This document shows positions 1-40,952 of a DNA stretch of 40,952 nucleotides, piece by piece. The position numbers and the translations under genes are program-made. Source of the DNA: Bdellovibrionales bacterium (GTDB lineage: Bacteria; Bdellovibrionota; Bdellovibrionia; Bdellovibrionales; UBA1609); contig SKLV01000001.1 in NCBI GenBank assembly GCA_007121385.1, positions 1 to 40,952 of the forward strand, given 5' to 3'. Positions within the stretch are counted from its first letter, which is position 1; each line of letters begins with the position of its first letter. The notes beneath the pieces were generated by a model. It was not told the DNA's origin. It worked only from the letters and a program-made list of their open reading frames with translations, and ran no database searches.

Positions 1-552
1 AAGCCCTCTTTTGATGCCGTGTTGGTGGTCAATGTGGATTTGACCTACAGTATGGAGGGAGAGCGCCTGATAGCAGCTAAGAACTTTATGAAGAATATGA
101 TTCTTCTGCTCAAGGCTCGCTACAAGAACCTGGAAGTTCGCTATGTGGGATTTAGTGACAAAGCTCAGGAAATTGCCGAGGCCCAAATGGACCGGGCTTG
201 GATGGGAGGAGGCACGGCCTATGCTCCTCCTCTTAAGCTCAGTGGAGAGATTCTCTCAGAGTACCCCAACTCCCAATACAACAAGTATGTGATCATGATT
301 GGAGATGCAGAGGCTCCCGATGCCCAGGCCACCCTGGCAGCCTTGGAGGAGATGACCGAGGATCTACAGTTTTTTGCCATGGCAGTGACCAGTGAGAGGG
401 CCAATGTGGGGCAGGAGGCCTTGGTGCAACTGCTGCAGCAATTTGAGAGTGAGTGGCCTTACATCGGCACCACCATTATTCGCAATCGCAATGAGGTCAT
501 CCAGGGTCTCTACAACCTCTTTCCCAAATCCGGCGGTCGGGAAGAGCCGTAG
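1..552 (+). CDS. YeaH/YhbH-like (DUF444) vWA-domain protein, C-terminal part
   Basis: The frame is open to the left edge, so only the last 183 codons are present. The visible part is a von Willebrand A-like fold. A metal-site motif of D-x-T-x-S form (DLTYSM) follows a hydrophobic strand. A central GGTAYAPPLKL segment and a later MIGDAEAPDA strand match the order seen in YeaH/YhbH proteins (DUF444). In many bacteria these are encoded beside the PrkA serine kinase and SpoVR, in a stationary-phase or stress module. Those partners would lie to the left, off the window. The role here is inferred from the family and the biochemical function is not known. The last 43 bases overlap the end of the convergent lgt gene. 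Confidence 0.72.
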   Translation, partial: KPSFDAVLVVNVDLTYSMEGERLIAAKNFMKNMILLLKARYKNLEVRYVGFSDKAQEIAEAQMDRAWMGGGTAYAPPLKLSGEILSEYPNSQYNKYVIMIGDAEAPDAQATLAALEEMTEDLQFFAMAVTSERANVGQEALVQLLQQFESEWPYIGTTIIRNRNEVIQGLYNLFPKSGGREEP

Positions 553-1322
553 TTCACAAGCCATAGGCTCAGTGCCGTGGTTAAAAAGACCCAGCTGAGG
601 GCCGAGGAGACGCTGAGGCCTCCCAGCAGCTGGGGGCCGCGGAAGTCGTCGCGAAAGAGCTCCATAAAAAGTCGGCCCAGAGAGTGAAGACTTAGCCACA
701 GGAGAAAAACCTGACCTGAGAAAGGGCGCAACAGCGGGCGCCTCTCCCAAGTGAGAAGAATTCCTAAGACGGCCAGCTCCCATAGGAGAGCGTAAATTTG
801 GGTGGGGTGACGGGCCACCACCTCCATGCCCCAGTACTCGTGGCTGGGAAAGCTCAGGGCCCAGGGAAGGGCACAGGCCTGGCCATAGCAGCAACCATTG
901 AGAAAGCAGCCCAGTCGGCCAAGAGCGTAGCCCAAGGCTCCAATAGGGGCAAAAAAATCGGCCCAACTCCAGAACTGGGAAGCAAAATCTTGGCGATGTC
1001 GCCAGAGTAGCAACAGGGAGGCTGTCAACAGAGCCCCGATCATTCCCCCGTAAAAAACATAGCCCCCATGCCAGAGCTTAAAGGCCTCTAAAGGGAATTG
1101 GCGATAAAACTGGGGCTCTTCGTAAAAAACATGAAAGATCCTTGCACCTAAGAATCCCCCCACCAAGAGGGCTAGGCCCAAATCCAGGGCCTGAGTGACC
1201 GATCGCTCTTGGCGTCGGGCTCGCTTCACCACCCACAGGGCGCAGAGGCTGGCTGTGAGACTCAGAACAAGATAGAAGGTGGGGATCCAAAAGGCATCGC
1301 CAACTGTGATATTTGGGTACAA
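510..1322 (-). CDS. lgt: Prolipoprotein diacylglyceryl transferase Lgt
   Basis: This inner-membrane enzyme transfers diacylglycerol from phosphatidylglycerol to the lipobox cysteine of prolipoproteins, the first step of lipoprotein maturation. At 270 aa it has the usual length and is mostly hydrophobic, with about seven membrane segments. Family motifs are visible: HGGYVFYGG near residue 85, GRLGCFLNGCCYG near residue 135 and the HPTQIY segment near residue 172. The start is TTG, preceded by a purine-rich GGGGGAGGG stretch. It gives the expected short periplasmic N-terminus (MYPNITVGDAFW). It lies 46 bp after lspA, the next enzyme of the same pathway, and the two are probably co-transcribed with ileS. 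Its 3' end overlaps the convergent vWA gene. Confidence 0.95.
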   Translation of the reverse strand: MYPNITVGDAFWIPTFYLVLSLTASLCALWVVKRARRQERSVTQALDLGLALLVGGFLGARIFHVFYEEPQFYRQFPLEAFKLWHGGYVFYGGMIGALLTASLLLLWRHRQDFASQFWSWADFFAPIGALGYALGRLGCFLNGCCYGQACALPWALSFPSHEYWGMEVVARHPTQIYALLWELAVLGILLTWERRPLLRPFSGQVFLLWLSLHSLGRLFMELFRDDFRGPQLLGGLSVSSALSWVFLTTALSLWLVNYGSSRPPDLGKRL

Positions 1323-1368
1323 AAAACCCTCCCCCTTATTTGTAGTCCCAGCTTCCCCTTAGGTCGTT

Positions 1369-1884
1369 TTACTGGGACTCAGAGGACTCCGCAGGTGGTT
1401 GTATAAACATGGCCATAATGAGAAGTCCCACTCCCACGACGATGGCGGAGTCGGCCACATTAAAAGCTGGCCAGGCGTAGAGATTGCGCCAGTGAAAGTC
1501 CAAAAAGTCGATCACAAAGCCAAAGCGCAGACGATCGATATAGTTGCCGATGGCCCCGCCAAAGATTAAGGATAGAGCCAGGACTTGCACTCGATCGTTG
1601 TTGGGTACCCCTCTGAGAATCAATAAAATCACTGCCAGGGCCAAGGGAGTGACCATTAAAAAAAACACCCGGCGAAACATCTCTGGAGCGTCGCCCAAAA
1701 TTCCGAAAGCGGCGCCTGGGTTTCGCACATAGGTGATGTTAAAGTAATCCTGAATGACCACCAACTGCTGACCGAGGCGAAACTGGGTGTGAATGTACAT
1801 TTTAGTGGCCTGGTCCAAAGCCACTATAGCTGCACCTAAAGAGAGTAAAACCAAATATTTAGGCTGGATTTTGAGGGTCTTCAT
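1369..1884 (-). CDS. lspA: Lipoprotein signal peptidase II LspA
   Basis: This is an aspartyl protease of the inner membrane that cleaves the signal peptide from diacylglyceryl-modified prolipoproteins. It has 171 aa and four membrane segments. Signature regions are present: NPGAAFG near residue 55, the first catalytic aspartate in GNYIDRLRFG, and the second in the FNVADSAI motif. The start codon overlaps the ileS stop as ATGA, which implies translational coupling. The ileS-lspA order is widely conserved, and lgt follows. At least one lipobox-bearing substrate is encoded in this window, at 19570. Confidence 0.96.
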   Translation of the reverse strand: MKTLKIQPKYLVLLSLGAAIVALDQATKMYIHTQFRLGQQLVVIQDYFNITYVRNPGAAFGILGDAPEMFRRVFFLMVTPLALAVILLILRGVPNNDRVQVLALSLIFGGAIGNYIDRLRFGFVIDFLDFHWRNLYAWPAFNVADSAIVVGVGLLIMAMFIQPPAESSESQ

Positions 1885-4676
1885 GACAGGGCCTCAACAC
1901 ATTTAGGACAGACGCCGGGCCACTGAGAACTCTGACTGAGGTCTTCACTGTAGTGCCAACAGCGAGGGCATTTTTCGCCCTTGGCCTTTTCTGCCTTTAT
2001 GTTGAGTTCTGAGCCCTGAGCCAGCTGCACCTGCGAGACGATAAAAAACTCCTTCAAACTTTCCCGATACTTTTCCAAAATTTTATAGAGAGACTCTCCA
2101 GCTGTCACCAAAATCTGGGCATCCAGGCTGGAGCCTATGGTCTTTTGCTGGCGCAAATTTTCCAGCTGTTTGGAGATCTGAGCTCGAAGTTGCAGGAGCT
2201 GAGAAAACTCTTCGGCCAGGTCTTCTCTTCGCCATTGACCGCTCCCTTTAGGAAAAGAAGTGAGGAGAACGCTTTCTTTTTTACTTCCCGGGATGTGCTC
2301 GTAGGTTTCCTCAGCCAGAAAACTTAAAATAGGGGCCATCAGCGAGCAGACATTTTGCAAAATTGTGTACACCACAGTTTGTGCTGAACGACGAGCAGAC
2401 CCATCCTTTTTCCAGGTGTAAAGGCGATCCTTCAAAATGTCCAAGTAAGTGGCGGAAAGATCCACAGTGAAAAAGTGATTGAGGGCGTGATAGACTTTAT
2501 AAAAATCGTACTCATCATAGGCTTTGCTGGTTTTTTCGATGAGGCCCTGCAGCTGGTGCAGAGCCCATTGATCCAAAGGCCTGAGGTCAGCATAGTTGAG
2601 TGAGTCCTTGTCGGGATCAAAGTCTCCCAGATTTCCCAACATAAAGCGCAGGGTGTTGCGCAGCCGGCGGTAGGTGTCGGTGATCCGCTGAAAGATCTCA
2701 TCTCCCACATTCACATCTTGGCCATAGTCCTCATAGGCCACCCAGAGGCGCAGAATTTCAGCTCCACTTTTTTTGATGACCTCTGCTGGGTCCACCGCAT
2801 TGCCCTGGCTTTTGCTCATCTTGTAGCCTTTGGCATCGTTGACAAAGCCGTGAGTGATGAGAGCTTTAAAGGGCAGTTCTCCATGGGCCGCCAGGCTGGA
2901 GAGGAGGCTGGTTTGAAACCAACCGCGGTGCTGGTCACTGCCCTCTAAATAGATATCGGCGGGGGAAGTTAGACCTTTGCGCTTTTTTTGTACCGCTGAA
3001 TGACAGACACCGGAATCGAACCAGACATCTAAAATATCTTTACCCGTCTTAAAATCAGAGTGCCCACAGGCCCCACAGCTCTCACCTTGAGTGAACTCCC
3101 CAGGGGGAAGACTGTGGTAGGCCTCCAGCCCCAGGCCAGAGCTCTCCATTTTGTCCGCTAGTCGGTGCATCACAGCTTCCGAAGCCAAGGGCTCCCCACA
3201 ATTTTGGCAGTAAAAAACCGGGATGGGAACACCCCAAACGCGCTGGCGGCTCAGGCACCAGTCCGGTGAGTTGGAGAGCATGGCGTGGAGGCGTTGAGAT
3301 CCCCACTGGGGAACAAATTCAATCTCTTTCTCCGCCGCATGAAGAGCCCGTTGGCGCAGTGAAGGAGAGCCTGCCCCTCCCTCATCCATGCGGATAAACC
3401 ACTGAGGGGTAGAGCGAAAAATCAGGGGAGTTTTAGAGCGAGGATTGTGGGGATAGCTGTGGACAATCTCCTTAAAGCCCAAAAGATGGCCGTTTTGGCG
3501 AAGCTTCTCAACAATCAGTGGGTTGGCGTCCCAGATTTTTTGCCCTGACCACAGAGGCACTTCCTCGGTGAAGCGTCCCGCCTCGTCAACAGGGGAAAAA
3601 ATGGGCAGGTTGTACTTGAGACCCACTTGGTAATCGTCCAAGCCATGTCCGGGAGCAATATGTACAGATCCCGTCCCACTTTCCAAGGTGACATGATCAC
3701 TTAAGACCAGTTGAGACTCTCTGCTCAAAAAGGGGTGGTGGGCCAAAGATCCCTCCAGTTCAGCCCCTTTTAAAGTGCCCAGAGCTTTGGGGCCAGACTC
3801 CATACTTAGGTCACAGTCTTTGCCCACAGATTCAACCAGCTTCTCGACCAAAATGAGAACCTCTTGGCCTGTGTCCAAAAGTGTATAGTCAAAGTCTCGG
3901 TGAACGGCGATAGCGCAGTTGGCGGGAAGGGTCCAAGGAGTGGTGGTCCAAATCACAAAAGAGATGGGGCGATCAACATGGCCTATGAGAGCCTGCAGAG
4001 AGGCTGAGGCTTTTTGCAGGGGAAACTTCACATAAATAGAAGGGCTTTTATGGTCCTGGTACTCCACCTCAGCGGCGGCTAGGGCAGTCTGTAGGGCAGG
4101 GCACCAGTTGACAGGCTTTTCCCCTCGGTAGAGGTAGCCACGGGAAAAGATTTTGGCCAGAACTCTTATCTCTTCGGCCTCATATTCTGCTTGAAGGGTC
4201 AGGTAGGGGTTTTCCCAATCAGCCAAAATACCCAAACGCTGAAACTGACCCCGCTGATGATCCACCCAGCTTAAAGCCTCTTGGCGGCAGAGATCTCTCA
4301 CTTGAGAGTCAGACATCTCTTTTCTCTTAGTTCCCAGTTTTTTGGTCACTTTGAGTTCAATGGGCAGGCCGTGGCAGTCCCAGCCGGGGATAAAAGCGGC
4401 CGAAAAGCCAGCCATATTTTTGTATTTGATCACGATATCTTTAAGAACTTTATTGAGAACATGGCCGATATGAATGGAGCCATTGGCATAGGGGGGGCCA
4501 TCTGGGAGAACAAAGAGGCCTTTGGGCTTTTGCCCCTCTTCTTCACCTCCCAGAACCATTTTTTCGTAGGTGCGATTCAGCTGCCACTTTTCGATTCTCA
4601 AGGGCTCAGAAGTGGCTAAGTTGCCCTTCATAGGAAAGTCTGTCTTAGGCAAATTGAGGCTGTCTTTATAATCCAT
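1881..4676 (-). CDS. ileS: Isoleucyl-tRNA synthetase IleS
   Basis: This class I aminoacyl-tRNA synthetase charges tRNA-Ile and edits valine. From the ATG at 4676 it has 931 aa, normal for the bacterial type. The HIGH signature sits at residues 69-72, the KMSKS loop at about 619-623, and a C-terminal zinc knuckle (CPRCWHYS ... CPKC) closes the protein. An in-frame TTG at 4712 would add 12 residues and overlap the upstream gene. I prefer the ATG because MDYKDSLNLPKTDFPMK matches the usual IleRS N-terminus and lies 22 nt after the upstream stop. No T-box leader was seen. lspA begins within its stop codon. Confidence 0.96.
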   Translation of the reverse strand: MDYKDSLNLPKTDFPMKGNLATSEPLRIEKWQLNRTYEKMVLGGEEEGQKPKGLFVLPDGPPYANGSIHIGHVLNKVLKDIVIKYKNMAGFSAAFIPGWDCHGLPIELKVTKKLGTKRKEMSDSQVRDLCRQEALSWVDHQRGQFQRLGILADWENPYLTLQAEYEAEEIRVLAKIFSRGYLYRGEKPVNWCPALQTALAAAEVEYQDHKSPSIYVKFPLQKASASLQALIGHVDRPISFVIWTTTPWTLPANCAIAVHRDFDYTLLDTGQEVLILVEKLVESVGKDCDLSMESGPKALGTLKGAELEGSLAHHPFLSRESQLVLSDHVTLESGTGSVHIAPGHGLDDYQVGLKYNLPIFSPVDEAGRFTEEVPLWSGQKIWDANPLIVEKLRQNGHLLGFKEIVHSYPHNPRSKTPLIFRSTPQWFIRMDEGGAGSPSLRQRALHAAEKEIEFVPQWGSQRLHAMLSNSPDWCLSRQRVWGVPIPVFYCQNCGEPLASEAVMHRLADKMESSGLGLEAYHSLPPGEFTQGESCGACGHSDFKTGKDILDVWFDSGVCHSAVQKKRKGLTSPADIYLEGSDQHRGWFQTSLLSSLAAHGELPFKALITHGFVNDAKGYKMSKSQGNAVDPAEVIKKSGAEILRLWVAYEDYGQDVNVGDEIFQRITDTYRRLRNTLRFMLGNLGDFDPDKDSLNYADLRPLDQWALHQLQGLIEKTSKAYDEYDFYKVYHALNHFFTVDLSATYLDILKDRLYTWKKDGSARRSAQTVVYTILQNVCSLMAPILSFLAEETYEHIPGSKKESVLLTSFPKGSGQWRREDLAEEFSQLLQLRAQISKQLENLRQQKTIGSSLDAQILVTAGESLYKILEKYRESLKEFFIVSQVQLAQGSELNIKAEKAKGEKCPRCWHYSEDLSQSSQWPGVCPKCVEALS

Positions 4677-4698
4677 TCGCCCCAAGCTAGGGAAGTGC

Positions 4699-5352
4699 CT
4701 AGGGCTTGTCAAGGTGGGAAGGAGGCAGGGCCGAGTTCAGCCTCTCACTGCCCAAAACTATAAGGAGTCGAGCGGCCTCGAATTCAGAGCCCAGATTGAG
4801 GCGCTCCTTGACGGCCCGCAAAGTGGCCAGTGTCTGCTCATCAAACTCCATCCCCGAATGGCTCTGGGAGGTGATGCGGGTGGTGGAGGTGGAAACCCGA
4901 GTTTCCTGCTCCACTTGAGTGGTGGCCGTGGTGGCTGAGAAAGAAGGTGGCTTGGAGGAAGAAGAGCCAAAGCCAGCAACACCTGGGGTGGGCTGTTCAG
5001 TTTCCAGTGGTTCAAGGGCCTCATTGGCCGAGGGCTCGGGGTTGGCTAGGGGTCTCGGTGAGGTCCTCTTCAAAGGCGAGCTGGAAGCTGAGGGCGAAAA
5101 GGAGTTTTCGAATTGCCTGAGCCCTTGAGCCAAATCTTTGAGGTCACTTTTAAAGTTCTCGGAGCTCACTGGCGCCTCACTCTCCCAAGAGCCCAAGTGC
5201 TCTTGGCGGCGAGCGTGGAGGTAGAGGCTCACCAGAGAGTCAGCCGAAACGGCCCGGTCTTTGACACTTTGAGGCTGGGTTCTTAACCAGTGAAAGGCCT
5301 GAGTGAGAACCTCGCGGGTGTATGCTTGAGGCGGATAGTTGGCTGTTGTCAT
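4699..5352 (-). CDS. Hypothetical protein with Ser/Thr-rich linker, heading the ileS operon
   Basis: Not recognised (217 aa). The N-terminal 70 residues look helical and soluble (YTREVLTQAFHWLRTQP). A long low-complexity stretch from about residue 85 to 165, rich in Ser, Thr and Pro, follows. The last 45 residues form a compact amphipathic block (TLATLRAVKERLNLGSEFEA). That block resembles a ribbon-helix-helix or small helical regulatory domain, but I cannot assign it. There is no signal peptide and no membrane segment. It ends 22 nt before the ileS start and so probably leads the ileS-lspA-lgt transcript. The open frame and the tight spacing support it being real. Confidence 0.7.
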   Translation of the reverse strand: MTTANYPPQAYTREVLTQAFHWLRTQPQSVKDRAVSADSLVSLYLHARRQEHLGSWESEAPVSSENFKSDLKDLAQGLRQFENSFSPSASSSPLKRTSPRPLANPEPSANEALEPLETEQPTPGVAGFGSSSSKPPSFSATTATTQVEQETRVSTSTTRITSQSHSGMEFDEQTLATLRAVKERLNLGSEFEAARLLIVLGSERLNSALPPSHLDKP

Positions 5353-5381
5353 ATAAGGCTCAGGACCTTAACGGCTGTTCT

Positions 5382-5467
5382 TGTGGACATCAACAGGAAA
5401 AATAAATCTATGAAAATCAGTAACTTATAACTTCGTTCTCAACGGGCAATCCACAGCTTTGTCCACA
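5382..5467. promoter_or_regulatory. Cluster of DnaA-box-like nonamers around an AT-rich stretch
   Basis: The 131-bp gap between the response regulator and the 217-aa gene holds three sequences resembling the DnaA box TTATNCACA. TTGTCCACA at 5459-5467 has one mismatch. CAATCCACA at 5447-5455 has two. ATGTCCACA lies on the minus strand at 5382-5390 and has two. The first two share orientation and start 12 bp apart. An A/T-rich run lies between them and the third. No dnaA, dnaN or other origin gene is nearby, so a chromosomal origin is unlikely. DnaA-linked or other control of the ileS operon is possible but unproven. Confidence 0.25.
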
Positions 5468-5483
5468 AAACCCTGGACTCAGA

Positions 5484-6950
5484 TCACTCTCCGTAATCCC
5501 GGGCATTGATGCCATATTTCTCCAGCTTTCTCAGCAGTGTCTTTTTGGGAATATTGGCATGAAGGGCGGTCTGGTTGATGCGTCCTTTGAAAGTTTTAAG
5601 GGCCTTAATAATGAACTCTTTTTCAAAGGCCTCTTTGTGTTTGTTAAAATCCAGGCCCTCAGCCTCAGGAAGAAGGGAGTGGCTGACCAGGGACTCCGGC
5701 TCCGAGGAGGCCTCGGAAGCCTCCTTAGAGGCCGAAGCAAACTCACCCTTCAAATTGGCGGACTCGGGGTCCACGCCAGTGGCCCGAAGCAGGGACTCAG
5801 GCAGGGAGGCCAAGGTTAAAATAGGGCTTTCTTCCAGAATAAAGGCATGCTCGATGATATTCTCCAGTTCACGAATATTACCGGGCCAGTCGTACTTCAT
5901 CAGGACATTCATGGCCTCTGGAGAGACCGAGAATATTTTCTTGCCCTGAGCTTTACTGAACTTCTGCATAAACAGATTGACCAGATGACTCAGGTCGCTT
6001 TTTCTCTCGGCCAAGGAGGGGAGAAAGATCGGCATGACATTGAGTCGATAGTAAAGATCTTCGCGAAAGGTCCCCTGCTTCATCATCTCTTCCAGAGGAC
6101 GATTGGTGGCGGCGATGATTCTCACATGGGCATCAATTTCTCGGTTGGCTCCCACGGGGGTGAATTTGCGTTCTTGAAGCACTCTCAGAAGTTTGACCTG
6201 CATGGCCAGTGGCAAGTCACCAAGTTCATCCAAAAAGAGGGTTCCGCCTTCGGCGTACTGGAACCTGCCAATTTTCCTCTGGTCAGCTCCTGTGAAAGCC
6301 CCCTTTTCGTGACCAAAGAGCTCACTCTCAAAAAGGTTTTCTGGAATGGCCGAGCAGTTGATGGCCACAAAGTTTCCATCCTTGAAAGAGGAGTTAAAGT
6401 GAATGGCTCGAGCCACGAGCTCCTTACCTGTGCCCGAGGCTCCGCGGATCAGGACAGGGGTGTCCACCTTAGAGAGGCGAGTGATAATGTTGAAGACCTT
6501 TTTCATGGGCTCGGTTTGGCCAATGATTTTCCGCCCACTCTCAAACATCATAGGGGCTGAAGCGGCAACCTCTGAAATCATTGAGTAGGCGCTCATCGCC
6601 CGATGGATCATCTCCACCAGTTGATCTCCTCGCACCGGTTTGGCCACATAGTTGTAGGCCCCTTCTTTGACCACTTTGACAGCGTCTTCGATATTGGCGT
6701 AGGCGGTGAGAACTAAAACCACAATGGAGGGGTCGATCTCTTTAATGGCCTGCAGGGCTTCCAGGCCATTCATGCGGGGCATATCCACATCCAGAATCAC
6801 CACATTGTAATCCCTGTGCACCTGAACCTTTTCCACAGCATTGATGCCGTCAAAGGCCTCGTCCACATCAAAACCTCCAGCTGAGGTCAATGCCGACTTC
6901 ACCGAAAGGCGAAGTCCAGGGTCGTCGTCCACCACCAAAACTTTGATCAT
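5484..6950 (-). CDS. NtrC-family sigma-54-dependent response regulator
   Basis: This 488-aa three-domain activator has an N-terminal receiver with an acidic pocket (VVDDD) and phospho-acceptor Asp54 in ILDVDMP. A central AAA+ domain has the Walker A GASGTGKE at 170-177, the sigma-54-contacting GAFTGA loop at 217-222 and Walker B LFLDELGD at about 238-245. A C-terminal Fis-like helix-turn-helix is visible (RINQTALHANIPKKTLLRKL). About 60 Ser/Glu-rich linker residues separate the last two domains. It is co-transcribed with the CHASE2 kinase through an ATGA overlap, so that kinase is probably its partner. The genome should therefore encode RpoN. A sigma-54 promoter match is present upstream of fliL, but nothing links it to this regulator. 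Confidence 0.93.
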   Translation of the reverse strand: MIKVLVVDDDPGLRLSVKSALTSAGGFDVDEAFDGINAVEKVQVHRDYNVVILDVDMPRMNGLEALQAIKEIDPSIVVLVLTAYANIEDAVKVVKEGAYNYVAKPVRGDQLVEMIHRAMSAYSMISEVAASAPMMFESGRKIIGQTEPMKKVFNIITRLSKVDTPVLIRGASGTGKELVARAIHFNSSFKDGNFVAINCSAIPENLFESELFGHEKGAFTGADQRKIGRFQYAEGGTLFLDELGDLPLAMQVKLLRVLQERKFTPVGANREIDAHVRIIAATNRPLEEMMKQGTFREDLYYRLNVMPIFLPSLAERKSDLSHLVNLFMQKFSKAQGKKIFSVSPEAMNVLMKYDWPGNIRELENIIEHAFILEESPILTLASLPESLLRATGVDPESANLKGEFASASKEASEASSEPESLVSHSLLPEAEGLDFNKHKEAFEKEFIIKALKTFKGRINQTALHANIPKKTLLRKLEKYGINARDYGE

Positions 6951-8818
6951 ATCTGTTCCTCCTGAGCCCTTGGAGACTCAGTTAAATTCATGGGCAATTC
7001 AATACAAAAAGTGGAGCCTTTTTCCAATTGGCTCTCCACAGTGATGCGACCTTGGTGAAGGTCCACAAAATACTTGGCCAAAAAGAGCCCTAAGCCGGAG
7101 CCCTTAATGCTAGTCGAAGAGGCCTGGCGACTACGATAGAATTTAGTGAAAATGTTAGGCAAGTCTTCAGCGGCAATTCCATAGCCTTGGTCTGTAATTT
7201 GGATAAGAGCTCGACCATCCACCTCTTGGCTGCGGATCTGAATCTGAGTCTCTGGTGGGCTGTACTTGATGGCGTTCTCCAGCAGGTTGGTAAGAACTTG
7301 GCGAATCAAGTCTTCATCCATCTTCATACTGAACATGGGCTCAAGCTCCTGAAGAATCCGAATGTTTTTCTGTTGAGCAAGGTACTCGCATTTTTTCACC
7401 ACGTCCTGAATGAGAGAATTGATGTCGCGACTGCGCAGCTGAAGCTTGACCTCTTTACTCTCAATTCGGGTGAGATTGAGTATGGAGCCGATAAATTCCG
7501 CCAGTTCCTCGCTGGAGTGACTGATGGACTCAACAGCGGTTTTTTGTTCAGGGCTCAGAGGTTGTCTCTCTTTGAGGACCAGTTCAGCCATACCCTGAAT
7601 ACGGGCGAGAGGGGTCTTGAGATCATGGGACATCATGCGCATGAAGTTGCTTTTGAGCTCCTCCACTTGGGTGAGAAGCTGGTTTCGCTGGTAGTACTCC
7701 CAACTGCGCCGGTTTTCTACAATCAGACGATAGGGCACAAAAAAGTAATAGCAGACAAAAACAGCCAAAAGAGGTTGAGCCATAGGCAGCCAAAAACCAA
7801 AAGCGGAAAAAACCGCTGCAGCGAGCAGAATAAATGTGGCGATCACTCCGCCCAGAAGGAGGAGGCCCCGGGCGGGAGGAGCAAAAAACAAAAGGGCTAA
7901 AGTGAGCCAGGCCACTAGGGCTATAGTGAGAAAGTTGAGTCCTTTGGGGCTCCGGCGGGGGGCCTGATCCAGAATAAGGGTGTCCAGGGCATTGGCATGG
8001 GCCTCGGCCAAGGTGAGAGCGGTGATGTCCCGAGACAGAGGAGTGGAGAGGTAAAAGCGACTGGAGCGGAGCGAGTCATCTCCAATGATCACCACTTTGT
8101 CAGCCCAACGATTCAAGCTCTCGGGGTTCCCATCTCGGGCGTCTAGAAACTCAGTGCTCGGGTAGGTCCCGGCGGGGCGAAAGGCAATATAGCCTTGAAT
8201 TACATCGAGAACTGAGAAAAGTCCCCGAGGTCTTTCCGCCCCGAGCTCTTTGGCCAAAGCCCTGTGTAGGGTCGGCTGGTCGTCTATTGAATAAATAAAA
8301 CGTCTTGAGACGCCATCTCTTGCAAAGAGAGTGATGTCGCTGCCGATGGGGGCGGGCAGAGGCTCAATGAAGTCAAAGGGTGAGGGCAAGGGAGGCAGCC
8401 GCCCCTGCCCCTTGGCGGGAGAGCTGAAACTGGCAAAGTAGATCGGAGTCTGCATCCGTTCAGTGAGTTCACCAAAGGCCTCAGCCTCTTCAGGGCTATG
8501 GCGCAGTTCAGAGGGGTCAAAGCTGTAGACAATGGCCCGGGGTTGCCCCGCCTCAAGCCCCTCAAGGAGGAGCTGGTGATCTTGGAGGCGATCTTCTCGG
8601 CCCAGCTGAGTCAAAGTGTCAGGGCGGATCATGATCAATTCAATCAAGCCTGAGGTGGGGGCAGGGGTTTTAAGTCGGGAGCGCCAATCGTAGGTCCAGG
8701 CCTCCAAGTAGTGGAGGGGAAACTGGACAATCACAAAAGCCAGGCCCAAAGCCACAAGGGCCATCAGGGCTCCGGCCTTGAAAAAGCTCAAAATACGGGG
8801 GTGAGGGGATTCGCCCAT
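6947..8818 (-). CDS. CHASE2-domain membrane histidine kinase
   Basis: This is a sensor kinase of 623 aa. An N-terminal membrane segment (about residues 13-34) is followed by a large extracytoplasmic CHASE2-like domain to about residue 295. Closely packed membrane helices (about 298-365) come next, then a HisKA domain with phospho-acceptor His398 in MMSHDLKTPLAR. The HATPase_c domain has the N box (NLLENAIKYSPPE), G1 (DQGYGIA) and G2 (GSGLGLFLAK). The ligand is unknown. The gene precedes the sigma-54 regulator with a 4-nt overlap and follows a class A PBP gene by 90 bp. An envelope or cell-wall signal is therefore a reasonable guess, but only a guess. Confidence 0.92.
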   Translation of the reverse strand: MGESPHPRILSFFKAGALMALVALGLAFVIVQFPLHYLEAWTYDWRSRLKTPAPTSGLIELIMIRPDTLTQLGREDRLQDHQLLLEGLEAGQPRAIVYSFDPSELRHSPEEAEAFGELTERMQTPIYFASFSSPAKGQGRLPPLPSPFDFIEPLPAPIGSDITLFARDGVSRRFIYSIDDQPTLHRALAKELGAERPRGLFSVLDVIQGYIAFRPAGTYPSTEFLDARDGNPESLNRWADKVVIIGDDSLRSSRFYLSTPLSRDITALTLAEAHANALDTLILDQAPRRSPKGLNFLTIALVAWLTLALLFFAPPARGLLLLGGVIATFILLAAAVFSAFGFWLPMAQPLLAVFVCYYFFVPYRLIVENRRSWEYYQRNQLLTQVEELKSNFMRMMSHDLKTPLARIQGMAELVLKERQPLSPEQKTAVESISHSSEELAEFIGSILNLTRIESKEVKLQLRSRDINSLIQDVVKKCEYLAQQKNIRILQELEPMFSMKMDEDLIRQVLTNLLENAIKYSPPETQIQIRSQEVDGRALIQITDQGYGIAAEDLPNIFTKFYRSRQASSTSIKGSGLGLFLAKYFVDLHQGRITVESQLEKGSTFCIELPMNLTESPRAQEEQI

Positions 8819-8845
8819 GCCCCTAACTAGCTTAAATGCAGCGGA

Positions 8846-8860
8846 GTGTCAATTTGACAC
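8846..8860. promoter_or_regulatory. Perfect 15-bp palindrome over a -35 box upstream of the kinase gene
   Basis: GTGTCAATTTGACAC has 7-bp perfect arms around one central base. It lies 28 bp upstream of the kinase start. On the minus strand it contains TTGACA. A 17-bp spacer downstream of that box leads to TAGTTA, a poor -10. An operator that overlaps the -35 element of the kinase/regulator transcript would fit. No regulator can be named from the site alone. Confidence 0.4.
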
Positions 8861-8908
8861 CGGTTGGAGTTCCCCTTGTTAAAAACTTTTCATCACTTTG
8901 CCCCCGAT

Positions 8909-11254
8909 TTAGGGGTCAAAGGGCTGATCTTGGGAGCGAAAGATCAGCTCCACCCCCTCCGGGGGGAAGTCCAGTTGAGGGTAGAGGCGAGCCAGTTCAA
9001 GAGCCCTCAGGTGGCGGGCATAGGTGCCTGGGGGCCAGGCAAAGTCCTCTTCCCCGTGTCGTTGGCCCAAGCCCTTCATAAACTCAGCCCAAAACGGCAG
9101 AGCACCCGAAGCTCCCGTCAGGCCCGAGGACTGGTTGTCATCATAGCCCAGCCAAGTCAGAGCCAGCACCTTGGGGCTGAAACCCACAAACCAGGCGTCC
9201 CGGTAGTCACTGGTGGTTCCCGTCTTACCGGCTCCCGGTCCCCTAAAACCCCGCCAACTCAGACTGCGGGCGGTGCCCATGGTCATGGACTGTTTCATCA
9301 TGCCCACCAGTACGGCCGCATTCTCTGGAGCCACAACCCAAGACTCCCTATCTTCGGGGCGCCGCCAGAGAACTTGGCCGCTGAGGTCTTCCACTCGGTG
9401 GAGCAGATGCAGGGAAGTCTTTTGACCAAAGCGAGCCAGGCTGGTGAAGACTTGAGCCACCTCCCAGGGGCGCAATTCAAAGGCCCCCAGGGTGAGCGAG
9501 GGCAAAGCCTGCAGCTCGGACTCAATGCCCAGGCGACGGCTGAGGTCCAAGAGGGAGCTCAAGCCCACATCCAGACCCAGTTGGGCCGTGGCCAAGTTCA
9601 GGGACTGAGCCAAACCAAAGAACATGGGCACCAATCCATGCTCTCTTTGATCGTAGTTTTTAGGTGACCAGGTTTGTCCGGAAAAGTGATGAGTGAAGCT
9701 CTCATCAGACAAAGGGGTCAGAGGGTTGTAGTGAAGTCCTGTGGCCTGAAGACTTTCAAGAGCCGAGAGATAGACCAAGGGCTTCATCACTGAGCCCACT
9801 TGACGGCGGGCCTCAGTGATGCGGTTGAATTGGGACTGACGGTAGTTTCGCCCTCCCACCAGGGCCAGCACCTGTCTTGACTCGATGTCCACGGCCACTA
9901 AACCAGCCTGGAGGGGGAAGCCTTTCTCTTTCAGCTCGCGAGTGGTTTCATGATTTTTTTCCAGCCTCTCCAACTCCCTCTGCACCACTTGCTGAGCTAA
10001 ATCTTGAGCTTGGGGGTCCAAGCCGGTAAAGACTCGCAGGCCTTGGCTCAGGGGCAGCTTTTGCCGGCGCAACTCTCTCATCACCGCCTGAACGTAGTAG
10101 GGCGCCGGGTCCGACAGACTGCGAGGCGGCCGAGAGGGTAGGGGAGCCTGGAGAGCTTGATCGGCCGCTTCTGTATCGACCATTCCCAAACTCAACATTC
10201 GGTTGAGGACTAAGTTGCGACGACTCAAAGACTGCTCAGGTGATTGAAAGGGGTTGTAGCGTCCGGGACTGTTAATAATGGCGGCCAAGAGGGCGCAGTC
10301 GCTGAGAGCCAAGGTTTCCAGGTTCCGGCCAAAATAGTGCTGGGCTGCTGAGGCAAAGCCTCTCACTTGGAAGGGGCCGTTTTGCCCCATGTAAATCACA
10401 TTGAGATAGGCCTCCAGAATCTCTTCTTTTTCCACCTGGAGTTCCAGAAGGAGGGCCATAAAAAATTCAACGAACTTGCGGCGCAAAGTTTTTTCGTGGG
10501 TGAGGAAGTAGTTCTTCACGAGTTGTTGAGTGATAGTGCTACCTCCTTCGGCAAAGCGACCCGAAGAAAAGTTGCGCAGAAGGGCCCGGCCGATGCCGCT
10601 GAAGCTGATCCCGGAATGTTCCAGGAATTGACTGTCCTCAATGGCCGTCACTGCCTGTAGGCATTGAAGAGGGTGGGCCCCCAGAGGGCGAACATCTCTG
10701 AGAATGGGTTGATCGCCATAGAACTGGGCAAAGAGCTGAGGGGGGAGCTCAAGCCGACCTACGGGCAGCAAGGGCTCCCCCTGGTAGAGGGCCAGAACCT
10801 TGTGGGAGTCCAAAGCCAATAGCTCAATTTGATGGGGGTGGCGAATCACCAGGCAACGCTGAGTTCCCCAGGGGAGGGGATCGCTGAGGTGAGAGGCGCA
10901 GAGGCCCAAGTCCCAGAGGGCAAAGTCCTTAGGTAAAAGGCGCTGTTGAGCCTGCCGCTGCCGGTAGCCCTGGGATTCCAGTTGGCCCTGCAGACGATCT
11001 AGATCCAGGTTTTGTCCTGGGAAAAGGGCTTCCGGTCCACTGTAGATCTCTATGGGAGGCAAAAACCAGCCCTGATTTAGGCGCTCGCTCATTTTTTGAT
11101 TGAGCTGAAAGAGCCAAAAAGAGAGCCAGATGATTGCTAGCGTCAGGCTTGTTGTCAAAAGAACAAGAATTCCTTTGAGGCTGACCCTTGACCTCCAGCT
11201 CCAGCGGCGCCAAACTTCAGACACTTTTTGTCTCCAGGCTTTGCATTTTGACAT
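8909..11254 (-). CDS. Class A penicillin-binding protein (PBP1b-like transglycosylase/transpeptidase)
   Basis: This bifunctional peptidoglycan synthase has 781 aa. A short cytoplasmic N-terminus and one membrane anchor (about residues 28-50) precede a region resembling the UB2H domain of PBP1b. The GT51 glycosyltransferase follows, with the catalytic Glu206 in EDSQFLEHSG, then GGSTITQQLVKN and the KEEILEAYLN motif. The transpeptidase domain shows Ser488 in SVMK, the SLN triad and Lys677 in KTGTT. All catalytic motifs are intact. The ATG start lies 39 bp from the divergent DUF507 start. The kinase and regulator genes follow on the same strand after 90 bp, so they may belong to one envelope-related unit. 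Confidence 0.95.
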   Translation of the reverse strand: MSKCKAWRQKVSEVWRRWSWRSRVSLKGILVLLTTSLTLAIIWLSFWLFQLNQKMSERLNQGWFLPPIEIYSGPEALFPGQNLDLDRLQGQLESQGYRQRQAQQRLLPKDFALWDLGLCASHLSDPLPWGTQRCLVIRHPHQIELLALDSHKVLALYQGEPLLPVGRLELPPQLFAQFYGDQPILRDVRPLGAHPLQCLQAVTAIEDSQFLEHSGISFSGIGRALLRNFSSGRFAEGGSTITQQLVKNYFLTHEKTLRRKFVEFFMALLLELQVEKEEILEAYLNVIYMGQNGPFQVRGFASAAQHYFGRNLETLALSDCALLAAIINSPGRYNPFQSPEQSLSRRNLVLNRMLSLGMVDTEAADQALQAPLPSRPPRSLSDPAPYYVQAVMRELRRQKLPLSQGLRVFTGLDPQAQDLAQQVVQRELERLEKNHETTRELKEKGFPLQAGLVAVDIESRQVLALVGGRNYRQSQFNRITEARRQVGSVMKPLVYLSALESLQATGLHYNPLTPLSDESFTHHFSGQTWSPKNYDQREHGLVPMFFGLAQSLNLATAQLGLDVGLSSLLDLSRRLGIESELQALPSLTLGAFELRPWEVAQVFTSLARFGQKTSLHLLHRVEDLSGQVLWRRPEDRESWVVAPENAAVLVGMMKQSMTMGTARSLSWRGFRGPGAGKTGTTSDYRDAWFVGFSPKVLALTWLGYDDNQSSGLTGASGALPFWAEFMKGLGQRHGEEDFAWPPGTYARHLRALELARLYPQLDFPPEGVELIFRSQDQPFDP

Positions 11255-11257
11255 TGC

Positions 11258-11286
11258 TTGACATTAGAGCCTGGCCCCATTTTAGT
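11258..11286 (+). promoter_or_regulatory. Possible sigma-70 promoter for the DUF507 operon
   Basis: A perfect TTGACA at 11258-11263 is followed, after 17 bp, by TTTAGT at 11281-11286, which matches the -10 consensus at four of six positions. Transcription would start almost at the ATG at 11294, giving a very short or leaderless message. This agrees with the lack of a clear ribosome binding site there. The evidence is by eye only. Confidence 0.3.
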
Positions 11287-11293
11287 CAAAGCC

Positions 11294-11572
11294 ATGAAAA
11301 TCACAGAAAAACAGCTGCGTCGGTTAACTCAATTGGTGATGAATGAGCTCAAAAACCCGGCTATTGCCACCTTAAAGGATCGGGAAGATAAGATTGCTGA
11401 GAGGGCCGTCGGTATTTTGATGAAGGACCTGGAAAGGGAAAAAGCCTTGGATGTCGAAGTTCATCAGATGATGGATCAAATGGAAAGGCAAAACCCCGGG
11501 GAGTTTCAGCGCTACAAGATGTTTCCCCTACTGAAAAAGCGCATGGCCAAAGAAAAGGGGGTTATCATATGA
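11294..11572 (+). CDS. DUF507 family protein (first of tandem pair)
   Basis: This is a small charged protein of 92 aa from the ATG at 11294. The sequence MKITEKQLRRLTQLVMNELK and the following acid/base-rich helices match the DUF507 family, which is common in deltaproteobacteria and Aquificae and has no established function. An in-frame TTG at 11258 would add 12 residues, but it coincides with a perfect TTGACA box and gives an unlikely N-terminus. The stop overlaps the start of the second DUF507 gene as ATGA, indicating an operon with translational coupling. There is no signal peptide, so it is probably cytoplasmic. Confidence 0.85.
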   Translation: MKITEKQLRRLTQLVMNELKNPAIATLKDREDKIAERAVGILMKDLEREKALDVEVHQMMDQMERQNPGEFQRYKMFPLLKKRMAKEKGVII

Positions 11573-11844
11573 TCTTGTCCGAAGAGAGGCAGACCCATTG
11601 GGCCCACTTGATCTGTGATGGGCTTTACCATGATGATTTGGTGGACTACGAGGATGATGACCAAGCTCTGAGAGCTATCAAGAGAGCCGTGGTCCAGTTT
11701 GTCAAAGAGGCCGGTGACATCGACCAGAGAGCACGGGAAAAAGTGGCCTCTCTGAAACGAGGTGTGGTAGAAGGCAGCCCCGAATGGGACGTTTTATACA
11801 GTAAATACTTTGAAGAGGAGATGCTTCGTCGTGGCAGCAAGTAA
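11569..11844 (+). CDS. DUF507 family protein (second of tandem pair)
   Basis: This 91-aa protein is related to the gene before it: a similar N-terminal block (LSEERQTHWAHLICDGLY), then acidic and basic helices, and an ending in YSKYFEEEMLRRGSK. The pair probably arose by duplication and may form a heterodimer, which is inference. It starts inside the stop of the first gene and its own last 14 bases overlap the next gene. All three are therefore likely translated together. Function is not known for the family. Confidence 0.85.
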   Translation: MILSEERQTHWAHLICDGLYHDDLVDYEDDDQALRAIKRAVVQFVKEAGDIDQRAREKVASLKRGVVEGSPEWDVLYSKYFEEEMLRRGSK

Positions 11845-12457
11845 AAAGAAACAAAAAAAGAAAGTCAGCCCTAAGAAAAAAGTGAGCGCAAAGAAGAAGG
11901 CGCCAGCAAAGAAGAAGGCGCCAGCACAAAGGAAGAAAAAAGCGACTCCAAAGAAGAAAGTAGCTGCAAAAAAGAAGACCACTAAGAAAAAAGCAGTGAG
12001 CCCAAAGAAAGCCGTGGCCCAAAAGAAAGCGGCGACCAAGAAAAAAGCCGTGGTTAAAAAGAAAGCGGCCCAATCCGCTTTGGGAAAAATGACTGCCACA
12101 ATAAAAAAGGCAGCGCAAAAGACAGTACGGCAGGTGGCCGATAAGGTGCAGTCACAGGTGTTTAGTTTTAAGTTTTCTCCTCTTGATGATCGTGTCTTGA
12201 TTCGCCGGGAGGGGGCCAGTGACCGAACTCCTGGGGGACTCTATATACCGGAATCCGCCAGTGATCGCCCACTGAGAGGCAAGGTTTTGGCCATCGGACC
12301 TGGAAGGCGCAATAAGAAAGGTCAGATTCGCCCCATGGATGTGCAGGTTGGAGATCAAATTATTTTTTCTGACTATGCTGGAGTCTCTGTGCACTGGCAG
12401 GGAGAGGATTTGCTCATTCTCCGAGAAGAAGAGATCTTAGGAGTGATGAGAAATTAG
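11831..12457 (+). CDS. GroES (Cpn10) domain fused to a histone-H1-like lysine-rich N-terminal tail
   Basis: This 208-aa protein has two unlike parts. Residues 1-78 are Lys/Ala/Pro rich, with 37 lysines and no acidic residue, in repeated KKK-x-x-x units as in bacterial H1-like proteins. Residues about 114-208 are a full Cpn10 domain: SPLDDRVLIRR, a mobile-loop region with GGLYIP, RGKVLAIGPG, VGDQIIFSDYAG, and the end DLLILREEEILGVM. A helical linker of about 30 residues joins them. I chose GTG at 11831 because AGGAG lies 10 nt before it. A TTG at 11810 would add 7 residues. No groEL is adjacent. Nucleic-acid binding by the tail and GroEL capping by the domain are expected from family knowledge, but the combined role is unknown. 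Confidence 0.85.
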   Translation: MAASKKKQKKKVSPKKKVSAKKKAPAKKKAPAQRKKKATPKKKVAAKKKTTKKKAVSPKKAVAQKKAATKKKAVVKKKAAQSALGKMTATIKKAAQKTVRQVADKVQSQVFSFKFSPLDDRVLIRREGASDRTPGGLYIPESASDRPLRGKVLAIGPGRRNKKGQIRPMDVQVGDQIIFSDYAGVSVHWQGEDLLILREEEILGVMRN

Positions 12458-12572
12458 AGGAGAAGGACTTGAGGACCTCTCTCAGAGGGGCAGAAGGTCC
12501 AGTTCCGTCTGGTTATTTGTTTGTGTTCCCCGTTCAGCTAATGTTTTAATTGTCACTAAGTGGAGAGGTGCT

Positions 12573-14003
12573 ATGAAAAAAACTTCAACCCCCCAATGGA
12601 TGCTGGCTCTGGCTTTGAGCCTGGGGCTTATGGGTTCACAATCCCAGGCCATGGACTTCAAGTGGTCGGGAACCTACCGCATTGAGGGCTACCAGTTTTT
12701 CAATCCTGAATTGGATAAGGGTGTCAATAAGAGCTACGGGCTTCACCATTTGATTCTGCGTCCGGAGATCACGGCTGGTGATGGTTTCATGATTCGAGCC
12801 CGCTTGGATTTGCTGAACTCCAGTGACTACCCCAACTCCCAGCTGGGCCAGTTCTTTGGCCACGGACCGGGAGTAGCAACTCCAGGTTTTGCCGGAGAGA
12901 GTAACACTTTGGGTACGGCCCAGGCCTCGGACACAGTGGCGGTGAATGAACTCTATTTAACCTACATTCAAGAGCATGGAGCCCTTATTGTGGGGCGAGC
13001 TCCGGTTCACTTTGGTTTGGGTATGACTCACAACGCAGGCCTAGGCCCCTTTGATCACTGGCTAAATAACAGGGATTTGCTGGGCTACCGCGTGGTGATG
13101 GGCAACTTCTATCTGCTGCCCATGTTGGCCAAGGTCAATGAGGGGGACATCACTCAGGGAGAAGATGTCAACGAGCTCCTCTTTCACGCCCAGTATGAGG
13201 ACTTGGAGACCGAACTGGAAATGGGTTTCTTTTTTCAGCGGCGTCGAGGTAGCGCTTTGGCCAGTGATGCTCCTGTGGGTGTAAACCCCGGTGAGGTTCT
13301 GGGGGGAACTGGAGCCATAGCCAACGACTCTTTTGAAATCGAAAACTTCAACTTCTATGTGCAAAGACAGATCGACCTCCACAAATTGGGCCTGGAAGTG
13401 GGCATGCAGAGGGGGCGCAGCGGGGTGAGAACAGCTGGTGGAGAGCCGGTGGAGTTTGCCGGCTACGGGATGGCCGCTGAGTACGAGATCCAACCCCAGG
13501 GCTCTCCCTGGACGTGGAACCTCAAAGCTGGCTATGCCACAGGCGACAGCCCCGCTACAGACGAGAAGTTTGAGGGCTACCTCTTTCACCGCAACTACAA
13601 TGTGGCCATGATGCTGTTCAATCAACCTCTGGGACAGTCTGATATTCTGCGCACCGATCTGCAGGCCGAGGGTCCTGCCAGCCGGGGAGCGCGGGTGGAC
13701 ACAGAGACTCTCAGCAATGTGATCTATGCCTCTCCGGGCTTTCGCTATGACTGGAGAGACTCCTGGGCTGTGGAGGGAGCTTTGACCTTTGGGTGGTTGG
13801 ACACCAACCCCATTGTGGGCCAGGATGTGGGCAAGGACTTGGGTTTTGAATTGGATTTGGCTTTAAATTACTCTCCCAGACAGGGAGTGCTCTGGGTCAA
13901 TCAGGTGGGGATGCTCTTTCCAGGATCCGCCTTTGAGGCCGGGGGACAGCAAGACGCCAGTTTTGCTTGGGGTATGGTTTCGAAGGCCGCTATCAGCTTC
14001 TGA
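12573..14003 (+). CDS. Outer-membrane beta-barrel protein (porin-like)
   Basis: The 476-aa product has a clear signal peptide, MKKTSTPQWMLALALSLGLM, cleaved after SQSQA. The mature part has alternating hydrophobic/aromatic strands, many Gly, Asp and Asn turns, and a C-terminal aromatic strand ending in AISF. This is typical of outer-membrane barrels recognised by the BAM complex. The substrate or specific family is not recognised. A GGAGAGG site precedes the ATG at good spacing. The gene stands alone on its strand: 115 bp separate it from the GroES fusion and an intrinsic terminator follows. It is therefore probably expressed from its own promoter, though I found no convincing -35/-10 pair. 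Confidence 0.8.
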   Translation: MKKTSTPQWMLALALSLGLMGSQSQAMDFKWSGTYRIEGYQFFNPELDKGVNKSYGLHHLILRPEITAGDGFMIRARLDLLNSSDYPNSQLGQFFGHGPGVATPGFAGESNTLGTAQASDTVAVNELYLTYIQEHGALIVGRAPVHFGLGMTHNAGLGPFDHWLNNRDLLGYRVVMGNFYLLPMLAKVNEGDITQGEDVNELLFHAQYEDLETELEMGFFFQRRRGSALASDAPVGVNPGEVLGGTGAIANDSFEIENFNFYVQRQIDLHKLGLEVGMQRGRSGVRTAGGEPVEFAGYGMAAEYEIQPQGSPWTWNLKAGYATGDSPATDEKFEGYLFHRNYNVAMMLFNQPLGQSDILRTDLQAEGPASRGARVDTETLSNVIYASPGFRYDWRDSWAVEGALTFGWLDTNPIVGQDVGKDLGFELDLALNYSPRQGVLWVNQVGMLFPGSAFEAGGQQDASFAWGMVSKAAISF

Positions 14004-14086
14004 GAAGAACATTTGGGGGGAGCCTCTGAGATTGCACAACTGAGAACACACCTATGATGGCATCAAGCCGGTAGCAGCTGCCGAGG

Positions 14087-14113
14087 CCCAGGGGGTAACC
14101 CCTGGGTTTTTTT
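14087..14113 (+). terminator. Intrinsic terminator after the porin-like gene
   Basis: A perfect 8-bp stem, CCCAGGGG with CCCCTGGG, encloses the loop GTAA and is followed by seven T residues. It lies 84 bp after the barrel gene stop. The U-tract is on the plus-strand side only, so it serves the barrel gene rather than the convergent gene ending at 14125. Confidence 0.85.
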
Positions 14114-14124
14114 CTCCCTCTCGC

Positions 14125-15585
14125 TTAGCCTCGGCGATGTTGACTGGGATCGATGCGGGCGGGCATTTGGCGGGGGCCAGGAGCAGCGCCTTGACTGCGG
14201 GGAGCGAGTTGGCCACGGCCCTCCAGTCCAGTGGGAGGCACTTGCCCGCTAAAGTGGGGCTGCAACAGGGAGTCTCCAGTGTTGAAGACACTGGGGGGAT
14301 TAAAGCGCTGCAGGTTGGTCCACTGACTGGTCTGATTCATAATCTGCGCATTGCCAGCCCGAGCCAGTCGGCCTCTTAAGTCAATAGCCTGAGGCATGGG
14401 GGGAGCCATAATGATGGAGTGCAGGGTGTTGCCATCCAGTCCAGCTAAGGCATTGTTGGGGTTTTGCAAACTGGGGAACTGAGTGCTGGCAAAGTGCTGG
14501 GTCCATTGCTCCAGATCTCTCAGCATAAATTCAGCCTGGGCAAACTGTGGGCTGCTGGGATCCATGGCCGTCAGCTGCTGGCGCAGAGTCAGAGCCGTCA
14601 TGGAGTACTCTCCATTGATTTGATTTTGCAGCATCTCCAGTTGGACCTGGGCGTAGGAATTGCCGGCACTGGCCAGTCTTTGAAGGGACTGAATCTGAAA
14701 ATCTAGTTGTGCTCCTCGATGCATATTTTGCAGAGAAAATTGCAGAGAGGGAATACGGCGCAGTTCAGAGTCCTGGCTCAGCTCTCGCAACAGCTCCTGG
14801 GCTTGGCGCCTTTGCTCGCTATCACCGGAGAGGAGCATATCCTTCAAGCTAGATTTCAGGTGGCGGTGAAAATAGTCTTCAGCCTCTTTGCCCTCAAGGC
14901 CAGCCATATGCTCTCTTTGACACTCCATTCTCTCGCCGGAGTCCCACTTGCCACGCACTAATTTTAACTCTTCCTCGTCCACTTTAGAAGAACTGGAGAG
15001 CTCACACTTTCCCTGTCTCTCTCTAAGTTCACGGCGGAGTTCGGCAATTTTTTTGCGTCTTTCCTCAGCCTCTTTGCGCTTTTCGCTCTCTTCAGCCAAC
15101 TCAGAGGCAGACTTCTCTAGGGCCTGGCGAATCTGCTGGATAGCTTCAGCTACGCTGCCAGTTTGAATTTCCACTCGCGAGGCTTTTCCCAGACACTGAG
15201 CCTGGCTACAGCCGGCTTCAGTCAATTGGATGTCAGCAAAAACCACAGATTTTTTTTCGGCTTCATCTGGGGATTGACCAACTTGCAGTTGGCTTGTGTC
15301 GGTCACTTCGGCCTTGGAAATTTTAATGTTACTTTGAAAGCGAGTGTCTCCCACTCGGGCTTCGACAGTTGGGCAAGGGTTCGAAGAGGATTCAGCCGCA
15401 AGGCCAGTTGTGAGGGCCTGGGTCAGACATCCGTCTAAATCTTGAGAGGAGAAGAAGCTGGTTTCCACTTTGGCCTCTCTGGCTAGGTTCCAGCGGGAGT
15501 GATCCCACATTGAAGTGTTGGCCGCAAGCAAGCCAAACAGGGTCAGGACCAGGGCCCGATCTCGGTTTTTAAAAGTGGATTTCAT
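14125..15585 (-). CDS. Exported or membrane-anchored coiled-coil protein of unknown function
   Basis: Not recognised (486 aa). A hydrophobic segment at residues 11-23 after a basic start looks like a signal peptide or anchor, so export is likely. Cysteines near residues 53, 71, 126 and 131 could form disulphides. Residues about 149-193 are strongly coiled-coil (EESEKRKEAEERRKKIAELR). A helical region follows to about 380, then a Pro/Gln/Gly-rich tail. A GAGGAGG ribosome site sits 7 nt before the ATG. The gene is divergent from kamA and convergent with the barrel gene. A structural or scaffolding periplasmic role is only a guess. Confidence 0.72.
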   Translation of the reverse strand: MKSTFKNRDRALVLTLFGLLAANTSMWDHSRWNLAREAKVETSFFSSQDLDGCLTQALTTGLAAESSSNPCPTVEARVGDTRFQSNIKISKAEVTDTSQLQVGQSPDEAEKKSVVFADIQLTEAGCSQAQCLGKASRVEIQTGSVAEAIQQIRQALEKSASELAEESEKRKEAEERRKKIAELRRELRERQGKCELSSSSKVDEEELKLVRGKWDSGERMECQREHMAGLEGKEAEDYFHRHLKSSLKDMLLSGDSEQRRQAQELLRELSQDSELRRIPSLQFSLQNMHRGAQLDFQIQSLQRLASAGNSYAQVQLEMLQNQINGEYSMTALTLRQQLTAMDPSSPQFAQAEFMLRDLEQWTQHFASTQFPSLQNPNNALAGLDGNTLHSIIMAPPMPQAIDLRGRLARAGNAQIMNQTSQWTNLQRFNPPSVFNTGDSLLQPHFSGQVPPTGLEGRGQLAPRSQGAAPGPRQMPARIDPSQHRRG

Positions 15586-15899
15586 AATCGCCTCCTCAAG
15601 CTAATTAAAAGTCTTCAAGCTTTAGCTCTTCCAAAATCGGGCCCAGAGCCCGTTCCATAAGCTAAGTGGCTGAATTTAAATGACTTTTAAAGATTTACAG
15701 GGGCTCTGTGCGCTGAGCCCTTACTGTGAAAACCCTGGCGGCCTCTTAAGGCCATGGAGGAAAGTTCAAATCTTTTCAGGCCTTTAAGGGTGATCAAAGC
15801 TTGTACAGGGGTCGGGGCGCAAAAAGGTCGCCTCTTTTTTAGGTATGCCAAATCGTTGGCCGTTGTCTGGGCTTTTAACTTTTGCTAGGGCTTAGGCCC
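15586..15899. other. 314-bp intergenic region between divergent genes
   Basis: No gene is seen here. Inverted-repeat elements are present: CTTAAGGCC at 15745-15753 and GGCCTTTAAGG at 15779-15789 pair with one bulge, and GGCCT-CTTA-AGGCC at 15740-15753 is a short hairpin by itself. A/T-rich patches near 15600 and 15680 could hold the promoter for the minus-strand coiled-coil gene. The kamA promoter should lie toward the right end. I could not name a confident -35/-10 pair for either. Confidence 0.4.
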
Positions 15900-17123
15900 A
15901 TGGCCTTTCACTTTGAAAAAAATGAGCCCCCTCCTTGGGTGTCCCCTGAGGACTGGCAAAGCTGGCAGTGGCAGATGCAACACTCCTTGCGCCGCTTGGA
16001 GGACTTTGCTCAGTACTTTGATTTGAGCCCTGAAGAGATCCAGGGCTTTTCGGGCCTGGATCGAATCTTTCAGGTGAGAACCACCCCCTACTACGCCCGC
16101 CTGGCCGCCCATGGAGGGCGGGGCTTGAGTCAAGATCCCATCCGTCGCATTTTAATGCCTCAGGCCCGGGAGCTGGAGCTGGGGACTCAGCAGATGTTAG
16201 ACCCCCTTGGCGAGCGCAAAAACTCTCCCCACTCCCGTATTGTCCATCGCTATCCAGATCGGGTGCTATTTTTGCTCACTGACTTTTGCTCCGTGTACTG
16301 TCGTTACTGCACTCGCAAGCATTTTACGGGACAGGATCAGGCCTTTGTGCGCTCCAAGGACTACCTTCAGGCCCTGGAGTATATTGCCCAGTCTCCGGGA
16401 GTTCGCGAGGTGATCCTCTCGGGTGGAGATCCGCTCACTCTGTCGGATGCCAAACTCAAGGGAGTGATGGAAGATCTTAGGGCCATCGATCATGTGGAGA
16501 TCATTCGCATTGGCAGCCGTATTCCGGTGGTGAATCCTATGCGGATGACCAATGAGCTGCTACAAACTCTCAGGCCCTATCATCCGATATTTATGATGAC
16601 TCACTTCAACCACCCGCGCGAAATCACTTTTGAGGCCGCGGAGAGCCTGAAGCGGATGGTGGACCACGGTTTTCCGGTGATGAACCAGATGGTACTTTTA
16701 AATGGGGTCAATAATCATCCGGCGCTGGTCCAGGCCTTGAATCGCCGCCTGCTCTACTTGCGGGTTAAGCCCTACTATATGTTTCAGTGTGATCCCTCTT
16801 TAGGTACCGATCACTTGCGCACTTCGGTGGAGGAGTCTGAGGCCATTCAAAGGGAGCTATGGGGCAGGCTCTCAGGACTGGCCATGTCCAGCCTCTCTTT
16901 GGACATTCCTGATGGGGGCGGTAAGGTGACTTTAGTCCCCGACTTCGAAATCAAAGAGCACCGCCAGCCGGGGCGTCGCGCTTACCGGGGTTGGGATGGG
17001 GTTGAGGCCGAGTATGTGAACCCGGATCCCTCCGACCGTCAAGAGCCTGCAGACGCCCACTTCTATTTAAAAGAGTGGGAGCAGATTGTGACCAGCCGGC
17101 AGAAGATGTCGGAAAAAGCTTAA
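15900..17123 (+). CDS. KamA-family radical SAM protein (lysine 2,3-aminomutase-like)
   Basis: This 407-aa protein has the radical SAM cluster motif C-x3-C-x2-C at Cys130, Cys134 and Cys137 (CSVYCRYC). Around it is the RYPDRVLFLLTDFCS context typical of lysine 2,3-aminomutases, followed by VREVILSGGDPL and a late PDGGGK motif whose lysine should bind PLP. Expected chemistry is the SAM- and PLP-dependent 1,2-migration of an amino group, probably lysine to beta-lysine. The length is nearer to stand-alone KamA enzymes than to the shorter EpmB. Neither efp nor epmA is adjacent, so the substrate stays open. The ATG at 15900 is preferred over an in-frame TTG at 15882. It converges on the uvrD-like gene. 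Confidence 0.85.
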   Translation: MAFHFEKNEPPPWVSPEDWQSWQWQMQHSLRRLEDFAQYFDLSPEEIQGFSGLDRIFQVRTTPYYARLAAHGGRGLSQDPIRRILMPQARELELGTQQMLDPLGERKNSPHSRIVHRYPDRVLFLLTDFCSVYCRYCTRKHFTGQDQAFVRSKDYLQALEYIAQSPGVREVILSGGDPLTLSDAKLKGVMEDLRAIDHVEIIRIGSRIPVVNPMRMTNELLQTLRPYHPIFMMTHFNHPREITFEAAESLKRMVDHGFPVMNQMVLLNGVNNHPALVQALNRRLLYLRVKPYYMFQCDPSLGTDHLRTSVEESEAIQRELWGRLSGLAMSSLSLDIPDGGGKVTLVPDFEIKEHRQPGRRAYRGWDGVEAEYVNPDPSDRQEPADAHFYLKEWEQIVTSRQKMSEKA

Positions 17124-17161
17124 GATTGTGTTTTGTGCCGATCACTTGAGGACCCTATCCT

Positions 17162-19444
17162 TTAAACTCTTTCTAGGCGGGCATATTTGGCGACAAATTT
17201 TTTGGCCGTTCGATCGGCGAACATCACGCTGACCTTTTGCATCTCTCCGACTCCCTCCACCTGATAGATGGAGCCCACACCAAAAGTGGGGTGGCGTACC
17301 CTCATCCCTTTTTGAAAGCCGGCCTCTTGGCTCTGGTCCTCATAATCCGGCATGCCCTGGTTCCAATTCTCGTCTTCGGTAAAGGATCGAGAGGAAGAGG
17401 CTGAAGAGGTTTTGCCCCCGGAACTGAAGCGGTCCACGAAGCTGGGTCTTCTTAGAGAGCTGGAGTTGAGAACATACTCTTTGGGAATCTCCTCCAAAAA
17501 ACGCGAGGGAGGATGGTTTTGCTCCTGGCCCCAAACTCTTCTGGAGCGTGCATAGGTCATAAACAGCCGCTCTCGGGCCCGGGTCATCCCCACATAGCAA
17601 AGCCTTCTCTCTTCCTCCAGGGAGTCGGGGTCTGAGGGGTCATAACTGCGAGCCGAGGGGAAAAGGCCTTCCTCCATGCCCACCATAAACACCACGGGGA
17701 ACTCCAGGCCCTTAGAAATATGCAGAGTCATCAGGGTGACAAAGTTGTCTTCATCCTGCAGTCGGTCTACATCAGAGATCAGGGCAATCTCTTCGAGGAA
17801 AGCCTGCAAGCTGGCTTCCTCTCCTCGTTCTTGCTCAAACTGGCGAAGGGCGTTGTCCAGCTCCTCCAAGTTGTCGATGCGGGCCAACGACTCCGGAGTG
17901 TTCTCTTCTTTCAGTCGTAAGACATACTCGGTGCGGTCCAAGACCAGATGGTAAATCTCTGAGGCTTTTAGCCCCTCGCTCTCCGCCCTCAGCTGGTCCA
18001 TCACATTGCGGAAGCCCACCAGCTTTTTACAGGCGCCTGAGTGGACCAGGCGTCGCTCGGCCACGGCCAGAGCAGATTCATAAAAGGTGGTCTGGTTTTC
18101 CAAGCTGTACTGTTCAATCTTTTCGATGGTGGTTTTGCCAATGCCGCGGGCTGGAGTGTTGATGATGCGTTTCACAGACACTTCATCCGCCGGATTGAGA
18201 ATGACCTTCAGGTAGCCCAATACATCTTTGATCTCCATGCGCTCATAGAACTTCATTCCCCCAACAATCTTGTAGGGGAGAGAGTGGCTGCGCAGTAGAT
18301 CTTCCAAAACTCGGGATTGGGCGTTCGTACGATAAAATACAGCAAAATCTTTATGTTGATACTCACCTTCCTTCAAGAGGTCTTCGATGCTACGAACTAC
18401 AAAGCGGGCTTCTTCGTATTCATTCATCTCCTCGCGCAGGACAATCTTATCTCCCGTGGGATTGTCCGTGCGCAAGACCTTGTCCTTGCGCTGGCGGTTA
18501 TGGGAAATCAGCTGCGAAGAGGCCTCCACAATGGTTTTGGTGGAGCGATAGTTGGTTTCCAGCTTTATCACATGGCATTCGGGAAAATCTTTTTCAAAGC
18601 TCAGGATATTGCTGATGTCAGCCCCTCGCCAACTGTAGATGGACTGGTCTTCATCTCCCACCACGCAGAGGTTGCGATGCTCTTTGGCCAACATCTGCAC
18701 GAGCAAATATTGAATGTGGTTGGTGTCTTGGTACTCATCCACCATAATGTAGCGAAATTGCTGCTGATATTTACTGAGAATTTCTGGATAGGTCAAAAAC
18801 AGCTCATGGGTTTTATAGAGCAGATCTCCAAAGTCCAGAGAGTTGGCCTTGCGCATCTCTGTTTCATAGAGTGAGTAAACGCGCACCGCTTTTTCATCCA
18901 TGAGATGAATACCCCGTGATTGACCCAGCTGCTCTGGCGAGAGGCCCAGGCGTTTGGCTTCATTGATGCGAGCTTGAAAGGATTTAGCCGGATAGATCTT
19001 ATCGTTGATATTCAGCTGCACGAGAACCTTCTTGATCATGCTCAGCTGGTCAGAGTCATCGTAGATGGCAAAAAAGGGCTGATAGTCCAAGAGGTGGATG
19101 TCTTGACGCAAGATCCGAGCGCACAAGGAGTGAAAGGTGCTGATCCAAAGAGGAGTGTAGACAGGAACATTCAAGCGAGAGAGCAAACTTAAAATCCGCT
19201 GCTCCATTTCGCGGGCCGCCTTATTGGTGAAAGTGACCGCTAGGACCTCTTGTGGGCTGGCCAAGCCTCGGGCCACCAACTCCGCCAAGCGTTGGGTGAG
19301 GACTCGGGTTTTCCCCGAGCCCGCTCCAGCCAAAATGAGAACGGGCCCCTCGAGAAGCTCAATGGCTTTGCTTTGGGCTGAGTTCAAGGAGGGGAGAGGG
19401 GGGCTTTGAGGAGAAGATCCTGTAGTTTGTATAAAGTCAGACAT
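17162..19444 (-). CDS. UvrD/PcrA-type superfamily 1 DNA helicase
   Basis: This 760-aa 3'-5' helicase is used in repair and in clearing replication conflicts. All SF1 motifs are visible: I in AGAGSGKTRVLTQRL, Ia in TFTNKAAREMEQR, II as DEYQDTN, III as GDEDQSIYSWRGAD, IV as ETNYRST, V in LMTLHISKGLEFPVVF and VI as YVGMTRARERL. The C-terminus has a Tudor-like block (RVRHPTFGVGSIYQVEG), as in PcrA, that binds RNA polymerase in known members. Whether to call it uvrD or pcrA cannot be settled here. It has its own upstream region with a palindrome next to the start codon. Confidence 0.94.
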   Translation of the reverse strand: MSDFIQTTGSSPQSPPLPSLNSAQSKAIELLEGPVLILAGAGSGKTRVLTQRLAELVARGLASPQEVLAVTFTNKAAREMEQRILSLLSRLNVPVYTPLWISTFHSLCARILRQDIHLLDYQPFFAIYDDSDQLSMIKKVLVQLNINDKIYPAKSFQARINEAKRLGLSPEQLGQSRGIHLMDEKAVRVYSLYETEMRKANSLDFGDLLYKTHELFLTYPEILSKYQQQFRYIMVDEYQDTNHIQYLLVQMLAKEHRNLCVVGDEDQSIYSWRGADISNILSFEKDFPECHVIKLETNYRSTKTIVEASSQLISHNRQRKDKVLRTDNPTGDKIVLREEMNEYEEARFVVRSIEDLLKEGEYQHKDFAVFYRTNAQSRVLEDLLRSHSLPYKIVGGMKFYERMEIKDVLGYLKVILNPADEVSVKRIINTPARGIGKTTIEKIEQYSLENQTTFYESALAVAERRLVHSGACKKLVGFRNVMDQLRAESEGLKASEIYHLVLDRTEYVLRLKEENTPESLARIDNLEELDNALRQFEQERGEEASLQAFLEEIALISDVDRLQDEDNFVTLMTLHISKGLEFPVVFMVGMEEGLFPSARSYDPSDPDSLEEERRLCYVGMTRARERLFMTYARSRRVWGQEQNHPPSRFLEEIPKEYVLNSSSLRRPSFVDRFSSGGKTSSASSSRSFTEDENWNQGMPDYEDQSQEAGFQKGMRVRHPTFGVGSIYQVEGVGEMQKVSVMFADRTAKKFVAKYARLERV

Positions 19445-19445
19445 G

Positions 19446-19458
19446 AATGAGCCTCATT
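19446..19458. promoter_or_regulatory. Palindrome overlapping the uvrD/pcrA ribosome binding site
   Basis: AATGAGCCTCATT is a perfect palindrome around one central base and ends one base before the minus-strand start codon at 19444. On the minus strand it contains the GAGG that should serve as the Shine-Dalgarno. The single-base centre cannot form a tight RNA hairpin, so a protein-binding operator is more likely than an RNA switch. Confidence 0.35.
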
Positions 19459-19492
19459 AAAAAAGATTCACTACCTGGGTTTTAATGCCTCT

Positions 19493-19523
19493 GTTATAAC
19501 GGGTTTTCGCTTTGAGTCATCAA
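19493..19523 (-). promoter_or_regulatory. Possible promoter of the uvrD/pcrA gene
   Basis: On the minus strand TTGATG (19518-19523) is followed by TTATAA or TATAAC (within 19493-19499) at 18-19 bp spacing. This is a moderate sigma-70-like match about 50 bp before the start codon. The element includes the small palindrome GTTATAAC. Confidence 0.3.
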
Positions 19524-19569
19524 GGAATACTGTGTTTTTTGCTCTATGTTATGCATGGGGCTGGGGAGA

Positions 19570-20736
19570 ATGGTGTTGAGGATTTCCCTTCTCATTGTTT
19601 TATTTTCTGGGATTTGGCTTCTTTCGGGCTGTGGAGACTCCCGGGAGTCTCAGGCCCATCGCTTTCTTTTGCCCTGGTTGGTGGAGGAGGCTGAGGATCT
19701 TGATGGAGAGGGGGCCTATCGTCTGCAAGAGGTAGAGGTGAGAGGCCTACGCAGCCCCCACCGACTTAAGGGAGATAGAGTTGAAGTTTTTTCGCAAGTT
19801 CAGGGCCTTCACTCGGGCCGAATGTCTGGTCGGGTGGCGGAGCCCCGCTTGGCGCAAAACAAGGGTCTCTGGGTCCCCAAGGATGGACGCAGCTCTTTAG
19901 CTGTGGCTCTTTATGCTCATATGGATCAGCTGGTTCGCTTGGATGAAAGGCTGAGTTCAAGTCGGCATTTGCGTTCCCCCCGCCAGGCGGCTGTTGAGAT
20001 TCGCATTCAAGGGGGGAGGTCTAACCAGGCCATCTACCAGCCCCGAGCCGATGGAATTTATTTTAGCCCCTACAGTATGGATGGCTTGCCTCTGGCTGTG
20101 AATGGAGGAGTGATTGCTCACGAGCACTTTCATGCTCACTTCAATGAGTTGGTTCTAAAGCCTCTATTGCGACGCCATGAGAGCCAGTCTCTGCCTCAGC
20201 TGAATAAAACAGGCTCTCTGGCCTTGCAGGGCCCAGCGGATTATAACTGGGCTCTTCTGAGAGCTTGGAATGAGGGCTTGGCGGACTTTTGGGCCTTTGT
20301 CTATGGACAAGGGCGCCCCTTTCTTCAACAGAGCTTAGGGGAAACCAACACATGTCGAAGCTTTGCCCTTCCTCTCATTCCTGAATCTTTAAGATCACAG
20401 CCCCTGATCAGCTCCTGCAACCTCTATCTTTTGGGTTCCCAGTTTACAGGCCTGCTCAAAGCCTTAGCGGAGCGAAATGAAATTCAGTGGCCTTCTGCCA
20501 ATGGATGGGAGGAGTTGACTCACTATGAAGCCGTTGCAGCCTTGATTCTTGATCGTCTCCCCTTGGTGCATGAGAGGCTCCAGGCCAGCTTTGTCGAAGA
20601 GGTGTGGGATCCCGCCGAGTTGCTCTACATTCTCTTTGAAGGCCTTGAGTTCAGTCGAGAGTCTTGCTTCCTTATAAAAGGGGCTTTGAACTGGGAGTCC
20701 CTTCGTTTGAGGTCTCTGGGTGAATCCTGCTCATAA
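19570..20736 (+). CDS. Lipoprotein with a putative HExxH metalloprotease site
   Basis: The product has 388 aa from the ATG at 19570, which has GGGGAGA just upstream. Two earlier ATGs (19546 and 19555) lack such a site. The N-terminus MVLRISLLIVLFSGIWLLSGC is a short lipoprotein signal with lipobox LSGC, so Lgt and LspA encoded in this window would act on it. The sequence IAHEHFHAHFNEL gives an HExxH motif at His184-His188. NEGLADFWAFVYG follows with Glu235, as in gluzincin-type zinc proteases, where the Glu of an N-E-G/A-x-x-D motif is the third zinc ligand. The 47-residue spacing is longer than in thermolysin. The rest matches no family I know. It is coupled to the next gene by overlap. Confidence 0.75.
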   Translation: MVLRISLLIVLFSGIWLLSGCGDSRESQAHRFLLPWLVEEAEDLDGEGAYRLQEVEVRGLRSPHRLKGDRVEVFSQVQGLHSGRMSGRVAEPRLAQNKGLWVPKDGRSSLAVALYAHMDQLVRLDERLSSSRHLRSPRQAAVEIRIQGGRSNQAIYQPRADGIYFSPYSMDGLPLAVNGGVIAHEHFHAHFNELVLKPLLRRHESQSLPQLNKTGSLALQGPADYNWALLRAWNEGLADFWAFVYGQGRPFLQQSLGETNTCRSFALPLIPESLRSQPLISSCNLYLLGSQFTGLLKALAERNEIQWPSANGWEELTHYEAVAALILDRLPLVHERLQASFVEEVWDPAELLYILFEGLEFSRESCFLIKGALNWESLRLRSLGESCS

Positions 20737-21385
20737 AAATTATTTTTTTCAAGCTTGTGTCTTCTTAAGCCTTGTCTTTCAGGGAGGGCCTGCTTTTGGA
20801 TTGGAAGAAGAGGCTTCTCAGCAGGGAGTAGAAACTGAACTTAGTCTCACTGAGGACTCCTTAGAGTCTGTGCTGACTGATCGACCCATCGTGGCCAAGA
20901 GACCTAGAAAGTGGGGTCTGGGGCTTGGTGGGGGTTGGCGCATGGAAAGAGCTCAGCTGGTTGAGGGTGAATCGGCAGGAGCTGCCGACTCTCTTCTTCA
21001 GATTCAAGTGCATTATCAGTTAAAACAGTGGCGCCTCTTTTTAGAGCAAAGCTATTACTCCCGAAGGACTTCCAGCGGCTCTCTCACTGTGGAGCAAAAA
21101 ACCCAATTGAGCCAAATGGGCTATCGCTACAGGCTCCTCTCTCAGGGGCGATGGAGTCCTTATTTGGGCTTGGCCTTGGGTTTTGGCCGAGACAGGGTAA
21201 AGACAGGTCTTGATGGAGAGTTTATGGAGGTCCAGGGACAGCTTTTTGGGCTCGGCACTGGAGAATTGGGCTTAGAAGGGTTTTTGGGTGAAAGGCTCAT
21301 GCTCGAAGGGGGAGGACGATTAACCTACCCCCAAAAGCAAGATGTCAGTGGACAGATTCATCTAAAGCTGTCCTATCTGTTTTAA
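20720..21385 (+). CDS. Small outer-membrane beta-barrel protein
   Basis: This is a 221-aa protein with a signal peptide (hydrophobic core ACVFLSLVFQGGPAFG). A Glu/Ser-rich stretch of about 40 residues follows, then alternating strands with Gly-rich turns (GLGLGGGWRM, YLGLALGFGRDR), ending in LSYLF. This fits an 8-strand-type barrel closing with a C-terminal phenylalanine. The GTG start lies inside the end of the lipoprotein gene, with GAGG upstream, so the two are translationally coupled and may act together at the outer membrane. No specific family was recognised. It ends right against the convergent SPOR gene. Confidence 0.75.
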   Translation: MNPAHKNYFFQACVFLSLVFQGGPAFGLEEEASQQGVETELSLTEDSLESVLTDRPIVAKRPRKWGLGLGGGWRMERAQLVEGESAGAADSLLQIQVHYQLKQWRLFLEQSYYSRRTSSGSLTVEQKTQLSQMGYRYRLLSQGRWSPYLGLALGFGRDRVKTGLDGEFMEVQGQLFGLGTGELGLEGFLGERLMLEGGGRLTYPQKQDVSGQIHLKLSYLF

Positions 21386-22201
21386 TTACTGAGTGATCTG
21401 TTGTACGATGGCGGCTGAAATATTGGCTTCTTTCATCAGCTCAATGCGAAAATTGTTGGCAGAGCGGTGGTTGTTGAACAGGCCCACACTGACTCTGTAC
21501 CAGGTTCTCCCACTGACCTCAGCGGGAACATAAAAAGAACTCCAGCCCGCGCCCTGCAGTTCGGCCGCATGCTTTTTAGCCTCTTCCTCAGAAGGGTAGG
21601 AAGCCACTTGTACAGTGTATTTGCCGATAGCACTTGAAGCCACGCCGGGAAGAACACTGTCAGGCTGGCGCTGGGCCTGAGTTGTGACAGGGGGAGGCTC
21701 AGGACTCTGGCCGGCAGCCACCCTTTGAGCCGCCGGGGAGGGCTGAGCAGGGGGAGTTGAGGCCGCAGGCTGAGGGGCTTCTTTTTGAGGAGGGGGAGTG
21801 GCTTGATTTCTCTGAGCGGTTGGCTCACCAATTTTTCTGTAGCCATCGGCTTCAGCGGCGGCAGTTTGAGTCGGGGGAACTGAGGCAGTCTCTCGCTGCC
21901 CCTGGGTCGGAGCAGAGGCGGAGGGCTGAGCTCCCGCCCGCTCACGTCTTTCGGTCTCTACAAATTCAGCGGTCAACTGGGCCAGCTCTTCCTCGCTGAG
22001 TCCACCCCTAGTTCCTGCCTCATGAGGACTGGAGTGACCAGGAGAGCCATACTCCTTCATGAGAGCCTGTTTTTGATGCTCACTTTCACTGATTTGTTTG
22101 CCAACGAAAGTTCCCACCGAAAAAGCAAGAAGAGCAATAAATACGCTCAAGACCATTTTTACAATTGTGTCCGCAGCGCCGCCACCAGATTTCTTTGCCA
22201 T
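21386..22201 (-). CDS. SPOR-domain membrane protein
   Basis: The 271-aa product has a short cytoplasmic N-terminus, one membrane helix (about residues 13-35) and a long Pro/Ala/Gln-rich periplasmic linker (about 60-190). A C-terminal SPOR domain spans about residues 195-268 (KYTVQVASYPSEEEAKKHAA ... WYRVSVGLF). SPOR domains bind denuded glycan strands at division sites and are found in FtsN, DamX and similar proteins. This layout is FtsN-like, but orthology cannot be claimed. A strong AGGAGGGAC site precedes the ATG. The gene is divergent from the inositol-phosphatase gene and has a good promoter match in the shared region. Confidence 0.88.
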   Translation of the reverse strand: MAKKSGGGAADTIVKMVLSVFIALLAFSVGTFVGKQISESEHQKQALMKEYGSPGHSSPHEAGTRGGLSEEELAQLTAEFVETERRERAGAQPSASAPTQGQRETASVPPTQTAAAEADGYRKIGEPTAQRNQATPPPQKEAPQPAASTPPAQPSPAAQRVAAGQSPEPPPVTTQAQRQPDSVLPGVASSAIGKYTVQVASYPSEEEAKKHAAELQGAGWSSFYVPAEVSGRTWYRVSVGLFNNHRSANNFRIELMKEANISAAIVQQITQ

Positions 22202-22229
22202 TTTAAAGTCCCTCCTGGAATTTCATTAA

Positions 22230-22258
22230 ATGTTACCCTCTCCCCATAACCGGGTCAA
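22230..22258 (-). promoter_or_regulatory. Sigma-70-type promoter of the SPOR gene
   Basis: On the minus strand TTGACC (22253-22258) is followed after exactly 17 bp by TAACAT (22230-22235). These match the consensus at five and four of six positions. They lie about 30 bp upstream of the SPOR start codon. Confidence 0.45.
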
Positions 22259-22307
22259 TCCGTCAAAGTCTTGACAATGGCTCTGGGTCGGGGTTTCACA
22301 GAGGTCT

Positions 22308-23153
22308 ATGGACTCATTTTTTACATCCTCCCTAGATCTCAGTCAGGCCCTTGAAGAGGCTCGCAGAGCCGCAGCCAAAGGGCGCCAAGTTTTACTGGAC
22401 TATTTTGGCCGTCTTAAAAGAGTTCAGGAAAAGCATTTGGCGGGCCTGGTGTCTGAGGCAGATGTGGAGAGCGAAAGACTTATCAAAGAGCATTTGACCA
22501 AGGCTTTTCCTGATTGGGGATTTTTGGGTGAAGAGGAGAGTTTTGAAACCCTTGCCTCGCTCAAGGTCGAGGCCCAAAAAAATGGCGAAGTGCCCAGGTG
22601 GATTGTAGATCCTCTGGATGGGACGACCAATTACATTCATCGACTGCCCATTTACTGTATTAGCATTGGGTTGGAGTGGAGAGGGCAAATTTTAGCTGGC
22701 CTCATTGACGTTCCTCCAATGAATTTGACTTATTCGGCGACAATAGGAGGGGGATCTTTTGTGAATGATCAGCCCATTCGAGTGAGTACGCGCAAACAAC
22801 TTAAGGACAGCCTTTTGGCCACAGGCTTTTTTGCTGGGGATAAAAAAGCCTTGGTGGAGCAGCTGGGGATTTTTTCGAGTTTGGTAGGGCGAAGTCGAGG
22901 AGTTCGACGGGCTGGAGCTGCGGCTTATGACTTGTGTTTGGTGGCCGAGGGAGTTTTTGATGGGTTTTGGGAAAAAAATCTCAAGCCATGGGATGTGGCC
23001 GCAGGAGTTCTTCTTGTTTTAGAGGCCGGGGGTCATCTCTCCAACTACCAAGGAGAAGCCTTTGATCTTTATGGAGACAGCCTTGTGGCCAGTAACGCCC
23101 ATATTCACTCCACTCTTGTGGAGTCGATCCGCAAGTCGAGTCTTAAAACTTAG
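22308..23153 (+). CDS. Inositol monophosphatase family protein (SuhB-like)
   Basis: The 281-aa member of the Mg-dependent, Li-sensitive phosphatase superfamily keeps the metal ligands: Glu in LGEEE, Asp-Pro-Leu-Asp in WIVDPLDGTTNYIH and Asp in KPWDVAAG. The usual substrates are inositol-1-phosphate or related sugar phosphates. SuhB members also act in rRNA antitermination in E. coli, which cannot be inferred here. GAGG sits 5 nt before the ATG. A TTGACA at 22271 could be its -35, but the -10 is weak. The gene lies just upstream of the flagellar cluster on the same strand with a 184-bp gap and is probably separate from it. Confidence 0.9.
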   Translation: MDSFFTSSLDLSQALEEARRAAAKGRQVLLDYFGRLKRVQEKHLAGLVSEADVESERLIKEHLTKAFPDWGFLGEEESFETLASLKVEAQKNGEVPRWIVDPLDGTTNYIHRLPIYCISIGLEWRGQILAGLIDVPPMNLTYSATIGGGSFVNDQPIRVSTRKQLKDSLLATGFFAGDKKALVEQLGIFSSLVGRSRGVRRAGAAAYDLCLVAEGVFDGFWEKNLKPWDVAAGVLLVLEAGGHLSNYQGEAFDLYGDSLVASNAHIHSTLVESIRKSSLKT

Positions 23154-23279
23154 GCCCTGTCAAATCCTCTTCTCTTTGCCGGCTCAGTTGTCAAAAAGGG
23201 TGTGCCTGCTCCTCTAGTCTGGCTGACCTCACTGGCCACTCATCAGCTTCTGACCCCCTGTACTTTGACTATCGTCCAG

Positions 23280-23296
23280 TTGGCATCGGAGTTGCT
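23280..23296 (+). promoter_or_regulatory. Sigma-54 promoter upstream of fliL
   Basis: The 17-mer TTGGCATCGGAGTTGCT matches the sigma-54 consensus YTGGCACGRNNNTTGCW at 12 of the 14 specified positions. It keeps the invariant GG-N10-GC spacing. Transcription would begin near 23307, giving a leader of about 30 nt with AAGGAGG at 23326-23332 before the fliL ATG. It is probably the promoter of the whole flagellar cluster. Confidence 0.62.
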
Positions 23297-23337
23297 TTAC
23301 CTTCAGGTAGAGAGATCTCTGACCCAAGGAGGATTTA

Positions 23338-23877
23338 ATGGCGGAGGGCAATGCAGCTTCTCAAAACGCAGGAGGAGAAGCACCAAAAGCGGGCGGCAGT
23401 GGACAGAAACCCACACTCTTTATCGTCTTGGCTGTCATTAATATGGTCGTGGTGCTTTTGGTGGGGGTCATGCTGTTTTTAGGCCATCGATCCGGCCAGG
23501 AAAAAGTAGATGTCGAAGAGATCATTCGCGGTGAGCAGCAAAATTTGCAGCTGGATCGCATGCGTTCTGCTGGAGTGGGGACCTTGGTCCCCTTAGAAAC
23601 ATTTTTAGTTAATCTCGCGGGAAGTCGAGGGCGAAATTTGGCAAAGGTCAATATGGAGCTAGAGGTGAGTAACGCTGAGGTCCAGTTAGAGGTGGAACGC
23701 CTCAAACCTAAAATTCGAGATATGATTATTATCATTTTGTCGGGGAAGACCTTTGCTCAAGTCTCTACCCGCGAAGGCAAAGACAACTTAAGGGAAGAAA
23801 TTCGAGATCAGGTGAACCTATTTTTGACTAAGGGTCAGATTGAGAACGTCTATTTTACAGAATTCATATTTAACTAA
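23338..23877 (+). CDS. fliL: Flagellar basal-body-associated protein FliL
   Basis: This is a single-pass inner-membrane protein of 179 aa that surrounds the stator and supports torque or swarming in known species. A Gly/Ala-rich cytoplasmic N-terminus is followed by a membrane helix at about residues 26-49. The periplasmic stomatin-like domain starts with LVPLETFLVNLAG and ends with QIENVYFTEFIFN, the usual FliL C-terminal strand. The ribosome site AAGGAGG is the strongest in the cluster. It is the first gene after the sigma-54 promoter match and lies 29 bp before fliM. Confidence 0.93.
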   Translation: MAEGNAASQNAGGEAPKAGGSGQKPTLFIVLAVINMVVVLLVGVMLFLGHRSGQEKVDVEEIIRGEQQNLQLDRMRSAGVGTLVPLETFLVNLAGSRGRNLAKVNMELEVSNAEVQLEVERLKPKIRDMIIIILSGKTFAQVSTREGKDNLREEIRDQVNLFLTKGQIENVYFTEFIFN

Positions 23878-23906
23878 ACTTGCGCTATTGAGAGGGCATT
23901 AGGGTT

Positions 23907-24905
23907 ATGAGTCAGGTCTTATCACAGAGTGAAGTAGATGCGCTGCTCGCCGCGGTCTCTGAGGGAGAGTTGGCCGCCTCAGAAGAAGGGGGAGGTCAAG
24001 CTGGTTCGGGACCTCAGGACGATCGAGTCGTTGTCTCCTATGACTTGACAAGTCAAGATCGTATCATCCGCGGTCGTCTCCCTCAGCTGGATGTGATTTA
24101 TGAGAGATTTATGCGCTCTTTTCGAGTCTCTCTGTCCTCTGCTTTGAGAAAAATTGCCTCTCTGAATCACGCCAGTACGGACTTCTTGAAGTTTGGGGAG
24201 TTCATTAATACTTTACCAATGCCCACTTGTATGAGTGTGCTGCGTTTTAACGCTCTCAGGGGATCGGCGCTTTTTGTTATTGAGAGTAAGCTGGCCTACG
24301 CTCTGGTTGATAACTTCTTTGGTGGTGCTGATCGGCCCTATACCAAAATTGAAGGCAAAGATTTTACTCCCATAGAGCTCTCTATTGTTCGCAAGGTTGT
24401 TCAGTTAGCGATTGACGACTTGGAAGAGGCCTGGGCTTCCGTAGAGAAAATTGACTGCTCCTTTGTGCGCACTGAAGTGAACCCTCAGTTTGTAGGAATT
24501 GTGCCTCCAACCGATATTGTGATTGCATCGACATTTGACGTAGAGCTCGAAAACGCCAATGGCACCATCACTCTTGTTATTCCCTACTCTACTATTGAGC
24601 CGATAAAGCAAAAACTGTCTACGGGTTTTCAGGTGGAATCTGATCAGACAGACAAGTCCCTTTGGACCTCCATCATTCGGGCCCAGCTTTTAGAGACTGA
24701 GGTCGACATTAAGGTTCATCTTGGCGAAACGACTATTGCCCTTAAAGATCTTATGGAAATGAAGGCTGGAGATGTCATTCCCTTAGATCAAGATGCAACA
24801 GGAGAGTTTGATGTCCAAATTGAGGGAGTGAAAAAATTTAAAGCCTACCACGGAATTCACCATGGAACGGTAGCCGTTCAAGTTAACAAAAGGATTTTAA
24901 AATAA
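23907..24905 (+). CDS. fliM: Flagellar motor switch protein FliM
   Basis: This 332-aa C-ring protein binds CheY-P and sets the direction of rotation. The N-terminal peptide LSQSEVDALLAA is the conserved CheY-binding element. The middle CheC-like domain follows, with LPQLDVIYERFMRSFRVSLS and LAYALVDNFFGG. The C-terminal SpoA (FliN-like) domain has VKVHLGETTIALKDLMEMKA. The length and order of domains are normal. A weak AGGG site precedes the ATG. FliN follows at 28 bp. Confidence 0.96.
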   Translation: MSQVLSQSEVDALLAAVSEGELAASEEGGGQAGSGPQDDRVVVSYDLTSQDRIIRGRLPQLDVIYERFMRSFRVSLSSALRKIASLNHASTDFLKFGEFINTLPMPTCMSVLRFNALRGSALFVIESKLAYALVDNFFGGADRPYTKIEGKDFTPIELSIVRKVVQLAIDDLEEAWASVEKIDCSFVRTEVNPQFVGIVPPTDIVIASTFDVELENANGTITLVIPYSTIEPIKQKLSTGFQVESDQTDKSLWTSIIRAQLLETEVDIKVHLGETTIALKDLMEMKAGDVIPLDQDATGEFDVQIEGVKKFKAYHGIHHGTVAVQVNKRILK

Positions 24906-24933
24906 TTAGACTATCTTCACTGAGGAGTGGAAC

Positions 24934-25335
24934 ATGTCCGAAGACAGCGCAAATTTAGCAAAGGACCTAGAGGCCTTGCAAAATACCGAACAGGATGGGT
25001 CGGAGCCAAATCATGGGGAATCTCCCCAAATTGCGGACGGTGGGACGCCTCTAGGGCCAGAAACCGAGACCTCAGACCGCAACCTCAGTTTAATTTTAGA
25101 TATTCCTCTAAAGGTTACAGTGGAGTTGGGGCGCACAAAAATGCTGGTCAACGATCTTCTGAACTTGGGTCAGGGAAGCGTCATAGAGCTCAATAAGTTG
25201 GCAGGGGAGCCGATGGAGATCTTGGTCAATGAAAAGCTAGTTGCCCGAGGTGAAGCTGTGGTGGTCAATGAAAAATTCGGAGTTCGTCTGACGGACATTA
25301 TTTCTCCGAGCGAGAGAGTGGAGCAGCTGAAATGA
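24934..25335 (+). CDS. fliN: Flagellar motor switch protein FliN
   Basis: This C-ring protein has 133 aa. An acidic, disordered N-terminus of about 50 residues leads into the SpoA domain ([20 protein letters not shown], then [20 protein letters not shown] and [17 protein letters not shown]). AGGAG lies about 8 nt upstream of the ATG. Its stop overlaps the fliO start as ATGA. It pairs with FliM in the switch complex and helps dock the export apparatus. Confidence 0.96.
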
Positions 25336-26000
25336 GGACTGTGGGGTTCATTGTTTTAGTCCTTATGGGATTTTCTAGCCACAAAATTGTTCTTGGGGAG
25401 AGTTCAGTTCAAGAAGGCCAGGGCAGTCAAAGTCTGGTTTTTCCTCCGCCCCTCGATCTAGAGAGGGAGCTAGAGAGCCTGACTCACCCCAGAGATGTCG
25501 AATTTGAGGCCGCTCTTCGGCTTACTGAGGAAGATCTTCCCGTTTTAACTGATGAACCAAATAGGGCTCTGGTTGAGTCTTCAACCTACACTCGGCTCGT
25601 GATCAGTTTAGGTATTGTCTTTGCTGTCACAGGTGTGATCGTTCTCGGGGGGCGTCGCTGGATGAGCCGGGCTCAACAGGGGGATGCAGTCACTAAAATA
25701 AGGCTTTTGACTCAACTTCCCCTAGGGCCTAAAAGAAGTGTGGCAGTGATTACTGTGGCTGGGGAGTCCCTATTGATTGGGGTGACTGATCACAATATTA
25801 GTCTTTTAAGAGATCTCTCGTTGTTGGATGAAGAAATTCCTGAAAGCGTGCCTAGAGAATTCGGGCAGACTTTAGAAAACTCCCTGGAATCTGACAGACA
25901 GGAGCCCAGACCCTCAATGGGGGAGGCCGAAGAAGAGTTTAAAGTAAGTTCCGTTAGGGAAATGGTGGCGGATCGACTAAAAAAAATGAGGCCTCTCTAA
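25332..26000 (+). CDS. fliO: Flagellar export apparatus protein FliO
   Basis: The 222-aa protein has an N-terminal signal-like hydrophobic stretch ([18 protein letters not shown]) and an acidic periplasmic part of about 60 residues. A single membrane helix (about residues 88-107) is followed by a cytoplasmic FliO core ([19 protein letters not shown] ... [15 protein letters not shown]). FliO is poorly conserved, and its position between fliN and fliP confirms the call. It assists FliP assembly. The gene overlaps fliN by four bases and fliP by one. Confidence 0.88.
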
Positions 26001-26758
26001 TGCGTAGGGTGAGGGGCTTAGGCTTTTATCTGATTGGCCTGTTATTTTTCCTTTGGGTGCCCGGCCTGGCTTATGCCCAGGTCACGGTTCCCAATGTGAC
26101 TTTGGGGATGAATACTCTAGAAGAGCCAGGGGAAATTGTTAACGCTCTAAAAATTCTCATATTCCTGACAGTTCTGACTCTAGCTCCAGCGATACTCATT
26201 ATGATGACTAGTTTTACTCGAATTATCATTGTTTTGAGTTTTATTCGTCAAGCTCTTGGGACCCAGCAAATGCCCCCAAACCAATTGCTCGTGGGCTTAG
26301 CTCTGTTTTTAACTCTTTTTATTATGGGGCCGGCCTTCACTCGCATTAACGATGAGGCCATTCGGCCCTTTTTAGACGGGCAAATTGCTCAGTCTGAAGC
26401 TTTAGAAAAGGGCTTAGCCCCCTTGAGGGCTTTTATGTTTAACCAGACCAGAGATGCGGATTTAGCCCTTTTTGTACGGCTGAGTGGGATGGAGAGACCT
26501 CGAACCCGCGCTGATGTCCCTACCACTGTTTTGGTTCCGGCCTTTGTTCTGTCTGAGCTTAAAACGGCTTTTCAAATTGGCTTTATAATTTATCTGCCAT
26601 TTTTAGTGATCGATATGGTGACCGCCAGTGTCCTTATGGCCATGGGTATGATGATGCTTCCCCCAGTTATTATATCACTTCCTTTTAAGATCATGCTTTT
26701 TGTCTTTGTCGATGGCTGGACTCTGCTCATTGGGTCCATAGTTCAGAGTTTTGGCTAA
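26000..26758 (+). CDS. fliP: Flagellar export gate protein FliP
   Basis: This 252-aa core component of the FliPQR export gate has a cleavable signal peptide ending in GLAYAQ. The classical FliP regions are visible: SFTRIIIVLSFIRQALGTQQ with the conserved PPNQLLVGLALFLT, then PAFVLSELKTAFQIGF and VIDMVTASVLMAMGMMMLPP. The start shares one base with the fliO stop. Everything looks intact. Confidence 0.97.
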   Translation: MRRVRGLGFYLIGLLFFLWVPGLAYAQVTVPNVTLGMNTLEEPGEIVNALKILIFLTVLTLAPAILIMMTSFTRIIIVLSFIRQALGTQQMPPNQLLVGLALFLTLFIMGPAFTRINDEAIRPFLDGQIAQSEALEKGLAPLRAFMFNQTRDADLALFVRLSGMERPRTRADVPTTVLVPAFVLSELKTAFQIGFIIYLPFLVIDMVTASVLMAMGMMMLPPVIISLPFKIMLFVFVDGWTLLIGSIVQSFG

Positions 26759-26772
26759 AGGGGAAAATAGAA

Positions 26773-27045
26773 ATGGGTGAGGAGCTGATTTTAAAACTCG
26801 GTCAGGAAACTCTAAAAGTGACGGCAATGATTGCCGGTCCCATGCTCTTGGGCTCGTTGATCATTGGTTTAATGGTCAGCGTATTTCAAGCCATAACTCA
26901 GATCAATGAAGCCACCCTGACTTTCATACCGAAAATGGTCATTGTGGCTCTAGTATTTATCATCGCAGCACCCTGGATGATGGAGATCATAGGTAGCTTT
27001 ACGATCAATCTTTATGAGAGCATTGCTGAGTATGTGAGAAATTAA
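26773..27045 (+). CDS. fliQ: Flagellar export gate protein FliQ
   Basis: This small 90-aa gate subunit has two membrane helices (about residues 17-38 and 53-75). It contains the family pattern GPMLLGSLIIGLMVSVFQA with TQINEATLTFIPKM between the helices. A GGGGAAAATAG stretch precedes the ATG. It assembles with FliP and FliR in the export channel. Confidence 0.96.
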   Translation: MGEELILKLGQETLKVTAMIAGPMLLGSLIIGLMVSVFQAITQINEATLTFIPKMVIVALVFIIAAPWMMEIIGSFTINLYESIAEYVRN

Positions 27046-27060
27046 TGGGGAATATCTGAT

Positions 27061-27840
27061 TTGGGCAATATTTTTAGTTTCAGTGAAATTCAGATTTTCA
27101 CCTTTTTCTTAGTGATGCTGAGGATGTCGGCTTTTGTTGTCTCTTGGCCTGTTTTCGGGGTTAATTTGGTTCCAGCTCCGGCTAAAATTCTATTCGGGGT
27201 AGTTCTTAGTTTCCTGATTTTTCCTGTGGTGGAGGTGCAGACTCAAAATATGGCTCTTGGAGTGGAGCAGATGGTTTGGCTTTCGATCAGGGAGGTCTTT
27301 CTTGGGGTGTCCATCGGTTTTTTGGCTCGCCTTTTCTTTTTTGCAGTGAGCATTGGTGGACAGGTGATTTCCGTGAGCATGGGACTGTCGGCCTCCCAGC
27401 TCTATAATCCGGCGGTAGGAGAGCAGAGTACGACCATCGACCAGCTCTATGTGGCCTTGGCGAGCTTATTTTTTCTAGCCATTAATGGGCATCATATCTT
27501 TCTTGCTGGCCTGGCAGAGAGCTATAAGTTGGTGCCGGTGAGCTATGGTCTTTTAAATGCTGCGGCCTTTGCTCATATTGGGGATATCATCCAGCAAATC
27601 ACCCTCATAGGGGTTCAACTCAGTGCTCCCGTTATGATTTCGGTCTTATTTAGCAATTTGGCCATGGCAGTCATTGGACGGGCCGTGCCACAGATCAATG
27701 TCCTTATTACGAGTTTACCAATAAATATTCTATTAGGTCTGCTGGTTATGATAGTGACAGTTCCTTTTTTGATTTTTCAGATGAACGACATCTTATTTCA
27801 GACAACAGAACGATTGTTTCAATACTTAAAAGCTCTTTAG
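27061..27840 (+). CDS. fliR: Flagellar export gate protein FliR
   Basis: The 259-aa multi-spanning gate protein has the usual FliR segments: MLRMSAFVVSWPVFG, FLARLFFFAVSIGGQVISV with MGLSASQLYNP, LYVALASLFFLAINGHH, and the final NILLGLLVMIVTVPFLIFQM. The start is TTG, 15 bp after fliQ. The next in-frame ATG would remove the first conserved helix, so TTG is preferred. GGGGA lies about 12 nt upstream, which is distant and may mean modest expression. Confidence 0.94.
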   Translation: MGNIFSFSEIQIFTFFLVMLRMSAFVVSWPVFGVNLVPAPAKILFGVVLSFLIFPVVEVQTQNMALGVEQMVWLSIREVFLGVSIGFLARLFFFAVSIGGQVISVSMGLSASQLYNPAVGEQSTTIDQLYVALASLFFLAINGHHIFLAGLAESYKLVPVSYGLLNAAAFAHIGDIIQQITLIGVQLSAPVMISVLFSNLAMAVIGRAVPQINVLITSLPINILLGLLVMIVTVPFLIFQMNDILFQTTERLFQYLKAL

Positions 27841-27878
27841 AAAAAAGGGCGAATAAAGACAGGGATTGAGGGCCAAGG

Positions 27879-28946
27879 ATGGCTGAAAAGGATCAGGGCG
27901 AAAAAACGGAAGAAGCAACCCCGCAGCGAAGGGAAGACTTTCGAAAAAGAGGTCAAGTGGCGCAGACTCGTGAGCTGGCTTCAGTTTTAGCTCTTTTTTC
28001 TATTATGCTTCTCATGTGGTTATTGGGCCGTTTCTTTTTGGCCCAGCTTCATGAGGTGTTTAATCGTTCATTGGGAACCTACCTCGTTCAGGCCGCTCGC
28101 CAGGAGGATTGGATTGTGGCTGCCCGGTTTGCCCTCACGCAGACTTTTCTCCTCGTAGCACCGATATTTGGATTCCTCTGGTTAATGGCTCTCGCGTCGG
28201 GGCTCGTCCAGGTGGGCTTTCTGCACAATGAGGAGGCTCTCAAGTTTAAGCCCGAGCGTCTTAACCCTGTCCAGGGTTTGAAAAGGATCTTTAGTCTGCG
28301 CTCGTTGGTGGAAGGCCTTAAGGCCATTTTTAAAGTGGTCATTGTGTCTGGGATTGTCTATCTCATCATTCGGGCTGAGTTTTTGACAGTTCCCCACCTG
28401 TCCAACTACTCCATGGAGCAAATTTTTTTATATCTGGGAGAGATGATTCTGAAACTGCTTGGCGGGGTTGGATTTTTCATGGCCGCTCTCGCGGGTGTGG
28501 ACTATCTCTTTCAACGCTGGGAAATGGAAAAGCAAATGCGCATGAGCAAGCAGGAGCTTAAGGAAGAGTTGAAATCTCGAGAAGGGGATCCCATGGTCAA
28601 GGCCCGGATCCGACGAATTCAGAAAGAGCTCTCTAATAAGCGGATGATGGCGGACGTTCCTAAGGCTGATGTGATTGTCACCAACCCCACCCACATTGCC
28701 GTGGCTATTAAATATGACGGAACCATGGTTGCACCCAGGATCCTTGCCAAAGGGGCCGGGGTTGTGGCGGCGAAAATTAGGGAACTCGCAAAGAGTCATA
28801 ATATCCCCATCGTCGAGAATAAGCCTCTGGCACGGACAATTTATAAAACTTTGAAGGTGGGACAGACTATCCCCCGTGAGCTCTATGCTGCAGTGGCTGA
28901 GGTTTTATCCTATGTTTACAAACTTCAAGGGCGAAGGGTGAACTGA
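27879..28946 (+). CDS. flhB: Flagellar export switch protein FlhB
   Basis: This protein of 355 aa sets substrate specificity of flagellar export. The N-terminus EKTEEATPQRREDFRKRGQV is classical. Four membrane helices are followed by a cytoplasmic domain. The self-cleavage motif NPTH has its asparagine at residue 269, exactly as in the Salmonella protein, and so autocleavage should be intact. A GAGGG/AAGG region precedes the ATG. The stop lies one base before the flhA start. Confidence 0.96.
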   Translation: MAEKDQGEKTEEATPQRREDFRKRGQVAQTRELASVLALFSIMLLMWLLGRFFLAQLHEVFNRSLGTYLVQAARQEDWIVAARFALTQTFLLVAPIFGFLWLMALASGLVQVGFLHNEEALKFKPERLNPVQGLKRIFSLRSLVEGLKAIFKVVIVSGIVYLIIRAEFLTVPHLSNYSMEQIFLYLGEMILKLLGGVGFFMAALAGVDYLFQRWEMEKQMRMSKQELKEELKSREGDPMVKARIRRIQKELSNKRMMADVPKADVIVTNPTHIAVAIKYDGTMVAPRILAKGAGVVAAKIRELAKSHNIPIVENKPLARTIYKTLKVGQTIPRELYAAVAEVLSYVYKLQGRRVN

Positions 28947-28947
28947 A

Positions 28948-31047
28948 ATGGATCAGTTGTTTAACTTTTTAAAAGGGTTTGAAAGGTATACCAAAAATGT
29001 AGATCTTTTATTGGCCTTTGGATTGGTGGCGATATTGGGAATTATGATGATTCCCCTGCCAGCCCTTGTCTTGGACATGGCCCTGACCATTTCCCTAGCC
29101 CTCGCTTTGCTTATTCTTTTAGTTTCTATTTATACTAACAAGTCACTTGATTTTAGCGTCTTTCCCAGTCTTCTTCTTTTGGCCACACTTTTTCGTCTTT
29201 CCCTCAATGTGGCTTCCACTCGATTGATTTTGACAGAAGGGCATCGGGGCTCGGGCTCAGTGGGTCAGGTGATTGAGTCTTTTGGAAACTTTGTAGTGGG
29301 CAACAACTATGTCATTGGGATGATTGTCTTTATCATTCTGGTGGTGATCAATTTTATTGTGATCACAAAAGGCTCAGGCCGAGTGGCCGAAGTGGCAGCT
29401 CGATTCACATTAGATGCCATGCCCGGTAAACAGATGTCTATCGATGCAGATCTGAACTCCGGTTTGATCACGGAGGAAGAGGCGCGAACACGACGAAAAG
29501 AAATCGAAAAGGAAGCAGATTTCTATGGATCTATGGATGGTGCGAGTAAATTTGTTCGGGGTGATGCCATCGCAGGAATTATCATAACCCTTATTAATGT
29601 TCTAGGTGGCCTTATGGTCGGAGTTTTACAAAAGGGCCTGGATCTGTCCACCGCGGCACAGTACTACACCATGCTGACTATAGGAGATGGGTTGGTCAGC
29701 CAGATTCCCGCCTTAATTATTTCGACGGCAGCCGGTATCGTAGTGACTCGGAGCTCCTCCACAGACAGAGATATTGGTACGGAGGTGGCCGGGCAGCTTT
29801 TTGTTAAGCCGAGAGCTGTGGCCATCGTGGCTGGAATCTTGGGCTTCTTGGGAATTGTGCCAGGGTTGCCCACAACCCCCTTCTTTTTTATGGCCATCTT
29901 ACTTGGGTCCACCGCCTGGGTGATTTCCCGCTATTCCCAAGAGCGGGAAGAGGCTGAGCAAAAAGCAGCTGAAGAGGTAGCCCGACAGCCGAGGAAAGAA
30001 AATATTGAAAGCTTATTACCTCTGGATCTGGTTCAACTGGAAGTGGGCTATGGTCTTATTAATGTGGTTGAGTCTGACCAGTCAGGCGACCTTTTGGAAC
30101 GGATTGTGAGCATCCGAAAACAGTTTGCTATGGATATGGGGGTTGTTATTCCCAGTGTTCACATCAGGGACAACCTTCAGCTCGAACCCGGCGAGTATCG
30201 ATTTCTTATTAAAGGGAACCGTGTCGGAGGGGGTAACCTCCGCTCGGACTGCCTTTTGGCCATGGATCCTGGCAATGTCATTAGTCCCGTCCAAGGCGTT
30301 CCCACTCGGGAGCCGGCCTTTGGCTTAGATGCAGTCTGGATTTCTAAAGGGCAAAAGGAAGAGGCCGAATTGGCGGGTTACACTGTGGTGGATCTCCCTA
30401 CAGTTATGGCCACTCATTTGACGGAAATTCTCCGCACTCATGCTCACGAGCTGTTCGGGCGGCAGGAAGCAGACAATATTATTGAAAACTTCAAAAAGGC
30501 CTACCCCAAGGTCGTGGAAGAGTTAATTCCAAATATTCTGCCTTTGGGAACGGTAGTAAAAGTGCTGCAGAATTTGTTAAAAGAACAGGTCTCGATCAGA
30601 GACTTACTCACCATTTTTGAGACTTTGGCTGATGAAGGGGGGAGAATAAAAGACGCCGAGGTTTTGACTGAGTCAGTTCGCAAAGCCTTGGCTCGAAGTA
30701 TTACTTCTAAGTTTGTCGGAGAAGACAACAAGCTGTCGGTGCTCACTCTGGATCCACAGGCGGAAGAACTGGTTTCCAACTCTCTTCTCCAAACTGAGCA
30801 GGGTGTTCAGCTGGTGATGGATCCGCAGATGGCTCACGGACTGCTGAGCCGAATAGCCACCTCTATTGAACAGAACCCGGAGATTGCTGGACAGCCCATT
30901 CTTCTCACTTCTCCTACAGCCAGAAGGCATTTGTACAAGTTAACATCTCGTTTTATCCCGCAATTGACTGTTTTATCTCATAACGAGCTTTCCGCAGATG
31001 CCCAAGTGGTCTCTGTGGCCCAGGTGGAGTTAGCCCATGCAGGTTAA
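28948..31047 (+). CDS. flhA: Flagellar export protein FlhA
   Basis: The 699-aa export-gate component has eight N-terminal membrane helices and a large C-terminal cytoplasmic ring domain. The highly conserved loop is present (FTLDAMPGKQMSIDADLNSG, then EADFYGSMDGASKFVRGDAI). The C-terminal part is complete, including the PVLSHNEL-type end (LTVLSHNELSADAQV). It starts one base after the flhB stop and overlaps flhF by 11 bp. Confidence 0.97.
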   Translation: MDQLFNFLKGFERYTKNVDLLLAFGLVAILGIMMIPLPALVLDMALTISLALALLILLVSIYTNKSLDFSVFPSLLLLATLFRLSLNVASTRLILTEGHRGSGSVGQVIESFGNFVVGNNYVIGMIVFIILVVINFIVITKGSGRVAEVAARFTLDAMPGKQMSIDADLNSGLITEEEARTRRKEIEKEADFYGSMDGASKFVRGDAIAGIIITLINVLGGLMVGVLQKGLDLSTAAQYYTMLTIGDGLVSQIPALIISTAAGIVVTRSSSTDRDIGTEVAGQLFVKPRAVAIVAGILGFLGIVPGLPTTPFFFMAILLGSTAWVISRYSQEREEAEQKAAEEVARQPRKENIESLLPLDLVQLEVGYGLINVVESDQSGDLLERIVSIRKQFAMDMGVVIPSVHIRDNLQLEPGEYRFLIKGNRVGGGNLRSDCLLAMDPGNVISPVQGVPTREPAFGLDAVWISKGQKEEAELAGYTVVDLPTVMATHLTEILRTHAHELFGRQEADNIIENFKKAYPKVVEELIPNILPLGTVVKVLQNLLKEQVSIRDLLTIFETLADEGGRIKDAEVLTESVRKALARSITSKFVGEDNKLSVLTLDPQAEELVSNSLLQTEQGVQLVMDPQMAHGLLSRIATSIEQNPEIAGQPILLTSPTARRHLYKLTSRFIPQLTVLSHNELSADAQVVSVAQVELAHAG

Positions 31048-32443
31048 AAAATTTGAAGCCAAGACAATGAAAGAAGCTTTGGAGATGGTGAAAGCTCATA
31101 TGGGACCAGATGCGATCATCCTCACAGCTCGTGACCACAGTCGAGGATTTGGTCTTGTGGGAGAAAAAAGCGTTGAGGTGACAGCCGCTGTCTCTGAAGA
31201 AGCGCTGAGAAAAAAGCAGTTGGCCGAGCAAAAATTGAATGTGGGCGCCAAGGAGCAATATCAAAGAACTTCTGCTCGCTCGCAAAAAGAGTTTATTGAT
31301 AGGTATTTTGAGGGCTATAAAAAGAAGCAGGTTGAAAAAGCCCGATCTATTACCTCTAGGCCCTATATTGAGATCATAGACGAGGAGGAAAATGGGGCGG
31401 AACTGGGGGGTGACCGGGCTCAACAGCGCATCCGTTCTGCAAGTCAAAGGGCATGGGAGGCCATTCAAGGGATGGAGGAGCCGACTGCACCAAGAAGGCC
31501 CCCTTCATCGGCTAAAGAGAAAGAAGTTCTTGCTCTGCGCCAGGAAGTTCAAAAGCTGAAGGGAATTATCGAGAGCTTTAGTAAAGTCCCTCAGAGCTTT
31601 ATCAGTCGTCACCCCGGAGCGGAGCACGGTCTCGTTTATGAGCTGAGCCCTGTCTTTGAGAAGCTTCGAAAGGCCGGATTGAGCACAGAGAATGTTGTGG
31701 AGGTCCTCTTGAAGGCCCAGAATACTCTTCCATTGGCTCAGGTGAGAAAGAGGCCCTTTGTTGAAGCCTGGGTCGCAAGGTATATACTCGATCATGTCCA
31801 TGTTCGTGAGGGCGGGGCTCGAGAGAGGATTCAAGTTTTTATGGGCCCGTTGGCGCAAGGAAAGACATCCTCTTTGGTGAAAATGGCCAGTCACATGGTG
31901 ATTTGTGAGAAAAAATCCATAGCCATAGTTTCCGCGGACTCTCATAAGGTGGGTGCTGCAGAACAACTTAAGATTTATTCTCAAATCCTCAATGTTCCCT
32001 TCGCATTGGTTAAGAAAGCCGACGATTGGTCTAAGATTCTAGAGAAACTGGATCATGTAGATCATATTCTGGTGGATATGCCTGGATCCAATTTGCGATC
32101 TATCGAGGAGACAGAGAGACTTAAGTCCCTCATTCCTCCAGCTAATGAGAGTCGTTGTGTTCACTATGTTCAGTCCGTTCTGGCCAAAGATGAAGACGCT
32201 CAGGCTATTGCTAAGAGGTATCAGGGGGCTCTGCCCATGGATGACCTAATTCTGACTGGTCTCGACGAGACCATACGTCATGGCTTTATCTACAATATTC
32301 ACAAAAGCCTTAATTTGCCACTACACTCCTTTGGGATTGGTCCTCAGATTCCCGAGGATTTGGAGGTGGCCACGCGGGAGAGAATTGTGGATTTGATATT
32401 CAAAATCACCAAAGTAAAAAAATTAGCAGGAGTCAAATTATGA
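31037..32443 (+). CDS. flhF: FlhF, SRP-type GTPase with degenerate G motifs
   Basis: FlhF places the polar flagellum and recruits FliF. The 468-aa protein has a typical B domain (MQVKKFEAKTMKEALEMVKA), a basic variable region and an NG domain. The G motifs deviate from family norms. G1 is GPLAQGKTSS (residues 270-279) instead of GPTGVGKTTT. The DTYRIGA-type loop reads DSHKVGA. G3 is DMPGSN near 347 instead of DTAGRS. G4 is TGLDE near 407 instead of TKLDE, which removes the lysine that packs on guanine. The fold and context are clear, but GTP binding or hydrolysis may be altered. It overlaps flhA by 11 bp and flhG by 4. Confidence 0.92.
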   Translation: MQVKKFEAKTMKEALEMVKAHMGPDAIILTARDHSRGFGLVGEKSVEVTAAVSEEALRKKQLAEQKLNVGAKEQYQRTSARSQKEFIDRYFEGYKKKQVEKARSITSRPYIEIIDEEENGAELGGDRAQQRIRSASQRAWEAIQGMEEPTAPRRPPSSAKEKEVLALRQEVQKLKGIIESFSKVPQSFISRHPGAEHGLVYELSPVFEKLRKAGLSTENVVEVLLKAQNTLPLAQVRKRPFVEAWVARYILDHVHVREGGARERIQVFMGPLAQGKTSSLVKMASHMVICEKKSIAIVSADSHKVGAAEQLKIYSQILNVPFALVKKADDWSKILEKLDHVDHILVDMPGSNLRSIEETERLKSLIPPANESRCVHYVQSVLAKDEDAQAIAKRYQGALPMDDLILTGLDETIRHGFIYNIHKSLNLPLHSFGIGPQIPEDLEVATRERIVDLIFKITKVKKLAGVKL

Positions 32444-33246
32444 AATCAATCCAGACCTTGAGTGTTTCCTCTGGAAAAGGTGGAGTGGGAAAGACGACCC
32501 TTGTAACAAATTTGGCACATTGTCTGACTCAACAGGGGGGACGGGTCTTAATTTTGGATGGGGACCTGGGAATGGCTAATGTGGATATTATGTTTGGACA
32601 TCGAGCTCAACTCTCTATCGCTGATTTGATTTCCGGGCGGACCGATTTGCACAATATTATCCTCGAAGTGTCTCCTGGAATTTCTTTAATCCCAGGTGGG
32701 AGCGGAGTTTATGGGCTCCACAATTTAGATCAGACTGCAAAAGTGGCTTTAATGGAGCAGGTGAGTGGTCTGGATAATCAATTTGATTTTATGTTAATTG
32801 ATACAGCTCCGGGAATCTCTGATAATGTTCTTTATCTTAACGCTGCGGCTCAGGAGACACTGGTTGTGGTGACTCCGGATCCAGCCAGTTTGACGGATGC
32901 CTATGCCCTGATCAAAGTTCTTCATAAAAGACATTTTGAGAATCGTTTCTCAGTGGTCTGCAACTTAGTTCGAGATGAAATTGAGGCCCTTAGTATTTTT
33001 AGACGTCTGAGTGATGTGGCAGCCCAATTTCTCTGTGTCGGACTGGACTATAAGGGGCACATTCCAATGGATCCCAACTTGAGAAGAGCAACAAAGTTGC
33101 AACAGTTAATTTGTCGGGACCAGACTGGATCTCCGTCCAGTGAGGCCATTTCAGAATTGGCCAGAAAGTTGAGTGATTTTAAAGGCATTCCGGAAATCAA
33201 AGGCGGTATCCAGTTTTTCTGGAGGCAGATGGCTGGAGTGGCATGA
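32440..33246 (+). CDS. flhG: FlhG (FleN/YlxH), MinD-like ATPase
   Basis: The 268-aa ATPase limits flagellar number together with FlhF. The deviant Walker A SGKGGVGKTTLVTNLAH lies close to the N-terminus, followed by LILDGDLGMANVDIMFG and the Walker B LIDTAPG. Most FlhG proteins carry an N-terminal DQAxxLR helix that activates FlhF. Here only ten residues precede the P-loop region and that motif is missing. No in-frame alternative start was found just upstream. The ATGA overlap with flhF suggests coupled synthesis. Confidence 0.94.
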   Translation: MKSIQTLSVSSGKGGVGKTTLVTNLAHCLTQQGGRVLILDGDLGMANVDIMFGHRAQLSIADLISGRTDLHNIILEVSPGISLIPGGSGVYGLHNLDQTAKVALMEQVSGLDNQFDFMLIDTAPGISDNVLYLNAAAQETLVVVTPDPASLTDAYALIKVLHKRHFENRFSVVCNLVRDEIEALSIFRRLSDVAAQFLCVGLDYKGHIPMDPNLRRATKLQQLICRDQTGSPSSEAISELARKLSDFKGIPEIKGGIQFFWRQMAGVA

Positions 33247-33310
33247 AAAGATTAGGACTTTTAGGCCAAATCTCATTTTGATAACATGAAAGCTGGAGGA
33301 CGGGGAGACT

Positions 33311-34096
33311 ATGAGCAATAACAATTCTTTGTTGCGAAAGTATAAAGAAGAGCCTAACAAGCTGACTCCGCAGCAAAAGGATAAATTAGTCATGGAGTAT
33401 GCCCCATTGATTAAGTTTATCGCTCAGCGAATTGCGGTGCGCCTTCCCCCTCATATCGAAATTGATGACTTGATTTCGGCAGGAGTGATTGGGTTAATGG
33501 ATGCCATTGATAAGTACGACCCAACTAGAGATATTAAGTTTAAAACCTATGCGGAGTTTAGAATTCGCGGTTCGATTTTAGACGAGCTGAGGGCTCAGGA
33601 CTGGGTGCCTCGTTCTATTAGAGATAAATCTAAAATGTTAGATAGAACCATTGTGGAAATGGAAGCAGAGATGGGTCGATCAGCCACTGACGAGGAAGTG
33701 GCTGAACGACTGGGGATGACCATGGAAGAGTTTTATGACCTGGTGAACCAGGTGCGACCGGTGAGCCTTCTCAGCATCGATGACTCAACGACTTTTAGTA
33801 ATGTAGATAAAAAGTCTATTCTCAATCTGCTGGAGGGGTGTAAGTTCAATAATCCCTACAATCAACTCAACCTCAAGCTGGTTAAAGAAGTGGTAACTGG
33901 GGCGATCGAGGATTTGCCCGAAAGGCAGAGGTTGGTGCTTTCTCTCTACTACTATGAGGACCTCAGTCTCAAGGAAATTGGAATGATCTTGCGAGTCACT
34001 GAATCGAGAGTGTCCCAATTGCACGCCCAGGCCATCGCCCGACTACGAGCTAAGCTGACTCAATTTTTCGATGAACAAGAGAGTGCGGCAGTTTAA
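33311..34096 (+). CDS. fliA: Sigma-28 factor FliA
   Basis: This 261-aa flagellar sigma factor has region 2 with DLISAGVIGLMDAIDKYDP and FKTYAEFRIRGSILDELR, and the WVPRSIRDK segment of FliA/WhiG proteins. Region 4 has LSLKEIGMILRVTESRVSQL. It directs late flagellar and chemotaxis genes. GGAGGACGGGGAGA precedes the ATG. It is the last gene of the cluster, 64 bp after flhG. Its TAA stop overlaps the stop of the convergent rpoH-like gene and there is no terminator hairpin between them. No flgM is adjacent. Confidence 0.96.
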   Translation: MSNNNSLLRKYKEEPNKLTPQQKDKLVMEYAPLIKFIAQRIAVRLPPHIEIDDLISAGVIGLMDAIDKYDPTRDIKFKTYAEFRIRGSILDELRAQDWVPRSIRDKSKMLDRTIVEMEAEMGRSATDEEVAERLGMTMEEFYDLVNQVRPVSLLSIDDSTTFSNVDKKSILNLLEGCKFNNPYNQLNLKLVKEVVTGAIEDLPERQRLVLSLYYYEDLSLKEIGMILRVTESRVSQLHAQAIARLRAKLTQFFDEQESAAV

Positions 34097-35064
34097 GGAT
34101 TTTGGGGAGACGGGCCTTTATTAAAGCCCTTCCGTATTTTTTCTAACAAACGGTTTTCCATCTGACGAACAGCTTCCCGGGTAATTCCATAGCGTTCGCC
34201 AATTTCCTGGAGAGTCAGGGGCTCATCAGCGAGCAGGCGCTGGTCCAACAAGATGAGTTCTCTTTCGTTCAATGTAGGCCTAAGTTCCTCGATGCGGCTT
34301 TGGAGAAGGTCAATTTCCTCGATTAAGCCCAACTGCTCCTCGAGATCGTTTTCCTCGGGCTGGCTTTGAAAGTCTAAAAGCTCAGCCTGAGTCTCGTCCC
34401 CCACTTTTTGGTTTAAGCTGAGGTCCCTTCCCTGCAGTCTTTGATGCATGACCTCGACCTCTTTCTCACTGATCCCTAGGCGACCACTGAGCTGGGCCAC
34501 GGCCTCATTAAAGCCCAGTTGCTCCAAGTTCTCCCTTTCCTTTTGCAGTTGGTAAAAGAGCTTGCGCTGATTGTGGGTAGTTCCAATGCGAACTAGGGAG
34601 TACTGGCGCATCAAATACTCTTGGATATATCCTCGTATCCACCACACGGAATAGGTGATGAGGCGAGCCCCCTTGTAGGGGTTGAACTCTTTAACTGCAT
34701 GCATTAGGCCTAGGTTTCCCTCTTGAATGAGGTCAATGAGTCGGGCTCCAAATCTCGAGTATTCAGAAGCTATTTTGACCACAAATCGCAGGTTAGAAGT
34801 CACTAAGACTTCAGCTGCTTTGGGGTCATGGGTTTCATAGTAGCGAATAGCCAGCTTCTTTTCCTCCTCTTTGGTCAATAGGGGGTAGCGGCGTATTTCG
34901 GCCATGTAGCGAGTCACAGGGTCCTGGGGTGTGAGGGCGGAGCTGGAGGGGGTCGCTCTCTCGAGGTCCAGGGATCCATCTTGGGGATTAATGATTTCGG
35001 GATCTAGGGCTTTGGGGGGCGGGGCTGGGTTAGATCGCCTTTTGCGGGAGGGTTTCTTGGACAT
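34093..35064 (-). CDS. RpoH-type (sigma-32 family) RNA polymerase sigma factor
   Basis: This 323-aa sigma-70-family factor lacks region 1.1. A basic, Pro-rich N-terminus of about 45 residues is followed by region 2 (NLRFVVKIASEYSRFG, LIDLIQEGNLGLMHAVKEF, YSVWWIRGYIQEYLM). NQRKLFYQLQKER matches the RpoH box found between regions 2 and 3 of heat-shock sigmas. Region 4 has the helix-turn-helix LTLQEIGERYGITREAVRQ. The ATG at 35064 is preferred, although a GTG at 35070 directly after the upstream stop is also possible. It probably controls heat-shock or stress genes. A second such sigma may exist elsewhere in the genome. Confidence 0.88.
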   Translation of the reverse strand: MSKKPSRKRRSNPAPPPKALDPEIINPQDGSLDLERATPSSSALTPQDPVTRYMAEIRRYPLLTKEEEKKLAIRYYETHDPKAAEVLVTSNLRFVVKIASEYSRFGARLIDLIQEGNLGLMHAVKEFNPYKGARLITYSVWWIRGYIQEYLMRQYSLVRIGTTHNQRKLFYQLQKERENLEQLGFNEAVAQLSGRLGISEKEVEVMHQRLQGRDLSLNQKVGDETQAELLDFQSQPEENDLEEQLGLIEEIDLLQSRIEELRPTLNERELILLDQRLLADEPLTLQEIGERYGITREAVRQMENRLLEKIRKGFNKGPSPQNP

Positions 35065-35070
35065 TTGCAC

Positions 35071-35379
35071 TTAGCTCAGAGCTTGGTCCACTTTCTTTTC
35101 CAGAGTTTTCTGCACAATCCCTTTAACGAGGGTCAGGTGAAAGGGAAGGTCCACAATGATTTCCATTTGCGATCCCTGGGCCCCAGAATCAGTCACGTTC
35201 AAGGAGGCTTTAAACTGGCTTCCTGTGGCTTTGCCACTGAGTTGATCAGAGTCAAACTCACACTGGTATTGAGGGTCAAGTCGCCGGAGTTCTTTATCGT
35301 TTTCTAAGAGCTGTTTGATCTTTTCAAAACACTCCGGAGCGGAAAGAGCACTGTTTTTTGCTATTTTTATGCTTGGCAT
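35071..35379 (-). CDS. Polyhydroxyalkanoic acid system family protein (PF09650-like)
   Basis: This small protein has 102 aa from the ATG at 35379. MPSIKIAKNSALSAPECFEK starts it, a central strand region follows, and the end LVKGIVQKTLEKKVDQALS matches the PHA_gran_rgn family. That family was named for its place near PHA granule genes and resembles lipid-binding START/polyketide-cyclase folds. No PHA genes are nearby, so a PHA role is not supported here. GGGAG lies just before the ATG. A GTG at 35391 would add four residues. It abuts the sigma-factor gene and is probably co-transcribed with it. Confidence 0.75.
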   Translation of the reverse strand: MPSIKIAKNSALSAPECFEKIKQLLENDKELRRLDPQYQCEFDSDQLSGKATGSQFKASLNVTDSGAQGSQMEIIVDLPFHLTLVKGIVQKTLEKKVDQALS

Positions 35380-35420
35380 AGCTCCCAACACTAGAACTTT
35401 TCCCCTTCCCTGTCCACCGG

Positions 35421-35434
35421 GAAAAGGCCTTTTC
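35421..35434. promoter_or_regulatory. Perfect 14-bp palindrome between divergent genes
   Basis: GAAAAGGCCTTTTC is a perfect palindrome in the 125-bp gap between the sigma-factor operon (minus) and aspS (plus). It is directly followed by TTGAAA, a possible -35 for aspS. It could be an operator shared by both directions, but no regulator can be named. Confidence 0.3.
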
Positions 35435-35504
35435 TTGAAACTTCGGGGTGTTCATGCGAGATTGGGAAGGTGAGCGGCAACATACATAAAAAAAGGGTAA
35501 AACT

Positions 35505-37301
35505 GTGAAATTTTTAAAGGATCTCAAACGCAGTCATCTCTGTGGAGACCTGCGGGCCAGTCATGTGGGCCAGGAAGTTGTCTTGATGGGCTGGGTGGAC
35601 ACTCGCCGAGATCATGGGGGGCTTGTCTTCGTCGACTTGCGGGACCGTTTGGGAATAGTTCAAGTGGTTTTGAATCCGGCCCAAGAGGGAACTCAGACGG
35701 CTAAGAGTTTCCGCGGTGAATATGTGGTGGCTGTGCGGGGAGTGGTCAGGGCTCGCCCGGAAGGAATGGTCAACTCTAAGATTGCCACCGGCGAGGTCGA
35801 AGTTGAGGCCCTGGCCTGTGAGATCCTCTCTGAAGCTCAGACCCCGCCTTTTCAAATTGATGACCCCAAGGTTTCGGAGAGTCTGCGGCTCAAGTACCGT
35901 TATTTGGATTTGCGTTCTCCAACTCTTCAGAGAAATTTGATGCTTCGCCATCGCGTGGCCCAATTGGTACGCCACTATCTGTCCCAGGAAGGCTTTGTGG
36001 AGGTAGAGACCCCGATTTTGTACAAGAGCACCCCCGAAGGGGCCAGAGATTACTTGGTTCCCTCTCGAGTGAATCCAGGGACTTTTTATGCTCTTCCACA
36101 GAGCCCTCAAACTCTAAAGCAGCTCCTGATGATTGGGGGGATGGATCGTTATTTCCAGTTGGCACGCTGCTTTCGTGATGAGGACTTGCGTGCGGATCGT
36201 CAACCCGAGTTCTCCCAAATTGATTTGGAAATGAGCTTTGTTGATATGGACGACATTCTTAAGATCAATGAGCAAATGTTGCGCTACCTCTGGGCAGAAC
36301 TCAGAAAAGTTGAGTTAGGGGAGATTCCTCGCATGAGCTACAGGGAGGCCATGCTGCGCTACGGGTCCGACAAACCGGATTTGCGTAATCCTCTAGAGAT
36401 TCAGGATCTCAAGAAAGTCGTTGAAGGGACTGAGTTTAAAGTTTTTATCGATGTGCTGGCTCGGGGTGGAGAGATCCGGGGTTTTGCCGTTCCGGGAGCC
36501 GGTGAGGTCTCACGCAGTCAGCTAGATAAACTCACCCAGACGGCCAAACAGCATGGAGCTAAGGGCCTGGTATGGATAAAATCAGAAGCTTCAGGGCAAC
36601 TCACCTCAGTGGCGGCCAAGTTTTTTTCGCCAGAAAAGTTGGCTGAGATCTATACCACTTGCGGAGGTGAACCTGGGGGCGCCGCCTTTATCGTGGCCGA
36701 TGATTTTGAGGTCACCTGCGCAGCTCTTGGAGCTCTGCGCAATCAGCTGGGGCGGGAGTATAAGCTTCTGGATGAGTCTCAGGATCGCTTTGTCTGGATT
36801 GTTGATTTTCCCTTGTTGGAGTTTGATGCTGAGGCTCAGCGCTGGGTGGCTCGTCACCATCCCTTTACCGCGCCCAAGGACGAGCAATTGGAAATTCTCA
36901 CGGAGAATCGAGAGAAGTCCTATCCTCAGCTCTTGGCCAAGGCCTATGACCTGGTTTGCAATGGCTATGAGCTGGCGGGTGGCAGCGTGAGGATTCACCG
37001 CCATGCCGTCCAGCAGGCCATGTTTAGAACCCTGGGCTTGAGTGAAGAAGAGGTCCGCCATAAATTTGGCTTTTTTGTAGAGGCCCTGAGCTATGGAACC
37101 CCTCCTCATGCCGGAATTGCCTGGGGAATGGATCGCTTGACCATGATTCTTTGCGGAACTGAGGCCATTCGCGATGTGATTGCCTTTCCCAAAACAGCCA
37201 AAGCCAGCGATTTAATGGCTGAAGCCCCTTCGGAGGTCAGTCGGGATCAGTTGATTGAGCTGGGTGTTCGGTTAATTGCGCCCCGAGAGATTGAGAGTTA
37301 A
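35505..37301 (+). CDS. aspS: Aspartyl-tRNA synthetase AspS
   Basis: This class II synthetase has 598 aa, the bacterial type with a GAD insertion. The N-terminal OB fold (VVLMGWVDTRRDHGGLVFVD) binds the anticodon. Motif 2 contains FRDEDLRADRQPEFSQID. The GAD domain lies near residues 300-410. Motif 3 is GIAWGMDRLTMIL. The start is GTG at 35505, with an AAAAAGGG stretch about 7 nt upstream. Whether it is discriminating or also charges tRNA-Asn is undecided. No gatCAB is in the window. Confidence 0.96.
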   Translation: MKFLKDLKRSHLCGDLRASHVGQEVVLMGWVDTRRDHGGLVFVDLRDRLGIVQVVLNPAQEGTQTAKSFRGEYVVAVRGVVRARPEGMVNSKIATGEVEVEALACEILSEAQTPPFQIDDPKVSESLRLKYRYLDLRSPTLQRNLMLRHRVAQLVRHYLSQEGFVEVETPILYKSTPEGARDYLVPSRVNPGTFYALPQSPQTLKQLLMIGGMDRYFQLARCFRDEDLRADRQPEFSQIDLEMSFVDMDDILKINEQMLRYLWAELRKVELGEIPRMSYREAMLRYGSDKPDLRNPLEIQDLKKVVEGTEFKVFIDVLARGGEIRGFAVPGAGEVSRSQLDKLTQTAKQHGAKGLVWIKSEASGQLTSVAAKFFSPEKLAEIYTTCGGEPGGAAFIVADDFEVTCAALGALRNQLGREYKLLDESQDRFVWIVDFPLLEFDAEAQRWVARHHPFTAPKDEQLEILTENREKSYPQLLAKAYDLVCNGYELAGGSVRIHRHAVQQAMFRTLGLSEEEVRHKFGFFVEALSYGTPPHAGIAWGMDRLTMILCGTEAIRDVIAFPKTAKASDLMAEAPSEVSRDQLIELGVRLIAPREIES

Positions 37302-37355
37302 AAGCTCCTCTCGTTGAGAATTAGACCAAGGTCGTCTCTTTTTGAGACAGACTCT

Positions 37356-37363
37356 GCCGATAA
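37356..37363 (+). promoter_or_regulatory. Sigma-28-like -10 element (GCCGATAA)
   Basis: A perfect match to the FliA -10 consensus GCCGATAA lies 24 bp upstream of the GTG of the 145-aa gene, inside the 86-bp gap after aspS. The matching -35 (TAAAGTTT at 11-bp spacing) is poor: the sequence there is TCTTTTTG. About one perfect 8-mer is expected by chance in a window of this size on both strands, so the location is the main support. Confidence 0.35.
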
Positions 37364-37387
37364 ATTCTGCACACATGGAGGTGTAGA

Positions 37388-37825
37388 GTGGAAAAAATCA
37401 GTGGAGTTATCCCCGCGAGCCCTAGAGTTCAGGCCGTGGATCTCAAAAGCAGTGCTCCCATCCGTCCGGGAATCCCGACCTTTGGCCGTCCTTTAGGCAG
37501 CAATAGCTTGGCAGAACGTCAAGGAATGACCACAGCCGAGCGCGCCCATCAGACTCATCAGGAGGTCATGGCTCAAAGAAAGTCTCAGACAGAGAGAGAT
37601 GTGGAGGCCATTAAGGACATTGCAGAAAGATTTTTTATGATGCCCTCAGCGCCCATTCCAGGGTCAGAAAGGCCTTCCCACATCTCCGGTCAGGAAGAGG
37701 TCAGTCGCTGGGACGGAGATGGAGTATCTTCAGGAGACTGGATTGAGGGCCTCGAGACTTCAGCTCAGGAGGGTCAATATTTAGACTATGCTCCTCCGGG
37801 CACTTATTTAGATGTAGAAGTTTGA
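37388..37825 (+). CDS. Hypothetical protein, possibly sigma-28 controlled
   Basis: Not recognised (145 aa). The N-terminus MEKISGVIPASPRVQAVDLK and the following IRPGIPTFGRP are Pro-rich and probably flexible. A helical block of about 40 residues (TTAERAHQTHQEVMAQRKSQ, then DVEAIKDIAERFFMMP) comes next, and then an acidic, aromatic tail. There is no signal peptide. GGAGG is placed about 7 nt before the GTG start. It follows aspS by 86 bp, with a GCCGATAA element between, and ends one base from the convergent cpaF-like gene. A flagellar or attack-phase role is only suggested by that element. Confidence 0.7.
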   Translation: MEKISGVIPASPRVQAVDLKSSAPIRPGIPTFGRPLGSNSLAERQGMTTAERAHQTHQEVMAQRKSQTERDVEAIKDIAERFFMMPSAPIPGSERPSHISGQEEVSRWDGDGVSSGDWIEGLETSAQEGQYLDYAPPGTYLDVEV

Positions 37826-37826
37826 T

Positions 37827-39002
37827 TTAGAGAAAGAGGGGGTCGAGCAGAACGCCTCTCTCCTCCACTGAGGCCACTTGGTGAATGGAGATGAGGCGTC
37901 TTTGGCCCCCTTGATGGTTGAGACAGACCAAACCATCCAGGCTCAAGCCAATCAGTTGGCGAACGGCTGATAAACTCCACTGAGGAGCTCCCATTTGAAT
38001 CAGCATTTCTAGACGCCAGAGGGCCTGTTGGGCGGAGTCGGCATGGATGGAGCCCATGGAGCCTTTGTGTCCAGTGGCCAAAGCCATCAGAAAGTCCTTG
38101 GCCTCAGAACCCCTTATTTCTCCCATCACAATTCGGTCTGGGCGCATACGCAAGCACTGGCGAACCAGCTCTCCCTGATTCACTGTATTGAGTTCAGAAA
38201 AACCTTGGTCCCGAGTTAAAAGTTGAACGCTCAGGTCGTTGGGGAGTTTGAGTTCACTAGTGTCTTCGATGCACAGAACTCGCTGGGCAGAAGGTCCTAA
38301 TTCAAGCAGGCAGGCATTGAGCAAAGTGGTCTTGCCGGAAGATGTAGGCCCAACAAAGAGAATGTTTTTCTTCTGCTGCAAGATATCCTTTAAGACCACC
38401 TTTTGTTGAGAGCTGAACATTCCCTTCTGCTCCAAATCATTCAGGCTCCAAGCCAGGTCTGGATGACGGCGCAAAGTGAGGGTGTAGGGACTGCTAACCA
38501 GAGGGGCCATGGCGAGATGAGTGCGAAATCCTCGCCAAAGACCGTCGACAAAGGGGCGAGACAAATCGATTCGCAGTCCAGCTTCTTGGGTCAGTCGATG
38601 AATAAAGTTGGAGAAAGTGAGTTCAGAATAGAAGCCGTCTGGCTGTCGATAGAGCCTTCCATCCTTTTCGAACCACAGGCTGTAGGGGCCTTGGAGGAGT
38701 ATTTCATTGACCTCTGGGTCTTCGAGCAAGGGGCTTAGGGGGCCACAGCCTCGGAACTCCTCTTCGAGTCTCTGACGGAGATGAGAAGGAGTCCCTGACA
38801 GAACTTGATTGAGCAGATTCTGCCACTCGGTTGAGCGTATAGCCGGGTGAGGGTCGAGGGAGAGATGTTCTTGAATCAGACTCACTGTCGACGAAACCAA
38901 CTCCGCCATACTTGGGTCCTTGGCCGCCTCCGGAAACCCGCTGCACTCAACAGACTCAATAGTTTCAGCGGGCCGAGTTGTCTCAGGGGGCTTCAGCATC
39001 AT
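37827..39002 (-). CDS. CpaF/TadA-type secretion ATPase
   Basis: The 391-aa hexameric ATPase belongs to the type II/IV secretion family and normally powers Tad (Flp) pilus assembly. An N-terminal helical domain and the segment VNEILLQGPYSLWFEKDGRL precede Walker A GPTSSGKTT. The Asp box LCIEDTSELKLPN follows, then Walker B with IVMGEIRGSEA and the His box ATGHKGSMGSIHADSA. All catalytic elements look intact. It overlaps the secretin gene by 20 bp, so the two are translated together. No tadB/tadC, cpaE, cpaB or pilin gene lies beside it in this window. Confidence 0.9.
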   Translation of the reverse strand: MMLKPPETTRPAETIESVECSGFPEAAKDPSMAELVSSTVSLIQEHLSLDPHPAIRSTEWQNLLNQVLSGTPSHLRQRLEEEFRGCGPLSPLLEDPEVNEILLQGPYSLWFEKDGRLYRQPDGFYSELTFSNFIHRLTQEAGLRIDLSRPFVDGLWRGFRTHLAMAPLVSSPYTLTLRRHPDLAWSLNDLEQKGMFSSQQKVVLKDILQQKKNILFVGPTSSGKTTLLNACLLELGPSAQRVLCIEDTSELKLPNDLSVQLLTRDQGFSELNTVNQGELVRQCLRMRPDRIVMGEIRGSEAKDFLMALATGHKGSMGSIHADSAQQALWRLEMLIQMGAPQWSLSAVRQLIGLSLDGLVCLNHQGGQRRLISIHQVASVEERGVLLDPLFL

Positions 39003-40644
39003 TTTCTCCTTGCTTAGAGTTTGTTGGGACTGGCTTTGGAGTGGGGGCCTGAGAATTCAACAGCTCTGGAGTGACAAAGACAATGAGTTCACTCTTCTCA
39101 CGCAAATAGTTCTGGCTGCTAAAAAGAGGGCCAATAACAGGGAGCTGGGACAAAAGGGGAAGGCCCTCTCGGCTGAGCCCACTTTGCTCCCGCAAGAGAC
39201 CCGATAAAACCAGAGTTTTCGATTCGGACAAGTCAAAGTGGGACTGAATCCGATTGGTCTTAAGGGCGGGAATTCCATCGACGCTCACTCCAGGATCAAT
39301 GAGGGAAACCTCAGCGGTGAGCTCAATGCTCATTCTTCCACTAGAGTCAGCGAGGGGCTTAAAGTGAAGGCGGACTCCATGAGACTTCCATTCCACTTGG
39401 CGGCGGCCAAAGCCTCCGGTGCGAATGGGAAACTCTCCTCCGGCCAAAAACTCAGCCTCGCCACCACTGCGGCAGAGCAAGTTGGGAGAGGCCAGAATCT
39501 GCCCCTCACCCCGGGATTCAAGGGCCTGCAGGGAGACAAGAAGACCACCTTCTTGATGAAACTGCGGCAGAACTTGGGCCTGATAATTCAGACCCCACTC
39601 CAGGCCCATTTGCCGCCCCCATTGGCGAGAGACCTCAGCCAAGATCACCTGCATTCGCACCAAGGGGGCGAGCCCCAAGGCAGAGGGATCAAGCTCCACT
39701 TCAAAGCCATAGGGTTGAAGGGCGGACCGAGTGCTTTCCAAGAGCTCTGGCTGGCCCTGGGGCACCAGAGCTCTAGCCCCTGTTCCCCGACCCAATTCAA
39801 GGCGAACTTGAGCCAGCCCCTGTTTGCGCAACACAGTTTCTAGGTGAGATTGGGCGAGTTCCTCAATTTCAGGAGCCAGTTGAGCTCTCCAGCTGTAGGT
39901 CCCACCTGAGTCTGCCAAACGTCGCCAGTCGCCGAGCCGCCAAAGGACTCCTCCAATGTGCAATTTTTGATCAAACACTTCAAGCTGAAGGCCCTTAAGG
40001 GGTTGGAGAACTTCCTTCAGCTTCAGATAATCCCTAAAAACCCGAGATGGGAGAACTTCCACCCGGTAGCTTTGGTGGCCCACATGGAGAGTGGTCGTGC
40101 CTGGTCGGCGCGCCACCAGAAGAATGGTTCGCGAGTCAAAGTGAGAGGCTCCAAGAACATGGCCATGACTGACCCGGACATTGGCCTGATCCGAGGTGGA
40201 CAGTTGACGACTCTCTCCCTGAGCCATCACCAGCACTCGGCCTCCCTGAGAGGTGGACGCCCTTGGCCTTGCACTATTTGAAGTCAGCTCAGTAGAGGTC
40301 TCAAAAGAGGCCACGGCCTCCTCAGCCCAAAGACTGCCGAGGCAAACCACCCCGAGGGCAAGAATAAAACTGGAACGGCCCCCCTTGAAAATCCAAAGCC
40401 TCAGAGAGCCACCAAATCCATTTAAAATACCAGCCCTCTTGAAGCTCCCAATGCAGTTGAAAATCCAAAGCTCTCGAGAGTTCCCAGTCCCGTTTAAAGC
40501 ACCAGTCCTCTTGAAGCTCCCAAGGTCTCTGTCGTTGTTTCTAGATAAAAATGAAGGTCTAAAAAAATTGAATGCGCTCACAGCCCACTCAAAACAGCAA
40601 GTTTGGTTCCAGGCCCAAATCAAGGAGAGCTCCAGCCCAGCCAT
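38983..40644 (-). CDS. CpaC/RcpA-type secretin with unusual N-terminal extension
   Basis: This outer-membrane secretin forms the exit channel of Tad-type or type II-like systems. A pilus-formation N-terminal domain (GGRVLVMAQGESRQLSTSDQ) leads into N-domains. The secretin core follows, with VRMQVILAEVSRQWGRQMGL and then GQILASPNLLCRSGGEAEFL and GLLREQSGLSREGLPLLSQL, ending in ELIVFVTPELL. The first ATG gives 553 aa, but the signal-peptide core (SSFILALGVVCLGSLWAEE, about 92-110) comes only after 90 residues. Those include two 24-residue repeats. No in-frame ATG exists between, and the ATG at 40644 has no good ribosome site, so the true start is uncertain. Confidence 0.85.
   Translation of the reverse strand: MAGLELSLIWAWNQTCCFEWAVSAFNFFRPSFLSRNNDRDLGSFKRTGALNGTGNSRELWIFNCIGSFKRAGILNGFGGSLRLWIFKGGRSSFILALGVVCLGSLWAEEAVASFETSTELTSNSARPRASTSQGGRVLVMAQGESRQLSTSDQANVRVSHGHVLGASHFDSRTILLVARRPGTTTLHVGHQSYRVEVLPSRVFRDYLKLKEVLQPLKGLQLEVFDQKLHIGGVLWRLGDWRRLADSGGTYSWRAQLAPEIEELAQSHLETVLRKQGLAQVRLELGRGTGARALVPQGQPELLESTRSALQPYGFEVELDPSALGLAPLVRMQVILAEVSRQWGRQMGLEWGLNYQAQVLPQFHQEGGLLVSLQALESRGEGQILASPNLLCRSGGEAEFLAGGEFPIRTGGFGRRQVEWKSHGVRLHFKPLADSSGRMSIELTAEVSLIDPGVSVDGIPALKTNRIQSHFDLSESKTLVLSGLLREQSGLSREGLPLLSQLPVIGPLFSSQNYLREKSELIVFVTPELLNSQAPTPKPVPTNSKQGENDAEAP
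40385..40528. repeat. Two tandem 72-bp repeats inside the secretin N-terminal region
   Basis: Copies at 40385-40456 and 40457-40528 are in direct tandem with a period of exactly 72 bp and are identical at 54 of 72 positions by hand alignment. The best-kept parts are TTGAAAATCCAAAGC and CTCTTGAAGCTCCCA. Because 72 is a multiple of three, the frame is kept. On the minus strand each copy encodes a 24-residue unit of the form GSFKR-x-G-x-LNG ... LWIF. Confidence 0.85.
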
Positions 40645-40787
40645 TCTGCTAAAGATTTATGTCCGAGATCCGCCCTTCACCCAGTGGCTGCAGCCCCGGG
40701 CCACAGAGTCAATTCTTTGCCACAGCCACCGGTTCACAGAGCCAATCTACTGCCTCAAGCTCGCTCACCCACTCACTTCACTCGGGT

Positions 40788-40952
40788 TCACAGCCGCGCA
40801 TTTCCTCTAGACCGAAAGTGCTCTTTTTTACCTTCTACCCACTCCACTCCAAAATGGTCTTTAGCGGCTCGCTCATTGCAACTTCCACAGAGCAGTCTGA
40901 GATTGCTAAGCTCTCTGCCCCCACCCCAAGCCACGGGCTTCACATGATCGAT
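40788..40952 (-). CDS. HNH endonuclease family protein, C-terminal end
   Basis: The frame runs in from the right edge and gives the last 54 codons before TGA. The start [12 protein letters not shown] and then [17 protein letters not shown] form the second half of an HNH nuclease fold. His in DHV-x-P is the general base region, Asn in SNLRLLC is the middle residue of the motif, and CGSCN is part of a zinc knuckle. The first half, including the first Cys pair, lies outside the window. HNH proteins of this type are common in predatory and environmental bacteria, in restriction or mobile contexts. It is 143 bp upstream of the secretin on the same strand and is probably unrelated to it. Confidence 0.78.

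Follow-up and report, generated by a model that had tools for sequence, protein, structure and literature searches.

The window, a 40,952-nucleotide stretch of a Bdellovibrionales genome, encodes on its forward strand a tailed co-chaperonin of 208 residues, GroES2, which is read from a GTG start (groES2, 11831 to 12457) and is the orthologue of bd3349 of Bdellovibrio bacteriovorus HD100. A Lys-rich N-terminal tail is fused to the Cpn10 domain in all 104 GroES2 orthologues of Bdellovibrionales (97 second Cpn10 copies plus seven added later), and codon-level comparison shows that this tail is real protein, under selection and read in the same frame as Cpn10. The explanation we favor, with a probability of roughly 0.45, is that GroES2 is a putative paralogous GroEL lid whose seven disordered polycationic arms would tether the chaperonin to nucleic acid.

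The groES2 gene and its orthologues

Read from its N-terminus, GroES2 opens with a disordered Lys-rich tail (residues 1 to ~83; 11831 to 12079), continues through a basic helix that connects the tail to Cpn10 (residues 85–114; 12083 to 12172), and closes with the Cpn10 (GroES) domain itself (residues 114–205; 12170 to 12445), all on the forward strand. The initial annotation had counted 37 lysines and no acidic residue in the first 78 positions, and the translation agrees, giving 37 Lys, one Arg and no Asp or Glu; at a chance expectation of 7% Lys, at least 37 in 78 residues has a probability of ~3e-22. Lys density peaks at 12 per 20 residues, and the earliest acidic residue is at position 104. 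The extent assigned to the tail needed correction even as its composition stood: the boundary moves to ~83, the basic helix follows, and the complete N-terminal extension amounts to ~115 residues with 43 Lys, two Arg and one Asp. In the AlphaFold2 model the tail is unstructured (pLDDT ~50–59), a helix spans residues 85–114, and the GroES fold reaches a pLDDT of ~90; the basic helix is also present in a congener (L054), and the top Foldseek matches of the model are GroES/Cpn10 structures. The domain is intact, as had been proposed: Pfam PF00166 aligns to residues 114–205 over profile positions 1–92 of 93, scoring 98.1 bits where 21.1 bits would suffice, and the mobile loop (EGASDRTPGGLYIPESASDR; 12209 to 12268, forward strand), delimited by alignment and a triplet count, contains TPGGLYIP with the hydrophobic GroEL-binding triplet LYI. 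Canonical GroES (PF00166) has the same fold, mobile loop and domain length, but is a protein of ~95–100 residues, tail-less as the initial annotation had it, encoded beside groEL, whereas GroES2 bears its ~115-residue polycationic extension and is encoded away from groEL.

Upstream on the same strand, in a putative operon with groES2, are a gene for the N-terminal half of DUF507 (92 residues; 11294 to 11572) and one for its C-terminal half (91 residues; 11569 to 11844), both matched by Pfam PF04368; the latter overlaps the start of groES2 by 14 nt. An AGGAG Shine–Dalgarno-like motif (11816 to 11820, forward strand), conserved in relatives, sits 10 nt ahead of the groES2 GTG. This gene order is kept in 63 of the 97 loci. 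DUF507 went undetected in the listed genomes of Bdellovibrio (genus g30), where the GroES2 tail is nevertheless present, so that a tail arising as a by-product of the overlap was rejected. Separately, of the Bdellovibrionales genomes with a DUF507 match, nearly all carry it as two genes that overlap by ATGA, and one (G109, L133) as a single open reading frame; judged by sequence, the split is a conserved gene fission or fusion. On the 3′ side of groES2 lies a gene for 476 residues (12573 to 14003) with a weak TIGR04551 match (67 bits against a cut-off of 300) and no Pfam match. A scan for promoters and terminators returned nothing above chance.

The initial annotation had allowed for a frameshift or an assembly error joining two genes, and for relatives in which tail and Cpn10 are separate proteins. 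The window gene is free of frameshifts, the same fusion occurs in a congener whose genome was assembled independently (G135, L054/L157) as well as in the order's other orthologues, which rules out an assembly join, and no relative with separate proteins was found. The second, normal groES that it had proposed looking for is indeed there: in the window species genome (2.40 Mb, 97% complete), an ordinary 100-residue groES (L093) adjoins the sole groEL on contig C114, and groES2 sits away from this pair. HD100 likewise has one groEL, beside its ordinary groES1. Two Cpn10 genes per genome is the rule among 141 Bdellovibrionales genomes. One assembly (G093; 99% complete, 2.1 Mb) gave a match to neither groES nor groEL, reflecting either an assembly gap or real chaperonin loss.

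Tail statistics were compiled from the 95 of 97 second copies with a readable start. The two excluded were G108, whose groES2 is truncated by a contig end, and G100, a 61%-complete metagenome-assembled genome (MAG) in which an in-frame stop interrupts an otherwise Lys-rich tail frame; the latter counts against the favored explanation. In the 95, the tail is a low-complexity Lys/Ala/Ser/Thr/Pro segment of 48–215 residues (median 105) containing 36% Lys, 20% Ala and 1.4% Asp plus Glu, with at most four acidic residues per tail. None of the groES1 copies or outgroup GroES sequences that were read has such a tail, and the second GroES copies read elsewhere in the phylum are of ordinary length and tail-less. 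When 147 Cpn10 domains were placed in a tree, a branch with SH-aLRT support of 99 set GroES2, including HD100 bd3349, apart from the groEL-linked GroES; so short a domain leaves many of the inner forks without resolution, and the terminal branches of GroES2 are longer than those of GroES1. A five-row profile run against named genomes recovered eight loci, one of them an ordinary GroES in a 'Magnetococcales' MAG, and the Cpn10 proteins found on viral contigs had no Lys tail. A record titled 'Streptomyces griseus isolate HRS-HS12-bin-158' (L164) holds a GroES2 of Bdellovibrionales type, and its title is probably wrong. In an exploratory comparison that ignores phylogeny, genomes with GroES2 are larger than those without, both across the order (median 3.4 vs. 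2.55 Mb, p ~2e-6) and in family f1 (3.2 vs. 2.0 Mb, p ~7e-4).

Queried alone, the tail matched only bL21 in the window species genome. In most parsed members (L183/L156, in the window species on contig C123 at ~6873–7499; L173–L197), bL21 has a C-terminal tail of ~50–108 residues with 24–46% Lys; the exceptions are two with 15–30 residues past the domain and one with none.

The tail as a translated protein segment

The initial annotation had called the protein unfamiliar, which holds only in part. HD100 groES2 (bd3349) has been published, with an annotated length of 224 residues, but its tail was set aside as a mis-annotated repetitive region and the start was moved to an internal Met, leaving 117 residues (Lambert et al., 2012, PMC3464611). 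Locus L039 in the present set encodes 224 residues from an upstream GTG, has a Met at codon 108, and yields 117 residues from that Met; these numbers match the published ones, so L039 is bd3349 or a near-identical gene. GroES2 is thus already known, while an order-wide GroES with a conserved H1-like tail was not found in the searched literature, in which no relevant paper on Lys-rich GroES extensions turned up.

That the tail DNA is untranslated is a reading invited by its repetitive, low-complexity character and by the internal ATG of HD100, yet it is scarcely credible in light of the codon-level evidence. Over the 306 bases upstream of the proposed Met, 27 differences separate L036 from L039, of which 20 fall on third positions, and pN/pS in the tail is 0.11 in frame, as opposed to values above one or stops in the other forward frames. 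One antisense frame is open with a ratio of 0.25, as expected given a conserved sense frame. Five independent close pairs together show 37, 28 and 121 differences at codon positions 1, 2 and 3, and every tail indel between close pairs is a multiple of three. The tail dN/dS of close orthologue pairs, 0.06–0.26, again indicates strong purifying selection, with 0–0.07 for the Cpn10 domain. Moreover, an internal ATG is absent from 54 of the 95 orthologues, and five have no ATG, GTG or TTG whatsoever between tail start and Cpn10 and hence no alternative start. The start context is itself conserved, an AGGAG-like motif being followed by GTG or ATG and then GCN, that is, (V/M)A, and the Lys-rich frame is kept in 104 of 104 orthologues. 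Since low-complexity composition can bias ratios of the dN/dS type, most weight is given to the comparison with the other frames and to the evidence from start codons.

Proteomics may have overlooked these tails, as trypsin cuts Lys-rich tails into tiny peptides, a point that the authors of the AlgP work also make for such tails (PMC9239181). Counting against the favored explanation, GroES goes unmentioned in the main text of a nucleoid proteomics study (Hocher, 2023, PMC10627809), with the caveat that trypsin would destroy the tail and that the cells were sampled in attack phase. Also on that side, the text of a 2025 predation proteome names, of the GroES proteins, only GroES1.

Probable GroEL capping and possible targets of the arms

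The hydrophobic triplet of the mobile loop is the element through which GroES binds GroEL. GroES2 of the window species carries GG-LYI, and nearly all GroES2 preserve a GG followed by such a triplet; together with the single groEL of the window species and HD100, this points to that one GroEL as the most likely partner of GroES2, which would cap it as a seven-membered lid. Seven tails per ring would weigh 42–169 kDa across orthologues, and 88 kDa in the window species with a net charge of ~+44 per arm and ~+308 per ring. The GroEL cage accommodates ~60 kDa, for which this mass is too great, so the arms should lie outside, where they would be free to bind polyanions, most likely nucleoid DNA or nascent or ribosomal RNA. 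In this manner, some of the GroEL chambers, or lids of mixed GroES1/GroES2 composition, could be brought to nucleic acid by the arms, at a time set by the stage at which groES2 is expressed. The initial annotation had floated DNA compaction in a resting stage; by RT-PCR, HD100 groES2 is low in attack phase and rises 2–4 h into predation, when progeny septate (PMC3464611), and the Bdellovibrio chromosome is highly compacted during septation and attack phase (review, PMC11318664).

Nucleic acid is favored as the presumed target, and DNA is tentatively placed somewhat ahead because late expression coincides with chromosome compaction. A more specific version, which we offer tentatively, is that of a nucleoid-docked heptameric lid, whose H1-like arms would both put GroEL on the chromosome and help to condense it in the switch from filament to attack-phase cell. 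As judged by composition, an H1-like, nucleic-acid-binding tail fits.

Somewhat unlikely, in our estimation, is an arm specific to RNA or the ribosome, which would bring GroEL to nascent chains or mRNA for co-translational folding. The Lys-rich C-terminal tail of bL21 in the same genome and in most parsed relatives makes such a tether conceivable, as it shows that Lys-rich tails ride on RNA-bound proteins in Bdellovibrionales. However, the bL21 tails have acidic spacers, and tailed bL21 also occurs in genomes that lack GroES2; no functional connection between bL21 and GroES2 is apparent.

It is doubtful that GroES2 has ceased to be a GroEL partner, with the Cpn10 heptamer serving merely as a scaffold that multiplies the arms of a DNA-condensing nucleoid protein. 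Such a protein would suit the late expression, which falls together with septation and with compaction of the chromosome (PMC3464611, PMC11318664), and the long end branches of GroES2 relative to GroES1. Congruent with it, the tail is kept in G139 (L236) and G140 (L235), which belong to one family, despite a degenerate mobile loop, which in G139 lacks the GG-hydrophobic triplet; by this sequence criterion, GroEL binding may be lost in these two and is perhaps not universal in GroES2. Nearly all members nevertheless retain GG and the triplet, the domain dN/dS is only 0–0.07, and most GroEL-contact residues are conserved in GroES2 (Lambert et al., 2012, PMC3464611).

Polyphosphate, rather than nucleic acid, is an improbable principal target, whether through lysine polyphosphate modification or through granule tethering. 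Segments with at least 9 Lys per 20 residues bound polyphosphate in P. aeruginosa (PMC12077175), a density exceeded by the 12 per 20 of the window tail, and AlgP, with its KPAA tail, localizes to polyphosphate granules (PMC9239181). Polyphosphate binding would not be exclusive, though, as polycations bind any polyanion. Most unlikely among the fates of the arms is a position inside the cage, where they would alter the chemistry offered to special substrates: as the wall of the cage carries negative charge, a cationic filling is conceivable in mixed lids with few tailed subunits, but seven tails, whose mass equals or exceeds what the cage can take, would leave no space for substrate.

Related systems and significance

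T4 Gp31 and the chloroplast Cpn20/Cpn23 are, like GroES2, alternative GroEL lids built on the Cpn10 fold. Gp31 alters the cage by enlarging it, and Cpn20/Cpn23 are tandem Cpn10 proteins; unlike GroES2, none has a polycationic tail. The C-terminal tail of eukaryotic histone H1 and the tail of mycobacterial HupB resemble that of GroES2 in composition only, GroES2 having neither a histone fold nor an HU domain. The tail of GroES2 is a long Lys/Ala/Pro-rich segment nearly devoid of acidic residues in the 95 orthologues, and is predicted by AlphaFold2 to be disordered in the window species; the KPAA-repeat proteins AlgP and PhaF of Pseudomonas have a similarly disordered, low-complexity Lys/Ala/Pro-rich tail (PMC9239181). 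Theirs is C-terminal on a helical protein, whereas that of GroES2 is N-terminal on a ring-forming co-chaperonin, and no homology of the tails is claimed. AlgP/PhaF and histone H1 tails are reported to bind DNA, and those of AlgP/PhaF to associate with polyphosphate granules (PMC9239181). The closest relative is HD100 GroES2 (Bd3349) itself, of the same clade, whose published form is 117 residues long without a tail (PMC3464611); here, the tail is coding, selected and order-wide.

The immediate consequence is a corrected gene model for bd3349, without which later knock-outs, tagging and structural studies would be directed at the wrong protein. To our knowledge, the variant GroEL lids described so far change the folding cage; a lid with polycationic arms, if true, would instead be a means of positioning chaperonins within the cell. 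GroES2 also becomes a concrete candidate among the proteins that remodel Bdellovibrio chromatin at septation and in attack phase, and a nucleoid-docked lid, if borne out, would constitute a link between chaperonin and chromatin that a whole order of predatory bacteria has conserved.
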